Shown: positions 1-64,000 of the stretch, piece by piece
Position numbering within the stretch: position 1 is the stretch's first letter
Layout of the letters: every line of letters starts with the position of its first letter
Assembly: GCA_001896725.1 (NCBI GenBank)
Contig: MPPA01000009.1
Span: forward strand, 1 to 64,000
Length of the DNA: 64,000 nucleotides
Direction of reading: 5' to 3'
Source: Methanococcoides sp. EBM-47
GTDB taxonomy: Archaea > Halobacteriota > Methanosarcinia > Methanosarcinales > Methanosarcinaceae
Program-made: the position numbers and the translations under genes
The notes under the pieces: generated by a model
Told to the model about the DNA's origin: nothing
The model's input: the letters and a program-made list of their open reading frames with translations, nothing else
The model's database searches: none

Positions 1-141
1 ACCTGCTGCAAGACCTTTTTCAATGATCTCAGCAGGGGCAATACCCTGGCCCTTTGCCTTGTTAACAGCAGCGACCACTTCATCCTTTTTACAGGAAATA
101 ATCGCATCTGCAAGTTCCTTGAACATTTCTTCTTTGCTCAT
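1..141 (-). CDS. Methylamine-type corrinoid protein, N-terminal part (truncated by window edge)
   Basis: The 47 visible residues start MSKEEMFKELADAI and contain the pattern AGxxPxEIIEKGL (here GQGIAPAEIIEKGLAAG), the start of the four-helix cap (B12-binding-2) of the MtmC/MtbC/MttC corrinoid proteins. These carry the methyl group from methylamines to the CoM methyltransferase in methylotrophic methanogenesis, in the cytoplasm. The ATG at 141 has an exact AGGAGGT Shine-Dalgarno six bases upstream, which fixes the start. The vitamin B12-binding half lies outside the window, so mono-, di- or trimethylamine specificity cannot be told. The 380-base upstream region carries two inverted repeats (see 245-347). 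Confidence 0.8.
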   Translation of the reverse strand, partial: MSKEEMFKELADAIISCKKDEVVAAVNKAKGQGIAPAEIIEKGLAAG

Positions 142-244
142 CTAAAACCTCCTATTTTAACTCAACCCAATTTATTAAAGGGTTGGTAGCATGATCAACA
201 AGCTAGATTTACCTATCTGAAGAAGCGCTATATATCATGAATTC

Positions 245-347
245 AAGACAATTTGTCTTCTGTTCTATAATGTTCAATGATCATTGTATTAATAACTTAA
301 TAAGCATGTATTATAAGGATATTGTAAAATTATAACTTCGTTATAAT
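245..347. promoter_or_regulatory. Two inverted repeats in the corrinoid-kinase intergenic region
   Basis: Between the divergent corrinoid gene and sensor kinase (142-522) there is no gene. Positions 245-259 hold AAGACAA-T-TTGTCTT (perfect 7-bp arms) and 329-347 hold ATTATAAC-TTC-GTTATAAT (perfect 8-bp arms). On the minus strand a TATA-like CCTTATAATAC lies near 303-313, so the second repeat would sit just upstream of the corrinoid promoter and the first in its long leader. Function as operators is inference. Confidence 0.4.
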
Positions 348-522
348 ATCATAGTATTATTACACTATTCTAATATTGTTGAAACTGTTGATGTAGTTTA
401 TTATAAAAATGAAACAAAGCTAGTTCATTTAGCTGTTGTATGTTATTTTCAATACCTTATGTACTTACTTGTACTACCATAAATCTGTATAACAGTTCTG
501 GTATCAAAAGGTGTCATGAGCC

Positions 523-2565
523 ATGAAATGGAAAAATGTTTCCCTGAAAATAAAGCTCATCCTTTACATAGTTGTAGGTGTGCTGCTGGTACTTGCCAGC
601 ACGACCGCAATGATCATCTCTACAGTTACTACACAGGAAAAGGCACTTGCTTATCAACAGGCCATCGAAATGGCTAGAAGTTATGCCAATAAGTTCAACG
701 GAGAAATGGAGGTCAACCAGGCAATTGGAAAAACAATATCTACTTCCATGAGCAATTATGATTCTTCGGACAGGAATGAAGTGAACAATATGCTGCATGC
801 TATATTGGTCACCCACCCTACATTACTGGGCACATATGTAGCATACGAACCCAATGCTTTTGATGGGAATGATGAACTATATATAAATTCTTTTGGACAT
901 GATACCACTGGCCGGTTCATACCATATTGGAACAAAATGGATGGTACAATCAAGCTTGATCCACTTCTTTATTATGATACTTCTGATTACTACCAATTGC
1001 CAAAAAGAACAGAGGACGATGTGCTTACTGAACCTTATTACTATGAAGGTGTCTTCATGGTAAGTTATGTCTCTCCTATAATGAAGGATGGTAATTTCAT
1101 AGGTATTGGTGGCGTTGACGTTTCGTTATACTATCTTGATGATGTACTTAACCATGTCAAAGCTTTTGATACCGGCTACGCTTTTATGACCAGCAATACG
1201 GGCATGCTTTTATCTACACCTTATGATAAACAATGGATAGGTAACCGGACATTGTATGATTTCGGTATACCTGAGATATCACAGGCTGCAGATGATATTA
1301 AAAAAGGTAATAGCGGACATGTGGAAACCGTCGACTGGACCACAGGTAAAAGAGTAGTAATGTTCTATGAACCCATAAGGACAGGAAATTTCTCTTTTGT
1401 ACTGGTGGTCCCAGAGGAAGAGATCTTCGCTGGGGTAATGGCCCTGAGAACAAAACTGTTGTTCATTTCCATGGCGGCTGTTATTTTCATGGCTGCAATA
1501 GCATATCTGATAGCTCTTTCTGTTACAAAACCTATCGATCAGATAGTCGCAGGGTTCAAAAAGATCTCGAGCGATGCCGTTCAAGGCAAGCTTGATACAC
1601 GAGCAAGCAGTGATGTAGAGATCGATTTTAGAGAGATACCACATGGTCTCAACGAGATATTGGATTCTGTGATCATACCTGTCAGAGATACCATCAGGCT
1701 TACAAATGCACTTGCTCAAGGACAACTCGGGGCACGGTCTAAACTGGATGTCCTGGGAGATTTCAAACAGCTCGCAGATACCCTTGATAACTTTGCTGAA
1801 TCCCTGGACACAATGATCAAAGATTCGAACTCTGTATTGACCGCTGTACAAAATAATGATTTCTCACGCAGTGTGCAAGTGCATGGTGAAGGGGATTTCA
1901 GGATACTTACAGAAGGTATTGACAGGACACGTGAAACCTTGGGCCTCATGATGGCAGAACGCAGGCAGATAGAACAGATCCGCAAAAAGGAGATACATCA
2001 CCGTATAAAGAATAACCTGCAGGTGATCTCAAGTCTGCTTGATCTGGAATCTGATAAATTTCAGGATCATCGGGTAATTGAAGCTTTCAGGAACAGTCAG
2101 AACAGGGTAATATCTATGGCTTTAGTACATGAAGAACTGTATAAGTCAGAGGATATGGAAAGCATTGATTTTGCGGATTACATTATCAAACTTGTCAATG
2201 ACCTGTCCCATTCCTATATAATGGATAATGGGAACATCAATATTAATGTGCCTAAAGATGCTGTTTTTTTAGATATGGAAGTAGCCATACCTTTAGGCAT
2301 GATATTGAATGAACTGATTTCCAATTCTTTTAAGCATGCTTTCAGATCAGAAGATAAGGGCAATATTCTCATTGATCTGAGCTTTGACGGAGAAAAGTTC
2401 ACATTGGTGGTAGGTGATAATGGCGCAGGTTTTCCTGATGACATAGATTTCAGAGAGACTGAATCTTTGGGATTGCAGCTTGTGACCACACTGGTCGATC
2501 AGATAGGTGGGACCATTGAGCTTGAAAGAACTGGGGGGGCAAAATTTATAATAACTTTCAAATGA
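523..2565 (+). CDS. Membrane sensor histidine kinase: dCache, HAMP, HisKA_2, HATPase_c
   Basis: A 680-residue sensor kinase. A first membrane helix (about 10-32) precedes an extracellular double-Cache domain (about 40-300; [29 protein letters not shown]). A second helix (about 310-332) is followed by HAMP and a second HAMP-like linker. The HisKA_2 box [10 protein letters not shown] puts the phospho-acceptor at His493. The ATPase domain has an N box around [13 protein letters not shown] (595-607) and a G1 box DNGAG (632-636). It should autophosphorylate on ligand binding and pass phosphate to the receiver encoded 19 bases downstream. The ATG follows AAGGTG. The Cache-HAMP half is strikingly like the chemoreceptor at 43691-45784. 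With the FilR1-type gene that follows, the layout recalls FilI/FilR of Methanothrix (Methanosaeta) harundinacea. The ligand is unknown. Confidence 0.9.
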
Positions 2566-2584
2566 GCCAAAAGAGGTGAACTTT

Positions 2585-3007
2585 GTGGATGAAATTAAAA
2601 TATTGATTGTAGAGGATGAAAATATAATCGCGCTTAATATCAAGAAGAAGCTGAAGAGTTTTGGATATGCGGTTCCTGCCATTGCAACGAGTGGTGAAGA
2701 GGCTGTTAAAATGGCTGAGATCATTTTACCTGACCTCATCCTTATGGACATCATGCTCAAAGGGGATATGGATGGTGTGGAGGCTGCAAAAGAAATACGA
2801 AAGCTATTTGATATCCCAGTTATTTATCTTACAGCTTATTCGGATGATAAGGTGCTGGAAAGAGCAAAGATAACAGAGCCTTATGCATACATTGTAAAAC
2901 CTTTTAAAGCCAACGACCTTCGTTCCAACATCGAGATGGCCCTGTACAGGAATGGTGTAAAGAAGGAGATCAACAAGAAAAAAGCTTCCTTGGAAGGAAA
3001 TAGGTAA
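2585..3007 (+). CDS. Stand-alone response regulator receiver domain
   Basis: A 140-residue CheY-like receiver with no output domain. The acidic pocket is VEDEN near the N-terminus, the phospho-acceptor is Asp55 in [10 protein letters not shown], Thr/Ser is in YLTAYSD and Lys in YIVKPFK. A short basic tail follows. An upstream in-frame GTG exists at 2576, but it overlaps the Shine-Dalgarno GAGGTG (2573-2578) that is ideally spaced for the GTG at 2585, so 2585 is preferred. It lies directly after the kinase gene and is its likely phosphotransfer partner. With no DNA-binding domain it probably acts by protein contact, plausibly on the regulator at 3089. Confidence 0.9.
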
Positions 3008-3088
3008 ACAAAAGAGCTGCTTTTTGATCCAGACAGCATTTATACCAAGAAGAGCAGAACAGATATAAGGGGAATTAGTGAGGGATAA

Positions 3089-3889
3089 ATGAAAACTTCT
3101 CTGATCGATATCATGCTGAACTCGGAAAAAAGAAAGAACCTTTTACTTCTACTAATAGAAGGAGGGAAAGATCGTAATGAGATCAAAACATCCCTTAATG
3201 TGACCTCTACAGCTATCATCCCACAAATAAAGAAATTAAAAGAATGTGGACTTGTGATCCAGGAGGAAGACCATTATTATCTTTCTGATATGGGGGAAAT
3301 AATGGTTGAGAATATGTTACCTTTCCTCAATATTGTAGAGGTCTTTGAAGAGAATGAGGAATATTGGCTTACTCATGATCTTAAAGGGATACCCAGACCT
3401 TTGCTAAAAAGGCTTGGCGAACTTGGAAATTATCTTATCATAGAACCTGATCTTAATTATCTCTTTGAGTTCCCCAAAGAATTCAAGGAAAACATTTTCA
3501 AATCCAGTCATGTAGAAACATTTACTGCCTATTTCCATCCAGAATACCCAGCTATTTACTCAAAGCTTTCCGAGCAGGGTATTAAGGTCTCTCTTGTGCT
3601 TACTGCCTCTGTTCTAGACAGGTTCCAAAAAGACTATGCAGAACAGATGAAAAAAATAACAGGTTCCAAAGATACAGAGGTCTTTATCACCGATGATATC
3701 CGCGGTCTGGCAACCATTGTGACCACTGACCGGTTTCTACTTATGTGTTTCTTCAATAAGAATGGCCACTATGACCACCGTATCATTATGAGCTTTGACC
3801 CTCGGGCCCTTAAGTGGAGCAGAGAGTTGTTCCAACTATATAGAGAAAAAGCCACAGGGATCAATATAGATAAAGTACATGAAGCTTGA
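3089..3889 (+). CDS. Winged-helix regulator with FilR1/DUF1724-type domain
   Basis: A 266-residue protein. The N-terminal 70 residues form an ArsR-like winged helix (NEIKTSLNVTSTAIIPQIKKL; ECGLVIQEEDHYYLSDMGE). The remainder matches the archaeal DUF1724/FilR1 middle-domain type, with TAYFHPEYP, VSLVLTASVLDRF and a C-terminal FFNKNGHYDHRIIMSF strand. This family is common in Methanosarcinales as methanogenesis-linked or stress regulators. No Asp receiver pocket is visible, so if it belongs to the upstream two-component pair it must be contacted by the separate receiver or sense a ligand itself. ATG follows TTAGTGAGGGATAA. The next gene is mch, but that has its own TATA promoter. Confidence 0.8.
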   Translation: MKTSLIDIMLNSEKRKNLLLLLIEGGKDRNEIKTSLNVTSTAIIPQIKKLKECGLVIQEEDHYYLSDMGEIMVENMLPFLNIVEVFEENEEYWLTHDLKGIPRPLLKRLGELGNYLIIEPDLNYLFEFPKEFKENIFKSSHVETFTAYFHPEYPAIYSKLSEQGIKVSLVLTASVLDRFQKDYAEQMKKITGSKDTEVFITDDIRGLATIVTTDRFLLMCFFNKNGHYDHRIIMSFDPRALKWSRELFQLYREKATGINIDKVHEA

Positions 3890-4102
3890 TCGATATGATA
3901 CGGTACACAGAGCTTTTTGGACATGCCCTCCAATAAAAACATTGTCGGAAATTTTAAATAATGAGGGCGGAAAAAAGATATTGATAACACGATGATCGTG
4001 AACGTGACCACAAAACTAGACCCTTAACGGTCCGCACATATTAAATGGTCTATGCCAGTATCTATCACTGACCTATCCTTTCAGTGTGCTTCAAATCGCT
4101 AG

Positions 4103-4112
4103 TTATATATGC
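4103..4112 (+). promoter_or_regulatory. TATA box for mch
   Basis: TTATATATGC lies about 45-55 bases before the mch GTG. Transcription from about 25 bases downstream would give a short leader of roughly 20-25 bases carrying the GAGTGAT Shine-Dalgarno. The rest of 3890-4148 shows no gene. Confidence 0.6.
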
Positions 4113-4157
4113 TTTTCAATCAAAACAGAGCCAACGAACTAACTCAGAGTGATATTT

Positions 4158-5120
4158 GTGATCAGTGTCAACGAAAAGGGATTAGATATAATTGATGAGA
4201 TGCTCGACTGGGAAGAAGAACTCAAGGTCCATTCCTTTGAGCTTGGGAACGGAGCTACTATAATTGACTGTGGTGTCAAGGTACAAGGTGGCTACGATGC
4301 AGGGATGTACCTGTCCAGTCTGTGTCTTGCTGATCTTGCAGACATAAGCTACACCAAGTTCGATCTGAACGGACTGCCAGTACCTGCTATACAGGTAGCT
4401 ACCGATCATCCGGTCATAGCATGCATGGGTTCTCAGTATGCCGGCTGGAGAATATCAGTAGGAAAATACTTTGGTATGGGTTCTGGTCCTGCAAGGGCTC
4501 TTGGTCTGAAACCAAAAGAACTTTATGAGGAGATCGGATACAAGGATGATTCTGAACTTGCGGTACTGGTCATGGAATCATCTGAACTTCCTACAGAAGA
4601 AGTAGTGGAATATATAGCAAAGCATTGTAGCGTTGATACCGAGAATGTATACATTGCCGTTGCACCCACTGCTTCGATCGCTGGCTGTGTGCAGATCTCA
4701 GCAAGGATGGTAGAAACAGGGGTACATAAACTGGAGTCAATAGGATTCGATATCAATACCATTAAGAGTGGTTTTGGAATAGCCCCCATTGCACCTATCG
4801 TAGGGGACGATACAAAATGCATGGGCTCGACCAATGACTGTATTATCTATTGTGGTGAGACATATTATACCGTAGAATACGGAGATGACGAAAAGCTGGC
4901 CGAGTATGTTAAAAAAGCACCCTCTACAACATCAAGGGACTTTGGTAAGCCTTTCTTCACCACATTCAAAGAAGCAGGCTTTGACTTTTTCAAGGTTGAT
5001 GCAGGTATGTTCGCTCCTGCAAAGATCACCATAAATGACAAAAAGACAAATAAATCATTTACAAGCGGTCGCATCAACCCTGGTATCCTTCTTGATTCAT
5101 TTGGAATAAAGGAAGTCTGA
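4158..5120 (+). CDS. mch: Methenyl-tetrahydromethanopterin cyclohydrolase
   Basis: A 320-residue cytoplasmic enzyme that reversibly hydrolyses N5,N10-methenyl-H4MPT (H4SPT in Methanosarcinales) to the N5-formyl compound. It works in the C1 reduction pathway and, in reverse, in methyl-group oxidation. Family signatures run the full length: [72 protein letters not shown] and the C-terminal [14 protein letters not shown]. The open frame reaches a GTG at 4149, but family proteins begin MISVNEKG and GAGTGAT is spaced for the GTG at 4158, so the latter is chosen. A hairpin and T-run follow the stop. Length is normal for the family. Confidence 0.97.
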
Positions 5121-5135
5121 TATCTTCAAGCTTAT

Positions 5136-5161
5136 GTACGACCCACGGGTTGTACTTTTTT
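5136..5161 (+). terminator. Hairpin plus T-run after mch
   Basis: GTACGACC and GGTTGTAC can pair (one G-T wobble) around a four-base loop at 5136-5155, followed by TTTTTT. It sits 16 bases after the mch stop and immediately before the Shine-Dalgarno of the next gene, so it may be a partial terminator or attenuator. Confidence 0.6.
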
Positions 5162-5171
5162 GGAGAATTTC

Positions 5172-5651
5172 ATGAAGATCTTAAGCACATCAAATGGCAT
5201 AGGCGGACAACTTACTACTTTCAGGGAACTTGTAAAATTATCGGAGACCATAATCTTTGTAGGTTCTCCGGGTTTTTGTACCCCATTTGCTGAACTTTTT
5301 GCCTATGGATTGCGTGGGAGCGATAAAAAAATGATGTTCATACCCAATACCAATGTACAGAACGCAAGGTCGATCATTGCTACACCTCAGGGTATGCAGC
5401 TTGGCGATAGTGTAATGCCTGAGGGCGATACGATCGTCCTGCTTGGAGGAATTGCAATGCACAAGATAGGCTCCAATCCCGGAGAAGTAAAGGAGTTCCT
5501 GGACAATTTACCTTCAGGACCGCACGAGAAGCTTGTCATAGGTGTGTGTTTCCAGTCCATATTCGAAAAGGAAGGGTGGACAGATATTATTGGTTTTGAT
5601 TACATCATCGACTCTGACCTTGAGAACTGTCTGAAATCAGATCCAATGTAA
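5172..5651 (+). CDS. DUF2124 family protein
   Basis: A 159-residue protein of the methanogen-specific DUF2124 type, function unknown. Recognisable parts are IIFVGSPGFCTPFAELFAYGLR (two cysteine-containing turns), FIPNTNVQNARSI, an LLGGIAMHK strand-loop and IGVCFQSIFEKEGW. The fold looks alpha/beta with conserved Cys. It has no membrane segment. An open frame reaches TTG at 5160, but GGAG at 5162-5165 is spaced six bases from the ATG at 5172. It follows mch by about 50 bases and may be partly co-transcribed by read-through, so a link with C1 metabolism is possible but unproved. Confidence 0.8.
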   Translation: MKILSTSNGIGGQLTTFRELVKLSETIIFVGSPGFCTPFAELFAYGLRGSDKKMMFIPNTNVQNARSIIATPQGMQLGDSVMPEGDTIVLLGGIAMHKIGSNPGEVKEFLDNLPSGPHEKLVIGVCFQSIFEKEGWTDIIGFDYIIDSDLENCLKSDPM

Positions 5652-5666
5652 CTATCGTATGTTATT

Positions 5667-6707
5667 TCAGGTGATCTTAGCGTCCACAACCACATGCCAT
5701 ACGCCAGGCGCATATTTTTTAATGCGTCTGGTCCCAACGATCTCTATTTTTTTTTCAAGTTGCAAAGCAACTTCCAGTATTCTGTCCACAGGCCTTTCGA
5801 ACAAAAGCTTTTCGGGCGTGGTCTCATGGTAATGCAGTATACCACCTTCAGGCTTAAGGGCCTTTATAGCATTGCGTATATAATGATGCGTAGTTCCTAC
5901 ATAGCCCATGATGACCCTGTCGGCTATACCTTCCGGCGTAACATGAGCACAATCACCAAGGAGTGGCTCGACCAGACCATCCACATTATTCAAATGGATG
6001 TTTTCCAGAAGATAACTAAAAGATACAGGATTTAGCTCGATCGAGATGACCTTTTTTGGCGCTGAGTGCACTGCTATGGGTATAGAGAAATATCCAATGC
6101 CTGCAAACATGTCAACAACAACTTCCCCGCGAGCAGATGTGCTCATTAGTTTTTTCTCAGCCAGGTTTCCTTTTGAGAACATCACTTTCGTAACATCCAG
6201 CTTAAAATAGCAACCATTCTCAATATGTATAGTTTCAGTATCATGGCCTGCAATGATCTCTCTTGATGGGAGCCTGAGCGTTCCATGTATACCTTTGTCC
6301 CTTACAACACAATTACATCTGGGATGCATTTGCAGCAGCTTCTTTCCGATGATCACGGCCCTGTGATCGAGCTCTTCTGGTATGGTTACTATGATCACAC
6401 TCCCGATAACCTGCCAGCTTGAAGGAACCTTTGCAAGCTCTTCTGCAGTTATCTCATTGGATAGATGTTCTTTAAGAGACCGTTGAGAAATGTAGAGCTC
6501 TGGCGCTCCATCCTCAATACATGTGTACCCCGCAACGGTTTTTGTTACAGGCAAAAGCAGATATTTTTTTCCATTCTCTATAAACTTCTTGATCTTACGA
6601 TCTATATCCAGAATCTTGCTCTCTAATAGCCAGGTCCTTATAGCTTCTGCTTCTTCAATAGGGACACAAACAGTGAGCTTTCGCTGATCTTGCATATTGG
6701 TAACCAT
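5667..6707 (-). CDS. taw2: Trm5/TYW2-family tRNA methyltransferase-like enzyme, probable Taw2
   Basis: A 346-residue class I SAM-binding protein. An N-terminal D1/D2 region leads to the SAM motif VVDMFAGIGYFSIPIA (about 195-210) and the acidic VISIELNPVSF. After motif III it reads DRVIMGYV and ILHYHETTP. Trm5 enzymes have an NLP motif here, while Taw2/TYW2 proteins have MGY and the HYHE type sequence. I therefore favour tRNA-Phe 4-demethylwyosine aminocarboxypropyltransferase (wyosine pathway at G37) over the m1G37 methyltransferase. Two ATGs (6707, 6695) are possible; no good Shine-Dalgarno is visible, and a TATA-like element about 15-20 bases upstream suggests a leaderless or very short-leader mRNA. 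Confidence 0.7.
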   Translation of the reverse strand: MVTNMQDQRKLTVCVPIEEAEAIRTWLLESKILDIDRKIKKFIENGKKYLLLPVTKTVAGYTCIEDGAPELYISQRSLKEHLSNEITAEELAKVPSSWQVIGSVIIVTIPEELDHRAVIIGKKLLQMHPRCNCVVRDKGIHGTLRLPSREIIAGHDTETIHIENGCYFKLDVTKVMFSKGNLAEKKLMSTSARGEVVVDMFAGIGYFSIPIAVHSAPKKVISIELNPVSFSYLLENIHLNNVDGLVEPLLGDCAHVTPEGIADRVIMGYVGTTHHYIRNAIKALKPEGGILHYHETTPEKLLFERPVDRILEVALQLEKKIEIVGTRRIKKYAPGVWHVVVDAKIT

Positions 6708-6801
6708 AATGGATTGTAAATATATAGTTCAGATAATAGTTTTTTTAATCTATTCGCCTATTAGCTAACGTTTATATAGAGTTATTGTTATCTAATGTAA
6801 T

Positions 6802-7548
6802 ATGAGTGATTGCGATCGAACTGCTCTTTTTTCTAATGGGGATGGTTTTGTCGCGTTGAATAGTCCTGTAAAGATCCAGATACTAGATTTTTTGGAAAGT
6901 TGTTCACGTTCTTTTGATGAGATCGTGAAACACACAGGAAAAGCCAAATCCACGGTTTCAGTACATCTTAATGACCTACGGTCTTTCGGGCTCGTAGAAG
7001 AAGAGTACGACCAGGAAGACAAACGTCGCAAAACATACCATCTTAAATGTGAACATATGGCTCATTCCCAGCCTCCTATTATTAAGCACTACAAGAATGT
7101 TCTGGAAACATTATCTTCTTCACAGCTAGAAAAGCATGGATGCTTTAAATGTTTTTTCCGTGCTATACAGTTTGGTTTCGATGCCCATGGGATCAACAGT
7201 GATCCTATAATGAGAAAGATAGGCAAAGACATTGGTGTAAGTATTTCTTCTAATTTTTTTTCAAAAGATATTGAATATCTCGTTCAAGAATTATCTGTAT
7301 TCTGGAAAAGGTATCAGATGGGTAATATGTACCTTGCGGACAGTGAACCTTTGATTATAGCTGTAGAGAAATGTTTTGATTACAAGATCATATCTACCAT
7401 AGGAAAGAACCTGTGCTCTTTTACAGAAGGCATCATCGAAGGAGCAATAGTAACATCGCTCGGCATATCTTGTTGTGTGCAGGAAATAGAATGCTGTGGT
7501 AATGGAAAGGATAAATGTCTTTTTATTGTAGACTTTTTGAAGAAGTAA
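6802..7548 (+). CDS. MsvR-like redox-responsive regulator (ArsR wHTH plus V4R)
   Basis: A 248-residue protein. Residues 10-85 form an ArsR-type winged helix (VKIQILDFLESC, HTGKAKSTVSVHLNDLRSFGLVEEE). The C-terminal half is a V4R domain ending with a cysteine cluster C224, C225, C231, C232 and C239 around ECCGNGKDKC; a CFKC pair lies near 117-120. This is the architecture of MsvR, a methanogen-specific V4R regulator whose thiols sense redox state. It is divergent from the Taw2 gene. A TTTATATA element at 6771-6778 lies 24-31 bases before the ATG and no Shine-Dalgarno is seen, so the mRNA is probably leaderless. Its targets cannot be told here. Confidence 0.8.
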   Translation: MSDCDRTALFSNGDGFVALNSPVKIQILDFLESCSRSFDEIVKHTGKAKSTVSVHLNDLRSFGLVEEEYDQEDKRRKTYHLKCEHMAHSQPPIIKHYKNVLETLSSSQLEKHGCFKCFFRAIQFGFDAHGINSDPIMRKIGKDIGVSISSNFFSKDIEYLVQELSVFWKRYQMGNMYLADSEPLIIAVEKCFDYKIISTIGKNLCSFTEGIIEGAIVTSLGISCCVQEIECCGNGKDKCLFIVDFLKK

Positions 7549-7560
7549 GGTCAAGTAGTA

Positions 7561-8250
7561 TCAAAAAGAACCTATTATTACTCCAAGCTTTGAAGGTACC
7601 AACCTTCCAATGGCTGCAACGATACCGGGTCCATCCGTAGTTTCCCTGCAAACAATGACGTGTTCCATTATACCAAGCCTTTCTATGCCATATATGTCTC
7701 TTATATGGCCTGTTCTTTTTATTGCAGTTTTTAGCTCGGACCTTGTAATAGCGTTTGCTGTCACCCTGTCGTATCCAGCTTTTTTCCATTGCCACCATGT
7801 ATCTGCCTGATGTTTGCTGAACTTACCTTGAGTTATGGGTTTGTTGCTAATGATCTCCACTTCAACAGGTAGATATCTGATCATACCAAAACGCGAGGCG
7901 ATCTGTTGGGCATTGCCTGGTCCCAAGTTGTTCATATTTTCTGGTGAAATAATAACTTGCGTTCCTATATCCACAACGATCCTGTCCTCTTCAATGGAAC
8001 TAATAAAACCTTTGTATATTCTCCCTTCTTCGGGAATAGATATCAAGGTCCCATATTGTTTTTTGAGAAGATTGCTTGCGAATTCTTCATCATCCCCTTC
8101 GACCTTGGCTATTGCCCATTTATCATCTGATACAGTGACGCTGACCTGGACATCCAGTTCTTTTAGCTCATTTGCAATGGTAGCAGAAATGGTATCTATG
8201 GTTTTTCTTTCATTCCCATAGACCTTTATGCATAATGTGATCTTCTTCAT
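7561..8250 (-). CDS. DUF2110 family protein
   Basis: A 229-residue archaeal protein of the DUF2110 type, function unknown. It starts MKKITLCIKVYGN and contains DKWAIAKVEGDDEEFASNLL, a central beta-rich region with GRIYKGFISSIEEDRIVVDIG that resembles an S1/OB-like barrel, and a C-terminal LGIMEHVIVCRETTDGPGI. No membrane segment is present. It lies 14 bases after the wHTH gene on the same strand and they appear co-transcribed. The OB-like stretch hints at nucleic-acid binding, but that is inference. Confidence 0.75.
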   Translation of the reverse strand: MKKITLCIKVYGNERKTIDTISATIANELKELDVQVSVTVSDDKWAIAKVEGDDEEFASNLLKKQYGTLISIPEEGRIYKGFISSIEEDRIVVDIGTQVIISPENMNNLGPGNAQQIASRFGMIRYLPVEVEIISNKPITQGKFSKHQADTWWQWKKAGYDRVTANAITRSELKTAIKRTGHIRDIYGIERLGIMEHVIVCRETTDGPGIVAAIGRLVPSKLGVIIGSF

Positions 8251-8264
8251 GTATATGATATCTC

Positions 8265-8858
8265 TTACTGATTCACAAGTGACTCAAGAAGGTCCTTTGT
8301 CTCAATGAAATACTCAATGGTCACATCGTCAATATCATGATATTCCTGCATGACATTCTCGATCTTCTTGAGGTCCCTTTTGAAGGGTCCTAATCTTCTT
8401 ATAACAGTTTCCGTATCTGCACTGCTGGTGACCAGTTCATTGTGAATGAAAACGATAGTGTCGTTGAGTCTTTTGATCTTCTCGTATAGACCCTGATCCT
8501 GGTCATTGTTCATAGATACATCATTTTCAATGCTTACAGGACCGTCACTGGTCCCGTTCTTTGCTTGGTCCAGACCTTCAGGCAGTTCGCCTTCCAGTGC
8601 GATAATGAGATTCTTCAGAGCTTCTACTACTTTAAAACCCAAATCTGTAAGCTCCACATATTTGACCCGTCCTTCCATCGTGAATTTTACCAGTTCATGT
8701 TCTTCCATTTTTGAGAGGATCTTCGTTGTGTGTGCAAACGTAGAATTGATCTCTTTAGTAATTACAGAAGCATATGTTTTCTGGAAGGACCAGATGGCAA
8801 GTAGTGCCAAAGTAGGTTTTTCCTGAAGGAATAGTTGCTCAGCATATTCTTTAGCCAT
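8265..8858 (-). CDS. Winged-helix (MarR-like) transcriptional regulator
   Basis: A 197-residue protein. An N-terminal winged helix of about 85 residues (PTLALLAIWSFQKTYASVITKEI; HTTKILSKMEEHELVKFTMEGRVKYVELTDLG) is followed by an acidic linker and a helical, coiled-coil-prone C-terminal region (YEKIKRLNDTIVFIHNELV; IRRLGPFKRDLKKIENVM). It likely dimerises through the C-terminal helices. It heads a two-gene unit with DUF2110 14 bases downstream; a TATA-rich stretch lies upstream at about 8905-8945. The ligand and target are unknown. Confidence 0.75.
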   Translation of the reverse strand: MAKEYAEQLFLQEKPTLALLAIWSFQKTYASVITKEINSTFAHTTKILSKMEEHELVKFTMEGRVKYVELTDLGFKVVEALKNLIIALEGELPEGLDQAKNGTSDGPVSIENDVSMNNDQDQGLYEKIKRLNDTIVFIHNELVTSSADTETVIRRLGPFKRDLKKIENVMQEYHDIDDVTIEYFIETKDLLESLVNQ

Positions 8859-8974
8859 ATTTCTCGCTCTTTTTATGATAGGTCCTGCGAAGTAGAAATA
8901 ATTTATTCATCTATTTCTATTTTATTTATTATATATTACTTTACATAAATATACTCCCATGGAGATATTTATAT

Positions 8975-10138
8975 TTATCGAAGCTTTCTCAGAGTGTCTA
9001 ATATTCCCTCAATACTGGCATTAGTTTTGAACGATGTTCCACTGAAATGTGTCCTTGATGCCTTGAATCCCTGTGCTTTTAATTTTTCAAGTAGCTTTTC
9101 CATTGGTATGGCAGACATTTTCAGCCTTTTTGATAGTAGATGATGATCATAGAAGGTCGGTATATCCAATTCGTTTCTGCATAGCTCAATTATCTTCATT
9201 GCATGCTCTTTTTTTCCCAGTTCTCTTTGGGCTAGTTGTATCATCACAGAATCACAAAAGTCTTTGTTGTGCAGAGGACCCAGCCATAGCGGACCGGCAA
9301 TATTTGTTGTGTTCCCACATACATCACATTTTTCAGGCATATGTACTGTCAGCCCATAATGGACCGACCGGCCAGTACAATTAGTACAATGTACTATGAA
9401 TCCTAATTCTCTTAAGCATTTATCAGCGTTTTTTGCACCTTTTTTCAATTCGAGATACACCCGCACATAATGCCTGGTAGCGTGGCATAACATAGGATAC
9501 ATGGCCTTTTCATGCCTTGAAAGATCCTTTGCGATCATACCAAGCAGTATGCGCACTCCCATCTCATTGTGATATTCAGTGTTCAAAGGTACAGCACCAT
9601 ATTTACGAATACCTGAATTCAAGTGTGCCCCACAAAGGGGAGCAGTATCCGTAGCCGTGACAGCAAGCATATCTATGGCTGAACTGGATGCAGCATCAAG
9701 GTATGTGGTAGGTGATCCGAATGGATCTATATCCACTATATTAAACCGTCCTCTATGCAACAACACATTAGCATTCCCAATGCTGATCCTTACTTTTTCT
9801 GTAAGCTCATTAAATTCTGTATTTTCCCTGATCAGGTTATATGCATCTTCGTTCCAGTCATTAAGGGTGACATCAATACCTACTTCTTTTGCGATCCGAA
9901 GTCCACGAATGCCGGAAGCTGCAAGTGCGTCCACATAGGTGATCTCTGACAGGTCTATATGTCTGCGGCGTGCCAAAGACTCAGAAAATGCAGCTATCGA
10001 TGCCACTGATATATCACGATTGAGCTCCATTTCCGGATTGTAAAAAACATCCGCAGAAGATATGGAAAGCTGTCGATCATTCGGGACCATGGGGACCAAT
10101 ACCTGGGTACAACCTTCAAGAATAGTCCTAGTCTTCAT
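8975..10138 (-). CDS. trm1: tRNA (guanine26-N2)-dimethyltransferase
   Basis: A 387-residue Trm1 enzyme that makes m2,2G26 in tRNA using SAM. Signatures: FYNPEMELNRDIS, DALAASGIRGLRIAKEVG (SAM loop), VDIDPFGSPTTYLDAA (catalytic DPFG), VTATDTAPLCGAHLN, and a C-terminal zinc-ribbon with CTNC and CDVCG. The length is normal for archaea. The open frame extends to TTG at 10147, but the ATG at 10138 (MKTRTILEG) fits the family start. It stands 24 bases downstream of the secreted lipoprotein gene on the same strand and could be co-transcribed. Confidence 0.93.
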   Translation of the reverse strand: MKTRTILEGCTQVLVPMVPNDRQLSISSADVFYNPEMELNRDISVASIAAFSESLARRRHIDLSEITYVDALAASGIRGLRIAKEVGIDVTLNDWNEDAYNLIRENTEFNELTEKVRISIGNANVLLHRGRFNIVDIDPFGSPTTYLDAASSSAIDMLAVTATDTAPLCGAHLNSGIRKYGAVPLNTEYHNEMGVRILLGMIAKDLSRHEKAMYPMLCHATRHYVRVYLELKKGAKNADKCLRELGFIVHCTNCTGRSVHYGLTVHMPEKCDVCGNTTNIAGPLWLGPLHNKDFCDSVMIQLAQRELGKKEHAMKIIELCRNELDIPTFYDHHLLSKRLKMSAIPMEKLLEKLKAQGFKASRTHFSGTSFKTNASIEGILDTLRKLR

Positions 10139-10161
10139 CGGTCCCAATCGAATGATTGCTA

Positions 10162-10689
10162 TTATTTAACTATGATGGTCCCGCTCATCCTGGGGTTACC
10201 TAGGATACTATAATTATATGTCCCAGTTTCATTAAAAGTATAGCTGAAGGATTGCCTATATCCTATGGACCGGCTCTCCCAAAGACTATTTTCACTCACG
10301 ATAGTAAATACTCTTATAGGATCATTGAAATTGGTCCAGAACACAGTATCTTTAGGTGCCACTACAAGGGTATTCGGGGATGAGAGGTATTTTTCCAGAC
10401 GGATGGTATAATAACGGGGTGCATCACTATCGGTTACTTGGGGTTCCTGAGCTATATCATCTTTATCAGGTATGTCTACTATAGGTTGCTCATCTGTGGT
10501 TTCTTTTTGTTCTGTCTCATCTGAAGAAACATTACTTGCGTTTTCAGAAGTGACATTATCATCACCATCAGTAACGTTAGTTGCATTATCAGTCACGTTA
10601 GCTCCATTATCTGTGGTCTTGTCACCTGCACAGCCGGACAACATGACAGCAGACAGCACGAATAATAACACTAAAGCCTTGGCTCTCAT
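10162..10689 (-). CDS. Secreted lipoprotein with copper-site-less cupredoxin domain
   Basis: A 175-residue exported protein. A signal peptide ends in the lipobox LSGC, followed by a Thr/Asn/Asp/Glu-rich spacer (about 60 residues with many N-x-T/S sites). The last 80 residues are a plastocyanin-like fold: DTVFWTNF, GYRQSFSYTFNETGTYNYSI and MSGTIIVK. Compared with the usual PHTV ... YYCSLHPSMKG pattern, the first His is Arg, the Cys is Ile and the second His is Asn; only Met remains. It probably cannot bind type 1 copper and may be a structural or binding domain at the cell surface. The start at 10689 is chosen because AGGTGA lies five to six bases upstream; an in-frame ATG at 10710 is less likely. 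Confidence 0.75.
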   Translation of the reverse strand: MRAKALVLLFVLSAVMLSGCAGDKTTDNGANVTDNATNVTDGDDNVTSENASNVSSDETEQKETTDEQPIVDIPDKDDIAQEPQVTDSDAPRYYTIRLEKYLSSPNTLVVAPKDTVFWTNFNDPIRVFTIVSENSLWESRSIGYRQSFSYTFNETGTYNYSILGNPRMSGTIIVK

Positions 10690-10738
10690 TCCTATCACCT
10701 GTCTATACATTAAAGCCTCTACCTAATAAACTTTCACT

Positions 10739-11392
10739 TCAAATATGCAGAAACTGAACTTCGATCTTATGTTCCTGACCATCGTCTCTCATCTCTATAA
10801 GAGCAGCATTCCCGGATGCTGCCATGCCGGGGTTTACAATTACGGTACCTTCTGTTCTTACCACCCCTCTTGCCTCGTGTATATGACCACATACAATGAG
10901 CTGTACTCTGCCGATGAAAGCTAAAAAAGATGTGCATCCCACATGCCCGGATGGAACCTCATCCAAAATGCCATACGGAGGAGCATGGGTAAGTAAAACT
11001 ACCTTCATATTGTTACTTTCCGCAGCAACGATCATTTCTTCGATCCCTGAAGCAATGTCGCATTCCTGCATTTCAAAAGGTGTACAGAAAGGAGTGGGAT
11101 TGGAACCCCCCGAGCCTATGAATACTGTATCACCTATTGCATGGGATTTATGGTGAAGGTTCACAGCATTTGAACTTTCAAGCATTTCAAGTATAGAGGG
11201 ATGATCACAGTTTCCCGGCACTGCCAGTACAGGGACATCGAAATATTCTAAAAGCTCTATTACCTTTTCGTCCGGGCCAAAATTGGTAATATCCCCAGCC
11301 ACAAGAGCAAGATCTATCTTACCGGCCTTTTCCAGAAGACCTACTATTTTAGAATAGTTTCCATGTAGATCAGCGATCGCGAAGATTCTCAC
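10739..11392 (-). CDS. Calcineurin-like metallophosphoesterase
   Basis: A 217-residue cytoplasmic phosphoesterase. Metal-site motifs are complete: IADLHGN, LVAGDITNFG, VPGNCDHP, LTHAPPYG, CGHIHEA and NPGM. This is the YfcE/MJ0936-like single-domain class that hydrolyses phosphodiesters or phosphomonoesters with Mn2+/Ni2+-type dinuclear centres; the natural substrate is not predictable. The frame is open to TTG at 11398, but GGTG lies 8 bases before the GTG at 11392 and only 2 before the TTG, so 11392 is preferred. Confidence 0.88.
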   Translation of the reverse strand: MRIFAIADLHGNYSKIVGLLEKAGKIDLALVAGDITNFGPDEKVIELLEYFDVPVLAVPGNCDHPSILEMLESSNAVNLHHKSHAIGDTVFIGSGGSNPTPFCTPFEMQECDIASGIEEMIVAAESNNMKVVLLTHAPPYGILDEVPSGHVGCTSFLAFIGRVQLIVCGHIHEARGVVRTEGTVIVNPGMAASGNAALIEMRDDGQEHKIEVQFLHI

Positions 11393-11446
11393 TTCCAATA
11401 CACCTTTTCATAACATCTATAAAGTCATCTTTTTGTTCTTTCCTTA

Positions 11447-12220
11447 TCAGAAGGACCTGTCTCCTCCAAGCACCCCACCAATGACTTTGCCCCCAAATCC
11501 TCCGATACCAGTTGATTCATCACGGTTCTGGAACCTTGCAGCAGCCATGACCCTGTCAGCAAGCCTAGAGAAAGGCAGGCTCTGCAGGAATATTTTTCCT
11601 GGGCCGCGCAGAGTTGCAAGTACTATTCCCTCTCCTCCGAAAAGTGCATTTTTAAATCCCCCCACAAAACCGATGTCATAATTAACACTTTCTGCAAATG
11701 CACATATGCAACCAGTGTCGATTCTTAAGACTTCCCCAGCTTTAAGGTCCTTTTCTATTATAGTCCCACCTGCGTGAACAAAAGCCAGACCATCACCTCT
11801 TAATTTCTGAAGGATAAAACCTTCTCCTCCGAAAAGCCCTGCTCCTATCTTCTTCGTGAATGTGGGTTCAACTTCTATTCCTTTTGCAGCACAGAGGAAA
11901 GAATCTTTCTGACAGATAAAACTCCCTCCTAACTGTGTGAGATCTAAGCAAATAATCTTTCCAGGGTAGGGAGCACCGAAAGCTACGTAACCTTTACCTT
12001 CTCCTTCATGGGTGAAACTAGTAATAAAAAAACCCTCTCCTGTGACGGCTCTTTTAAGACCCTTCAATAAGCCTCCACCCGTAGAAGTTTCCATTTTGAT
12101 GCCTGGTCCCATGTACATCATAGCACCTACTTCTGCCCTTACGCTCTCTCTTGGATCAAGTTCTATCTCAATGAGTTGCATCTCATTACCAATTATCTTA
12201 TAATCAATAACATCTGCCAT
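11447..12220 (-). CDS. AIM24/TIGR00266 family protein
   Basis: A 257-residue protein of the AIM24 (TIGR00266) family, a beta-rich TRAP-like fold found in bacteria, archaea and mitochondria with unclear biochemical role. Signatures include VRAEVGAMMYMGPGIKMET, FFITSFTHEGEGKGYVAFG, the repeated FGGEGFILQKLRG / FGGEGIVLATLRGPG and a glycine-rich tail. The ATG at 12220 follows GGAG by seven bases; longer in-frame starts lack a Shine-Dalgarno. It has no membrane segments and is transcribed as a single gene or leader gene ahead of the phosphoesterase 55 bases downstream. Confidence 0.9.
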   Translation of the reverse strand: MADVIDYKIIGNEMQLIEIELDPRESVRAEVGAMMYMGPGIKMETSTGGGLLKGLKRAVTGEGFFITSFTHEGEGKGYVAFGAPYPGKIICLDLTQLGGSFICQKDSFLCAAKGIEVEPTFTKKIGAGLFGGEGFILQKLRGDGLAFVHAGGTIIEKDLKAGEVLRIDTGCICAFAESVNYDIGFVGGFKNALFGGEGIVLATLRGPGKIFLQSLPFSRLADRVMAAARFQNRDESTGIGGFGGKVIGGVLGGDRSF

Positions 12221-12376
12221 ATTCAGTTCTCCTTTAAACAATCTAAAACACAGGATATTACAATTGGTAGCTAGAGTTGACACCGCTACTATATAGTTTG
12301 AGACTGTCTAATAGAACAAAAGTATTTGCACTTACATTAGATGGTCTTTCTGTTCAACTGTTTTCTTCTGCAAAAA

Positions 12377-12529
12377 TTTATATATCTGTAATGCGTGGTA
12401 ACCCTTGCTTTGAGTGTGTAACTGTTTTGAGGACATAAGGCTTTTAATGGTATTACTTTGTAACTGCTATTTTCCGTATGCTTCCAGCAAGTGCACCTTT
12501 TAAGCTTATTTGTAAAGGAAGTGAAATAG
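12377..12529 (+). promoter_or_regulatory. TATA box and long 5' leader of the TRAM gene
   Basis: TTTATATAT at 12377-12385 would set transcription near 12410, giving a leader of about 120 bases before the TTG start. The Shine-Dalgarno GGAAGTGA (12518-12525) is six bases or less from the start. Long leaders on cold-shock type genes are known to matter for mRNA stability and translation in cold-adapted methanogens; a thermosensor role here is inference. Confidence 0.45.
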
Positions 12530-12736
12530 TTGTTCAATAGAAATGAATCAACTGCTCCAGTTGATGCTGGAAAGGAATATGAAGTAACCATCGAAGATAT
12601 TGCAAAAGAAGGCGACGGAATTGCCAGAGTAAGTGGTTTCGTTATCTTCGTTCCAGGCACATCTGTGGGTGACGAAGTAACCATAAAGGTCACAAAGGTC
12701 ATGCGTAAGTTCGCATTTGCTGAAGTAGTAGAGTAA
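12530..12736 (+). CDS. Small TRAM-domain RNA-binding protein
   Basis: A 68-residue stand-alone TRAM domain: AGKEYEVTIEDIAKEGDG, IARVSGFVIFVPGT and GDEVTIKVTKVMRKFAFAEV. Such proteins are methanogen and haloarchaeal RNA chaperones; a Methanolobus psychrophilus homologue acts like bacterial cold-shock proteins. It starts at a TTG with the strong Shine-Dalgarno AAGGAAGTGA; no ATG or GTG is available at the N-terminus. It is monocistronic, with its own TATA promoter and a hairpin terminator immediately downstream. Confidence 0.92.
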   Translation: MFNRNESTAPVDAGKEYEVTIEDIAKEGDGIARVSGFVIFVPGTSVGDEVTIKVTKVMRKFAFAEVVE

Positions 12737-12758
12737 TTATAATTTGGTCAGGTCCTAA

Positions 12759-12795
12759 GGGAGATCGATTATTTCGATTTCCCCTATTTTCTTTT
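12759..12795 (+). terminator. Intrinsic-type terminator after the TRAM gene
   Basis: GGGAGATCGA and TCGATTTCCC form a 10-bp stem (one G-T) at 12759-12783, followed by CTATTTTCTTTT. It lies 22 bases after the stop. Confidence 0.7.
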
Positions 12796-12799
12796 ATCC

Positions 12800-12837
12800 A
12801 TAAAATAAAAAAATGCACATAAGAGGGATGACCTCTT
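12800..12837 (-). terminator. Terminator for aIF1A
   Basis: AAGAGG and CCTCTT at 12821-12837 form a six-bp stem; reading the minus strand, it is followed by TTATGTGCATTTTTTTATTTTA. It lies 25 bases beyond the aIF1A stop and faces the TRAM terminator, so the convergent genes are separated. Confidence 0.6.
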
Positions 12838-12862
12838 GAGATCCTCATAAGGCTATTTAAGT

Positions 12863-13201
12863 TTATTTCAGGAAACCTTTGCGTGCAAGCCAGTCCACCT
12901 GTGGCCTGGTGTATCTCCAGATCACATCAGCTTTTGAATCCTGTATTTCCCAGGGAGTTGCAATGACCAGATCTCCTTCCCTTACCCACATACTTTTTTT
13001 CTTGGACCCTGGGATCCTGCCCATGCGTACAATACCATCCATGCACTGTAATCTCACTCGGTTAGCTCCAAGCAGACTGGAGACCGTAGCAAACACCTCA
13101 TTATCTCTTTGGCGAGGGGTACGCACCTTTGTGATCTGCTCCGGACCAGTACTTGTATTCTGTGAGTTCTTCTTGCGATTATTGCTTCTATAATTTGCCA
13201 A
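12863..13201 (-). CDS. eif1A: Translation initiation factor aIF1A
   Basis: A 112-residue S1/OB-fold initiation factor that helps load initiator tRNA on the small ribosomal subunit. Motifs: a basic N-terminal tail, [55 protein letters not shown] and the C-terminal [13 protein letters not shown] type sequence ([13 protein letters not shown] here). The frame is open to 13240, but GGAGGAG stands five bases before the TTG at 13201, giving MANYRSNN, so that start is chosen. Length is typical. Confidence 0.93.
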
Positions 13202-13269
13202 ACAAACTCCTCCGTTCTGTGTTTTTACATAGAATAACAAATGTGCTACAGTAAAGTAAGAAGTTACAC

Positions 13270-13289
13270 AGCATTTTTACCAAAATGCT
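13270..13289. repeat. Perfect inverted repeat upstream of aIF1A
   Basis: AGCATTTT-TACC-AAAATGCT, 8-bp arms and four-base loop, lies about 70 bases upstream of the aIF1A start, in the 316-base gap before the LarA-like gene. It may be an operator or a hairpin in the leader. The gap also carries ACTATATAAC (about 13415-13424), a plausible TATA box for the plus-strand gene. Confidence 0.4.
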
Positions 13290-13563
13290 ACGAACATCCA
13301 CATGGTAACTTCTGAACTTAAACGCCTTCAGAACAAAACCATAAATTTCATTCAGAAAAAGACAATCTTCAATGATAATTATACAACTTTACTCTGGCAA
13401 TATATACAATGCCCTAAACTATATAACTTGAACGCATAAGGAAGCTGGTAACAGTTAAATAAATCCTCTTGCCTATGCGGCAGAAAAAACATCATGGCAT
13501 TAACTAAACCTAGCATTTCAAGACACAGCTCTAAGAATCGAGTATCGGTCAATAACCGTGATC

Positions 13564-14847
13564 ATGAACATCAAAATCAACCAAGGAGAGATCATCATTA
13601 TAATAAAGGTACCTTATGGGCAGGAATATATTGACCTGGATGTAACAATTCCTCACGAGATCATTGCTCCGGCCAGTGCGAAGGCTGGCAATGAATCCGA
13701 AATTATAGCACAAGCTCTGGAGTTCCCCATAGGGATGGAATCGTTTGCCACTTTTTCCCGCAAGAGCGATAAGTTACTTGTCCTTGTGAACGATGCTACC
13801 AGACCAACCCCTACATCAAAGGTGCTCAAAGAACTTTATCCATTTTTAAGGGACCATCCTGATGTAAAGTTCCTGATCGCCACTGGAGCACACAGGGGTC
13901 CTACTGAAGATGAGCTTAGGTACATCTTTGGTGATCTCCTTGATGAGTTTCGCGGCAGGATACATGTGCATGATGCTCTCAAAGATGAAGATATGGTCTT
14001 TCTAGGAAGATCAAGCAATGGAACTGAGATGTATCTTAACAGGCTTGTTACTGAAACTAAGAACGTTCTGGTGATAGGGAGTGTGGAACCACACTACTTT
14101 GCAGGCTATACCGGTGGCAGGAAGTCATTCCTTCCGGGGGTTGCTGCCTACAGGACAATAGAAATGAACCATATGCATGCTCTTTCGGAGAAAGCTGCAC
14201 CTCTTGCCCTTAAAGGAAACCCAGTGGCAGAGGACATGGAAGATGCCATGAAGGTATTGAAGGACCTGCATATATTCTCCATACAGACAGTCCTGACAGC
14301 TGACCATGGATTATATGCTATGGTAGCTGGGGATCTTAAACTGTCTTTTGAACTTGCAGTAGAAAAAGCAAATGAGGTTTTCTGTACTCCCTGCAGGCGG
14401 AGAGGGAACATAGTTCTCACTGTAGCACCTTATCCCATGGATATTGACCTGTATCAGTCCCAGAAAGCCCTGGAAAACGGAAAACTGGCACTGGAAAAGG
14501 ATGGGATCATTATACTTGTTTCCAAATGCAGGGATGGAATAGGAGATGACACGTTCCTTAAATTGCTTTGCTGTGACCGGACCTCTGAAGAAGTTATGCA
14601 AAAGATAGCCGAAGAATATAAGCTTGGTTATCATAAAGCTGCCAGGATTGTACAGACGGGAATGCATGCTCAGATGTGGGCAGTGTCAGACCTTGATGCA
14701 CGTATCTTGGAAATGGCCAGGCTCAAACCACACACAAACCTGCAAGAGACCTTTGACATAGCGATAACCACCACCCGCGCTAAAGGCAAAGAACCCTATG
14801 CAGTTATCCTTCCACAAGGTAGCCTGACAGTGCCTCTGATCAAATGA
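13564..14847 (+). CDS. LarA-like (nickel-pincer lactate racemase superfamily) protein
   Basis: A protein of about 420 residues of the LarA/DUF2088 superfamily. Family landmarks are present: VNDATRPTPTSK, IATGAHRGPTEDE, RIHVHDALKDED, SVEPHYFAGYTGGRKSFLPGVAAY (the Lys of GGRKS binds the nickel-pincer nucleotide in LarA, and the HYFAG His is nearby) and NHMHA. Bacterial LarA racemises lactate with a Ni-pincer cofactor; many homologues act on other 2-hydroxy acids. No larB, larC or larE lies nearby. The start is uncertain: ATG 13564 has no good Shine-Dalgarno, while AAGGAGAG at 13583-13590 points to a non-canonical ATC/ATT start at 13594 or 13597, which would give the usual KVPYGQEY N-terminus. 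Confidence 0.85.
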   Translation: MNIKINQGEIIIIIKVPYGQEYIDLDVTIPHEIIAPASAKAGNESEIIAQALEFPIGMESFATFSRKSDKLLVLVNDATRPTPTSKVLKELYPFLRDHPDVKFLIATGAHRGPTEDELRYIFGDLLDEFRGRIHVHDALKDEDMVFLGRSSNGTEMYLNRLVTETKNVLVIGSVEPHYFAGYTGGRKSFLPGVAAYRTIEMNHMHALSEKAAPLALKGNPVAEDMEDAMKVLKDLHIFSIQTVLTADHGLYAMVAGDLKLSFELAVEKANEVFCTPCRRRGNIVLTVAPYPMDIDLYQSQKALENGKLALEKDGIIILVSKCRDGIGDDTFLKLLCCDRTSEEVMQKIAEEYKLGYHKAARIVQTGMHAQMWAVSDLDARILEMARLKPHTNLQETFDIAITTTRAKGKEPYAVILPQGSLTVPLIK

Positions 14848-14928
14848 TAGAACATAATATTAGTAACAATATAGAAAATATGGTAATAAAATATTATAGT
14901 ATAATATAGCACAGAAGAGGATGCCAAA

Positions 14929-14994
14929 ATGGCTGCAAAGGAAAAAATAGATAGTAGAGCTTTATATCAGAGTTATGTTATTCTACACATCTGA
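14929..14994 (+). CDS. Possible 21-residue small ORF
   Basis: An ATG preceded by AGAGGATG opens a 21-codon frame (MAAKEKIDSRALYQ...) in the gap between the LarA-like and helicase genes, after an AT-rich TATA-like stretch (14891-14908). Evidence is only the start context; it may be the leader of the helicase transcript. Confidence 0.25.
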   Translation: MAAKEKIDSRALYQSYVILHI

Positions 14995-15078
14995 AATAAT
15001 AACGTAGTTTTGCCTATCCTCTTATATTAATGGCAGTGGGTTTGCATTCTAAAAGTTTTTCAGGATCAAAGTGATTAT

Positions 15079-16704
15079 ATGACAAAATTTAACAGTTTCA
15101 AAACGTTCGGTCTATCCCAGAACATGCTGAAGGTTCTGGAAAATAAAGGTTTTTTCAAGCCCACACCCATCCAGGTACGTGTTATTCCTTTTCTTATGAA
15201 AGGGGAACGCGATATCATCGGACAGGCGCAGACAGGTACAGGAAAAACTGCTGCTTTTGGCATACCCATAATTGAAAAACTGAAAGAGGGTGCAACTTCC
15301 ATACAGGCTTTGGTCCTGACCCCCACAAGAGAACTGGCACTTCAGGTTTCTGAAGAGCTCGAATCTCTCAGAGGAGATAAGAACATAAGGATCTTACCGT
15401 TGTATGGTGGCCAAACCATCAGGAGCCAGCTTAAAGCACTGACATTCGGAGCCGATATAGTTGTAGGAACTCCCGGAAGGATCATCGACCATCTGAAAAG
15501 AGGCAATATAGAACTGGATTCTATCTCCTACCTTGTACTTGACGAAGCCGATGAGATGCTTAACATGGGTTTCATAGAAGATGTGAAGGAGATCTTCAGG
15601 AACACAAATGAGAACAAACAAATGCTGCTGTTCTCAGCAACCATGCCCACTCCTATACTCAAGCTTGCAAAAAAGCATATGAGGAACCATGACTATATTT
15701 CAGTGTCCCAGGAAGACCTTATTGCAGAGTTCACTGACCAGATTTGGTTCGAACTTACAGAGGAGCAAAAGTTTGAGGCCTTATGCAGGCTTATAGATAT
15801 AAATGATGGTTTTTACGGATTGGTCTTCTGCAACACTAAAAGTGACACTATTGCAATATCCCAGAAGTTGGGAGAAAGGGGGTATGCTGCTGATGCCCTC
15901 AATGGGGATCTTACCCAGGACCAGAGGGAGAATATTCTTAAAAAGTTCAGGAATAGGAGGCTCAATATTCTTGTTGCTACGGATGTAGCAGCAAGAGGGA
16001 TAGATGTAGTGGAGCTAACTCATGTGATCAACTATTCATTACCCCAGGATGCTGAATCTTATATTCATAGGATAGGTCGCACAGGCAGAGCAGGAAAACA
16101 GGGTACTGCAATTACTTTTGTTACACCCACTGATTCACAGAGGTTCGAATCGTTCATAAGAACCGTGGGGGCAGAAGTGGAACTGAAAAAAGTTCCATCT
16201 GTGAAAGATGTCATAAACAGTCGTACAAAGAATTTCAAGGAGAATATAGCACACATCATCAAAACAGAAGAATACCAGGACCTTCTGAAGCTGGCTAACG
16301 AACTGCTTGAAAACCATCATCCCAGTGTTGTGGTTGCAGCTCTCTTGAAATATTCTTTCCAGGATACACTTAAGGAAGAACACTATCCTGAACTGGATGC
16401 AGACAGTTCTAAAATAGATGATGGCAAAGTAAGGCTTTTTGTAGCCATTGGAAACTATGAAGGTATTGCCCCTGAAAATATACCAAATTTCCTCTCTAAT
16501 AGATCGGGCATAAGCGATCTGAAAATTGAGAATATTGAAGTGTTCTCCAGTTTCTCTTTTGTCACGGTTCCTAAAAAACAGGCCGATCTGTTACTCGAAA
16601 GGTTTGCAGATATGCACAAAAGGAACCGACCCTTTGTGGAACTGGCAATGAACAACAACGTAAGGGAAAATAGAAAAAATAAAAACATGTCCCGAAGAGC
16701 ATAA
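15079..16704 (+). CDS. DEAD-box ATP-dependent RNA helicase
   Basis: A 541-residue DEAD-box helicase of the DeaD/CsdA kind. All motifs are visible in order: F-x-x-F and Q motif (KPTPIQVRVIPFLM), AQTGTGKT, PTRELALQ, GTPGRI, DEAD, SAT, VATDVAARGID and HRIGRTGRAG. After the RecA lobes there is a linker and a C-terminal DbpA-type RNA-binding domain (VRLFVAIGNYEGIAPENIP; FSSFSFVTVPKKQADLLLERF). It unwinds structured RNA for ribosome assembly and decay; homologues are cold-induced in Methanococcoides burtonii. Single gene with a TATA-rich upstream region. Confidence 0.95.
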   Translation: MTKFNSFKTFGLSQNMLKVLENKGFFKPTPIQVRVIPFLMKGERDIIGQAQTGTGKTAAFGIPIIEKLKEGATSIQALVLTPTRELALQVSEELESLRGDKNIRILPLYGGQTIRSQLKALTFGADIVVGTPGRIIDHLKRGNIELDSISYLVLDEADEMLNMGFIEDVKEIFRNTNENKQMLLFSATMPTPILKLAKKHMRNHDYISVSQEDLIAEFTDQIWFELTEEQKFEALCRLIDINDGFYGLVFCNTKSDTIAISQKLGERGYAADALNGDLTQDQRENILKKFRNRRLNILVATDVAARGIDVVELTHVINYSLPQDAESYIHRIGRTGRAGKQGTAITFVTPTDSQRFESFIRTVGAEVELKKVPSVKDVINSRTKNFKENIAHIIKTEEYQDLLKLANELLENHHPSVVVAALLKYSFQDTLKEEHYPELDADSSKIDDGKVRLFVAIGNYEGIAPENIPNFLSNRSGISDLKIENIEVFSSFSFVTVPKKQADLLLERFADMHKRNRPFVELAMNNNVRENRKNKNMSRRA

Positions 16705-16838
16705 TTTGAAGTGGTCCGCAAAAGTATGCCCATAGGATAGCACATCATTCCTTACTTTGTACAGATCTAAGAAGGAGATAGATGAACTGGTACATCCCAA
16801 TTCATTACCAGTTCTATTCAGCATTATCACTTGGTTGA

Positions 16839-17345
16839 TCAGCAGTAAACTATCTTTGAAGGTGCATCTTCCGTTACAACTTTTGTGATATCAAGAAGTA
16901 TGAGCATTCTATCTTTCAGTTTACCGACACCTTTCAAATAATTGGCATTGATCTTGCTGGAGATGATTTCAGGAACTGGTTCCATTGTAGATGAAGGTAG
17001 TCTCAGAACCTCACTTACTGAATCCACTACCATGCCCACAACATTTTCATCTAGTTCTGCTACTATGATACGAGAATTATCATCATGTGCTTTTTGCTCC
17101 ATCCCAAACCTTGTATCGAGGTTGATGACCGTTATGATCTTGCCTCTTAAGTTAATGACCCCTTTTACATAATCTGGGGAATGAGGAATACGTGTGATCT
17201 CAGGTATTCGGATGATCTCCTGTACCTGCATGATGTCAAGACCGAATTCTTCTTCACCAAGCTGGAATATCACAAGTTGTAACAGTTCTTCAGAGTGTGT
17301 TTCTTTTTTAAGTTCTGTTTCTTTTTTTTGTGTTAGTTCTTGCAT
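16839..17345 (-). CDS. cheW: Chemotaxis adaptor CheW
   Basis: A 168-residue CheW with a 20-residue charged N-terminal extension. The SH3-like core is clear: LQLVIFQLGEEEFGLDI, VQEIIRIPEITRIPHSPDYVKGVINLRGKIITVINLD, and VGMVVDSVSEVLRLP. It couples chemoreceptors to CheA. GAGGT stands six bases before the ATG. No CheA or CheY cluster is adjacent; the chemoreceptor at 43691-45784 is the only receptor in the window and a possible partner. The 660-base gap beyond its start (17346-18009) shows no gene. Confidence 0.95.
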   Translation of the reverse strand: MQELTQKKETELKKETHSEELLQLVIFQLGEEEFGLDIMQVQEIIRIPEITRIPHSPDYVKGVINLRGKIITVINLDTRFGMEQKAHDDNSRIIVAELDENVVGMVVDSVSEVLRLPSSTMEPVPEIISSKINANYLKGVGKLKDRMLILLDITKVVTEDAPSKIVYC

Positions 17346-18009
17346 GAAGATACCTCATAAAACAGATGAACAAGATATACAATTATATTGTATATAAACA
17401 TTGTTATTTAAATAAACTCTTCCAAAACACACTAATTCAAAGGATAAGAGGATATCAAAAGAATTTTTTGAATAAGTTGTCCTGTAAATAAAAATGGGCA
17501 TTATCACTAAATATGGCCAATTCCTTAATTTTGTATTTCATTATAAGAATATGATCACGTACCAAAGTCACAACCTACTTTAAAATTCATATGATCCTGA
17601 AAATATATGGTGGATACAGATCATTATTGTCCAAACATTTTAAATACGAGTATTGCCTATTATGTTCTATTCCCTACGAACTATCACAGGGATTACTCAA
17701 AAGAGAACAAATTAGTCATTAGCCTCCGCAGGATGCCAGCATCAACCACCCAATAAATCCCCAATGTATCTACACTGGTATCCTTATGTTCTCTTTAAAT
17801 CAGTGCTTTAAACCTGTATTACAAGAATAGGAAGTTATCCTGTTTTGTTTTTATCTTAGGTTAGGTCCAGCAGTAAGATGATGGTAACTTGATAAGTTAT
17901 CTTTACAATTTGTCGTAAATAAAATCAGATATACCGGAAGAAAAAGACTACTTCTTCTGGTAAGGAATGGTCATAGATTTTTGACACTTAACGGAGGTGT
18001 CATTTGAGC
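17346..18009. other. Gene-poor gap with one hairpin
   Basis: No convincing coding frame in 664 bases. TACCGGAAGAA and TTCTTCTGGTA (17932-17962) form an 11-bp stem with a nine-base loop; on the minus strand it follows the receiver gene at 18010 by about 47 bases and is trailed by TATATCTGATTTTATTT, so it can serve as its terminator. The remainder is AT-rich and unassigned. Confidence 0.5.
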
Positions 18010-18387
18010 TTACGAAGGTGATGTTTCTCCCAGATGAGATCTGATAATGTTCCTAAAATTATGAATATCAATGGGTTTTGAAATATATCCACTACATCCA
18101 GCTTTGATAAAACGTTCTTCATCTCCCCGCATTGAATGTGCTGTGAGGGCTACTACCGGTACATCTTTGGTCTGAAGATCTGATTTGAGCCTTGAAAGCA
18201 CTTCCATTCCATCCATTTTTGGAAGCTGGATATCTAATAGTATCAGATCGACCTTTTTCTCTGTAACCTTTTCTAAGGCTTCAAAGCCATCAATAGCCTG
18301 GATGACATAGTAACCAAAAGACTCTAGCAGGTCAACGGTCAGTTCCATATTTACCGGGTTGTCCTCTACAACCAGTATTTTTTTCAT
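18010..18387 (-). CDS. Stand-alone response regulator receiver domain
   Basis: A 125-residue CheY-like receiver starting MKKILVVEDNPVNMEL. The phospho-acceptor is Asp52 in LILLDIQLPKMDG, with VVALTAHSMRGDEE and the Lys of GYISKPID. The VVEDNPVNM start and TAHSM are typical of receivers split from hybrid histidine kinases. No output domain and no kinase nearby. ATG at 18387 follows AGATGTGA; an in-frame GTG at 18396 overlaps that site and is less likely. Confidence 0.9.
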   Translation of the reverse strand: MKKILVVEDNPVNMELTVDLLESFGYYVIQAIDGFEALEKVTEKKVDLILLDIQLPKMDGMEVLSRLKSDLQTKDVPVVALTAHSMRGDEERFIKAGCSGYISKPIDIHNFRNIIRSHLGETSPS

Positions 18388-18558
18388 AACATTCACATCT
18401 TTTTGTTTTTAAGACCGTATTTTACAGGAATGAATTCCATGGTCATGCGAAATACATTAATGATCTAATCATTTTTTATATATTAAATAGTATTTTTATA
18501 GTATATAAATATATTTGAACTATGATCTTTAATATCAATAAATTTTAATTTACTTTAG

Positions 18559-19344
18559 TCATTTCTTTTTTTCAAGCGCGCTGCAAAAACATTTTTCAAT
18601 AATGGATAGACTTGCATCCATTTCAATTATTTCAAAATCGAATATCTTGGCAAACTCTTTCACCATGTCATCAAATCCTGGTTCATAAGCTAGACCGGTT
18701 TTCAGCTTTGCCACTTTTTTATACCCTGCATGATCAAAAACAAATTTCACCATTTCGATGTTATCCGGATCATTGGTTATTCTTGAAGTTGCGACCATTT
18801 CTTTCCAGTTGGCAGCCCACATGGGAGTCATAAAAAAAGTGCCGTTGCCTCTACAATTTTTTAATTTTGAAAGATATGCTTCCCTTCCACCAAGCACTGC
18901 TCCTATACAGTCATCCACTATTTCTCCATTTTCTTCTTTAAGGATGTATACCGGACAGGTACATTTGCTCATTTCGGCTTCGACCTTACCCAGAACATTA
19001 CCACACAAACCATAAAATAAGAGGATGGTCTGCGAGTACATGCTCATCAGTTCTATTTTTTCATAAACCGTTCTTTTGAGAATTTCAGGTCTTTCATGTA
19101 ATGCAAGTTCAAGCATATGTATTACAATTATAGTACTATCCTGAGGAGCATCGGTCATGAACTGTGGTACTTTTTCAAGAGGTAACGCCATGTATACACA
19201 GCCACAGTGGGTTAACTTTCTGGCAATGTTGGTACTATTCTCATCTTCTATAAGGACAAGCCTAGCAGAATTGCCATATTCCTCTATCATATAAACGAGC
19301 TCATCCTCGAATATCCTGCAGGCAATGATACTAAGTACGAACAT
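18559..19344 (-). CDS. DUF1638 family protein
   Basis: A 261-residue protein of the DUF1638 type, common in methylotrophic methanogens and some corrinoid-using bacteria; function unknown. Landmarks are the N-terminal LSIIACRIFEDELVYMI, ILLFYGLCGNVLGKV (family YGLCGN signature), CPVYILKEENGEIVDDCIGAVLGG and YEPGFDDMVKEFAKIF. Cysteines are numerous (CGC, LCGN, CTCP, DDC). It is soluble. The start at 19344 gives the family-like MFVLSIIAC and follows GAGGTGG by a few bases; longer starts at 19356 and 19371 are possible. Confidence 0.8.
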   Translation of the reverse strand: MFVLSIIACRIFEDELVYMIEEYGNSARLVLIEDENSTNIARKLTHCGCVYMALPLEKVPQFMTDAPQDSTIIVIHMLELALHERPEILKRTVYEKIELMSMYSQTILLFYGLCGNVLGKVEAEMSKCTCPVYILKEENGEIVDDCIGAVLGGREAYLSKLKNCRGNGTFFMTPMWAANWKEMVATSRITNDPDNIEMVKFVFDHAGYKKVAKLKTGLAYEPGFDDMVKEFAKIFDFEIIEMDASLSIIEKCFCSALEKKK

Positions 19345-19560
19345 GGACCACCTCATACATATAATGGACAATATGAGCCTCAGCTTACATAAAGATAACC
19401 AAATATTGCAAATATCGGGTTTTTAAAGATAAATCATAACCAAAAGAGAACACCACTGATTATATTCAGATACCTGCTTTATCCTTTATCTTTTATAAGG
19501 TATTTACCCCCTAATCGCAGAATGTGAGATAGGACCATTAGAAATGGAATAAGGCTTAAT

Positions 19561-19689
19561 AGGAGGGTGGGGTGAATGCACCCCGATTTAAAAAACGTGT
19601 ACACGTTGGGCCTCTTTTCAACCCACCAATCCAAATATATCATAATTGAATTTCCGTGTGCACCAACTTCACTGTTGCAGTTTCTATAG
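19561..19689 (+). other. Strong Shine-Dalgarno, hairpin, palindrome and a possible 37-residue ORF
   Basis: AGGAGG at 19561 precedes GTG 19572 and ATG 19576; the latter opens 37 codons (MHPDLKNVYTLGLF...) ending at 19689. A GGGGTG/CACCCC hairpin (19569-19584) overlaps the starts, and a perfect 14-bp palindrome AACGTGTACACGTT lies at 19594-19607. A TATA-like TTTTATAAGG lies near 19490. This may be a small gene or an operator/ncRNA; I recognise no homologue. The rest of 19372-19840 shows nothing. Confidence 0.3.
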
Positions 19690-19840
19690 TTACTTTATAG
19701 TATTAAAAATTAACCCATTCGTAATATTCAATAATACTTTACTCTAAATAAATATACATAAATTTCCTTGAAATGATGGTCATAAAAAAGAAGGAATAAA
19801 TAAGATATCATATAGGGTTCATGGAACCTCGAGTTTTAGA

Positions 19841-20278
19841 TTATCTAAACACCTGATTGTTGTTTTGCGGAGGCAGTGCTGTGTTCAATTTAACGTATTT
19901 CACACCCTTTAAAGACATCAGTTTCTCAGTCATCAACCTGACATCCTGACCCTCACCATCTAGAACTATGACCTCAAAGCAGTTGCCAGGCTCAAGATGA
20001 ACAAGTGTTGATGTTCTGATCAAAAATGAATATTCATGCTGTATTTCAGTAAGGGAGCTGGATAATCCGCACTTCATGCAATCGTAGATCAATGTGATCG
20101 CAGCAATCCGTCTTCCCTTTACAGCGTACATCCATTCAAAATAAGTTATGTAATTCCTTATGGCATCCCTTATGCCTTCTGAACGGGATGAATAACCTCT
20201 CTGCTTAATGATACTATCGAATTTTTTAAGGAGATCGTCAGGAAGGGAAATACCAATTCTCATTAGCTCTTGTTCCAT
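19841..20278 (-). CDS. NikR-like ribbon-helix-helix regulator
   Basis: A 145-residue NikR-family protein. The N-terminal ribbon-helix-helix is MRIGISLPDDLLKKFDSIIKQRGYSSRSEGIRDAIR. The C-terminal ACT-like domain contains IQHEYSFLI, STLVHLEPGNCFEVIVLDG and KGVKYVKLN. Mapped on E. coli NikR, His76, His89 and Cys95 are kept but His87 is Leu, so the square-planar nickel site is incomplete. It may sense another metal or bind nickel differently. ATG at 20278 follows GGATGA. The remains of a nickel/peptide ABC operon (21017-21362) lie upstream on the same strand. Confidence 0.85.
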   Translation of the reverse strand: MEQELMRIGISLPDDLLKKFDSIIKQRGYSSRSEGIRDAIRNYITYFEWMYAVKGRRIAAITLIYDCMKCGLSSSLTEIQHEYSFLIRTSTLVHLEPGNCFEVIVLDGEGQDVRLMTEKLMSLKGVKYVKLNTALPPQNNNQVFR

Positions 20279-20576
20279 AGAATCATCCAATATAATAGTA
20301 TAAATTATAATGAACATAAAGAATAATAATACTTTACATGTATAATCAAATAGAATATTATTAATAATTATTGTTTAAATATATAAAAAATCATATTAAA
20401 AATAACTTTCAACTCATGCTTTTCTATGTACTATTGGTCCAATAACGTTAAAGTGATAAACATATGCTTATTTTTATTAAAAATTATTTAATAAATTTTT
20501 CTATAATATTATGAGCGTGCAGTTAAGAGGAGGTATTTAGCATACTTATCTACGTAAAAATAACACAAAATACATA

Positions 20577-20680
20577 TCTTTTTATACATAAATACTCATA
20601 ATCTATTTTTTCCTGTAAAAGGAAAAGTACTATGGCGGAATGATTCCTAGCCTGTCATTCCGTCAATTACATTTTTTACA
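20577..20680 (+). other. Possible short transcript: TATA, 10-bp hairpin, T-run
   Basis: TTTTTATACATAAATA (about 20578-20593) is followed by a strong stem GGCGGAATGA/TCATTCCGTC (20634-20643 with 20655-20664, one G-T) and then ATTTTTTAC. This is either a small terminated RNA or an orphan terminator. Flanking sequence from 20318 to 21016 contains only an unassigned 46-codon open frame (20731-20871) without a Shine-Dalgarno. Confidence 0.3.
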
Positions 20681-21016
20681 TCATTGTTGCAACTATCAAT
20701 GATATTGTTTTTGGATCTCCCTAACATCGAGTGGATGGATTTGTAAACTACTTGGAACAAAAAGTGCTCATCTTTGCTGGTCAGGTCATGGCAGTCTGGA
20801 CAACCATATCACATGAAGTAGTTAAATTCAGTAGATATTTATTATACAGTGATTTGTTCTTTTATAGATGACAATTGTCCATTGATGTTGTGATCACCCG
20901 TATGATGTTGAAAAGAGCCTTAATTATTTGATGACACAACAGAAAATAAGTACATCACTTCCTCTTGCACATTAAGGGCATGCCGTGATTATAGAAATCA
21001 GTAATTATATGTTTGT

Positions 21017-21362
21017 TCATATTTTTTCCATCTTCACGATCCTGCCTGCCTCCAAATATGCTATCCTGTCACATACCTGATATAATAATTCAATATCATG
21101 AGATATAAGAAGATAGGAAATACCTTTTTCCATAATCTTGTCTGAAAGGTCGAGACCTGTAACCTGGTGTCCCATGCTTGCCAGAAGCAGGCTGATCTCG
21201 CCAGTACCACAACCAACATCTATTTTGTTAAAAACTTCCTTCCAGGCTCTTGCTTCTTCATCACTTTTCACAGCGTGTCCGTGCTGTGTATCATAGATTG
21301 TGGAAGAAATGTCCCACTTGCTGTTGATCTCTTCTTTTATCTTTGTTTCAGGTGTTACTATG
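21017..21362 (-). pseudogene. Chimeric remnant: SAM methyltransferase N-terminus joined to ABC-ATPase C-terminus
   Basis: Reading the minus strand from about 21362, codons give VTPETKIKEEIN, then WDISSTIYDTQHGHAVKS, typical of the start of a class I methyltransferase, followed by AWKEVFNKI and DVGCGTGEISLLL (SAM loop) to LDLSDKI. About ten residues before the SAM loop are missing. Near 21130 the frame switches without a stop into GISYLLISHDIELLYQVCDRIAYLEAGRIV, the H-loop end of an oligopeptide/nickel-type ABC ATPase. No ATG is present at the natural N-terminus (ATA GTA ACA); the only start is an internal GTG at 21268-21271. A deletion has evidently fused two genes of one operon. It should be non-functional. 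Confidence 0.8.
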
Positions 21363-21735
21363 ATAACTAAAAGGGATATATAGTATTAAGAATTAATTTT
21401 TTTATAATAATTTATATTAAAATGGAGATAATGTAGGAAAGCTGCATTTAATTTTATTTATTAATTTTAAAGTGATAAGTTTCCTGCGTATTACTTTCAA
21501 TAGAAACACCGATAAAATGAACTTATTTTATTAGGAACTTAAAGTTTATTGATAGTCAAACAATGTAATATTTCAAGATCAAGACAATTAAGGAACTGAA
21601 AATATGAATATAATTAAATTTATATATAATAAATGCAGATAATACATTAGATTGAGCAACTACCTAAATGGGTCGTTACATCAATCGATTCGTATGTTGT
21701 GATAAATTAGTATTATCCAGACGGAGGTGAAATTG

Positions 21736-21810
21736 ATGGAACAGAAAAAGACCGCAGAGAAGAAAGGAGTAAAAGCCCAAGCACCTGCAAAAGAGCAGAA
21801 AAGAAAATAA
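21736..21810 (+). CDS. Small basic protein, 24 residues
   Basis: The frame MEQKKTAEKKGVKAQAPAKE... is rich in Lys, Ala, Gln and Glu and ends at TAA 21808-21810. GGAGGTGA, a near-perfect anti-SD match, lies five bases before the ATG. A TATA-like TTTATATATAATAAATG sits at about 21618-21634 and a terminator hairpin follows at 21836-21852. All parts of an expressed gene are thus present. The function is unknown; charge suggests nucleic-acid or membrane-surface contact. Confidence 0.6.
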   Translation: MEQKKTAEKKGVKAQAPAKEQKRK

Positions 21811-21835
21811 TTTAATAAATATAAAATCCTTTTTC

Positions 21836-21861
21836 AGGGGCATAAATCCCCTATATTTTAC
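21836..21861 (+). terminator. Terminator of the 24-residue gene
   Basis: AGGGG-CATAAAT-CCCCT (21836-21852) followed by ATATTTTACTTTC, 25 bases after the stop. Confidence 0.55.
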
Positions 21862-21930
21862 TTTCAATGCATTTAAGGATGTTTGATCATCAATTCATAT
21901 TGGTTAATCTATAATCCTATATATAGGCTG

Positions 21931-22677
21931 TCATGCATCTGGTGTTTTCTTTTCCAGATTGAGCACATAAACTTCTATACCTGCTCCAATGCAGGCTTTC
22001 AGCCTGCTATCAGCTATCCGTGCACAGACGAGCCCCAATCTGATCTTTTCCCGGGGGATGTTGTACTTCTCTGAATAGGTGACAAATCTCTGCACCTGTC
22101 CTATAGCATTATCCTTGACCTCGATCTCGATCTCTATCAAAAGATGCTCTTTATTCCTGCTTTTGAATACGGCATCTATACGACCACCTTCTGTCTCTAC
22201 TTCAGTATCAATGAACTCCATACCTTCTTCTATGAGCTCAGGAAAAGTGGAGATCATTCTGGCAATGTCCTGCTCTGAAATGGGAACATGGTCTGTGATC
22301 TCATTCATAGAGCTTGCTTTCAACGCTTTGTTCAAATGAGAAGCTATATCTATTCTCTTCTTGTTTTTCTCATGAGGATAAACGTTCGTAATCAGCCCAT
22401 TTTCCAGCTTTAGTAGTATGCATATCTTACCAAGATTCTTCTTGCGGGAAATTGGGAGCATTCCACTGCCTTTGCTAACAACACCAATCCCATTTTTTCT
22501 GCTTAGTATTCTGAGATCTTCGATAAGTTGTTCTTTTTCAGCATCGTTCAAAGTGTCAATGTACACACACTCGTATCTGATCCCATGTTTGTCCTTTATA
22601 GCTTCAAGCAATAGCTGGTAGGACCCAGCATTTTTTTCTTGTTCCCCAGCACTTATGTAAAGCCTATATGTGATCAT
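21931..22677 (-). CDS. NucS/DUF91-like PD-(D/E)XK nuclease
   Basis: A 248-residue protein. The C-terminal half has the nuclease core FPELIEEGMEF, GGRIDAVFKSRNKEHLLIEIEIE and IGQVQRFVTYSEKY, i.e. G-x-x-D, E-x-E and Q-x-x-x-Y as in NucS/EndoMS and DUF91 enzymes. The N-terminal 130 residues (MITYRLYISAGEQEKNAGSY; ILSRKNGIGVVSKG) are not the usual NucS beta-sandwich, so this is a relative rather than an orthologue. The core E-I-E replaces the more usual E-x-K. ATG 22677 has GGAG eight bases upstream; an in-frame ATG at 22707 has no Shine-Dalgarno. A mismatch or host-defence nuclease role is inference. Confidence 0.7.
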   Translation of the reverse strand: MITYRLYISAGEQEKNAGSYQLLLEAIKDKHGIRYECVYIDTLNDAEKEQLIEDLRILSRKNGIGVVSKGSGMLPISRKKNLGKICILLKLENGLITNVYPHEKNKKRIDIASHLNKALKASSMNEITDHVPISEQDIARMISTFPELIEEGMEFIDTEVETEGGRIDAVFKSRNKEHLLIEIEIEVKDNAIGQVQRFVTYSEKYNIPREKIRLGLVCARIADSRLKACIGAGIEVYVLNLEKKTPDA

Positions 22678-22926
22678 CCTCAAAGCTCCGGTTAGATCAG
22701 TATCCATTTGATCTCAAATATATGAGAGTATGGTTCAAACAGGCAAGTATAGTCTTTATTATTTTAATTACAACAGAATGAAAATATGCATAGTATAATA
22801 TCTTATTAAAAAAAAATAAAAAGTATCTACCCCACTCTATTCAGGTAAAACCAAGAGCAGTAGTTACGTAAATATTTATATACTAATATTCTACATATAA
22901 CTAGCATACCATAAGAGGGGAATTCT

Positions 22927-23076
22927 ATGGAACGAGACAAAACGACATTCATCCAGTTCCAGGAAATCTATTTCAGATACCTGAATTCAGAACAGCTTTC
23001 AGAACAAGAAGTAAAATTGAAGAACAATATGATAGATTTTGTCCAACGGGCATGCATTGAATATTTCATGCATTGA
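22927..23076 (+). CDS. Small protein, 49 residues
   Basis: The frame MERDKTTFIQFQEIYFRYLN... ends at TGA 23074-23076. GAGGGG stands five bases before the ATG, and TATTTATATACTAAT at about 22871-22885 is a good TATA box. The protein is predicted helical and amphipathic (SEQLSEQEVKLKNNMIDFV), with two Cys-free halves and a single Cys near the end. No family recognised. The rest of 22708-23294 is AT-rich and empty. Confidence 0.55.
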   Translation: MERDKTTFIQFQEIYFRYLNSEQLSEQEVKLKNNMIDFVQRACIEYFMH

Positions 23077-23294
23077 CCTGTGAACAAGATAAATGGCTTC
23101 AGTAAAACTTCTTTGATAGCAGCTTTTGTTATCATTTCTTTTCTTTCTGATAGGTATGTGGCCTTTTAAGCTGATTTCTAACAAATGTATATTTATATCC
23201 CATGACACCTCGTTTAATCTTGTTTCAGTATATAGAAAAAAATAAGATATATAAGCACTTAACACACAAAGATCATCTGTCAAAGAAATAGAAT

Positions 23295-23828
23295 ATGATC
23301 AAGCGAAGCGTGAGCATGTCGGCCATACGATCAAAGAACAGCCTTGTTTTTCAGGAAAAACAGTATTTTGACAAATGGAAGAACTTCTTTGTCCTTGCTG
23401 TGGTAATGGTGACAATAAATGCAGTGATCCTTTTATATGTGTTTTACATATTTCATGAAGTGCCCTCATTGTTTCTTTTTTTAGTAGCTATTCCTGTACT
23501 TGTTTTTATGATTACGTTTTTTCTCTTTTCTAAAATGGAAATGACAACCGAAGTGAGGTACGATGGATTGTATATAAGATACCTTCCAACACAACGGACA
23601 TTCAGATATTTCCCTTTTGAATCAATTGAATCTTCTCAAAGATCAAAAGGTGAAATGCTTGATAGGATCAATAACTGGAGGATCCGTAGTTATCCAAATA
23701 GGACCATATATCAATGTGGCAGTAGTGAAAAAGTGCTAATAAAACTTGTTAATGGAAAAACCCTTCTTATTGATTCAAAGAGTCCTGATGAGTTAATAGC
23801 TGCTATTAGTTCCATGAAAAAAATGTAA
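23295..23828 (+). CDS. Membrane protein with two helices and PH-like domain
   Basis: A 177-residue protein of unknown function. A hydrophilic start is followed by two adjacent membrane helices (about 31-52 and 56-78, LAVVMVTINAVILLYVFYIF and LFLFLVAIPVLVFMITFFLF). The soluble half is beta-rich (TTEVRYDGLYIRYLP, WRIRSYPNRTIYQCG, VLIKLVNGKTLLIDSKSPDELIAAI), like the bacterial PH domains that follow paired helices in many small membrane proteins. No enzymatic motif seen. A small RNA candidate follows downstream. Confidence 0.7.
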   Translation: MIKRSVSMSAIRSKNSLVFQEKQYFDKWKNFFVLAVVMVTINAVILLYVFYIFHEVPSLFLFLVAIPVLVFMITFFLFSKMEMTTEVRYDGLYIRYLPTQRTFRYFPFESIESSQRSKGEMLDRINNWRIRSYPNRTIYQCGSSEKVLIKLVNGKTLLIDSKSPDELIAAISSMKKM

Positions 23829-23845
23829 GAACAGGGGGCCTTTAT

Positions 23846-23856
23846 CTTTATATAAG
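23846..23856 (+). promoter_or_regulatory. TATA box of the candidate small RNA
   Basis: CTTTATATAAG, an excellent archaeal TATA element, lies about 25-30 bases before 23880, just after the end of the upstream gene. Confidence 0.5.
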
Positions 23857-23879
23857 AAATTTCAACATAATTTTATTTT

Positions 23880-24012
23880 TGGCTAATAAGTTAAGTCAGT
23901 CCATTAAAGGATCGCACAGGTTGGACAAGACCGTGGATCCCAGCCTGGCATTGTGCTCATGGGGAAGCAGAAGGCCTTCAATATCCTTTGCTTTTCCCCC
24001 CTCTTTTTTATT
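23880..24012 (+). ncRNA. Candidate structured small RNA
   Basis: A GC-rich island of about 110 bases stands out in an AT-rich gap between convergent genes. CAGGTTGG (23917-23924) pairs with CCAGCCTG (23940-23947, one G-T). GGGGAA/TTCCCC plus GCA/TGC (23961-23969 with 23989-23999, two-base bulge) form a long terminal hairpin followed by CCTCTTTTTTATTTT, a classic termination tract. A TATA box at 23846-23856 is correctly placed for a start near 23880. No frame with a ribosome site fits. I do not recognise it as SRP RNA, RNase P or a box C/D or H/ACA RNA. The alternative is that the last hairpin is only the terminator of the preceding gene. Confidence 0.5.
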
Positions 24013-24039
24013 TTCCCTCTATAATAGTGGTACTAAATA

Positions 24040-24558
24040 TTATTTCTTGAGCAATAGCCGTTCATCTATTGGATAATAAGCCGTAGCAGCTTCAATGAGC
24101 TCAGTAGCAGTGTTCTTCGGAAAAGCGTGCACCTCCACGCGCACACCCGAAGCTTTGAGATGATTGACAAGTGCAGTGAAATCCCCATCACCAGTTACCA
24201 GCACGATGGTATCGACCTTACTGGATATGGAAATAGCATCAATGGCAATGCCCATATCCCAATCACCTTTAGTTGAGCCATCGGGTCTTGATTTCAATTG
24301 TTTTGTCTTTACTTCCCATCCAATGTATTCTATTACGGACTTAAAACCGGATTGATCTATTTCCTTTGTTTCCACAACATAGGCTACAGCACGGATCAGT
24401 TGTCGCTCTTTGACCACAGCACTTAATAATTTTCCAAAATCTAATTTTGCATAGTAATAGTTCCTAGCTGAGTAGAACATATTTTGTACATCTGCAAATA
24501 TAGCCAATCTTTGATTTGTGAATATATGTTCTTGAACGTCCTGATCTCCTGAGCCCAT
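24040..24558 (-). CDS. NYN-domain (LabA/DUF88-like) PIN-fold protein
   Basis: A 172-residue single NYN domain, a PIN-like RNase fold. Acidic residues of the site are visible: IFADVQNMFYSA (first Asp), KGDWDMGIAIDAI, and LVTGDGDFTALVNHLKASG (GDGDF). The family includes bacterial LabA and RNA-processing or toxin-like nucleases. ATG 24558 has GAGGT six bases upstream. Lies alone, convergent with the small RNA candidate and downstream of NAPRTase on the same strand with a 200-base gap. Confidence 0.88.
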   Translation of the reverse strand: MGSGDQDVQEHIFTNQRLAIFADVQNMFYSARNYYYAKLDFGKLLSAVVKERQLIRAVAYVVETKEIDQSGFKSVIEYIGWEVKTKQLKSRPDGSTKGDWDMGIAIDAISISSKVDTIVLVTGDGDFTALVNHLKASGVRVEVHAFPKNTATELIEAATAYYPIDERLLLKK

Positions 24559-24754
24559 TGGATTTACCTCTTCTTAAAAAATTATTAAAATTTATTTAAA
24601 CTAATATTGTATTTTTGATCTGATCGACTTAGAATAGGATATTATATAGCTGCTTTTACAATGTTCTTTCGGATTTTAATACAATGACCCTTTCTGACCA
24701 TTGCAACAATTCTCTGCACTATTACATGACATAACAAGAAACTGTTATATATTT

Positions 24755-25963
24755 TTAATCATCCAGTCCCTTTCTGCCAAAAATATAATTAGCCACTCTA
24801 AGAGCATCCCTGTCTCCTGTTTCCTTCTCATATGAGTCACTTAACTTGACCACGGGGATATCATTGATGCTGTGCATCTTGATCACCATATTAAGAGGAG
24901 GACTTGTCCTGAAAAAATCCTTATTATTGGTCAGGCTTGTACCAATACCAAAGCTACAGTTGATCCGGCCTGCACAATGCTCTTTAAGATGAATGGCATC
25001 AGCAGCATGCAGAGAATCACTGAAAACCACTACTTTTTTCATAGGGTCTATTTCCATTGACATGTAATGCGCGATCAGCTTATCAGTAAAACCAAAAGGA
25101 TCACCACTGTCATGCCTCACACCATCATATAGCTTGGAAAGCTTAAGATCAAAGTCAGCAAAAAAAGCATCGGTGCCAAAGGTATCCGAAAGAGCTATTC
25201 CTAGGTTGCCTGCGTATACCTTCATCCAGTTATCAAATGAAAAAAAATTGGCCCTGCGCAAACCCATCAGGGCAGAATTGCCCATGATCCATTCATGCCC
25301 AATAGTACCTACCGCCTTTATACCATACTTTCGCGCAAGATACACATTACTTGTTCCTGAGAAGCAGGGCAGACCGCACAAAACCTCTATTACTTTGTCT
25401 TGCAATTGGAAACTCCGTCTCCTGCGGGTCCCGAACTCTGTGAACTTGCAATCGTGGTCATTGAGTTCTTTGCCTATGGAACGGATCGCTTCAGAGTAAT
25501 GGTCAAGGAGGACCTCTTCTCCTGAGCGATCGGAGAGTGAGCTTTCTTTCCAGGTAGTTTCCACCATATTGAAATACAGCTCGGAGATAGTGGCCATGAG
25601 CGCCACTTCCCAGAGAATGGCACTATGCCAGGTACCTTGTATCTTCAGATCAAGGTCTTTATCCTCTGTAAGCCCAAAGCTCACTTCTGATGGGTCGAAA
25701 CGATAGTTTTTCAGATATTCCAGATACATGGGTTTAAAGAAAGGACAGGCTGATCTCAGCCAGCTGCATTCTTCTGCTGTCAGCGCTATTTTAGGGAACT
25801 GAATATCCAAAAAAGCTCTAAGCTTTTTTACAAAATCCTCATTAAAACGCTGCCCACCCCTGTTAATGAAACGGTATTCCACACGTGCCTCAGGGAATAG
25901 CTCCAGTACAGCCATCTGCATACTTAGCTTGTACAGGTCATTGTCCAGTATAGATTGAATCAC
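24755..25963 (-). CDS. pncB: Nicotinate phosphoribosyltransferase
   Basis: A 402-residue enzyme joining nicotinate and PRPP (with ATP) to form nicotinate mononucleotide in NAD salvage. Signatures: [73 protein letters not shown] (phosphoribosyl loop) and [17 protein letters not shown]. This is the bacterial-type PncB of about 400 residues. It starts at GTG 25963 with AGGA seven bases upstream. Single gene; the 339-base region beyond the start holds only a possible small ORF (26238). Confidence 0.95.
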
Positions 25964-26237
25964 ACCTGATCTTCCTGCATATTCTGTGGATATATGCCTG
26001 TACTTTATACCTTATGTGCTTGTCGATTATGTGCTGAAGGTATCATATGCAGAATGCCTGCATGATCTGCAAGTTCTAAGAAAGAGCTTTACAAAACACT
26101 TTTTTGATCAATTGGAGTGCAAGACTAAAGTGAACGGCAAGAAAGATGATATTAATAGTTAAACTTAAAACTATAAAAGTATAGATAAATTGTCGCTATA
26201 TTAGATAGAGATTTTAACTGACCTGTGAGGAGAAGTA

Positions 26238-26300
26238 GTGTTAAAAATGATTAATAGGATAGCAACGGAAAATTCTATTTTTAACTATCATACTACCTAA
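26238..26300 (+). CDS. Possible 20-residue small ORF
   Basis: GTG at 26238 has GAGGAG five bases upstream and a TATA-like AAACTATAAAAG about 60 bases upstream (near 26168). The 20 codons (MLKMINRIATENS...) end at TAA just before the convergent STAND gene. Only the start context supports it. The remainder of 25964-26302 shows nothing. Confidence 0.3.
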   Translation: MLKMINRIATENSIFNYHTT

Positions 26301-26302
26301 AT

Positions 26303-27928
26303 TTAATCTTCTTGTCCAAGTTCTCTGAATATGACAGCAAGATCATTTTTTATTTTTTGTGCCTGATGAGGAAGATTTATACATTCTAGTTTTTCAAGTG
26401 CTTCTCCATATGACCTTGCCGCTTTTTCGAGATTTATTCCCATCTCTTCCATATCTGCCATACAAGTATATGCCTCCCCCAGGTGTTTCTGGGCCATTGC
26501 ATATTGCATCGGGAATTCTTTCAGAGTCTCTACTTTGATCTCTGCCTCATATGCATCGATCGCTTTTTTGAGATTGGTTCTTCTCTCTTCCAATGTCGCC
26601 AGATCACTAAATGCAAGCCCTATATTGTCCCAAGTCATTGCATGGTCCATAGGAAATTTTTCAGAGGTATATACTTTGAGTGCTTCCTCATGTGCGCCAA
26701 TAGCTCTTTCAAGGTTATGTTTCCGATCTTCCATACTTGCCAGATTCCTGTATTCAATTCCCAGACTGTGCTGCACCATTGCATATTGCATTGAAAGGTC
26801 GTTTACGCTCATTAACTTAAGTGCTTTCTCATATGCCCTGACAGCAACTTTCGCATACTCAGTTTTTTGGACCCTGGTAAAGGAATATGAAGCCGCTTTA
26901 TTGCCTATTGCTATAAGAACAGTGCAATCATGAGAAAAAATGTCCAGCATCTCTTTAAGAACAAGGAGTTTCGATGAGGGCTCATTGAATTTAACTACCT
27001 TTTCCAGATATATCTCTTCAGCATGGATCTTTTTTTCCTCTGGTATGAATATCAACCCACTGCTCTTTAAGGGTCCAAGCACACGGACCCAATCTAATTC
27101 ATTGTCAGGATGATCATTCATATAGACAGTTTCTATAAGTGTATAAGGGAATAGATGATTTCCCTCATAGATACCACACATATAAAGTTTTTTAATTATT
27201 TGTAGTATTTCTTTTTCTCTATCTTCAAGAGCATCATATCTTCTTCTCATTTCATATAATCTCATGAAAACAGAACCGATGCTTCCATCAAAATCAATAT
27301 CTTCCCACTTGATACCTTCCCTTTCGGCTATTCTCTGGGCTTCATCTTTGGAAATGGGTTGAAGGTCAACTATGTTTTTGTCAAAAATAGTACAAGTGTC
27401 AATTTTTTTACTCACAAGTTCGAACTTTTCCCCACTCTGGCAGGTTGCAACGATGAGGAAATGCTTAGCCTTGATCATTTCTATCATTTTCTCAAAGTTG
27501 CTCATTTCAACAAACCTGTCAAGATCATCCAGGATAACAATTTCAATATTCATCCCATAATTATCTGCAAAGGGATAAGTCCCGGAATCAATATCTTCCG
27601 GGAGCAAAATGATCACATCGATCAGGTAACCCATGCTTTTGAGCACTTCAAAAGCAGTTCTGGTCTTACCAGCAAGGGCATCTCCTCTTATCAAGATGCT
27701 CTTCTCTTCAAGCAACATGCTCCTAAGTATCTCATCCTCCTCACGTGGACGATATTTGCTATAAGGCCTGTTATTCAGCATTTCCTTTGGCTCGAGTCTG
27801 GCACCCGTGATCCATTTTCTTCTAAACACTTTTTTTTGCCTTTTCTTTCGTTCAGAATACTTATCGTACAGGCCATACAGGAACTTCACTGGAGAAAAAG
27901 GAGCAGATTCGTTTATGTCACCACTCAT
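26303..27928 (-). CDS. STAND-like P-loop NTPase with TPR repeats
   Basis: A 541-residue soluble protein. A basic N-terminus of 60 residues precedes a P-loop RGDALAGKT (81-89) and Walker B EIVILDDLDR (129-138), with FLIVATCQSG as sensor 1. A helical region (about 215-355) follows, then at least three tetratricopeptide-type units of about 50 residues (AYEKALKLMSV, AIGAHEEALKVYTSEKFP, AIDAYEAEIKVETLKEFP, YGEALEKLECINLP). This is a signal-transduction ATPase layout: switch NTPase with repeat sensor. No effector nuclease, TIR or protease domain is seen. AAGGTG stands six bases before the ATG. Related genes are frequent in Methanosarcina with unknown function. Confidence 0.75.
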   Translation of the reverse strand: MSGDINESAPFSPVKFLYGLYDKYSERKKRQKKVFRRKWITGARLEPKEMLNNRPYSKYRPREEDEILRSMLLEEKSILIRGDALAGKTRTAFEVLKSMGYLIDVIILLPEDIDSGTYPFADNYGMNIEIVILDDLDRFVEMSNFEKMIEMIKAKHFLIVATCQSGEKFELVSKKIDTCTIFDKNIVDLQPISKDEAQRIAEREGIKWEDIDFDGSIGSVFMRLYEMRRRYDALEDREKEILQIIKKLYMCGIYEGNHLFPYTLIETVYMNDHPDNELDWVRVLGPLKSSGLIFIPEEKKIHAEEIYLEKVVKFNEPSSKLLVLKEMLDIFSHDCTVLIAIGNKAASYSFTRVQKTEYAKVAVRAYEKALKLMSVNDLSMQYAMVQHSLGIEYRNLASMEDRKHNLERAIGAHEEALKVYTSEKFPMDHAMTWDNIGLAFSDLATLEERRTNLKKAIDAYEAEIKVETLKEFPMQYAMAQKHLGEAYTCMADMEEMGINLEKAARSYGEALEKLECINLPHQAQKIKNDLAVIFRELGQED

Positions 27929-28258
27929 TCACAACACCTTCAACACAATTGAGTTGTCTTTCAGGATATATATTTAATGCATCATCTTTTTGTAGAATAA
28001 TATTTGTGCTCAATGGTCCACTTCGGCTACAGACTATGTTAAAATCAAAAAAATAAAATAAGATATATTTGCCCTTTGTTTAAATTAAGACTGCCATTTC
28101 AGTTTCTTCCTTATATACTAGATTTGGAATTAACCTTTGCTAATCAATGATCAATATAAAACAGGATTATTTTTAGAAAAGGTTCATGACTATAAAAATA
28201 CACATTCACTTTATCACATAGTTCCACGTAAGAAAGATGTGTTTATAAGGATTTGTCC
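27929..28258. other. Gene-free gap
   Basis: 330 AT-rich bases between the STAND gene start and the end of the beta-lactamase-fold gene. I see TATA-like elements but no frame with a ribosome site and no clear hairpin. Confidence 0.5.
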
Positions 28259-29224
28259 TCACACTTTAATAACAGGAAGTGAAGACGTTCCATTCTTTAG
28301 GTTATTCTGACCCATGGGGGTCCTTTCAGTAATCACTGTATAGGTTAGACCATCGGTTGTGATCGTTATGGTACCGTGATGGTCTATTCTATAAACAGTG
28401 GATACTTTCTTCAATCTTTCAAGTACCTCTGCATGTGGATATCCATAGTCATTATCTGCACCCACTTCGATGATACTGATCGTCGGTTTTACTTCTGCGA
28501 TGAAGCTTGCCCCTGAAGCTGAAATGCTTGCATGGTGGCCCACCTTGAGGATATCGGAATCCACATAATAGCCTTCATACATGATGCTCTCTTCAGTTCC
28601 AAGGCCAGCATCTCCCATGAGCAGGAATGAGACATTATTGTCTATGATCCTGAGAACTATGGAATTCTCGTTGATCTCTTCAGAGCGCTGCTTCTGTGGG
28701 TTCAGTACTTGTACTTGTATACCAGGGGCTAGGTCCAGTGCTTCTCCCCTTTTTGCCACATGGAAAGGAATGCTCTTATTTTCAATGACATTAAGCATAT
28801 CTTTATATGTTTGCGTAGTTTGGGGAAATCCGGAATCAACGAACGTGCCTACAGGATATTCATTAATTATTGTAAGCAGACCTCCGATGTGATCTTCATG
28901 TGGATGGGTCGCTACTACATAATCAAGCCTGAAAATCCCGTGTTCCCTAAGGAATGCTGAAACATTGACACCCTTGTTCCTTTCACCGGCATCGATCAGC
29001 ATTGTCTTATTGGCACATTCAACGAGAATGGAGTCACCCTGCCCCACATCTATAAAATAGACCGTAAGGTTGTCTCTTTGAGTGCCGGATGAGATATGTT
29101 CGGGCAATATCCCTTGGTTTTCGGACGTGCTATCATTCAGGACAGTTGTGTTCGAAGGCTGGTCCACAGATATAGAAGAGCGTTCCTCTGGCTCTCCTAG
29201 CAGAACACCCAGCATCACTAGCAT
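28259..29224 (-). CDS. Secreted/anchored metallo-beta-lactamase fold hydrolase (ComEC-like domain)
   Basis: About 321 residues from ATG 29224. The MBL core is intact: VYFIDVGQGDSILVE, TMLIDAGE, YVVATHPHEDHIGG, SFLLMGDAG, LKVGHHAS and IIEVGADNDYGYPH. This matches the detached beta-lactamase domain of ComEC/Rec2-type proteins, often a nuclease or phosphodiesterase. An Asn/Ser/Thr-rich linker links it to a hydrophobic N-terminus, placing it outside the cell. The ATG has no Shine-Dalgarno and cuts a signal peptide that continues in frame to 29263 (TRSLKWILIALV...). GAGGGG stands ahead of ATC codons at 29266/29263, and no ATG, GTG or TTG exists before the upstream stop at 29324, so a non-canonical start is likely. 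Confidence 0.8.
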   Translation of the reverse strand: MLVMLGVLLGEPEERSSISVDQPSNTTVLNDSTSENQGILPEHISSGTQRDNLTVYFIDVGQGDSILVECANKTMLIDAGERNKGVNVSAFLREHGIFRLDYVVATHPHEDHIGGLLTIINEYPVGTFVDSGFPQTTQTYKDMLNVIENKSIPFHVAKRGEALDLAPGIQVQVLNPQKQRSEEINENSIVLRIIDNNVSFLLMGDAGLGTEESIMYEGYYVDSDILKVGHHASISASGASFIAEVKPTISIIEVGADNDYGYPHAEVLERLKKVSTVYRIDHHGTITITTDGLTYTVITERTPMGQNNLKNGTSSLPVIKV

Positions 29225-29440
29225 AACTAGAGCTATTAGTATCCATTTCAGTGACCTTGTGATGATATCCCCTCTGCGCTGTGGATAAAATAAACGTTGA
29301 AACGCAATACAGATATAGTTTTCTTATGGATAATAGTTAGTTTGGTCTTGGGAAGAAAATCTGCTAGAAAGTTAAAAGATCATTTTGGACCACTCTTCAC
29401 AAGAGAAGAATGTTATGTTCCCTGATCCAGCTTCTCTTTC

Positions 29441-30205
29441 TCACACCAGCAGCAATCCCCTCTGCCAGTCGTTCACGATGCGTATACCTACCCTTGTGTC
29501 ATCCACCTCTCCTTTCACTTTAAGACAGTTTGTCCGCCGACCAATGAGTTCGAGCACATCATAAGGGTCCTGATCCTCAATGATGACCTTATAGAATCCT
29601 TCAAGAGAGGTTTTGTTCTCCACACATATTCTCTCTATGATCTTCAAAGCCACCCCGATGGGATCTTTCAGATGGGTCGCGTCCTTTATTCCAAGCATCC
29701 CCTGCATGTATTCGTCATACTCGTCAAAAGGTATCACTCCCGGGGTATCTATGAACTTTATCCGGGAACCGGCATTCACAAGCTGTACACCTTTGGTGTG
29801 ACCAGAGATTGAAGAAGTGCTAGCTCTGTGGCGCCCTGCCACACCATTGATCACTGAAGATTTCCCAGTGTTAGGATATCCAAGACTGCCTACGAGGATA
29901 TCTCTGTCCTTAATATCAGCGAGTTCCAAGATCCTGTGCCTGAGCATCGTTGTGCCAAACCTCTCTTTGCTGGATACGAATACTGTAGGTGCTGTTCTTG
30001 ATAGACGTGATTTGGCCTTTTCAAGTGCTTTCTGGGACACGAGATCGCATTTGCTCATGACTATGATAAAAGGTTTTCCAGCACGCACTATTTCAGCCTC
30101 GACCTCGCTGTTCCTGGTCTCATCCGGAAAACGGGCATCTACCACTTCAAGCAAGAGATCCGCTTTTCTAATGACGTCCTTTACCATTACCTTGTAGCTT
30201 ACCAT
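29441..30205 (-). CDS. Circularly permuted GTPase (YlqF/MJ1464-like)
   Basis: A 254-residue GTPase with permuted motifs: G4 (VMSKCDL) comes first, then G5-like VSSKE, G1 GYPNTGKSS, G2 region TKGVQ and G3 DTPGVIP. This order marks the YlqF/RbgA-YawG class acting in ribosome subunit assembly. The C-terminal region (KIIERICVENKTSLEGFY; GRRTNCLKVKGEVDDTR) is the archaeal variant. A CCTTATATAA element lies about 20 bases before the ATG with no Shine-Dalgarno, so the mRNA is probably leaderless. Confidence 0.88.
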   Translation of the reverse strand: MVSYKVMVKDVIRKADLLLEVVDARFPDETRNSEVEAEIVRAGKPFIIVMSKCDLVSQKALEKAKSRLSRTAPTVFVSSKERFGTTMLRHRILELADIKDRDILVGSLGYPNTGKSSVINGVAGRHRASTSSISGHTKGVQLVNAGSRIKFIDTPGVIPFDEYDEYMQGMLGIKDATHLKDPIGVALKIIERICVENKTSLEGFYKVIIEDQDPYDVLELIGRRTNCLKVKGEVDDTRVGIRIVNDWQRGLLLV

Positions 30206-30274
30206 GGTACAGCCAACGTTATATAAGGATATAAGGATGTCAGGACATACCTGTGGTAGTAGTCAGATACATGA

Positions 30275-31585
30275 TCATTTTTCATTCCTTGAGGCAGAAA
30301 AAGCTTCTATTCTCCTTGCAAGTCTATGAGAGATATCCGATAGGTAAGCAGTACCCCACGTAGCCACAGCAAGAGCACCAAGCAGGTCAAAGAACATATC
30401 CCACATTGTATCATCAATGCCATGCTGTGTTAAGAACGCCTTCATCTCAAATTTAACTACCATCTCATCCGTCAGGAATTCCAGGATCTCCCATATCACA
30501 CCGGCTGCAAGGACAAAAAGAATTATGAAGATGAACATGAACCTGGGAGGTATGTATAGCTCATCGGTATAGATATCAACAGTCCTTATGGTCACATATC
30601 CTGCAGCTGCAATGACACTTGCGGAAAGTGAGTGGGTAAGGTGGTCCCATCTTGCGACCGTATCATAGAACGATAAAGTTCCAAGCGCGTCCAGGAAAAC
30701 GGCAAGGGTTATCCATAGCGTAAGACTCGGGTCAAGTGAGATATAGTATTTGCGAGTAAGGACGCTTGGCACGAATGTAATGCCTAATGCTATGACTGCA
30801 TTAAGTACTACATGCGTGTCTCCCAGATACATTCCAACGAACACCATTATCAACAAGCAGACCTGCATGATCCTTGTTGCAAGCTCTTGTTTTTGTGGAG
30901 ATATTCCAAGCAATTTACGGATAGGTGCAGGTGGTCTGGATAGTATGTACGTAGGAATGTACTGAGGATCCTTTGGAGAAAATATAATGTTACTGGCAGC
31001 AGCACTTTTTTTGTATCCGAAATACCACCCAAAGATCAAACCAGCGACAATACCCGCAACTGTAGCATACATGAACTCATACATGACCGCAGTGTTGATA
31101 GCTTCCTGTGATCTGCCATCGAGAATAAAGCTTGTACCAATGTTTGTATCCAATAACCATTGCATCAGGTACCATAGGCCTGATATAGCAAGGGTTGTTA
31201 TGAAAACAAAAATAATTGCAAACCTGTGCCCCATCTTTACAGAAGTGAACCAGTTGATCTCTGCTGCAACCAGTAGCGCAATAGTTGCCACTGAAACATA
31301 ATGGGGTATGTTCGTGGAGAACAGATGGTGATCTATTATATTTCCAGTCATCGGTAATGCAACCAGCATTAAAAGGTACCATGGAGGCATGATAGACAAG
31401 TTCTTAAAGGACAAACCTGGAAGAAGTATTATACAAACGGCAAAAGCATTTAAGGCTCCCCATGCATATCTGCCATCTGTGAAGTTCACAAAGGCCACAA
31501 AAACCAGGGACAATAGGATCATCCAGGATAGAATGGCGTTTGTATATGTGTTCAGAAGAAGTTTGCTAAGCTTATTTCTGTCCAT
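30275..31585 (-). CDS. Polytopic membrane protein with DUF2238/YjdF-like C-terminal half
   Basis: A 436-residue membrane protein with about 11-12 predicted helices. The C-terminal part carries the motif WDHLTHSLSASVIAAAGY, GVIWEILEFLTDE and QHGIDDTMWDMFFDLLGAL, typical of the YjdF/DUF2238 family where His, Glu and Asp cluster at the membrane face. The N-terminal half is a separate set of helices without recognised motif. Function unknown. The ATG at 31585 has GAAGTGG five bases upstream and is preferred to ATG 31600. It is divergent from the RND exporter. Confidence 0.75.
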   Translation of the reverse strand: MDRNKLSKLLLNTYTNAILSWMILLSLVFVAFVNFTDGRYAWGALNAFAVCIILLPGLSFKNLSIMPPWYLLMLVALPMTGNIIDHHLFSTNIPHYVSVATIALLVAAEINWFTSVKMGHRFAIIFVFITTLAISGLWYLMQWLLDTNIGTSFILDGRSQEAINTAVMYEFMYATVAGIVAGLIFGWYFGYKKSAAASNIIFSPKDPQYIPTYILSRPPAPIRKLLGISPQKQELATRIMQVCLLIMVFVGMYLGDTHVVLNAVIALGITFVPSVLTRKYYISLDPSLTLWITLAVFLDALGTLSFYDTVARWDHLTHSLSASVIAAAGYVTIRTVDIYTDELYIPPRFMFIFIILFVLAAGVIWEILEFLTDEMVVKFEMKAFLTQHGIDDTMWDMFFDLLGALAVATWGTAYLSDISHRLARRIEAFSASRNEK

Positions 31586-31836
31586 ATTGTACCACTTCAA
31601 TGTCCTGCTTAAATTTTATGATGTGGTAGTGAATGACATGAAAATATATAAGGATGTCAGAGCAGAAATAATTGAAATATTCTGAACAATTGTGTTTTTT
31701 TCCACATTTTAGTCTTTTTGAAAGCTTGATTGATCAAATTGATATGTACGCATAGAAGTCTAGTTTATTATATTAATCAGTTGTTGTTAATAGTAAAGTA
31801 TATATGCTTTTAGTATTGTACTACTAACAGAATATC

Positions 31837-34161
31837 ATGTCTGTAAAACAAACATTCGAGAACATCGGGGTGATTGTGGAAAAATCGCCTAAAACAATAC
31901 TTGCGATAGCCATTATCTTAATGTTTTTGTCATTCATAGGCGCAGGCCTGATAGAACAAAAAAGTGGAACAGATACCTTTGTTAAAAAAAATTCTGAGAT
32001 ATACCAGAACTATGACCATCTATACAAGCAAAACTTTGGCAATGAGGTCATAATTGTACTGGTGGAATCTGATGATGTCAGAGAATCTGAAGTATTGAAG
32101 GCTATTGATGACTTTGACATGATAATAGGACAAGACAAGGATGTAGAGAATACTGTAAGCATGGCATCGCTCATCAAAAGTGCAGCCTATTCTGCAACAG
32201 GTCGTTCAGAGATACCTGAAGATGAGGTCATTCTGGCACTTATCGACCAATTACCATCCGCTTATGTTGAGCAGTTCATGCCAGAAACCACACACACACT
32301 TATAATGGTCCAGATGCCTGGCAGTATAAATGAAGATAACAAGAAAAGGGTCCTTGCTCAGGTAGAAAGGACCATTGAGGTAGTTGATTTCCCCGCGGGC
32401 ACTACTGCTGTGGCCACCGGTGAGCCTGCATACATGATAGCAATGTCAGAAGAAATGACCTCAAATCTTGGCACTATGTTGGTCCTTGCTTTCATTCTGA
32501 TGATAATAGGACTAAAGATAGTTTTCAGACATGTCCGGTGGTCCTTGCTTCCAATACCGGTTATTCTTGTGGGTTTGGTCTATACGTTCGGAGCCATGGG
32601 TTTACTGAGCATTCCCATGACCATGGCGTCAATGGCAGTATTCCCTATTCTCATAGGCCTGGGAGCAGATTATGCCATCCAGTTCCAGAACAGGATCGAA
32701 GAGGAGCTTACAAAGGGCGAATCTGCTGAAGAGGCAATAATTAATACAATTAAACACACAGGACCTGCAGTAGCTGTAGCTGTCGTGGCAACATCCTTAG
32801 GTTTTATAGCGCTGTTCATTTCCCCTGTTCCTATGATACAAGACTTTGGGAAGATGAGCCTTGTAGGAGTGATCTTATGCTATCTTGTTTCAATGTTCGT
32901 GCTTGTCGCTCTACTATATCGTCTTGACAGAAGATCCTTAGAAAAAGAGGCAGAGAAGAAGTTAAAAAAGGAACTTGAAGAAAATGGGACAATTGCAGAC
33001 CCAACAACAGTGCATATCTCCCCTCTTGGAAAATTCCTTGCAAAAATATCTCTGCTAACAACAAAACACTATATGGTCGTTATAGTACTTGCATCTGGCT
33101 TTGCAATTGCAGGACTATATGCAGATGAGCATGTAGGGGTGCAGACCGACACAAAGGACTTTGTCCCTCCGGATATGAAGGCACTTCAGGACCTTAACAA
33201 GCTTAACAGGATCATGGGGGGTAGTGACCAATTAAATATAATAATCAGGGCAGATGACATCATGGACCCTGATCTGCTGCAATGGATGGTCGATTTCAGT
33301 GTACTGGAAGAGGAGCGCCACAACCAGATAACGGACTCAGGCAGCATTGGTTCACTGATATATTCTGCCTACGGATCAATACCTTCCGATAAGGACACAG
33401 TAATTTCCATAACGGACAGTATGTCCTCTGTGATCACAGACCAGTACATTGAAGGTGGGAACCTTGGTGTTCTTAATCTTAAACTCGAGACCGGTCTGCA
33501 AACACAACAAGTATCTAATGTCATTAAAACAGTTGAAAATGATCTGCAATGGTACGCCCCTCCTCCAGGGGTCACGGTCACTGTCACGGGAAATAAAGTA
33601 GCAGAAACTTCCATAATAGGTGCCCTTACGTCAGGCAGGACCGACATGGGTTACCTGGGAATGACCATTATCTTTGCGGGTATGCTACTGATCTACAAGG
33701 ACTGGATAAAATCCCTGGCAACGATTCTGCCCATCGTGATGGTCACAGGCTGGCTTGGTGGGGTTATGTACCTGTCAGGTATGGAATACAATCCCCTTAC
33801 AGCTACACTCGGTGCCCTTGCAATAGGGATAGGGGCAGAGTTCACTATCCTTATGCTGGAACGTTACTTTGAAGAACGTGACAAAGGGCTGGAACCACTT
33901 GATGCCATGGAGACGGCTGCACTCAAAATAGGACCCGCGATCCTTGCATCAGGCTTTACTGTGATATTCGGCTTTTCAGCTCTGGTGGCATCATCGTTTC
34001 CAATGCTACGCGGTTTTGGTATCGTTACTGTAATAGCTGTGGCTTTTTCGTTATTCAGCACAATTGTTGTCCTGCCACCTATTATGGTTAATCTGGACAG
34101 GTGGAGATTAGGACGTAAAGCATTAAAAAAGAATATAGAAGATAGTAAGGTGAGTATATGA
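31837..34161 (+). CDS. RND/MMPL-family exporter (HAE3 type)
   Basis: A 774-residue RND permease with two similar halves, each one helix, a large outer loop and five helices. Signatures: N-terminal TM then ADVFVKKNSEIYQ-like porter start (DTFVKKNSEIYQNYDHLY), GLGADYAIQFQNRIEEE in helix 4 of the first half and IGIGAEFTILMLERYFEE in the second. This is the archaeal HAE3/MMPL subclass, exporting hydrophobic compounds or lipids by proton motive force. TATA about 32 bases before the ATG and no Shine-Dalgarno suggest a leaderless mRNA. The secreted protein gene overlaps its end by four bases (ATGA), implying coupling. Confidence 0.9.
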   Translation: MSVKQTFENIGVIVEKSPKTILAIAIILMFLSFIGAGLIEQKSGTDTFVKKNSEIYQNYDHLYKQNFGNEVIIVLVESDDVRESEVLKAIDDFDMIIGQDKDVENTVSMASLIKSAAYSATGRSEIPEDEVILALIDQLPSAYVEQFMPETTHTLIMVQMPGSINEDNKKRVLAQVERTIEVVDFPAGTTAVATGEPAYMIAMSEEMTSNLGTMLVLAFILMIIGLKIVFRHVRWSLLPIPVILVGLVYTFGAMGLLSIPMTMASMAVFPILIGLGADYAIQFQNRIEEELTKGESAEEAIINTIKHTGPAVAVAVVATSLGFIALFISPVPMIQDFGKMSLVGVILCYLVSMFVLVALLYRLDRRSLEKEAEKKLKKELEENGTIADPTTVHISPLGKFLAKISLLTTKHYMVVIVLASGFAIAGLYADEHVGVQTDTKDFVPPDMKALQDLNKLNRIMGGSDQLNIIIRADDIMDPDLLQWMVDFSVLEEERHNQITDSGSIGSLIYSAYGSIPSDKDTVISITDSMSSVITDQYIEGGNLGVLNLKLETGLQTQQVSNVIKTVENDLQWYAPPPGVTVTVTGNKVAETSIIGALTSGRTDMGYLGMTIIFAGMLLIYKDWIKSLATILPIVMVTGWLGGVMYLSGMEYNPLTATLGALAIGIGAEFTILMLERYFEERDKGLEPLDAMETAALKIGPAILASGFTVIFGFSALVASSFPMLRGFGIVTVIAVAFSLFSTIVVLPPIMVNLDRWRLGRKALKKNIEDSKVSI

Positions 34162-35267
34162 TATCTTTTAGAAATTTAAAGGTCTTTTCGATAGCAATTC
34201 TATTAATCGTTAGCATGCAGCTTGCATCAGCGGGTATAGATGAGAACGTTGTTTCTGAAATCGCAAGGGATTACTATGATGTGTATGGTTCTCCTCATCT
34301 GGTAGCAAACCTCGCCTGTGATGAAGTGTTCGAGAAAGGAGAAGAAAGTTTCATTTATGTGAATATAATGAACAATGGACAGATCACAGGGTTCAAAGCG
34401 AATAAAAAAGAGATAGAAGATGATATCATGGAGTATGGTGAAACAGTCACCCGCGCACATATGTCAAATGAGCTTCTTTCCGATCGGGCGATAACTACAG
34501 CCGATTCTATGACAGCAACACTTTCAATTGTTGATCCTGATGCTCCTATAAAGATAAAACAGGGCACTTTACTTCTGGGTTCATTGAATTCCGGAAAGTC
34601 CCTCTCTTCGCCTGCCAAGTTCCCTATCAAGATCTACGACAATGCAAAAGCCGGCACTTACGATCTGCAGCTTTATGTTGCATATAGGTACCAGAAAGAT
34701 TCTGCGGTAACACCTCCTTATGGTGACACCTTCTACTGGTTTGAGGATATGAACCAGACGATGACCCTTCAAATAGTCATTGAAGAAGAACCTTATTTCA
34801 GGGTATCGAATGTTGAATCTGATCTGCGGGCCGGTGACAAAAAAACTATCAATGTAACATATACCAATACAGGAGAGCAGGTAGCACGTGAATGTATTGC
34901 AAGGATAAGCGTTGTAGACCCTTTTACCACCACAGATGATCAGGCATACTTAGGGGATATGTATCCTGGTGAGTCGAGGACCGCAATATTCGACCTAAAT
35001 GTGGCAAAAGATGCAACGTTAAAGGATTATTCAATAAACAGCGAGATAAAATACAAGGATGAACGAGGAAAAAGCCAGTATTCGGATAACCTCAAAATAC
35101 CAGTGTATGTTGGTCCCGCAGACCCCCTTAATGCCTCTGTTGCTGTTGGAGTTGTGCTTTTGATAGGTATCATCGGTACCCCTGTATATATGATATCCAG
35201 AAAGAAGAAGGAGAATAATTACAAAAGATATATGGAGAACAAAGAAACAAAGACAAATGAGAAATAA
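34158..35267 (+). CDS. Secreted membrane-anchored protein (COG1361/S-layer-like), RND partner
   Basis: A 369-residue exported protein with a signal peptide (VFSIAILLIVSMQLASA), beta-sandwich modules of NEW3/CARDB type (FIYVNIMNNGQITGF; NVTYTNTGEQVARECIARISV; DLNVAKDATLKDYSI) and a C-terminal anchor helix (SVAVGVVLLIGIIGTPVYMI) with a basic lysine-rich tail. Its ATG overlaps the exporter's stop codon and AAGGTGA stands four bases upstream. This gene pair (RND exporter plus COG1361 protein) recurs in methanogens, so it likely acts as an extracytoplasmic partner of the exporter, in the role an adaptor has in bacteria; that is inference. Confidence 0.8.
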   Translation: MISFRNLKVFSIAILLIVSMQLASAGIDENVVSEIARDYYDVYGSPHLVANLACDEVFEKGEESFIYVNIMNNGQITGFKANKKEIEDDIMEYGETVTRAHMSNELLSDRAITTADSMTATLSIVDPDAPIKIKQGTLLLGSLNSGKSLSSPAKFPIKIYDNAKAGTYDLQLYVAYRYQKDSAVTPPYGDTFYWFEDMNQTMTLQIVIEEEPYFRVSNVESDLRAGDKKTINVTYTNTGEQVARECIARISVVDPFTTTDDQAYLGDMYPGESRTAIFDLNVAKDATLKDYSINSEIKYKDERGKSQYSDNLKIPVYVGPADPLNASVAVGVVLLIGIIGTPVYMISRKKKENNYKRYMENKETKTNEK

Positions 35268-35289
35268 TGTATTCTGTGAAAGTATTATT

Positions 35290-36084
35290 ATGAACACCTT
35301 GATCAAATCACTTCAACAACTTGGTCTGACAGTCTACGAGGCTAAAGTGCTCATAGCACTTACACGCTATGGTAGCGGAACTGTGGCGGATATCCATGCA
35401 TTATCGGGTATTCCGCGCTCCGCTGTGTATGGTGTGCTCACCAAGCTTAAGGAAAAAGGGATCATAGATACCCAGAGCACTAAACCCATGCGTTATAAGG
35501 CAATAGCTCCAGACCAGATCATTGACAGGCTGAAAGCAAATTATGAAAAGGCTGTTGAAATATCTCTGGAGCAGCTTGAAAAGATATATAACGCACCCGA
35601 CATCCTTGAGGATGACGATGCTGTATGGAATATCAGTGGCGTGAAGAATGTTACTGATAAGATTGTCCAGATGTTAGAATCGGCCAAGGAAGAAATAGTA
35701 CTGGCATCCACCTACCCTTCGCTAGACATGGCTATGGATGTTTATCCGATCATGGAAATTATCATGCAGAAACTTCAGGAGAAGATAGATGAAGGTGTTA
35801 AGGTACGGATCACTATTAATAAAAAGCAAGCTATAAGTAAAAAGTTCCAAGGGGCTGAAGTAAAGGTCTATCCAGGGGAAGTAAGTGATAATTTGCTAAG
35901 GGGTGGGATTCTGGTGATAGATAACAATGAACTTCTGATCATCACTATAAAGAACGAGACCATTCCTATGAACCTTGCTGCGACGTGGTACAAAGGGAAA
36001 GAACAGATATCTATTTTCAGACATTTTATTGAGATGGAGTGGCAAGTATGCAAACCTATAGGCTCGCACAACAATGGCATATGA
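35290..36084 (+). CDS. TrmB-family transcriptional regulator
   Basis: A 264-residue TrmB-type regulator. The winged helix begins LIKSLQQLGLTVYEAKVLIALTRYGSGTVADIHALSGIPRSAVYGVLTKLKEKGII and a coiled linker follows; the C-terminal half is the PLD-like ligand-sensing domain (EEIVLASTYPSLDMAM; VRITINKKQ; GGILVIDNNELLIITIKN). It follows the exporter pair by 22 bases and probably regulates that operon. An in-frame start at 35257 overlaps the previous gene, but MNTLIKSLQQLGL at 35290 fits the family. Confidence 0.88.
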   Translation: MNTLIKSLQQLGLTVYEAKVLIALTRYGSGTVADIHALSGIPRSAVYGVLTKLKEKGIIDTQSTKPMRYKAIAPDQIIDRLKANYEKAVEISLEQLEKIYNAPDILEDDDAVWNISGVKNVTDKIVQMLESAKEEIVLASTYPSLDMAMDVYPIMEIIMQKLQEKIDEGVKVRITINKKQAISKKFQGAEVKVYPGEVSDNLLRGGILVIDNNELLIITIKNETIPMNLAATWYKGKEQISIFRHFIEMEWQVCKPIGSHNNGI

Positions 36085-36128
36085 ATCAGTACATTTATGA
36101 GCCTTTCCGACATCCCTCCTGTCAATGA
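36081..36128 (+). CDS. 15-codon mini-ORF linking TrmB and Rsm22 genes
   Basis: ATG 36081 overlaps the TrmB stop (ATGA) and its own TGA at 36126-36128 overlaps the ATG of the Rsm22 gene (ATGA). The peptide would be MNQYIYEPFRHPSCQ. There is no good Shine-Dalgarno for the Rsm22 ATG, so reinitiation from this frame could supply its translation. It may be chance, but the double overlap is neat. Confidence 0.4.
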   Translation: MNQYIYEPFRHPSCQ

Positions 36129-37633
36129 AGAAGGATAGTGAAAAGGAAATAATCTCCACTCTTAAGTATGTCTCCCACATGAAATCTGAGCTCATGCTGT
36201 CGGAGATCAGGAATTACATTACAAGTGACATGTCGGTCGAACAGATATATGGTGTTATCAGGCCCTTTCTGTACGAACTGGATATTGATGTCATTCAAGA
36301 GGGTGCTGATCTTAGGCTGAGACGGTCCCCTCCAGCAGTGGTAATGAAGCTTACAGAGAACGAGATAAAGAAAAATGAGCTTTTCTTTAGGTCTGCAGTG
36401 GTTTCGGCAAAACTACAGACGCTCATAGAACAGTATATCAGCAAGAAGACCGCAAAGCAGTGGAACGATCCGGTTGTCCTGGACAGGATCAGAAAAGCGG
36501 TTTTGGACCAGAAGGATCTATACTGGAAAGAAGGCAGTTCCCGTAAAATATCTTATAAAAAAGGATACAATGTGCTGGGATATCTTGCTTATCAGTTCCC
36601 GGTATATTTTGTGCAGTTCCAGCATATACTGTATGATATGGCTCTGTCCGGTATACTCAAAACACGTATGAAGGTCCTTGATGTAGGTACAGGTCCAGGT
36701 ACCGTACCTCTGGCTATTGCTGATTTCTACAAACGGCTGGAAGGTCGCAAGGTCGACATTCACTGTGTGGAACTGTATGATGAAAATATTGAAGCTTTTA
36801 ATTCCATTGTTCCGCAATACGCATCTGATTACGTAACTCTGCACGAGCCTATAAGGTCAGACGTGTGTAAAATAAAACCGGAGAGCTTGCCTGAGAACAT
36901 CGACCTTATGGTGTTCTCTAATGTGCTCAATGAGATCAAGGATGTTACTATAGAGCAAAAAGCTGACATGGTATTGAAACTGGCTCAAAGGCTTGCACCT
37001 GATGGCAGTATACTTGTAATAGAGCCTGCGGACAGAACTAACTCGGTGGAACTGCGCAGGTTGAGCATTGCGCTTAAAGAGGCGGGCCTTGGTATATACG
37101 CTCCATGTTCCTTTATATGGAACACAGGTTGCAGTCTTAAAGAGTGCTGGAGCTTCGAGCAAAAGCAGGATATTAATCCAACGCTGCTGATGCACAGGCT
37201 TGCAGAGTGCGATGAGCCATATCGTTACATCAATACAGACCTTAAATATTCTTATTTTATAGTGAGAAAGGATGGTCTTACCAAAGAGTGTTACAGGGTC
37301 CCTCCAAAAGCACGATTTGCACGCTTCTCTAAAATAGGTATGCACAAAGATAAGCGCATTAATGTGGTATGTTCCCTGATGTCAGGTGATCTGGGAGATG
37401 GAAAGTACAGTCTTTACAAGCTGTGTGACGGCACATCCAGAAAAGCCGTATATGCTGTACTTCCATGGCACAATGTCACCGAGGACAATAGCCTTATTAA
37501 ACGGGCTAAGTACGGAGAGATATTAGAGATCCATAATGTGCTTGTGAACTACAATAAGGAAAAGGACGCTTATAATCTTCTTCTTAGCAAAGGAAGTACA
37601 GTTGGTCGTGCTGGCTATGAAAACGATGATTAG
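36125..37633 (+). CDS. Rsm22/METTL17-family ribosome-associated methyltransferase-like protein
   Basis: A 502-residue protein. A helical N-terminal third (about 1-150) is followed by a SAM-binding core VLDVGTGPGTVPLAIADFY, acidic CVELYDENIEAF, and FSNVLNEI. Next comes a cysteine cluster, C328, C336 and C341 (APCSFIWNTGCSLKECW), like the Fe-S site of mitochondrial METTL17/Rsm22, and a C-terminal OB-like region. Such proteins bind the small ribosomal subunit during assembly. A 118-base copy of its 3' end lies at 42077-42194. It is probably translated by coupling to the mini-ORF upstream. Confidence 0.85.
   Translation: MKKDSEKEIISTLKYVSHMKSELMLSEIRNYITSDMSVEQIYGVIRPFLYELDIDVIQEGADLRLRRSPPAVVMKLTENEIKKNELFFRSAVVSAKLQTLIEQYISKKTAKQWNDPVVLDRIRKAVLDQKDLYWKEGSSRKISYKKGYNVLGYLAYQFPVYFVQFQHILYDMALSGILKTRMKVLDVGTGPGTVPLAIADFYKRLEGRKVDIHCVELYDENIEAFNSIVPQYASDYVTLHEPIRSDVCKIKPESLPENIDLMVFSNVLNEIKDVTIEQKADMVLKLAQRLAPDGSILVIEPADRTNSVELRRLSIALKEAGLGIYAPCSFIWNTGCSLKECWSFEQKQDINPTLLMHRLAECDEPYRYINTDLKYSYFIVRKDGLTKECYRVPPKARFARFSKIGMHKDKRINVVCSLMSGDLGDGKYSLYKLCDGTSRKAVYAVLPWHNVTEDNSLIKRAKYGEILEIHNVLVNYNKEKDAYNLLLSKGSTVGRAGYENDD
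37475..37592 (+). repeat. Source copy of a 118-base direct repeat (inside the Rsm22 gene)
   Basis: This part of the Rsm22 3' region is repeated without gaps at 42077-42194 with four mismatches (about 97% identity). Confidence 0.9.
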
Positions 37634-37766
37634 TCACCTTTTTCTGGTTTTAGTTCCCCAGACGTTTTATTTATTCAGTGATAACTGCGGTTTCATTTGA
37701 AGTTTAAGAAGTTCTTTAATATGTGCTCTTCCATATTATGACCAGCAGTTCAAAAGGGAGAAATTC

Positions 37767-39110
37767 ATGAACCGATCACAATTCATAATGTACGGATCGA
37801 TCGCTATGCTTCTTGTCCATATGGCAGGAGCAACAGCATTTGCAGGCAATGTGGCTGTTTCCGAGCCTGCAATAGCAATCACAGAAAAGGTCATATCTTC
37901 CACTGTAGGTGGTGTGATCTCCAATGCAGGAGAGATCATTGAAATGGACAAGATAAGTGCTGACCCAAGCTATCATCATCTGATGTTACAACCCGGGACC
38001 ATTGGGAACTTCAGTGTTACCGTAACAAACAAGGAAGATGTTGCAGTTACACTGCATCCCAGATTGGTAATTACACCATATGCTTTTGGTCACATGGATG
38101 AGAGCTGGGTTACGATAGCTCCTTCAGAGAAAGTCCTTGAGGCAGGAGAAAAGTCACAGTTCGATGTAAAGGTATCCATTCCCGAAGATGCAGAGACAGG
38201 GAATTATGCTGCAACGCTATCTTTTATGGAAAATGTACCTGAAGGAGACATATTGTACCAGGGATCCCCGGGCATTGTGCAGCTGTACGTAGACGTCTGG
38301 ATACCACCCCAAGTGCAGATCTTCACAACAAACATATATGATAGGGTGGAAGCTGGGAAAATATACGATTATGAGATCATGCTGATGAATACTGGTGACT
38401 CCGAAATTGCCATAGCCCCAAAGCTTGTGGAGAACATGTACTATCCCATGGAGGACATATACCCCCCAATAGTTGCTGATGTAAGCTCAGTGTCAATGGA
38501 CTCTGCAGTATCGATGCCATATTATAGAGTATACCAGCAGGCCTTTGGAACTGATGCCATTACGATCACAGCCCCGTTAAGCATAAAGCCGGAAGAAAAC
38601 GCTATTGTAAAGGTACAGGTAAATGTGCCTGCTGATGCAAAAGAGGACTTTTCGGGCAGCATAGATCTGGATATAGATGATCCAGGTGTTCGCGGATATG
38701 CAGATCTGGTGCCTCTTAATTTTCATGTGGCGGTAAAGCCTGAAAAGCCCTATGAGATCCCTTTCAGGGTAAATGATAATGGAACAGTTATCATCGAGCT
38801 TAAGTCATATGATATGTATCTCTCAAGCAGCAGTACAAACCCATCCTTTGAGGTGAGGCTAATAGACCCACAGGGCGAGGAGGTCGAAGTGGTCCAGAAA
38901 ACCATACAGTATGATGGTATGGTCACAGTGAGGAGCATTCCCTACCCTGTTTCCAAGATATCAGGCAATGATACAGAATATCAGAGCTATTCACAGGCCT
39001 ATGCGGAAACTTATATGGCGCAGGCATCTGCAGGTCAGTGGACCCTGTCAGTGATGCCGCATAGCACGGAGACCTTTGAGTACTCCATAAATATCGAACC
39101 TTCCCAATGA
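37767..39110 (+). CDS. Secreted beta-sandwich protein, unknown function
   Basis: A 447-residue exported protein. A signal peptide (MYGSIAMLLVHMAGATAFA) precedes several Ig-like/NEW3-type modules: GNFSVTVTNKEDVAVTLHPRL, KSQFDVKVSIPEDAETGNYAATLSF, YDYEIMLMNTGDSEIAIAPK and AIVKVQVNVPADAKEDFSG. The C-terminal part (QWTLSVMPHSTETFEYSIN) is another sandwich. There is no C-terminal helix or sorting signal, so it may be released or held by the S-layer. GGGAG stands six bases before the ATG. It is followed by an inverted repeat with the convergent gene. Confidence 0.65.
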   Translation: MNRSQFIMYGSIAMLLVHMAGATAFAGNVAVSEPAIAITEKVISSTVGGVISNAGEIIEMDKISADPSYHHLMLQPGTIGNFSVTVTNKEDVAVTLHPRLVITPYAFGHMDESWVTIAPSEKVLEAGEKSQFDVKVSIPEDAETGNYAATLSFMENVPEGDILYQGSPGIVQLYVDVWIPPQVQIFTTNIYDRVEAGKIYDYEIMLMNTGDSEIAIAPKLVENMYYPMEDIYPPIVADVSSVSMDSAVSMPYYRVYQQAFGTDAITITAPLSIKPEENAIVKVQVNVPADAKEDFSGSIDLDIDDPGVRGYADLVPLNFHVAVKPEKPYEIPFRVNDNGTVIIELKSYDMYLSSSSTNPSFEVRLIDPQGEEVEVVQKTIQYDGMVTVRSIPYPVSKISGNDTEYQSYSQAYAETYMAQASAGQWTLSVMPHSTETFEYSINIEPSQ

Positions 39111-39141
39111 ACATGAAGTGAAGTTGCCAGCCTGACGGGAA

Positions 39142-39816
39142 CTAGAGGGGAAGCTGGCACTTCCCATCCTTTATGCTCATGCTGATCTGGTCACCGCCAA
39201 CTGAAAAGGGAACAGAGGCTCTTGTATTTATATTGAATCCTACCAGAAAACTTCCTAGGATCTCTTTTTGATCTTTTGCTATCTTTAGCTGCAGAAAATC
39301 GTGAGTATAGCGAGAAGGTATTCCTATTACGGCATCAGAGATGCCTTCAAGAGCATCTAATCGCGGGCATGGCTGTTCTGTGACAAACATACAGATTGGG
39401 TCATCCATATTGCTGTTCCTTACGGATCTTTTGTCATAGAAAACGATATTTCCCATGATAAATGGATCAGCATCTCCACCGAGCTCATTTATCGTATTAG
39501 GGTCTTGTATATCCTCACCTATCATTTTTCCTTTATGGTACATTTTTATGGTATTTACCGGCCAATCGTATTCTTTGTTCACCATTAGAGAAAGGACCAC
39601 ATCAGAGCACAGTGCTCTTTTCATTCCAACATTGTGTTTCTGTCCGATCATCTTGGAACCGATCTGTTCATCCAGCAGTTCAAGTTCTTTTATCTTATAT
39701 AAGTCTGCTGTATCAAGAGGTATTACTCTACAAACGCCTTTGACAGATATCAGTTCTCTTTTCGCTGTTTCGATCATTCTTGTTAGCTGGCTCATTTTTG
39801 CTATGGTTTCTGTCAT
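39142..39816 (-). CDS. Conserved hypothetical protein
   Basis: A 224-residue soluble protein I do not recognise. Visible pieces are KGVCRVIPLDTADLYKI, CSDVVLSLMVNKEYDWPVN, FIMGNIVFYDKRS, ICMFVTEQPCPRLDALEG and VGFNINTRASVPFSVGGDQI. There are three to five Cys but no zinc pattern. The ATG has no Shine-Dalgarno and a TTTAAATAAG element about 25 bases upstream suggests a leaderless transcript. Its last codons lie inside an inverted repeat (GTTGCCAGC/GCTGGCAC, 39123-39160) shared with the convergent upstream gene's terminator zone. Confidence 0.5.
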   Translation of the reverse strand: MTETIAKMSQLTRMIETAKRELISVKGVCRVIPLDTADLYKIKELELLDEQIGSKMIGQKHNVGMKRALCSDVVLSLMVNKEYDWPVNTIKMYHKGKMIGEDIQDPNTINELGGDADPFIMGNIVFYDKRSVRNSNMDDPICMFVTEQPCPRLDALEGISDAVIGIPSRYTHDFLQLKIAKDQKEILGSFLVGFNINTRASVPFSVGGDQISMSIKDGKCQLPL

Positions 39817-39893
39817 GAGTTAAAGATATGATTTATCTTATTTAAAATACTAGTATATCTAAATTAAATATAAAGAACTATACTCATTAACTT

Positions 39894-39905
39894 AAAACAT
39901 GTTTT
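39894..39905. promoter_or_regulatory. 12-bp palindrome between divergent genes
   Basis: AAAACATGTTTT lies in the 220-base region between the hypothetical gene (minus) and the methyltransferase-ATP-grasp gene (plus). It could be an operator; AT-rich palindromes also arise by chance. Confidence 0.3.
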
Positions 39906-40037
39906 TTAAACTACTTAGTATACATTCGTGGAGGGAATTTTGCTCAATAAATCAGCAATTCATTTTTATTCTATTAATTACATTAAATTGGCTTGTGGAC
40001 ATTCCAGTCCATTTCCAAATCCGGAAGGTCAAGTTAG

Positions 40038-42005
40038 ATGAACCGAAATACTTTGATATACTCCCAGAAGAAGTATGCGCCAAAACCTAAAAGTCTTGGG
40101 CCCGTATCCAGTCTTGAAGAACATGTGAACCCTGACTGGTGGAAGAAGATATTCAATTCCCTTTATCTGAAGACAGATGCTGATGTAGTAGGTGATTCAG
40201 AGATAACCAGGGAAGAGATAGATATGTTCCTCTCTGTTCTAAACCTTTCGAAGGAGAGCAGGGTCCTGGACCTATGCTGTGGACAGGGGCGTCACTCTTT
40301 GGAAATGGCAAGACGAGGTTTCAAGAATGTAGAAGGGTTGGACAGATCACATTACCTTATTCAAAGAGCAAAAAGCACTGCAAAAAAAGAGGGGCTGAAC
40401 GTACGATTCAAGGAAGGGGATGCGCGTAAAACACCATATTTGACCGACAATTTTGATGCTGTGTTCCTGCTGGGGAACAGTTTCGGTTATTTTGAAACTT
40501 CCGAAGAGGATCTGAGGGTGCTTAATGAAGTAAAAAGAGTGCTCAAACCCTGGGGAAAAATTATGCTGGATGTGACCGATGGGTCTTATCTGAAATCAAA
40601 TTATCAGCCCAGATCATGGGAGTGGATAGATAAACATAATTTCGTATGCAGAGAACGTTCCCTATCCATCGATGGTCAGAAACTGATCTCCAGAGAGGTC
40701 ATCGTCAATGATGAACAGGGCGTCATTGCCGATCAGTTCTATGCAGAAAGGCTTTATACTCAGGAATCGCTTCAGGAGCTTCTCAAAAAGGCTGGTTTCA
40801 TTGATACCGAGGTCGTAACCTCCCTTGGGGTCAACAGTAAGAGAAACCAGGACCTTGGCATGATGGAGAAGCGCATAATAATTACAGCTATACTGCGCAA
40901 GGAATGGACAGAGCCAAAAAAGAAGGTCCATGCGATGCAAAAGAATGTAGTGGTAGTATTCGGTGATCCATCCAAGAGGGATTCTCTGAAACCATGCGGT
41001 GTTTTCGATGATGACGATCTGTACACCATTGACCAGCTAAAAGGAGTTCTTAAGGAAAAAGAGGAATATTCCTTCAGGTTCCTAGATAACCATGACACCC
41101 TTATACAGGACCTGCAACGACTTAAGGGAAAAGTGGACTTCGTTTTTAATCTTTGTGATGAAGGCTACTCCAATGATCCGCTGAAAGAACTGCATGTACC
41201 GGCTCTGCTCGAGATGTTGGGTATACCTTACACAGGTTCGGGGCCACAGTGCCTTGCCTTCTGCTATGATAAAGCTCTGGTAAGGGGTATTGCTAAGGAG
41301 CTCGGTGTGCCTGTGTCCGAAGGTGTCGTCATTAAGGCAGAGGATGTTCTGTTCGAAGTCCCCATGCAGTTCCCGGTAATAGTCAAACCTAACTTTGGGG
41401 ATTCAAGTTTCGGCCTCAATCAGCATAGTGTATGTTACGATCGTGATGAGGTCGTAAGGGCGATCTATGACATACGGGAAGGGCTGGGTTATGACAAACC
41501 TATCCTCATCGAAGAGTTCCTCACAGGCAAGGACCTGAGCATAGGCATTATAGGCAATCCCCATGAGAACTATACTGTGCTGCCGATCATAGAAGAGGAT
41601 TATTCAGTACTTCCTCCTGAATTGCCCCGAATGTGCGGGTATGAGGCAAAATGGATACCGGATTCTCCATACTGGAAGATCCGCTCTATTGCTGCTGACA
41701 TATCCAAGGAAATGGAGGAGTTCATATTGGACTGCAGCTTAAAGATGATCAAGAGGCTCGAGTGCAGGGATTACACACGCCTTGACTGGAGAATGGATGC
41801 AGCAGGTAACCCAAAATTGCTGGAAGTGAATCCCAACCCAGGATGGTGCTGGGACGGGCACCTGGCTAAAATGGCAGCACTGGCAGACATATCTTATCAG
41901 GAAATGATCGCCAGCATCCTCAAAAGCGCAGAAGAGAGGATAACAGGGGCAGAAGCGATCAAGAGTGCGGGACCTGTTTCAGAATTTAATTTCAGGCTAT
42001 GTTAG
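40038..42005 (+). CDS. Fusion of SAM methyltransferase and D-Ala-D-Ala-ligase-like ATP-grasp enzyme
   Basis: A 655-residue two-domain protein. Residues about 60-295 are a class I methyltransferase: VLDLCCGQGRHSLEMARRG, EGLDRS, FKEGDARKTPY and VFLLGNSFGYFET. Residues about 310-640 are an ATP-grasp of the D-Ala-D-Ala ligase kind: VVVVFGDPSKRDS, GIPYTGSGPQCLAFCYDKAL, PVIVKPNFGDSSFGL, ILIEEFLTGKDLSIGI and LDWRMDAAGNPKLLEVNPN. Both sites look intact. Methanosarcinales lack murein, so the ligase half probably joins other amino acids or carboxylates and the methyltransferase half modifies substrate or product. AAGGTCA stands before the ATG. Single gene. Confidence 0.88.
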   Translation: MNRNTLIYSQKKYAPKPKSLGPVSSLEEHVNPDWWKKIFNSLYLKTDADVVGDSEITREEIDMFLSVLNLSKESRVLDLCCGQGRHSLEMARRGFKNVEGLDRSHYLIQRAKSTAKKEGLNVRFKEGDARKTPYLTDNFDAVFLLGNSFGYFETSEEDLRVLNEVKRVLKPWGKIMLDVTDGSYLKSNYQPRSWEWIDKHNFVCRERSLSIDGQKLISREVIVNDEQGVIADQFYAERLYTQESLQELLKKAGFIDTEVVTSLGVNSKRNQDLGMMEKRIIITAILRKEWTEPKKKVHAMQKNVVVVFGDPSKRDSLKPCGVFDDDDLYTIDQLKGVLKEKEEYSFRFLDNHDTLIQDLQRLKGKVDFVFNLCDEGYSNDPLKELHVPALLEMLGIPYTGSGPQCLAFCYDKALVRGIAKELGVPVSEGVVIKAEDVLFEVPMQFPVIVKPNFGDSSFGLNQHSVCYDRDEVVRAIYDIREGLGYDKPILIEEFLTGKDLSIGIIGNPHENYTVLPIIEEDYSVLPPELPRMCGYEAKWIPDSPYWKIRSIAADISKEMEEFILDCSLKMIKRLECRDYTRLDWRMDAAGNPKLLEVNPNPGWCWDGHLAKMAALADISYQEMIASILKSAEERITGAEAIKSAGPVSEFNFRLC

Positions 42006-42076
42006 CAGCAGCGTAGGGAATGATGTTTAGTATTGGTGCATGTCGTGGTGGTGTGGGCCAAGAAGGTAACTGAAGA

Positions 42077-42194
42077 GTCACCGAGGACAATAGCCTTATT
42101 AAACGGGCTAAGTACGGAGAAATATTAGAGATCTATAATGTGCTTGTGAACTATAATAAGGAAAAGGACGCTAATAATCTTCTTCTTAGCAAAG
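42077..42194 (+). repeat. Duplicated fragment of the Rsm22 gene
   Basis: 118 bases match 37475-37592 ungapped with four mismatches (three C/T or G/A transitions, one T/A). It lies 71 bases after the fusion gene, and decayed transposase sequence follows. It is not in a usable reading frame. Confidence 0.92.
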
Positions 42195-42403
42195 TCAGGA
42201 CAATATCTTTTATCCATTACGTAATAGCTTGAATTTCAATTGCGATGCCATTGCACTAGTGATATTTGCGCATGATTTGCATGTGAACAGGTTTACCAGA
42301 TATCTTGTATCCATTTATGATGGACTTGGTAATGAGCTCGTTGGGATAAAGTGAAATTCAGATAACTCTCTGATGAACAATGAAATTTTATAAATCCACA
42401 CTT

Positions 42404-42698
42404 ACCACTACGGTCAATTGCCGGAAGAAAGAGAGCTGATGACCGTAAGATCATTAATGGTATCCTTCTAATAACTGGTTGCAGATGGAGAGATATGTAA
42501 GCTATGTATGATATCAGATAATTGTCTAAAAAAGCTAAAAATGTTCAGAGGAGCTATTGGACAATTCTTTGCATGGTTGAGACTGGGACCTAGAAAACTG
42601 GCAAGCATATATGAACATTTTAATTGTTCTTAATAGATCTTTAGATACTGTATCCTTTATGTTATATTGGAAAAAGGTGTGAGAGAAGTTTTAAAATG
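42404..42698 (+). pseudogene. Decayed IS5-family transposase
   Basis: Plus-strand codons near 42433-42507 read GRKRADDRKIINGILL, ITGCRWRDM and stop; this is the IS5-type N-terminal helix region. After a large deletion another frame reads RGAIGQFFAWLRLGPRKLAS, YEHFNC (about 42547-42630), then a frameshift to DTVSFMLYWKKV and stop, the C-terminal end of IS5 transposases. The DDE core is gone. No inverted repeats were found. A related remnant lies at 46963-47069. Confidence 0.75.
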
Positions 42699-42794
42699 AG
42701 TTAGATTATAACTAGATTTATATCATAAAAAATAGAGATAGTTTTATTTACAGATAAGTAAATATTATTATCACAATTAGCTATGGGTGGTCGC

Positions 42795-43424
42795 ATGCTA
42801 AAAAGAAGAATAACTTACATGATCATATCGTTGACCTTAATGTTCTTTTTCTCATTTACTGTACTTGCAGCAGATGAGAGGGTCCCTGGAACTGACAGTC
42901 GTGCCTATGCCAACACCGTTGTTGAAAAGGAACTAGGGGGGGCAGCTAATATCAATAATCTTGATAGCTATATAATAGGCGTTGTAGACATGAAAACCAT
43001 GTCATTGGGTGGTGGATATGTAATAGTGGATATGGGTGCAAATGAGTTGATCCTTGATGAGGAAGGAGATGATCTGAGAGTATATGAAAAAGATCAGATA
43101 TTCTACGGCATGGATACTCCCGAAACTTATGAGGTCTTTGTCAGTCAGGATCTTCAGACTTGGAAATCTCTGGGAGAAGGAACTGGGACAGCCGAATTCG
43201 ATCTTGCAGGCTCTGGTCTTAGCTGGGCCAGATACGTAAAAATAGAGGACAGAGAAACAAGCACATCAGGAAGAGAGCCTGGATCAGATATAGATGCTAT
43301 TGAAGCCCTTCATTTCGGAGAAGAACCTAAAGGTGTCATATCAGTGCCTTCAACACCCGGATTTACATTGATCTCAGCTATCATGATGTTTTTTGCACTT
43401 CTGTTCATAAGAAGGGAAGAATAA
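42795..43424 (+). CDS. Exported protein with PGF-CTERM sorting signal
   Basis: A 209-residue protein. A basic start and hydrophobic stretch (MIISLTLMFFFSFTVLA) form a signal peptide. The body is beta-rich (IIGVVDMKTMSLGGGYVIVDMG; DTPETYEVFVSQDLQTWKSLGEG; ARYVKIED), like a carbohydrate-binding or discoidin-like sandwich. The end, STPGF then a helix and RREE, is a PGF-CTERM signal processed by archaeosortase A and lipid-anchored at the cell surface. The ATG at 42795 follows GGGTGGT. A terminator hairpin follows at once. Confidence 0.8.
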   Translation: MLKRRITYMIISLTLMFFFSFTVLAADERVPGTDSRAYANTVVEKELGGAANINNLDSYIIGVVDMKTMSLGGGYVIVDMGANELILDEEGDDLRVYEKDQIFYGMDTPETYEVFVSQDLQTWKSLGEGTGTAEFDLAGSGLSWARYVKIEDRETSTSGREPGSDIDAIEALHFGEEPKGVISVPSTPGFTLISAIMMFFALLFIRREE

Positions 43425-43452
43425 GAGAATGTCTTTCTCTTCTTTGCTTTTT
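43423..43452 (+). terminator. Terminator of the PGF-CTERM gene
   Basis: AAGAGAA-TGTCT-TTCTCTT (43423-43441, overlapping the stop codon) followed by CTTTGCTTTTTTTG. A second hairpin AGATGGC-ATATTTC-GCCATCT lies at 43511-43531, without a T-run. Confidence 0.6.
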
Positions 43453-43690
43453 TTGCTTCAACTCACATCAATTTTTTCAATTGTTTTGAGGTTGTAATTC
43501 CAGAACCAGGAGATGGCATATTTCGCCATCTGCAATTTATTGTGCCAGTATAGAAGTTCAGAAAATTCGATCGAACGCTTGAAGCCCTTGGTCATATTTC
43601 AAGGATACATGTTCAGCAAAAAACTTTTATAAAAATAAAACTATGTTTATAACAATATACGATTTGTTTTATTTTTATTGAGGTGAGAAT

Positions 43691-45784
43691 CTGAAGTTAC
43701 AGAACATCAATTTGAAAACAAAACTAATGCTCTATATTGTTCTTGGCGTCACACTGGTAATGTGTGCTTCCAGTTACTTGATCATTTCCCAGGTAACCGA
43801 GCAGGCCAATAAGCTGACCTATGCAGATGCAGAAAATACCGCATTAGCCAATGCACAGACATTCGATGGCCAGTTCCAGAGAAATATCATTGTTGCAGAG
43901 ACACTTGCAAGTACCATGGAAAACTATAACTCAGGAAACAGGGATGAAGTAAGTGCCATAGTAAAAGACCTGTTCCTTACTACCCCGGGTGTCCTGGGAG
44001 CCTATGTGGGTTTTGAACCCAATGCTTTTGATGGTGCAGATGACCAATTTGCCAATACGGCCGGTCATGATACTACGGGTAGGTTCATGCCTTACTGGAA
44101 TACCTTGGGCGGCTCACTTGTATTAGAACCTTTGAAAGATACTGATACCTCTGATTATTACCAGTTGCCTTTTAAATTAAAAAAGACCGTAGTCCTTGAG
44201 CCATTCGTATATAATGGTGTCCTGATGGTAAGCTATGTAACCCCCATCATCAAAGGAGGCAACGCCATAGGGATCAGTGGTTTGGACGTTTCACTCAGTG
44301 AAATAGATAGCGAGGTCGGAAAGATCTCTATATATGACACAGGTTATGCTTTCATGACCAGCAAGTCAGGTGTTTTCCTCTCTCATCCGGTCAATAAGGG
44401 TTGGATAGGTACCAAATCTATCAAAGATGTGAACGCGCCAGGCTATGCAAAGATGGCACAGGATATCAATGCTGGTAAAAAGGGAACTATAGCTTCAGTA
44501 GACCCTGTAACTGGCAAAGATGTGGTGTTGTTCTATGAACCGATACCTTCCTCTGATTTTGCGCTAGTGCTGACCATCCCAGAAGAAGAAATGCTGGCCG
44601 GAGTTACAGCTCTGAGGAACAATTTGATCATTATATCGATCGTTGCAATTGGTTTTATGGCATTTGTAGCCTATCTGATCGCAAGGTCCATAACTAACCC
44701 AATCAATAGGATCGTTGAGGATTTCAATAATATATCCAATGGGGCTGTAGATGGGAAATTGGATATAAGGGCAAACACCGATGTTGACATAGACTTTAGG
44801 AAAATTCCAGCTGGATTGAACCTTATCATGGACAATATGAACAATATGGTAAGGATGATAGGGGTAAATGCAGCCAATATTGCAGCTTCTGCGCAGGAAA
44901 TATCTGCAGCATCTGAGGAGATGACAGCTTCCTCCACTGAAGTTTCAAGTAATGTTGGGGAGATAGCAAAAGGTTCGACCACTCAATCCCAGAAAACAGA
45001 AGAAGTTTCCAGGGCAATGAATGATATGACCCAGAGCGTACAGGAAATAGCAATAAATGCACAGAAGGCTGCCGAAACTGCAACAGTGACAAGTGATACG
45101 ATAAAAGATGTAGGGATGCAGTCTGAGAACCTTATTGTGCAAATGAGCTCTATACAGTCAGCTGTAGGTGAGTCTGCTGATGTGATTCGCGACCTTGATA
45201 TGAAGTCCAAAAAGATCGATGAGATCGTTAACCTTATCACCAGTATTGCAGATCAGACGAACCTGCTTGCACTTAATGCAGCAATTGAGGCAGCGAGGGC
45301 TGGTGAACAAGGCAGGGGATTTGCAGTTGTTGCCGATGAGGTACGGAAACTAGCTGAAGAGTCACGGGATGCTGCAAAGGAAATAGCAGTTCTGATTAAG
45401 GACATACAGGTCGGTACTGAGAACGCTGTTGCAGCCATGCAAAACGGTACTGAGCAGGTGAACACAGGGTCTGTGGCGCTTTCTCAGACAGTAAAGGCTG
45501 TACAGTCCATTGTGGAAAAAAGCGGAAAGGTTGCACTTATGGCGCAGGATATCGCTGCTGCTGCGCAGGAACAGTCTGCCAGTATAGAGGAGGTCACGTC
45601 CTCCGTTGAAGAAATATCGGCCATTTCAGAGCAAGCTGCTGCGGGTACACAACAGGCTTCTGCGGCTGTGGAAGAACAGACATCTTCTATGCAGGAACTT
45701 GCTAAGTCAGCTCAGGAACTTGCAAAGCTCTCCGATGATATGCAGGCTTATGTCGCACGCTTTTCACTGAAAGGTGAGGAGTAA
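43691..45784 (+). CDS. Methyl-accepting chemotaxis protein with dCache sensor; CUG start
   Basis: A 697-residue chemoreceptor. One helix (about 14-36), a double-Cache domain ([41 protein letters not shown]), a second helix (about 312-334), HAMP ([15 protein letters not shown]), a helical linker and the MCP signalling hairpin with [38 protein letters not shown]. It signals through CheW/CheA. The sensor half closely parallels the kinase at 523-2565. GAGGTGA (43680-43686) is four bases from a CTG at 43691; from there [14 protein letters not shown] aligns residue for residue with the kinase start [15 protein letters not shown]. The first canonical codon, TTG 43712, has no Shine-Dalgarno and would lose seven residues. 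Confidence 0.92.
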
Positions 45785-45820
45785 GGACTGAAAGGTCCTT
45801 TACTCTCTTCTTTTTTTTAA
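45783..45820 (+). terminator. Terminator after the chemoreceptor
   Basis: AAGGAC-TGAAAG-GTCCTT (45783-45800), overlapping the stop codon, followed by TACTCTCTTCTTTTTTTTAA. Confidence 0.75.
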
Positions 45821-45979
45821 TATTTTCATTTTAATTTATCTTGATCGACTGTTCTCTATTATCTCTACTTCAAACTGTTCGTTATTTGCTTTGATGCAAA
45901 AAGTTATTAAAGGCACAGGAGTATAGCAGAGGACACTTTTATCCATCATTACATTAACAAAAAAGTAGAGTTGATATAT

Positions 45980-46720
45980 GTGGCAATAGAAAAAGGAGAT
46001 TTCATAAAGATAATATATATAGGACGGCTAGAGGATGGACAGGTCTTTGATACCACCAACGAAGAGCTTGCAAAAGAAAATGGTATCTTCAATCCCCGTG
46101 GTATGTATGGAGGGGATGTTGTCATAGTAGGTTCTGGCCATACTATTAAGGGCTTAGATGAGGATTTTATAGGTAAAGAGGTAGGATATACAGGAACACT
46201 GGAGATCCCTCCTGAAAAGGCGTTTGGTGTTCACAATCCTGCTCTTGTGGAATCTGTTTCTATCACAAAGGTTGCAACACAGCTTAAGGATACCCGTGCA
46301 TATCCTGGTATGGAGGTCGAAGTGGATGGCAGGAAGGGTGTTGTACAGAAGATCATAGGACGCAGGCTGCGTGTGGATTTCAACCACTCTCTAGCAGGAC
46401 GTACTGTCACCTACGAGTACACCATTGAAAGGAAACTGGAAGAAACAGAGGAAAAGGCAAAGGGATTACTTGCTCTGTATACCGGTGATCCCAGACTGGA
46501 TATAGAGGTCACTCCTGAGCTGATCCGTGTGATCATACCCATAGAGTTCAGCTTCAATCAGAGATGGCTTATCTCTAAGGGTCGTATAGCTCATGAGCTT
46601 ATAGAGAACCTGGATATACCAAACCTGGAATTCGTTGAGAAATATCCATACGTACAAAAGACCCCTGAAGCTGAAGCAGAAGGGGCAGCAGCTTCTGAAG
46701 AAAATGAAAGCGAAGAATAA
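45980..46720 (+). CDS. FKBP-type peptidyl-prolyl isomerase (SlyD-like, long archaeal form)
   Basis: A 246-residue prolyl isomerase/chaperone. The FKBP core with inserted-in-flap domain reads GDFIKIIYIGRLEDGQVFDTT, GSGHTIKGLDEDFIGKEVG, IPPEKAFGVHNPALVESV and VDFNHSLAGRTVTYEYTIE. A C-terminal domain of about 90 residues, characteristic of the long archaeal form, ends in an acidic tail (EAEAEGAAASEENESEE). Starts at TTG 45971 or GTG 45980; the family start MAIEKGDF favours 45980. Single gene ahead of tRNA-Ser. Confidence 0.93.
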   Translation: MAIEKGDFIKIIYIGRLEDGQVFDTTNEELAKENGIFNPRGMYGGDVVIVGSGHTIKGLDEDFIGKEVGYTGTLEIPPEKAFGVHNPALVESVSITKVATQLKDTRAYPGMEVEVDGRKGVVQKIIGRRLRVDFNHSLAGRTVTYEYTIERKLEETEEKAKGLLALYTGDPRLDIEVTPELIRVIIPIEFSFNQRWLISKGRIAHELIENLDIPNLEFVEKYPYVQKTPEAEAEGAAASEENESEE

Positions 46721-46820
46721 TATTTTTCGCTATATCAATTTTTCAGATGCCATTACGCCATCTAATCAAAAGTCTTATATTCAAAAGTAGTATTAAGAAT
46801 ACCACACTCATTTGAACATT

Positions 46821-46906
46821 GCTGAGGTAGCCAAGTGGACTACGGCGCCGGTCTTGAAAACCGGTAGTGCTTGCGCGCTGCGGGAGTTCGAATCTCCCCC
46901 TCAGCG
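46821..46906 (+). tRNA. tRNA-Ser (anticodon UGA)
   Basis: 86 bases. Acceptor GCTGAGG (46821-46827) pairs with CCTCAGC (46899-46905), discriminator G; CCA is not encoded. The anticodon stem CCGGT/ACCGG holds CTTGAAA with TGA at 46855-46857. A long variable arm (GTGCTTGCGCGCTGC region) and T-loop GTTCGAATC confirm a class II serine tRNA reading UCA/UCN. No intron. Confidence 0.96.
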
Positions 46907-46962
46907 TTAAAATAGTATTTTATAGCCCCACATTTTCACTTTGCTTACAAAAACCTATATTT

Positions 46963-47069
46963 AGAAAACTGGTGGGTAGATCTGAACGCCTTAATTGTTC
47001 TTAATGGTTTTTTTGATATTGTATGTTTCCTGTTGTGTTGGAAATGGGTGTAAGAGAAGTTTTGAAATG
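46963..47069 (+). pseudogene. Second IS5-family transposase 3' remnant
   Basis: 107 bases align without gaps to 42592-42698 at 83 identical positions (about 78%). Plus-strand frames read RKLVGRSERLNC, stop, then a shifted frame FDIVCFLLCWKWV and stop, i.e. the transposase C-terminus. It lies 57 bases downstream of tRNA-Ser. Confidence 0.7.
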
Positions 47070-47136
47070 GCCCCCATCCTAAATTGATCTTAAAGGTCCT
47101 GTCTGCACTCACAACATTTAGCACCTATAATTAAAA

Positions 47137-49290
47137 TCAATTAGTAGCATTCCACTTATCACTAATAGATGATATGAGCCCCTTGAATAAAAATACGCTC
47201 ATTATTGGCATATTACAACTGTAATCCTGGCAAACATAAGCCCTGGGCCTTCCATCGCCCATTATCATGTTTTTGGTGTAGGGTGCAAGTTCTTCCATAC
47301 TGTCATCTTCTTTTAATAACAGTACCATGTTCGGAAGAAAAGGCCTGTTCAAAATGGATAACATTTCTTTTGTATCTTCATCTTTTTTATTTCCTGCAAT
47401 GACCACTTCGTAAGCCTGTCCTACAATAAAGTCCAAAGCTTGCAGAAATTGAGGATATGCCATGGGCATCGTATCTATCTGACTGGAGAATACTTTCATA
47501 GATGCATAGGCTTTCTCTTCAAGGTATGTAGTGCCTGTCATCCGGGATAGTCTTATAAGGTTCAGCATGCTTACAGAGTTCCCGGATGGGATCGCTCCGT
47601 CATATACATCCTTTTTTCTGAACAAGAGGGTCTCAGAATCTTTTGAAGTATGGAAAAATCCTCCCTCATCATCCATGAAATCATGCATCTGTAAGGAATT
47701 AAGCCTCAGTGCATGTTCAAGATATCTTTTTTCAAGTGTGGCCTGATACAATTCAATGAGACCCCAGACAAAGAAGGCATAGTCTTCCAGAAAACCATTT
47801 ATTGAGGCTTCTCCATCCCTGTAACGATGTAGCAATCTACCATCGCGGGATGACATATGCTCGAGGATAAAGTTCGCAGCCTCAGATGCAGCTTGTGCAT
47901 ATTCCGACCTTTCAAAGGCCCTGGACGCTTTCCCAAGAGCAGCTATCATCAGTCCGTTCCAGTCCGTAAGCACTTTATCATCCTTTGAAGGATGTATTCT
48001 TCTTTCTCTTGCAGCAAAAAGTATCTTTTTTGAAGATTCCAGCTTTGACAGCAATTCATCTAAGGAAAGGCCCAGTTCTCGGGCTATTTCATACATAGGC
48101 CTTGTCAGGTGTAGTATGTTCTGCCGGGTGGTGATACCTGATATTTCTTCTTTATAATTACCTTCAGATGATACTTCATACACTTTACATACAAGGTCTG
48201 CTGTCTCAACAGGAAGGATATCATATATCTCTTCTTTCTTCCAGAGATAGAATTTACCTTCTACTCCTTCGCTATCTGCGTCCTCTGCACAGTAAAATGT
48301 TCCTTCAGCAGAGCGCATGTCTCTTAGCACATACTTTATGATCTCTTCTGCCACCTGCCTATGATCTTCAATACCTGTTACCTGAAAACTTTCGGTGTAT
48401 GCCATGATAAGCATTGCCTGATCATAGAGCATTTTTTCGAAGTGAGGTACCAGCCACCCCCCATCCGTAGAATAGCGATGAAAACCGAACCCTATGTGGT
48501 CATATATGCCTCCTCTGCGCATAGCATCTAGGGTTTTTGTCACCATTTGCAGTGCTTTGGGGTTTCCGGTACGATGCCAGTATCTGAGAAGAAATGTGAG
48601 GTTGTGTGGAGAGGGGAACTTTGGTGCCCGACCAAATCCTCCTGCCTGCTCATCAAAAGCCGAAAGTAGCTGTGAGTAACCATTGTGCAGGGTCTTTTCA
48701 TCCAATTCGGTACATGTGCTTTTGGCAGATATTTGTACCATTGCAGAAGAAAGAGTAGCTTTCAGTTCTCTGGCCGTTTGCAGTATATCTTCCTGCTGTT
48801 GCATCCATACCTTCGCTATGTGAGGTATGAGCTCAAGCATTCCGGGATTTCCGAACCTACTCCTCTTCGGGATATACGTAGCTGCAAAGAAAGGTTCCTT
48901 GTCAGGCGTCATTAATATTGTGAGTGGCCATCCTCCCCTTCCTGTGATGGCCTGGCAGACATCCATATAAATGCTGTCGATGTCCGGTCTCTCTTCTCGA
49001 TCTACCTTGATACAGACGCACGTTGTATTCATGAGCTCGGCAACTTCTGGATCTTCAAATGATTCTTTCTCCATGACATGGCACCAGTGACATGTGGAGT
49101 ATCCAATGGAAAGAAAGATTGGTTTATTTTCAGCTTTTGACCGTTCGAAAGCTGCTTCACCCCAGGGATACCATTGTACAGGATCATAAGCATGCTGAAG
49201 CAGATAAGGACTTTTTTCATTTATGAGAAGATTGGGTGGTCTGTGTCTGGTATCATAAGGCTGATCACTGTTGTTTGATGTATCGCTCAT
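47137..49290 (-). CDS. Thioredoxin-domain YyaL/SSP411-family protein
   Basis: A 717-residue protein of the YyaL (DUF255) family. The N-terminal thioredoxin-like domain has [32 protein letters not shown] and [20 protein letters not shown] with a CxxC. The rest is an (alpha/alpha)6-barrel region resembling glycoside hydrolase or N-acylglucosamine epimerase folds ([56 protein letters not shown]-type segment). Biochemical function is not settled. GGGAG stands seven bases before the ATG. Single gene. Confidence 0.92.
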
Positions 49291-49690
49291 GGTCTTGCTC
49301 CCACATTATTGACAAATATCCAAATATCCATTTAGTTAGGGACCTATTTGTTGTTTATTGTTTATTTTGGTTTGTGATATTGAACATTCAAAGAGCAGAA
49401 TAATGCCGTTTCAGGATTCATTCAATACATTTCAAACTTCCTTGTTCTAACTTATTTTGAGCACATATTGATAATAGATGTTCATATTATTAGGCATGCC
49501 TAAATATTATAGCGCAGACAAGCTTATATACTAAAACACCCTAGATAGAGTAGTTCACTCGTAGTATGCCTATTTAATATGACATTACTAGCTACTGACA
49601 AGGCATTTGCGTCCTTGTTCTGTATGCAGGATGTTCTAAAGAACCGCAGTTGACAGAAAAACCAATAAGATTGTCGCAGAGGTATGAATT
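49291..49690 (+). promoter_or_regulatory. feoA promoter region with iron-box-like palindrome
   Basis: A perfect 14-bp palindrome TTAGGCATGCCTAA (49490-49503) resembles DtxR/IdeR iron boxes (TTAGG..CCTAA). CTTATATAC (49522-49530) is a good TATA box 20 bases downstream, giving a leader of about 135 bases to the feoA ATG. The position upstream of TATA would suit an iron-dependent regulator. No other gene is seen in this gap. Confidence 0.55.
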
Positions 49691-49924
49691 ATGGCTCCAC
49701 CTATCCCCCTTGCAATGATTTCCGAAGGTACTGAAACCAAAGTTGCAGGGATCAATGCAAGCCGATCACTTGCAGACCGCCTGAAAGCTATGGGTTTTAT
49801 CGAGAACTGTTCTCTGAAAGTGACAAGGGATCACATGGGTTCTCTGATAGTGGAAATGAACGGCTGTAAATATGCGCTGGGTAAAGGTATGGCTTCAAAG
49901 ATACTTGTACGCCCGCTAAACTGA
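49691..49924 (+). CDS. feoA: FeoA-family ferrous iron transport accessory protein
   Basis: A 77-residue SH3-like FeoA protein: PLAMISEGTETKVAGINASRSLADRLKAMGFIENCSLKV and MNGCKYALGKGMASKILV. FeoA assists the FeoB Fe(II) permease at the cytoplasmic face. No feoB is adjacent, so it is a stand-alone copy. GAGGT stands seven bases before the ATG; a palindromic iron-box-like site lies upstream. Confidence 0.9.
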   Translation: MAPPIPLAMISEGTETKVAGINASRSLADRLKAMGFIENCSLKVTRDHMGSLIVEMNGCKYALGKGMASKILVRPLN

Positions 49925-50304
49925 TCTGATCTTTTCTTTTACCCTTTACTTTTTTGATACATAGATAAGTATAAGCTAAAAAGAGAATCTGACATGTGTG
50001 CCAGAAAACTTTTTCTGAGCTCTCTGTCATCACATAATATTTTAATTGGCTTTTGAAATGCCATGCTTAGGTCAGATAAACTATAAGTAGATTCAATAAA
50101 CAGCTGCTGTGCAAAATTTTTTACATATACACTGCTTGCTATTTATATAAAAATAAATTATAAACCATAATAGAGCCTATTTTCAAAAAAGAAGCTTTTA
50201 TAGATGTATTTGCTCTGATTTTAAGCGAAAAATGTATATATGATTAAAATTTATAATTTCATTGAACTGATAGAAATGACCTTATTTCAGATTGAGGTAT
50301 TACA
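49925..50304. other. Gene-free gap before the betaine transporter
   Basis: AT-rich. A T-rich tract follows feoA directly (likely termination), and ATGTATATATGATTAAAATTT around 50231-50251 is the probable promoter of the transporter operon. No coding frame or clear hairpin. Confidence 0.5.
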
Positions 50305-51483
50305 ATTTATAGAAAAAAGAAAATTGAGGTGCTTGATCTCATAAAAATATTTGGGAGAAACCCTTCCAAAGTAATTTCTTTGGTAAAACAAGGAATCCCG
50401 AAACAAGAAATATTTGAAAGGACGAAACAAACTGTAGGTCTCTACAACGTGAACTTCGATGTTTACGAAGGTGAAACCTTTGTACTTATGGGACTCTCAG
50501 GTTCAGGTAAATCAACTCTTTTACGGTGCTTGAACCGCCTTATAGAACCCAGCGACGGGCGCATACTCATCGATGGCAAGGATATAGCCACTATGGATGA
50601 CACAGAACTAAGGGAGACCAGAAGAAAAAAAGTGAGCATGGTATTCCAGAGTTTTGCTCTTTTGCCTCACAGGACAGTTATTGATAATGTGGCTTTTGGA
50701 CTTGAGATACAAAACATATCAAAAGAAGAACGATATATCAAAGCAGAAGAAGCCATTGCCAAGGTTGGTCTTAAAGGTCATGGATCAAGCAAAATATCGC
50801 AACTGAGCGGAGGGATGCAGCAGAGAGTAGGGCTTGCCAGGGCACTTGCTACAGACCCTGATATTCTGCTTATGGACGAGGCATTCAGTGCACTCGATCC
50901 ACTCATTAGGACCGAAATGCAAGACGAATTACTTGCACTGCAGAGCAAACTCAGAAAGACCATTGTATTTGTATCCCATGACCTCGACGAAGCCCTGAAA
51001 CTTGGAAATCGTATAGCTATTATGAAGGATGGGGTTATTGTTCAGATAGGAACAGCTGAAGAGATACTTACAAACCCTGCAGATGACTATGTATCAGGGT
51101 TCATTGCCGGGGTTGATAGGACAAAGATACTCACTGCAGAAAATGTAATGAAACGGCCAGAACCAGTGGTATCTATCAATTCGGGACTTTCAGTTGCAAT
51201 GAGACTCATGAAAAAACATGGAATATCTTCAATATTTGTAGTTGATAGGGAGAAAAAAATAAAAGGACTACTCCTTATTGAAGATGCTGTTCAGGCTGTT
51301 AGAGAGAATAGGACATTGCATGATGCATTGATTACAGACATACCATTTGTTGCACCGGACCTACCTGTCAAGGACATAATTCCAATGGCATCTGATAGCA
51401 AATTCCCACTTGCAGTGATAAATGACAGCAATAAGCTCATGGGAGTTATAGTCAGAGGCAGTATACTTGGTGCCCTGCAATAA
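50305..51483 (+). CDS. proV: Glycine betaine ABC transporter ATPase (ProV/OpuAA); probable AUU start
   Basis: About 392 residues. ABC motifs: MGLSGSGKSTLLRCLNRL (Walker A), VFQSFALLPHRTV (Q loop), LSGGMQQRVGLARALA (signature), ILLMDEAFSALDP (Walker B), and SHDLDEALKLG (H loop); a C-terminal CBS pair (ENVMKRPEPVVSINSGL; VKDIIPMASDSKFPLAVI) senses ionic strength in OpuA. It energises uptake of betaine, an osmolyte and, in some methylotrophic methanogens, a substrate. The usual call is GTG 50329, which has no spaced Shine-Dalgarno. GAGGT (50294-50298) is six bases from ATT 50305, and the added residues YRKKKIEVLDLIKIFG match the family N-terminus (KIKVEKVSKIFG in OpuAA). Confidence 0.93.
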   Translation: MYRKKKIEVLDLIKIFGRNPSKVISLVKQGIPKQEIFERTKQTVGLYNVNFDVYEGETFVLMGLSGSGKSTLLRCLNRLIEPSDGRILIDGKDIATMDDTELRETRRKKVSMVFQSFALLPHRTVIDNVAFGLEIQNISKEERYIKAEEAIAKVGLKGHGSSKISQLSGGMQQRVGLARALATDPDILLMDEAFSALDPLIRTEMQDELLALQSKLRKTIVFVSHDLDEALKLGNRIAIMKDGVIVQIGTAEEILTNPADDYVSGFIAGVDRTKILTAENVMKRPEPVVSINSGLSVAMRLMKKHGISSIFVVDREKKIKGLLLIEDAVQAVRENRTLHDALITDIPFVAPDLPVKDIIPMASDSKFPLAVINDSNKLMGVIVRGSILGALQ

Positions 51484-51498
51484 AAATGGAGGACAAGA

Positions 51499-52338
51499 AT
51501 GATCTTACCCGAAATACCTATAGGTAATACCGTTGAAGCGGTCGTTTACTGGGTGAACGATAATCTTGGTTTTTTGCTGGATCTTTTTAGCAAATTCATT
51601 AATACACTTATATCAGAATTCAGGGAAGTGCTATTATTTTTATCGCCCATTGCATTCATTCTCATTGTTACTGCTATTGTCTATATAATTTCCCAAAGAG
51701 ATGTGAAATTGACATTAGGCACAGTAATTGGTTTCTTGTTGATAGAAAATATGGGCCTATGGAAACTTTCTATGGAAACCATATCCCTCGTATTATCATC
51801 TGCGGCCATGGCTTTATTTATAGGGATCCCAGCAGGTATCCTGGCAGCAAAGAATGAAATTGCGTTCCATATTGTTAAACCGATACTTGATTTCATGCAA
51901 ACAATGCCTTCTTTTGTTTATTTGATCCCAGCAGTGATATTCTTCGGATTGGGTAATGTTCCGGGACTTGTTGCAACAGTAATGTTTGCAATGCCACCTG
52001 CTGTCCGCCTTACGACCCTTGGTATCCGCCAAGTTCCTGTGGAATTGAACGAGGTTGCGAATGCTTTTGGTACGACGTCAACACAAAAACTTTTGAAGGT
52101 AGAACTTCCCATTGCCCTCCCGACAATCATGGCAGGTGTGAACCAGTGCATAATGCTTTCTCTTTCCATGGTGGTCATTGCAGCAATGATAGGTGCACGA
52201 GGGCTTGGATATCAGGTATTGGTAGGCATCCAGAGAGTTGATATAGCTCAAGGATTTGAAGCAGGTCTTGGGATTGTTATCATTGCTATCGTGCTTGATA
52301 GATTGACACAGAGCATTACTCCTAAAAACAAGATTTGA
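51499..52338 (+). CDS. proW: Glycine betaine ABC transporter permease (ProW/OpuAB)
   Basis: A 279-residue permease with about six or seven helices. The N-terminal EIPIGNTVEAVVYWVNDN is typical of ProW/OpuAB, and the EAA loop reads VPVELNEVANAFGTTSTQKLLKVELPIALP. GGAGG stands six bases before the ATG, 15 bases after the ATPase gene, so they are co-translated. It forms the membrane channel of the importer with the ATPase and the lipoprotein that follow. Confidence 0.95.
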   Translation: MILPEIPIGNTVEAVVYWVNDNLGFLLDLFSKFINTLISEFREVLLFLSPIAFILIVTAIVYIISQRDVKLTLGTVIGFLLIENMGLWKLSMETISLVLSSAAMALFIGIPAGILAAKNEIAFHIVKPILDFMQTMPSFVYLIPAVIFFGLGNVPGLVATVMFAMPPAVRLTTLGIRQVPVELNEVANAFGTTSTQKLLKVELPIALPTIMAGVNQCIMLSLSMVVIAAMIGARGLGYQVLVGIQRVDIAQGFEAGLGIVIIAIVLDRLTQSITPKNKI

Positions 52339-52391
52339 CGGTTACGGGCCATTCGGCCTGTTTCATAGAATATATTGAACGTTGTGATAAA

Positions 52392-53282
52392 ATGAAAAGG
52401 AAAATAAAAGCTCTCTCAGTATTTTTAGTGTTTATCTTTCTGATCATGATAAGCGGCTGTACTGACCAGGACACAACCAGAGATACCGGAACTGATGAGA
52501 CAATCACTACTAAGAAAGTAAACATTGGCTATGTTCCCTGGGATGGCGAAATAGCTAGTACCAATGTCATAAAGCTTGTCCTTGAAGAGGCAGGTTATGA
52601 TGTGGAAATAATAGCTGTTGATGCAGGTGCACTGTATCAGGGGCTAGCAGACGAACAGTTCGACTTTACGACTTCTGCATGGCTTCCCTTGACCCATAAG
52701 AGCTACTGGGAAAGATACGGGAAGAAAATTGATAGCGTTGCAGTGAACCTTGAAGATTGCAGTATAGGACTTGTTGTTCCTACCTATGTTACCATTGATT
52801 CAATTGAAGAGCTAAATGCAAATAAGGACAAATTCAAAGGTAATATAATAGGTATCGATCCCGGGGCAGGTATAATGCAGGCAACTGAAACTGCAATCGA
52901 TGAATATGGGCTTGATTATGAACTTGTTGCTAGTAGTAGCGCAGGTATGGCATCTGAACTTAAGAGTTCAATAATGAATGAGAAATGGATAGTTGTGACC
53001 CTATGGTCACCACACTGGGCATTCAACAGTTTTGACCTAAAGTACCTGGATGACCCACAAGAAGTCTATGGTGAAGCAGATCATGTGGAGACTCTAGCAA
53101 GAGTAGGGCTTGAAAAAGAAAATCCTGAACTTTATCAGATCATCAGTAGATTCAGTTGGACCCATGAAGATATTCAGTCTGTTATGGCAGACCTTGCAGA
53201 CGGTATGTACGAAGAGGATGCTGCCAAAAAATGGGTTGAGAACAATCCAGATAAAGTTCATGAATGGATCGGTGAGAACTGA
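52392..53282 (+). CDS. proX: Glycine betaine-binding lipoprotein (OpuAC type)
   Basis: A 296-residue substrate-binding protein. The signal peptide has the lipobox ISGC, giving a lipid-anchored Cys and a Thr/Asp-rich spacer. The fold reads VNIGYVPWDGEIASTNVI, FDFTTSAWLPLTHKSYWERYG, IGIDPGAGIMQATETAIDEY and VTLWSPHWAFNSFDLKYLDDP; Trp residues in VPWDGE, SAWLPL and WSPHW are the aromatic cage for the trimethylammonium head. GTGAT stands four bases before the ATG; the longer open frame from 52335 lacks a site. Third gene of the betaine operon. Confidence 0.93.
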   Translation: MKRKIKALSVFLVFIFLIMISGCTDQDTTRDTGTDETITTKKVNIGYVPWDGEIASTNVIKLVLEEAGYDVEIIAVDAGALYQGLADEQFDFTTSAWLPLTHKSYWERYGKKIDSVAVNLEDCSIGLVVPTYVTIDSIEELNANKDKFKGNIIGIDPGAGIMQATETAIDEYGLDYELVASSSAGMASELKSSIMNEKWIVVTLWSPHWAFNSFDLKYLDDPQEVYGEADHVETLARVGLEKENPELYQIISRFSWTHEDIQSVMADLADGMYEEDAAKKWVENNPDKVHEWIGEN

Positions 53283-53417
53283 AGTTCTCTCTCATTCTTT
53301 TTTGTGAAAATAGAATTAGATGGTTATTCTTTTTATTAGTTCTGTATTCTATCATTATTGTTAAAGCATAAATTGAAATACTTGGATTTCCAATAATTAA
53401 AAATATAATAATGGGGT

Positions 53418-53900
53418 TTGAGTATGTCAGGAAATAGAAATATTGTTTCAATAATAGGACCTCTGCGTAAACCTAAATTAATGGGCTTTGCCAACGATAG
53501 CTTTACTCTCATCGTCACAGAGGAGCAGAGCATTTTTGCTAAATTAACAACAGAGATCATGAAAAAAGTGGTAGAGGATGCAAGGCAGCAAGCTAAAAAG
53601 GAAGGAAAGGGGTTTTTTGGACAATGGGGAAGCCAGATAACTGGCGGAATGAACTATGCTCAAAGGTATATCAACATGGAACCTGATGAGATACTGAAAG
53701 AAGATCCAGCTAATTTCTTTATTTCAAATTCCAGTATCGATTCAGTGAAGATAAGATACAGGGATACTGATGACGAGGACAGTTCCGGCAAGTCTGAATG
53801 GACAGTAACTATCCAGGCACGTTCACAGAAATTAAAATTCAATTATGATACTGATCCAAAGAATGAACTGAAAAGGGCATATGGTGAACTGGTCAGATAA
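53418..53900 (+). CDS. Hypothetical soluble protein
   Basis: A 160-residue protein I do not recognise. It begins SGNRNIVSIIGPLRKPKLMGFANDSFTLIVTEEQS, has a helical basic middle (EIMKKVVEDARQQAKKEGKGFFGQWG) and a beta-rich C-terminus (SSIDSVKIRYRDTDDE; SEWTVTIQARSQKLKFNY) recalling a small PH-like domain. No signal or membrane segment. TATA-like AAAATATAATAATG about 20 bases upstream and no Shine-Dalgarno suggest a leaderless mRNA. Confidence 0.6.
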   Translation: MSMSGNRNIVSIIGPLRKPKLMGFANDSFTLIVTEEQSIFAKLTTEIMKKVVEDARQQAKKEGKGFFGQWGSQITGGMNYAQRYINMEPDEILKEDPANFFISNSSIDSVKIRYRDTDDEDSSGKSEWTVTIQARSQKLKFNYDTDPKNELKRAYGELVR

Positions 53901-53951
53901 AGAGGTCTCATATAGCCTTCCGTATTAAATTGTCAGTAATGCTATGACGCT

Positions 53952-55031
53952 CTAAATAGAGCTCTTATGTGAAGGTCTGTTCATCCAGCTAAAAACCATC
54001 ATAGCCAGTATTGAACATATCACAGCGAACATCATTGTTTGCTTGAATCCAAAATATTGCATGATCAGTCCACCGATTATCGATCCTGCAATGTCTGCTG
54101 CAGATGTTGTGGAATTCAAAATACCCGCAGAACTTGCTTTTTCAATGCTCCTCTCCACAACCAACTGATTTGCACCTACGTACAAGAAAGACCATCCAAA
54201 AGCTATCAGTATCATTCCAAGAACAATAGAACAGAAATCCTGTGCAAGAGAATAGCTTATAAAGGATAGCCCGGAAATGATGATGCCCCATTTGATGAGC
54301 CATTCGTTCCTGAACTTATCCAGCCTGCGCATGACGATGAATTGTATGAATGGGTTGATGGCATATATGATCCCTATCCAGAAATTAGAAGCATCAAGGA
54401 AAATCATGTACAGAGGCAAAATGATCCACACAGCAACTGCACCCATGTGCCTCAGGAACATAGAAAGGTAGACATCAAGATTATTTCTTAAAACATCTAA
54501 AGAAAAATAACTCACTGAAATAGAAGGCCTCTGTGCGTCCGTAAGTCCAAGTGCTGCAAGGAAAGCAATGGTAAAGAAAAGAGATGAGAGAACGAAAAGG
54601 TGTTCTATGTTGCCTATGAACCCGGCAATCAGATATCCCGCCATCCATCCAAGTGAGCCAAAGGAACTGAATTTACCGATACTTCCCTTTTCATAATAAA
54701 CACTAACAATAAGAGCAGCCGGGTATACCCCCACGCTGAAGCCCACCATCGCACGAATGGTAGCAAGGGAAGCGGCATTATATGCAAATACCTGCATAAA
54801 GAGAGATACTGCAGAAACTGCAAGCCCTGACAGAATAATAGGACGCAGACGATTACTATCAGCCGATTTGCCAAATATGAACGAAGAGAAAAAAGAGGCT
54901 GCTGAAAAGAAGGCGCTAATAAGACCGACTTCAAAATATGAAACTCCTAAGGATCGCGCGAAAACCGGTATGAATATACCAGACATCACAAGAGAAGAGT
55001 TTGTCAGAAATTGGACCAGGTTTAATATCAT
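53952..55031 (-). CDS. Major facilitator superfamily transporter
   Basis: A 359-residue permease, short for MFS, with about 11-12 predicted helices. The loop 2-3 motif A is GKSADSNRLRPIILSGL, and GFSVGVYPAALIVSVYYEKGSIGKFSSFGSLGWMAGY resembles motif C and the helix 5 region of drug/sugar exporters. The second half has FRNEWLIKWG and SSAGILNSTTSAADIAGSIIGG. The substrate cannot be told. TATA sits about 25 bases before the ATG. Confidence 0.88.
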   Translation of the reverse strand: MILNLVQFLTNSSLVMSGIFIPVFARSLGVSYFEVGLISAFFSAASFFSSFIFGKSADSNRLRPIILSGLAVSAVSLFMQVFAYNAASLATIRAMVGFSVGVYPAALIVSVYYEKGSIGKFSSFGSLGWMAGYLIAGFIGNIEHLFVLSSLFFTIAFLAALGLTDAQRPSISVSYFSLDVLRNNLDVYLSMFLRHMGAVAVWIILPLYMIFLDASNFWIGIIYAINPFIQFIVMRRLDKFRNEWLIKWGIIISGLSFISYSLAQDFCSIVLGMILIAFGWSFLYVGANQLVVERSIEKASSAGILNSTTSAADIAGSIIGGLIMQYFGFKQTMMFAVICSILAMMVFSWMNRPSHKSSI

Positions 55032-55184
55032 TGTTCATCGAATATCAAATATATTTATAACAATATATTAATTACCTCTATTTATTGAGAACTAATGACT
55101 TTAATGCTGTCCGATTAAAGCTAGCTGAACCTGGGGCCAAGGAAGGATAAGACCTTATTCAAACCAGGAGATGTCAAATATACC

Positions 55185-55658
55185 ATGAAAAATATATACT
55201 TCTATCGAACTGATATTGGAAAAATAGGAATTGCTGAGAGCAATAATAGCATTACGAACGTATACATCAATGAAGAGAACCTTCCAGAGGATGCTAGATT
55301 GAATGAAACTGGAATATTGAAGGAGGCAAACAGACAGTTGCAGAACTATCTTTCAGGAAAACACAAAGTGTTCAAACTCCCTCTTGCTCCCACTGGAACA
55401 GAGTTCATGCTGCGCGTATGGGAAGCTTTAAGGTCCATTCCTTATGGTGAAAACAGAAGTTATGAAGAGATAGCACAGGAACTGGGTAATAAAAAAGCTT
55501 CAAGGGCTGTTGGACTTGCAAACAGCCGCAATCCTATACCTATATTTATCCCTTGTCACAGGGTTATAGGAAAAAATGGAAAACTTACAGGTTATAGAGC
55601 CGGCTTACATATAAAGGAACATCTGCTTGAACTTGAGAAACAGAACATGGAACATTAG
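55185..55658 (+). CDS. ogt: Methylated-DNA-[protein]-cysteine S-methyltransferase
   Basis: A 157-residue suicide DNA repair enzyme that removes O6-alkyl groups from guanine. The catalytic region is FIPCHRVIGKNGKLTGYRAGLHIKEHLLELE with Cys124 in PCHR; the helix-turn-helix part reads WEALRSIPYGENRSYEEIAQELGN and ASRAVGLANSRNPI (Arg finger). Normal length. GGAG lies 14 bases upstream, rather far, so start context is weak, but the N-terminus fits the family. Confidence 0.93.
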   Translation: MKNIYFYRTDIGKIGIAESNNSITNVYINEENLPEDARLNETGILKEANRQLQNYLSGKHKVFKLPLAPTGTEFMLRVWEALRSIPYGENRSYEEIAQELGNKKASRAVGLANSRNPIPIFIPCHRVIGKNGKLTGYRAGLHIKEHLLELEKQNMEH

Positions 55659-55744
55659 GTATACAAGGCAGAGTTGCCTATTGACTTATGGAAGATAAAC
55701 CTAAGTATGTGAATATGTAAAAGATCTACTTTAAGGTGAATAAT

Positions 55745-56212
55745 ATGCAGGATCGTATGAAACACCATCAGTTACAAGATGAACAAATAAAAGAGATATT
55801 GCTGAAAGCACCTGTAGGTAATATTGCGACCATAAATGAAAATGGGTATCCGTATGTTGTTCCGGTCCATTTTATTTATTATGGAGATAAGATATACATT
55901 CATGGCTTGCCAGTGGGGCAGAAGATCAGTAACATATTATCAAATGAAAAAGTATGTTTTCAGATCCATGACATGAAGGGTCTTATCCTTAATAGTTCAC
56001 CATGTGAGATAAATACAGAGTATGAAAGCATCGTTATGACCGGAACAGCAATGATCGTTGAAGATCATGATCTGAAGAAAATCATCTTAAATAAGATCGT
56101 GGAAAAATACACCCCTCATCTAAATGGAGCATCACTGTCCGATAATATGGTAAAAGGCACAGGTGTTATTGAGGTCACGATCAGTGAACTTACTGGTAAA
56201 TATTACAAATAG
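55745..56212 (+). CDS. Pyridoxamine 5'-phosphate oxidase-family flavin-binding protein
   Basis: A 155-residue split-barrel flavoprotein of the NimA-like PNPOx class: LLKAPVGNIATINENGYPYVVPVHFIYYGDKIYIHG, GQKISNILSNEKVCFQIHD and SIVMTGTAMIVED. Likely binds FMN (or F420); the substrate is unknown. AAGGTGA stands five bases before the ATG at 55745, favoured over GTG 55736 which overlaps the site. Confidence 0.88.
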   Translation: MQDRMKHHQLQDEQIKEILLKAPVGNIATINENGYPYVVPVHFIYYGDKIYIHGLPVGQKISNILSNEKVCFQIHDMKGLILNSSPCEINTEYESIVMTGTAMIVEDHDLKKIILNKIVEKYTPHLNGASLSDNMVKGTGVIEVTISELTGKYYK

Positions 56213-56634
56213 TATTGTAGTATTAAATGCCAGTGATCAATGACTGAAATTTCAGCTCTATAGAAAAACTCGAAAATTATACAATCTATTATAATCTGAA
56301 ATTTTAGAATGCACGCCAATACATTGGTCGTATCTCCAGAATTAAGATAAATTATAGTGATTTTACGAGCATTTCTATTGAGCCCGCTATTGCAAACTTT
56401 ATCTTCTGATCAATGGAATTAAATTGAACAGAAGCCTTTAACCTTTAATATACCAGGTAAATAGCTGAATTTTTATCCAATGACAATGAACAAATAGCAA
56501 ACGATTATATTAAAATGCTATATAAGGCAAGAAAGAAGTGCAAGTTCGATCCGGGATAATGGTGATGATCTTATTAGTGAGTGAAATGAAGGTAATGTAC
56601 TAATAGCATTTAAATTGTCTGATGAGGAGTAAAA
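56213..56634 (+). promoter_or_regulatory. thiM upstream region with TATA box and 9-bp inverted repeat
   Basis: CTATATAAGG (56518-56527) is a strong TATA box, giving a leader of about 88 bases with GAGGAGT before the ATG. AAATGCTAT (56513-56521) and ATAGCATTT (56603-56611) are exact complements flanking that interval. GATCCGGGATAATGG near 56549-56563 faintly recalls a TPP-riboswitch strand, but the CUGAGA element is absent, so I do not call a riboswitch. Nothing coding seen. Confidence 0.4.
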
Positions 56635-57420
56635 ATGCAGGAACCCCTGAAAAAGATAAAAGAAATAAGGCCATTGATACACCATATCACAAATTGGGTT
56701 ACGATATATGATTGCGCGAATATCACACGTACATTTGGTGCTCTTCCCGTAATGGCCCATGCACCTGAAGAATGTGAAGATATGACACGCATCTCGTCTG
56801 CTCTTGTGCTTAACATAGGCACATTGACACATGAACTGGTCGATGCGATGATACTTTCTGCTAAAATCGCGAACGAGAAAAAAATACCTGTCGTACTCGA
56901 TGCAGTTGGCGTAGGCGCTACGGGGTTCAGAGATCACATGGCTGCAAAGATCATCGATTCGGTCCATGTCGATATAATCAAGGGGAACTATTCTGAGATA
57001 GCAAAACTTGCTGGTGAAAAAGCTCAGACAAAGGGTGTGGAATCAACCTCCATCAATGCTGATCCCAAGCAGATAGCAAAAGAGCTTGCAACATCTAAGC
57101 TTTGCACTATAGTCATGACAGGAAAAAGGGACATTATCAGCAATGGTAAGAGAATATTCGTTGTCAAGAACGGACATGAACTAATGGGATCTATCGTAGG
57201 AACTGGATGCATGGTCGCTTCAGCTATAGGTTCTTTTGCTGCTGTCAATCCCGATCATTGTGATGCTGCAAAAGACGCTCTCTGTTATTTTGGAATAGCA
57301 GGAGAGCTTGCAGCAAAGGTCTCGCGTGGTCCAGGGAGCTTCAAGGTAAATTTATATGATGAGGTATCCAACCTCTCTGATGAAAAAGCAGAAAAGATGA
57401 TGAACATTGAAGCATGCTGA
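56635..57420 (+). CDS. thiM: Hydroxyethylthiazole kinase
   Basis: A 261-residue ribokinase-like kinase that phosphorylates 4-methyl-5-hydroxyethylthiazole in thiamine salvage. Signatures: [75 protein letters not shown] and [19 protein letters not shown] (anion hole and catalytic Cys). GAGGAGT stands four bases before the ATG. The thiE gene starts 19 bases after its stop, so the two form an operon. Confidence 0.96.
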
Positions 57421-57439
57421 ACTATCTGGTAGAGAGAAT

Positions 57440-58093
57440 ATGATCACTAAAAAGGATATGCTAAAGGAGATCGACTTTTATCTTGTGACAGATTCCGGTC
57501 TTTCCAAGCAAGGAACTTTGTCTGATGTGCAAGATGCAGTTGAGTCCGGTTGCAGGATAGTTCAGTATAGAGAGAAGAACAAGAGCACAAAGAACATGAT
57601 CGCAGAGGCCTTACAGATCAAAGCCATATGCAATGATGATGCGATATTCCTAGTGAATGACAGGATAGATGTTGCTCTGGCCGTGGATGCGGATGGAGTG
57701 CACATAGGTCAGGATGACATGCCTATAGATATTGCAAGGAGGATCCTTGGTGCTGACAAGATCATTGGTCTTACGGTCCACAGCACCAGTGAAGCCATAG
57801 AAGCTGAAAGAAATGGTGCTGATTATGTAGGGCTCAGCCCTATATTCGATACTACTACAAAAAACGATGCGGGGAAGGGTATTGGCATTGAGAAGATAAG
57901 GGATGTTAAAAATGTCATCAATATACCCATAGTTGCCATTGGTGGAATTAATAAGGAGAACTGTAAGAGAGTGATCGAGAATGGCGCTGATGGCCTTGTA
58001 GCAATATCCGCAGTGCTATGTAGTGACGATGTACAGCACGAAATAAAGGAATTCATTACTATTATCAGAAATGCTTTAGATCATATATCCTGA
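57440..58093 (+). CDS. thiE: Thiamine-phosphate synthase
   Basis: A 217-residue TIM-barrel enzyme joining HMP-PP and thiazole phosphate to thiamine phosphate. Motifs: [84 protein letters not shown] and [31 protein letters not shown]. Normal length. ATG 57440 (MITKKDML) has GTAGAGAG upstream; an in-frame start at 57407 would overlap thiM and is not favoured. Confidence 0.96.
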
Positions 58094-58189
58094 TAGTATA
58101 TGCAGCATTTCCTACAAGTTCAATCCCATGGGCTTGGTTCATAATTGCAAAAAGCGAAGTATTACAATGGTCCATAAAGGAGTAAGACA

Positions 58190-58921
58190 GTGCTTAATGA
58201 AAATGAATTACAGCGCTATCATCGTCAAATGCTGATGTTCGATGAGGCGGGGCAGGCACGGTTAAAAAGGTCCCGGGTGCTCATTGCAGGCGGAGGTGGA
58301 TTGGGTTGCCCCGTAGCACTTTATCTTGCAGTTGCCGGTGTTGGATGCATTGACATTGTGGACCGGGATGTTGTGGAGATGAGTAATCTGAACCGTCAGG
58401 TGCTGCACTGGGAAAGGGACATAGGCAAACCTAAAGTATTTTCCATCCAAGAAAAGATCCGGAAAATAAACCCTGATATCAGGATCATTGCAAGACATGA
58501 GACCATAACTGAAGACAATGTCCTCGAACTTGCAAAGGATAGTGATATTATTGTGGATGCTTTGGATAATTTCTATACTAGATATTTGCTTAATTATGCG
58601 GCCTTGCAGAGTGGCATTCCTCTTGTACATGGAGCTATCCGGGGCTTTGATGGTCAGGTTATCACTATCGTTCCAGGTAAGACCGCCTGCTTGAAATGCG
58701 TATTTCCATCTGCGCCTCCTGAAGAACCATTTCCTGTGATCGGTGTGACCCCTGGTATTATCGGAACGCTTCAGGCAAACGAAGTGATTAAATACCTTTT
58801 ACAGGTGGGCGAACTTCTTGAAGGGCGATTACTTGTATGGGATGGTCTGAATACGAAAATAAACACTTTTGCAATAAAAAGCAGAGATAACTGTGAAGCT
58901 TGTGGGAACCTAAAATACTAA
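58190..58921 (+). CDS. ThiF/MoeB/HesA E1-like adenylyltransferase
   Basis: A 243-residue E1-like enzyme activating the C-terminal glycine of a ubiquitin-like sulphur carrier (ThiS, MoaD or SAMP). Motifs: RYHRQMLMFDEAGQARLKRSRV, IAGGGGLGCPVALYLAVAG (nucleotide loop), NLNRQVLHWERDIGKPK, VDALDNFYTRYLLN and two zinc CxxC pairs (CLKC, CEAC). It starts at GTG 58190 with GGAG seven bases upstream. It follows thiE by 97 bases, hinting at thiamine thiazole sulphur chemistry, but molybdopterin or tRNA thiolation is equally possible. Confidence 0.9.
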   Translation: MLNENELQRYHRQMLMFDEAGQARLKRSRVLIAGGGGLGCPVALYLAVAGVGCIDIVDRDVVEMSNLNRQVLHWERDIGKPKVFSIQEKIRKINPDIRIIARHETITEDNVLELAKDSDIIVDALDNFYTRYLLNYAALQSGIPLVHGAIRGFDGQVITIVPGKTACLKCVFPSAPPEEPFPVIGVTPGIIGTLQANEVIKYLLQVGELLEGRLLVWDGLNTKINTFAIKSRDNCEACGNLKY

Positions 58922-59063
58922 AATAATATGAAGATTGATCAAGATAATATAGAAACTTATAGATATATCTTCAATATTTAGATATGATGAAATATATTTT
59001 ACAGATAAAATTTTTGATACATCTATAGTATATAAATTCACTTAAATTTGTTACATATTAGAT

Positions 59064-59768
59064 TTATCTATGTGCTGCCCTTATAGCACGTACTTCTTCT
59101 TTTAATTTTTCCATGTTTGATCTGTAAATTAACAGTGTTATGAACAGAACAAAGAACGATACAAAGTTCATCAGCAACGTAAGCTGCAATGTAGGTCCTT
59201 CCAGCCCTCCTCCTGAGCTGCCGTATATCGCCTCCCCGAACATTAGCGGATGTGCAGAACGCCACATGCGGATAGAGAAAAAGCTTAGAGGCACGGAGAC
59301 AAAACCCACTATCCCAAATACAGCTGCCAGTCTTGCTTTAGATTCAGGCTCTTCTATAGACTGGCGTAGCAGCAGATATGTCACATAGACCAGGAATAGT
59401 GCAAGGGATGTGGTAAGCCGTGGCTCCCAGATCCAATACCAGCCCCAGGTTGCCCGGGCCCAGATTGAGCCGGTTATCAGTACCAACAAAGCAAATATCA
59501 CCCCTATCTCTGCTGCAGACCTAGCATAAATATCCCACTTAACATCATGGGACCTCAGATGCATGATGCTGGCAGCAAAGACAATGAAAAAGGCAATATA
59601 TGCGGTAATAGCTATGGGCATGTGGAAATAGAATATCCTGAAACTACTGTCAAGCACATCTCCAGAGCCTGACCTCATAATAGGTAAATAGAAAAAGGTC
59701 ATGTACATTGATAGCAGCACAAGTGCAGTGGTTACAACAGGCAATATCTTTAATTTCTTATTTTCCAT
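59064..59768 (-). CDS. ccmC: Cytochrome c biogenesis protein CcmC
   Basis: A 234-residue membrane protein with six helices and the heme-handling loop WGWYWIWEPRLT, the archaeal form of the WWD motif. CcmC presents heme to CcmE outside the membrane in System I maturation. It lies 83 bases downstream of ccmB on the same strand. Cytochrome-containing methanogens (Methanosarcinales) use this for multiheme cytochrome c. No ccmE or ccmF is in the window. Confidence 0.93.
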   Translation of the reverse strand: MENKKLKILPVVTTALVLLSMYMTFFYLPIMRSGSGDVLDSSFRIFYFHMPIAITAYIAFFIVFAASIMHLRSHDVKWDIYARSAAEIGVIFALLVLITGSIWARATWGWYWIWEPRLTTSLALFLVYVTYLLLRQSIEEPESKARLAAVFGIVGFVSVPLSFFSIRMWRSAHPLMFGEAIYGSSGGGLEGPTLQLTLLMNFVSFFVLFITLLIYRSNMEKLKEEVRAIRAAHR

Positions 59769-59851
59769 ACTTTTGTTCCATGTTCGATCTTAGTTCCTAA
59801 GATGATATCTACATATTCAATATTTATCTGATTTCACGTTGTCGTTCTATT

Positions 59852-60526
59852 TCATTCTTCCATCGTATGGTCGAACAACAAATGTGCCAGTGTGAAGAAA
59901 ATAATATTATATACGACCATCAGGCGCAGTTCGGTGGCCACATCGAAGAATCCTTTTCCTGCCAGTATTTTAGCCGTGGCCAGCACAGCCGGGATCAGCA
60001 CTGGTAACAGCAGGGGAAGTAAGATCACAGGAAGCAGGATCTCTCTGGTACGTGCGTTTACGGTCAGGGCAGAGAGCAACGTGCCCACAACAGAAAAACC
60101 CGCAGTGCCCAGCAGTATCACCGTAGCCATCAGAGGTATGCTTGGGATACTATAATTGAACAGCACTACAAATATAGGCAACGTCATAATTTCCATCACC
60201 AGCATCATGCACATGCATGATATGGCCTTTCCTGTGTATATGGCTGCACTTTCCACAGGACAGAGCCTTAATCCCTCAAGACATCCATTCTCTGTTTCTG
60301 ATGCGAATGTCCGGGTAATGCCCAAAGTTCCGGAAAAAATGAAGGCTATCCATAACAGGCCGGAAGCCACTCGATCGATGACAGAGGATTCGCTAAGTAC
60401 ATTGTTCAAGGACAAACTGAAGATTACCATGACCGTCAGTGAGAAGACAAGCATGGAATTAATGACATGTTTTGTGCGTAATTCCGTACGCAGGTCCTTT
60501 GATGTGATATAAAGGCTACGTATCAT
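59852..60526 (-). CDS. ccmB: Heme exporter subunit CcmB
   Basis: A 224-residue permease with six helices: KDLRTELRTKHVINSMLVFSLTVMV, LLWIAFIFSGTLGITRTFASETENGCLEGLRLCPV (family signature) and TREILLPVILLPLLLPVLIPA. It pairs with CcmA to form the ABC complex that releases holo-CcmE. The ATG overlaps the end of ccmA by 11 bases, with GAGGGA four bases upstream, so the genes are coupled. Confidence 0.94.
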   Translation of the reverse strand: MIRSLYITSKDLRTELRTKHVINSMLVFSLTVMVIFSLSLNNVLSESSVIDRVASGLLWIAFIFSGTLGITRTFASETENGCLEGLRLCPVESAAIYTGKAISCMCMMLVMEIMTLPIFVVLFNYSIPSIPLMATVILLGTAGFSVVGTLLSALTVNARTREILLPVILLPLLLPVLIPAVLATAKILAGKGFFDVATELRLMVVYNIIFFTLAHLLFDHTMEE

Positions 60527-61241
60527 ACATTCCCTCGTAAATCTTAGTGTAAAGGTCTTTTAGCTTGTCAACAGAACCTATATCCTGTTGTAGAATATCA
60601 AAAGTGATCTTCCCGCTGCAAAGTATGATGATCCTGTCACACATGTTAAATGTCCGATATATCTCGTGGGTGGCCATGAGCACGGTAGCTTTTCCTCTGT
60701 TCTCAAGAAGCATTTTTTCTAGATCACTGGCTGACTGCAAGTCAAGTCCTGTGTATGGTTCATCCATAAGGATGATCTCTGGACCGTGGATCAGAGAACG
60801 TGCAATAGAGAGACGCTGCTGCATACCTCTGGAAAGTGTGCTTACCCTATCCATATACCTGTGTTCAAGATGCATCTGTTCCAGAAGCATCTCTACCCGT
60901 GTAGTAAGCTCATTGCCTGACAGGCCATGCATCTTCCCAAAAAAACGTAGGTTTTCCTCTACTGTCAGATCATTATATAGATAACTTTCATGAGAGATGA
61001 CACCGATCGTCTTTCTTATCTTGACAGCAGCTTTGCTGAGTTCCAGACCACCGATCTCCACTGAACCGGACGAAGGACGCATAAGGGTTTCAAGTATTTT
61101 GAGCAATGTGGTTTTACCTGCACCATTGGGACCCAGTAGCAGCACGAATTCTCCTTTTTCTATATTCAGATCAATGTTATCCAATGCAGCATGTCCTGCA
61201 AACCTTTTGGTGACCCCCCTTACGGAGATGATGCTACCCAT
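60516..61241 (-). CDS. ccmA: Heme exporter ABC ATPase CcmA
   Basis: A 241-residue ABC ATPase: LLGPNGAGKTTLLKILETL (Walker A), ISHESYLYNDLTVEENL (Q loop), TLSRGMQQRLSIARSLIHGPEIILMDEPYTGLD (signature and Walker B) and ATHEIYRTFNMCDRI (H loop). First gene of the ccmABC operon. There is no clear Shine-Dalgarno before the ATG. Confidence 0.93.
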   Translation of the reverse strand: MGSIISVRGVTKRFAGHAALDNIDLNIEKGEFVLLLGPNGAGKTTLLKILETLMRPSSGSVEIGGLELSKAAVKIRKTIGVISHESYLYNDLTVEENLRFFGKMHGLSGNELTTRVEMLLEQMHLEHRYMDRVSTLSRGMQQRLSIARSLIHGPEIILMDEPYTGLDLQSASDLEKMLLENRGKATVLMATHEIYRTFNMCDRIIILCSGKITFDILQQDIGSVDKLKDLYTKIYEGMYDT

Positions 61242-61339
61242 AGGATAGTAGATAACCGGAGCTTTAGATTAATATTTTGCCATAAGGCCCCGACATGTGG
61301 GCAGAACATGTAAATAGCCTAATGACATTATAATTAATA

Positions 61340-61378
61340 TAAAAAAAATATCATGCCAGGAAAAGATTATCCCTGGCA
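61340..61378 (-). terminator. Terminator downstream of the small wHTH gene
   Basis: TGCCAGG and CCTGGCA (61354-61360, 61372-61378) form a seven-bp stem; on the minus strand it is followed by TGATATTTTTTTTATATT. It lies eight bases after the stop of the 61386 gene. Confidence 0.75.
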
Positions 61379-61385
61379 GAATTGA

Positions 61386-61685
61386 TCATCTTCTCATTTC
61401 AAGTATTTCAAGACCTTTATCAGTAAGACGATATTTCCCCTCTTCTTCTTTTACAAGTTCCTGTTGTAGCAGATATTCTATCTGGAACTTGAAGGCCGCT
61501 TCCTGCAGAGCCAGGTTCTTAAGAAGTTCATCTTTTGAAGCACCGTATATGCCTATCTCCTTTATCAACTTACGCCGCACCGGATTGGACGCAGCTCTGT
61601 TTAGCATATCATGTTCTATCTTTTTAGCTTCACGGGGACCGGGCTTGGTCATGATCAGGTCATCAAGGTCGTCTTTTTCTGCCAC
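61386..61685 (-). CDS. Small winged-helix protein
   Basis: A 99-residue protein with a winged-helix fold: PVRRKLIKEIGIYGASKDELLKNLALQEAAFKFQIEYLLQQELVKEEEGKYRLTDKGLEIL. The N-terminal 30 residues are charged (KPGPREAKKIEHDML). Such small archaeal wHTH proteins are often DNA-binding regulators; the target is unknown. GTG start with GGAGG six bases upstream, and a terminator directly after the stop, so it is a single gene. Confidence 0.85.
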   Translation of the reverse strand: MAEKDDLDDLIMTKPGPREAKKIEHDMLNRAASNPVRRKLIKEIGIYGASKDELLKNLALQEAAFKFQIEYLLQQELVKEEEGKYRLTDKGLEILEMRR

Positions 61686-61758
61686 AAAAAACCTCCTGTG
61701 AACTCCCTTTTGAAAGCTATGTTATTAATATGCAACGCCTGAAGAAGCATTCTGAGGA

Positions 61759-62136
61759 TCAAGCAAATAACTTTTGTGGAACGTTTCCGGATACATCCAC
61801 AGGATATGACTTTTTCTGCCTGCTCATTTGTGTTTTCTTTCCTTTTTCCTTTGTCATGCCATTGTCTGGTTTAAGAAATGTAAGCTTTCCGTTCTCATAT
61901 CGCATTGGTGAGCCTATAGCCTTGAAATAATCGTTCTTCAGACAATACATAGCTGCAACAACCGTTTCCTGATCAAATTTAGAATTACCCAATTTAGCAG
62001 AGGCTGTTCCTACAACCACATCATTGACATGCAAAGCCAAGTGCAGACTCCATGTATGGCGGTCTACGAACTCATGGACCATAATGATTACAAAAGGTAG
62101 CCCCTCATCCTCCTGACAAAAATAATTAGTTCCCAT
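61759..62136 (-). CDS. Hypothetical protein with basic tail
   Basis: A 125-residue protein I do not recognise. The first two thirds look like an alpha/beta fold (PFVIIMVHEFVDRHTWSLHLALHVNDVVVGTASAKLG; ETVVAAMYCLKNDYFKAIGSP), and the last 35 residues are basic and proline-rich (GMTKEKGKKTQMSRQKKS). GGATGA stands seven bases before the ATG. A strong AGGAGG internal to the N-terminus is out of place for that start, so the true start could be later. Confidence 0.5.
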   Translation of the reverse strand: MGTNYFCQEDEGLPFVIIMVHEFVDRHTWSLHLALHVNDVVVGTASAKLGNSKFDQETVVAAMYCLKNDYFKAIGSPMRYENGKLTFLKPDNGMTKEKGKKTQMSRQKKSYPVDVSGNVPQKLFA

Positions 62137-62260
62137 GTAAGAATCATCCTATAGAGTACAACAAGTGAACATGAATTTAAACCACATGTCCACATAGATC
62201 GATCTCATATGCAACATCACTTTTCTATGGGATATATATCATTGGTGTAGTTACAATACA

Positions 62261-63316
62261 TCATGCATCAATAAATCTATTCAAGGGTACAGATCGTTCT
62301 CTGCTTCTCTGGTCCTTGGTGAAAGCAGTAAAGGTAGAATTTTCTTTATCAAAAACAAAAATATATTCTACTTTAAAATATTCCCAATACTTCACATAAA
62401 CTGAACGAGCATCTGAAATAACAACAGTAATGGTTGTTGAGTTTTCAGTAATATTGTACACTGGGTAATCTATCTCTTGTGGCAAGCTGGAATTATATAA
62501 TGCAGCCGCTTTAGAGATGTATCTGGAATTCATGGCATTTAAAGTGGCATGAGATCTCTTTGGAATAAGGTCAGATCTATAAATACCATTCCAGTAAGTT
62601 GTTTCAAATATCTTATAGTGCGTTTCATTAAAACTGTATGCACCAAGGAACTTCCCAAACGAGACGGGTGCCATATTCTGATATGAAATATCACAGTTTT
62701 CCGTGGCCGAAACATATTTTACCAGCATGAGCTTGGTAAATGGTGCCAGAGCACACCAGATAATAAAAAGGCATGTTATAAAAACTATGATCAATCTATT
62801 ATGTTGTTGCAGGAATCCGTATACGGGATCCATGTTTTGCCACTTTCCTTTATTTCTCTGATATCCTAATAATAGTATGAACAGAGGTATCATAGAAATT
62901 ACATTTATAACTGGATCAAAGAAATCAAAGGCTCCCAGGGTAGAACTTTCCTTTATAAAAGGAAAAAGCGGGCGCATTTTCCAACTTGTTGCATAATCCA
63001 GATACACATGGCTAAGGATCGCCAGGAAGCACGCTATCGTAAGACGTATGTTCCTCTCTGCTATATGAAGGAGTAGCACAGCTAATATTATGAAAAGTAT
63101 AGAGTGCATGAATTCCCTATGCCCCAGAAAATAGAACAAACTGTTCCTTGTCTCATGGCTTAGGCCATTTTCCAGCAGGATGAATAGGGCATATGGAATA
63201 AAATCAAGATCAGGAAGTAATGAGAACAAAACCGCCAGTTTACCTTCTCTTTCTCGCAGCCCAAAAAGTGAAACAATGAGCAGGCCTATTCCTGCGTGGG
63301 ACAGAGAATTTACCAT
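62261..63316 (-). CDS. YdjM/DUF457-family membrane metal-dependent hydrolase
   Basis: A 351-residue protein. The first 180 residues form a membrane domain with the family's conserved metal-site motifs: SHAGIGLLI, LLPDLDFIPYAL, GHREFMHSILF and ILSHVYLDYATSWKMRPLFPF. A soluble extracytoplasmic domain follows (KYVSATENCDISYQNMAP; NITENSTTITVVISDARSVYVKYWEYF). The YdjM/LexA-regulated family and DUF457 are putative membrane hydrolases, perhaps for lipids. GGTGG stands four bases before the ATG. Confidence 0.88.
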   Translation of the reverse strand: MVNSLSHAGIGLLIVSLFGLREREGKLAVLFSLLPDLDFIPYALFILLENGLSHETRNSLFYFLGHREFMHSILFIILAVLLLHIAERNIRLTIACFLAILSHVYLDYATSWKMRPLFPFIKESSTLGAFDFFDPVINVISMIPLFILLLGYQRNKGKWQNMDPVYGFLQQHNRLIIVFITCLFIIWCALAPFTKLMLVKYVSATENCDISYQNMAPVSFGKFLGAYSFNETHYKIFETTYWNGIYRSDLIPKRSHATLNAMNSRYISKAAALYNSSLPQEIDYPVYNITENSTTITVVISDARSVYVKYWEYFKVEYIFVFDKENSTFTAFTKDQRSRERSVPLNRFIDA

Positions 63317-63429
63317 GATCCACCGTTTTTATTCAATGCTAAAATATCTACCACGACCATTGGTCAAAACGGGACAGACACTCTCTTCAACTTTTACGGG
63401 CGTTGAGTGTATCCGGTAAAAGAGAAAGA

Positions 63430-63855
63430 TCAATACTTTCCGAAAGAACGGGCAATCAACCTGTGCATTCCATGGATGCTCAATCCGTTCCCAAGGTACA
63501 GCATCGGACACCTGCCTATCAATATATTGCCTGATGTGCCTGAAGCTATTGCACGGACTTTTTCAGTATCGGTTCTCCAGTGAACCCAAATATCCTTACA
63601 ATTCCTGTCAATAAGATATTTTATGATATCAGCAGGTTCCATAGCCGTGATACCGATCACAACTTTTTCCACCGGCAGGGACAAAGCTTTAAGGGCAGCA
63701 TTGGTTTGGTCCCTATCCATACCTTTAATGTCCAGAACCTGCACGGACATGCCCTTTTTTTTGAGTTCTTCGATGGTCAATTTTATAGCTGGCTTTGATC
63801 TGTCGGTCACTATCAGATAACTTTTCCCTTCCCAAAAGCTTTCTTCATCATTCAT
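63430..63855 (-). CDS. CoA-binding-domain-like Rossmann protein
   Basis: A 141-residue single-domain Rossmann-type protein: SYLIVTDRSKPAIKLTIEELKKKGMSVQVLDI, EKVVIGITAMEPADIIKYLIDRNCKDIWVHW and a C-terminal GRCPMLYLGNGLSIHGMHRLIARSFGKY. The layout resembles CoA-binding YccU-like proteins, though the usual glycine-rich N-terminal loop is replaced by TDRSKP. Function unknown. GGAAGG stands six bases before the ATG, 27 bases after the preceding gene's stop, so they form one unit. Confidence 0.65.
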   Translation of the reverse strand: MNDEESFWEGKSYLIVTDRSKPAIKLTIEELKKKGMSVQVLDIKGMDRDQTNAALKALSLPVEKVVIGITAMEPADIIKYLIDRNCKDIWVHWRTDTEKVRAIASGTSGNILIGRCPMLYLGNGLSIHGMHRLIARSFGKY

Positions 63856-63882
63856 GCTATACCTTCCTTATACATTGCTATA

Positions 63883-64000
63883 CTAGACCAGTTCATCAAG
63901 CGATGTAACCTTTTCTTCTTTTGATCTCGATAACACTGCTTCTATATTCTTGAAGGCAGGAACACCCGTACCTCCTGTATCAGCAGCCACAAGAGCATTA
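63883..64000 (-). CDS. C-terminal end of an unidentified protein (truncated by window edge)
   Basis: The last 38 codons on the minus strand read NALVAADTGGTGVPAFKNIE ... SLDELV and end at TAG 63883-63885. It is a soluble, acidic-basic C-terminus that I cannot assign from so little sequence. It is the upstream neighbour of the CoA-binding-like gene. Confidence 0.55.
   Translation of the reverse strand, partial: NALVAADTGGTGVPAFKNIEAVLSRSKEEKVTSLDELV

Follow-up and report, generated by a model that had tools for sequence, protein, structure and literature searches.

Why should an archaeon without murein encode a ligase of the D-alanine–D-alanine (Ddl) type, and why should that ligase be joined to a methyltransferase? 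The question is posed by one gene in the window, the whole 64,000-nucleotide stretch of Methanococcoides sp. EBM-47 analysed here (contig MPPA01000009.1, positions 1 to 64,000). An earlier reading of the letters, hereafter the sequence-only reading, had proposed that this gene fuses a methyltransferase to a Ddl-like ATP-grasp protein and that the product could be an N- or O-methylated dipeptide or a compatible solute. We follow that proposal through the architecture of the protein, its active sites, its relatives and its genomic surroundings.

Domain architecture of the fusion

The fusion itself is borne out, as the gene is a single 655-codon ORF and Pfam and AlphaFold2 agree on its two domains. 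The gene is laid out as follows.

40023–40029, + strand: Shine-Dalgarno-like GGAAGGT, 8 nt 5' of the ATG, by direct reading of the sequence
40038–42005, + strand: fusion gene (methyltransferase and ATP-grasp ligase), 655 aa, single ORF with an ATG start, full length in 82 aligned homologues
40095–40907, + strand: NmbA-like class I SAM methyltransferase domain with cap domain, residues ~20–290 (Pfam, AlphaFold2, Foldseek)
40908–40946, + strand: interdomain linker, residues 291–303, of low conservation and with low pLDDT at 293–298
40947–41957, + strand: Ddl-superfamily ATP-grasp ligase domain, residues 304–640 (Pfam, Foldseek, hhalign)

Pfam assigns residues 76–173 to Methyltransf_25 (E 2.6e-21) and residues 442–628 to Dala_Dala_lig_C (E 5e-24). 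In the AlphaFold2 model of the whole fusion both domains are folded well (mean pLDDT 85), and the pTM of 0.54 leaves their predicted placement relative to one another uncertain; the methyltransferase half modelled alone reaches a pTM of 0.83. Across the 82 aligned copies, which are 56–93% identical to the window copy, the mean majority-residue frequency is 0.48 in the linker versus 0.75–0.81 in the domains, while mean pairwise identity is 0.68 for one half and 0.69 for the other, with a correlation across pairs of 0.77. Equal constraint on the two halves combined with a freer linker is what would be expected of an enzyme whose two domains are functionally coupled.

Active site of the ligase half

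All of the 50 best Foldseek matches listed for the ligase half are Ddl or D-Ala-D-Lac (VanA-type) ligases, and hhalign relates it to E. coli DdlB at 99.4%. With the K-12 sequence of DdlB as the residue ruler, the following elements can be placed.

41007–41018, + strand: acidic patch D324–D327 of the N-terminal lobe, with D or E at position 325 and otherwise invariant in 82 copies
41148–41165, + strand: NLCDEG, residues 371–376, aligned in place of HGxxGEDG of true Ddl
41271–41273, + strand: K412, equivalent to the ATP-binding K97 of DdlB, 82/82
41385–41387, + strand: K450, equivalent to DdlB K144, 82/82
41637–41654, + strand: GYEAKW loop, residues 534–539, with W539 in place of DdlB Tyr216, W in 82/82
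41778–41786, + strand: R581 and D583, equivalent to DdlB R255 and the Mg ligand D257, 82/82
41823–41861, + strand: EVNPNPGWCWDGH, residues 596–608, with the Mg ligands E596 and N598 kept and G607 in place of the acceptor-binding Ser281

E492 (DdlB E180) is likewise kept in all 82 copies, and there is no loss of metal ligands, given that D583 and N598 (DdlB N272) are present in 82/82 and E596 (DdlB E270) in 81/82. Judged by alignment, the ligase half is a Ddl-superfamily ATP-grasp enzyme with its ATP and Mg residues intact.

The fold and these ATP/Mg residues, which it shares with DdlB, VanA and their relatives, would suit a true D-Ala-D-Ala ligase carrying a passenger methyltransferase, but the features that set Ddl apart are lost from every copy. 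HGxxGEDG is replaced, Tyr216 of the Ddl triad E15/S150/Y216 is tryptophan in 82/82 (E15 is not reliably alignable), and at the site for the carboxylate of the second alanine the fusion reads NPNPGWCWDGH versus NTxPGMTxxSL in Ddl, with G607 for Ser281 in 82/82. The NCBIfam Ddl model scores the fusion at 130 bits against a cut-off of 243, every Ddl equivalog model falling far short, and the protein, with its attached methyltransferase, occurs in archaea that have no murein. We therefore regard a true Ddl as scarcely credible, and the view that the fusion is not a murein enzyme stands. The genome holds no other Ddl-like gene; its remaining PF07478 matches are ORFs of 504 and 1077 aa, lengths that correspond to a biotin carboxylase-type protein and to CarB.

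By sequence, the ligase half belongs with a broader Ddl-like group with an NLxEG motif, which includes unfused plasmid proteins. These 'ATP-grasp domain-containing proteins' of rhizobial and Thioflavicoccus plasmids are ~31–33% identical to the ligase half and have the NLxEG...HVPA/ML motif region in common with it, but carry no methyltransferase. On Thioflavicoccus mobilis plasmid pTHIMO01 (L120, 4479–8825), the unfused relative lies in an apparent operon with a diaminobutyrate transaminase, SbnA and an ornithine cyclodeaminase-like gene, which is likely a diaminopropionate/diaminobutyrate peptide pathway. Related archaeal genomes also encode a second composite Ddl-like protein of 719 aa (L016, 1294–3450; L017, reverse strand), 29% identical, in which the partner of the ATP-grasp ligase is an M20-family peptidase rather than a methyltransferase.

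Relationship of the methyltransferase half to NmbA

The methyltransferase half is equally conserved in its presumed functional elements, three of which stand out in the alignment.

40266–40289, + strand: SAM-binding motif I, LDLCCGQG, residues 77–84, with D78, C81, G82 and G84 in 82/82
40473–40493, + strand: post-strand-4 motif GNSFGYF, residues 146–152, near invariant in 82 copies
40611–40760, + strand: cap-domain substrate region, residues 192–241, invariant or nearly so in 82 copies

D102 is also kept in the aligned copies, and the cap region includes R192, SWEW (193–196), RER (205–207), R238 and Y240. The key residues that the sequence-only reading had recognized in both catalytic domains are thus essentially invariant in the 82 copies.

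The best solved relative by sequence is NmbA of Chlorobaculum tepidum (9RI2), which matches at 109 bits over the whole domain, cap included (fusion residues 37–267 with NmbA 15–242), while the next-best solved structure reaches 78 bits over the core only; in the Foldseek search with this half, 9RI2 ranks second. The relationship also holds in reverse. When NmbA residues 15–242 were used as the query against 60 genomes, the fusion was the top match in 12 of 12 fusion-bearing relatives at 82–95 bits, versus 73 bits for the best non-fusion protein and 62 bits for the closest other solved structure. In bacillithiol, NmbA methylates the nitrogen of the cysteine; it is inactive on glycine and glutathione, and its homologues have been presented as a new class of methyltransferases that are N-directed (PMC12719100, PMC6282198).

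Full-length homology including the cap, reciprocal best matching and the SFGYFET stretch, which aligns with NmbA S131–T137, link the two proteins, and R192, E206, R207, R238 and Y240 (fusion numbering) are common to both. At the 65 columns that are near invariant in the family, NmbA has the identical residue in 35 and a true glycine/sarcosine N-methyltransferase (GSMT) in 24; for the cap the figures are 7/21 and 3/21. The likeness is incomplete, however, as identity is ~30–34%, the pocket is common only in part, and the invariant SWEW has no clear NmbA counterpart. NmbA also stands alone and accompanies BshA/B/C, whereas the fusion occurs mostly in genomes without BshC. The structural neighbours of this half include N-, C- and O-methyltransferases, among them the natural-product N-methyltransferases CypM and CcbJ.

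We also considered whether the fusion is a GSMT. The Methanohalophilus enzyme (5GWX) has the Rossmann core and GNSF motif in common with it, but scores lower (~52 bits), and the amino-acid-binding DQRNYD arginine is absent from the fusion; with 51 bits on the curated GSMT model against a cut-off of 350, this assignment is not supported.

Distribution and genomic context

Full-length fusions are found in four of five genomes of the same genus, and other members of the family carry them as well; at the level of the phylum, the gene is present in 38 of the 247 genomes sampled, a few split or partial matches included. Relatives are encoded by 568 stretches of the genome collection, of which the best 80 were kept and align with almost the full length of the query, so the two domains are not separate, unrelated genes in close relatives. 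The spread covers many archaeal and bacterial phyla, with archaeal records labelled Methanosarcinaceae, Methanophagales, Asgard archaea and Aigarchaeota and bacterial records labelled Planctomycetota, Atribacterota, Aminicenantes, Desulfobacteraceae, Zixibacteria and Calditrichota, among others, although many of these records are metagenome bins whose taxon labels can be wrong. To speak of an archaeon undersold the family, since bacteria commonly carry the fusion too. Copies from methanogens are ~65% identical to those of Planctomycetes, Atribacteria or Asgard archaea.

Two nearly identical copies, one labelled Methanophagales (L032, 4921–6885) and one labelled Nitrosotalea (L037, 238–2202), suggest that one of the two bins is mis-binned. 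On a quick tree, archaeal and bacterial copies are intermixed, and the separate acquisition by two Methanosarcinaceae lineages that this tree suggested was dropped, as a constrained tree that keeps the Methanosarcinaceae copies in a single clade withstands the test and scores better (p-AU 0.909). Together, these two trees do not fix the course of transfer between Archaea and Bacteria. A virus scan returned no viral homologue of the fusion, and a plasmid scan returned unfused ligases but no full-length fusion.

The gene has no constant company. Neighbour clustering over 80 loci revealed no recurrent neighbour family, a close co-directional neighbour lies upstream in 12 of 75 loci and downstream in 20 of 75, and no RNA families were found around the gene. 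In the window, an Rsm22-like methyltransferase of 502 aa, an archaeal relative of the mitochondrial ribosome assembly factor, is encoded at 36125–37633, and a protein of 224 aa that matches no Pfam or NCBIfam model at 39142–39816 (− strand); L024 and L025 have an equally long ORF on the same strand at the corresponding place upstream of the fusion. An AstE/AspA (DoeB-like) deacylase directly adjoins the fusion in three loci from TA06 and Desulfobacteria (L030, 614–1762; L073, 9919–10935; L083, 5231–6211). It might hydrolyse the same amide product, but three loci are too few to build on, and we set it aside as an operon partner. Because the fusion is constant across phyla and moves or persists without partners, its product is probably broadly useful and made from common metabolites.

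Proposed function

The conservation of both active sites in one polypeptide indicates that the fusion is very probably a bifunctional enzyme in which both activities are real. The chemistry of each half follows from its family; amide formation, N-methylation, the substrates, the order and the thiol discussed below are what we infer beyond it. The ATP-grasp half would act as a Ddl does, on substrates other than D-alanine, converting the carboxylate of an amino acid or similar compound to an acyl phosphate that an amine would attack to give an amide. The NmbA-like half would, most likely, transfer the SAM methyl group to the amine of the aminoacyl unit, before or after ligation, and the product would be small, soluble and built from common precursors. 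From the sequence of the two halves, it is an even call whether the product is such a small-molecule N-methylated aminoacyl amide made by a self-contained enzyme.

The part of the sequence-only reading that survives here is the ligase/methyltransferase logic behind a methylated dipeptide; its choice between N- and O-methylation can now be narrowed, with N favoured because the best-matching solved homologue is NmbA. The partly shared NmbA pocket, the ~30–34% identity and the N-, C- and O-type neighbours may nonetheless count against N-methylation.

Among specific products, the foremost candidate is an N-methyl-cysteinyl thiol, a putative functional counterpart of N-methyl-bacillithiol in anaerobes of which most have neither bacillithiol nor gamma-glutamylcysteine; the ligase would join cysteine to a small amine and the methyltransferase would methylate the cysteine nitrogen. 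Many anaerobic archaea and bacteria that lack bacillithiol or glutathione might use such a compound as their redox thiol. We advance only tentatively, as one doubtful possibility, that the product is an undescribed N-methylated low-molecular-weight thiol made by one polypeptide.

Bacillithiol itself is not the usual substrate of the fusion, since bacillithiol synthase (BshC) is missing from each of the 247 phylum genomes sampled and from 39 of a further 44 genomes with the fusion, most of these 44 being bacterial. The glutamate-cysteine ligase GCS2 is found in 0 of 38 fusion genomes of the phylum versus 72 of 209 without the fusion (Fisher p 9e-7), an exclusion that follows phylogeny, as no archaeal family holds both and the family-level p is ~0.05; among the 44 other fusion genomes, one has a strong GCS2 match. 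That BshC and GCS2 are absent would be compatible with an alternative thiol, but phylogeny confounds the pattern. Many anaerobes lack both enzymes, and their joint absence may simply be the common state of an anaerobe. The thiol is further weakened by a ligase half in which nothing points to cysteine, by five fusion genomes that carry BshC too, and by patchy presence within one family, which speaks against an essential thiol.

The same bifunctional logic could instead yield a non-thiol N-methylated dipeptide or aminoacyl-amine, such as a metallophore, signal or antibiotic, a reading that we find conceivable and likewise doubtful. The Thioflavicoccus plasmid ligase, among the best-scoring unfused ones, adjoins genes for diaminobutyrate and diaminopropionate synthesis, neighbours which suggest that unusual amino acids may be the substrates of some members of the wider ligase group. 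The acidic residues D324, D326 and D327, which are invariant, could suit a basic substrate, and the structural kinship with CypM and CcbJ also favours the non-thiol reading. A secondary metabolite would, however, normally come with a transporter, regulator or biosynthetic partner, none of which is conserved here, and ~65% identity across phyla suggests a product of wide use. Alternatively, the methyltransferase might convert a carboxyl group to its O-methyl ester and so protect or block it for the ligase, by analogy with cystargolide assembly, in which CysG methylates a carboxylate in the same pathway as the ATP-grasp ligase CysD (PMC11427300). We consider this improbable, as there is no conserved esterase partner and the nearest solved relative is an N-methyltransferase.

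The compatible solute for salt stress put forward by the sequence-only reading fares poorly. The family of the window has many salt-adapted members, and an osmolyte, N-acetylglutaminylglutamine amide, is known to be the product of GNAT/ATP-grasp fusions. Within the family, however, the N-epsilon-acetyl-beta-lysine gene AblA is present in 3 of 9 fusion genomes versus 13 of 19 others (p = 0.11), a trend that is if anything negative, and both relatives with a true GSMT for glycine betaine lack the fusion; a synthase of this kind is quite improbable, and the link to beta-lysine through AblA was rejected for want of a positive association. Certain ATP-grasp and methyltransferase families modify proteins, so an enzyme acting on a protein or peptide was also weighed, but both halves are closest to small-molecule enzymes (Ddl and NmbA) and no partner protein is conserved, which makes this very improbable.

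Significance

A keyword search of the literature, which proves no absence, found no description of the methyltransferase/ATP-grasp architecture; in the main text of an archaeal fusion survey ATP-grasp is mentioned twice, in neither case of the methyltransferase kind, and a study of archaeal pseudomurein ligases concerns a different ATP-grasp group. The architecture is thus undescribed as far as the literature was searched, and the earlier expectation that it has no characterised counterpart holds over the same ground. Both parts come from known families, while their combination is new, widely distributed and strikingly conserved without an operon. A review of archaeal thiols names a gap in what is known of how low-molecular-weight thiols are distributed and structured in archaea (PMC7278568), and if the product of the fusion is a thiol, it would bear on this gap.
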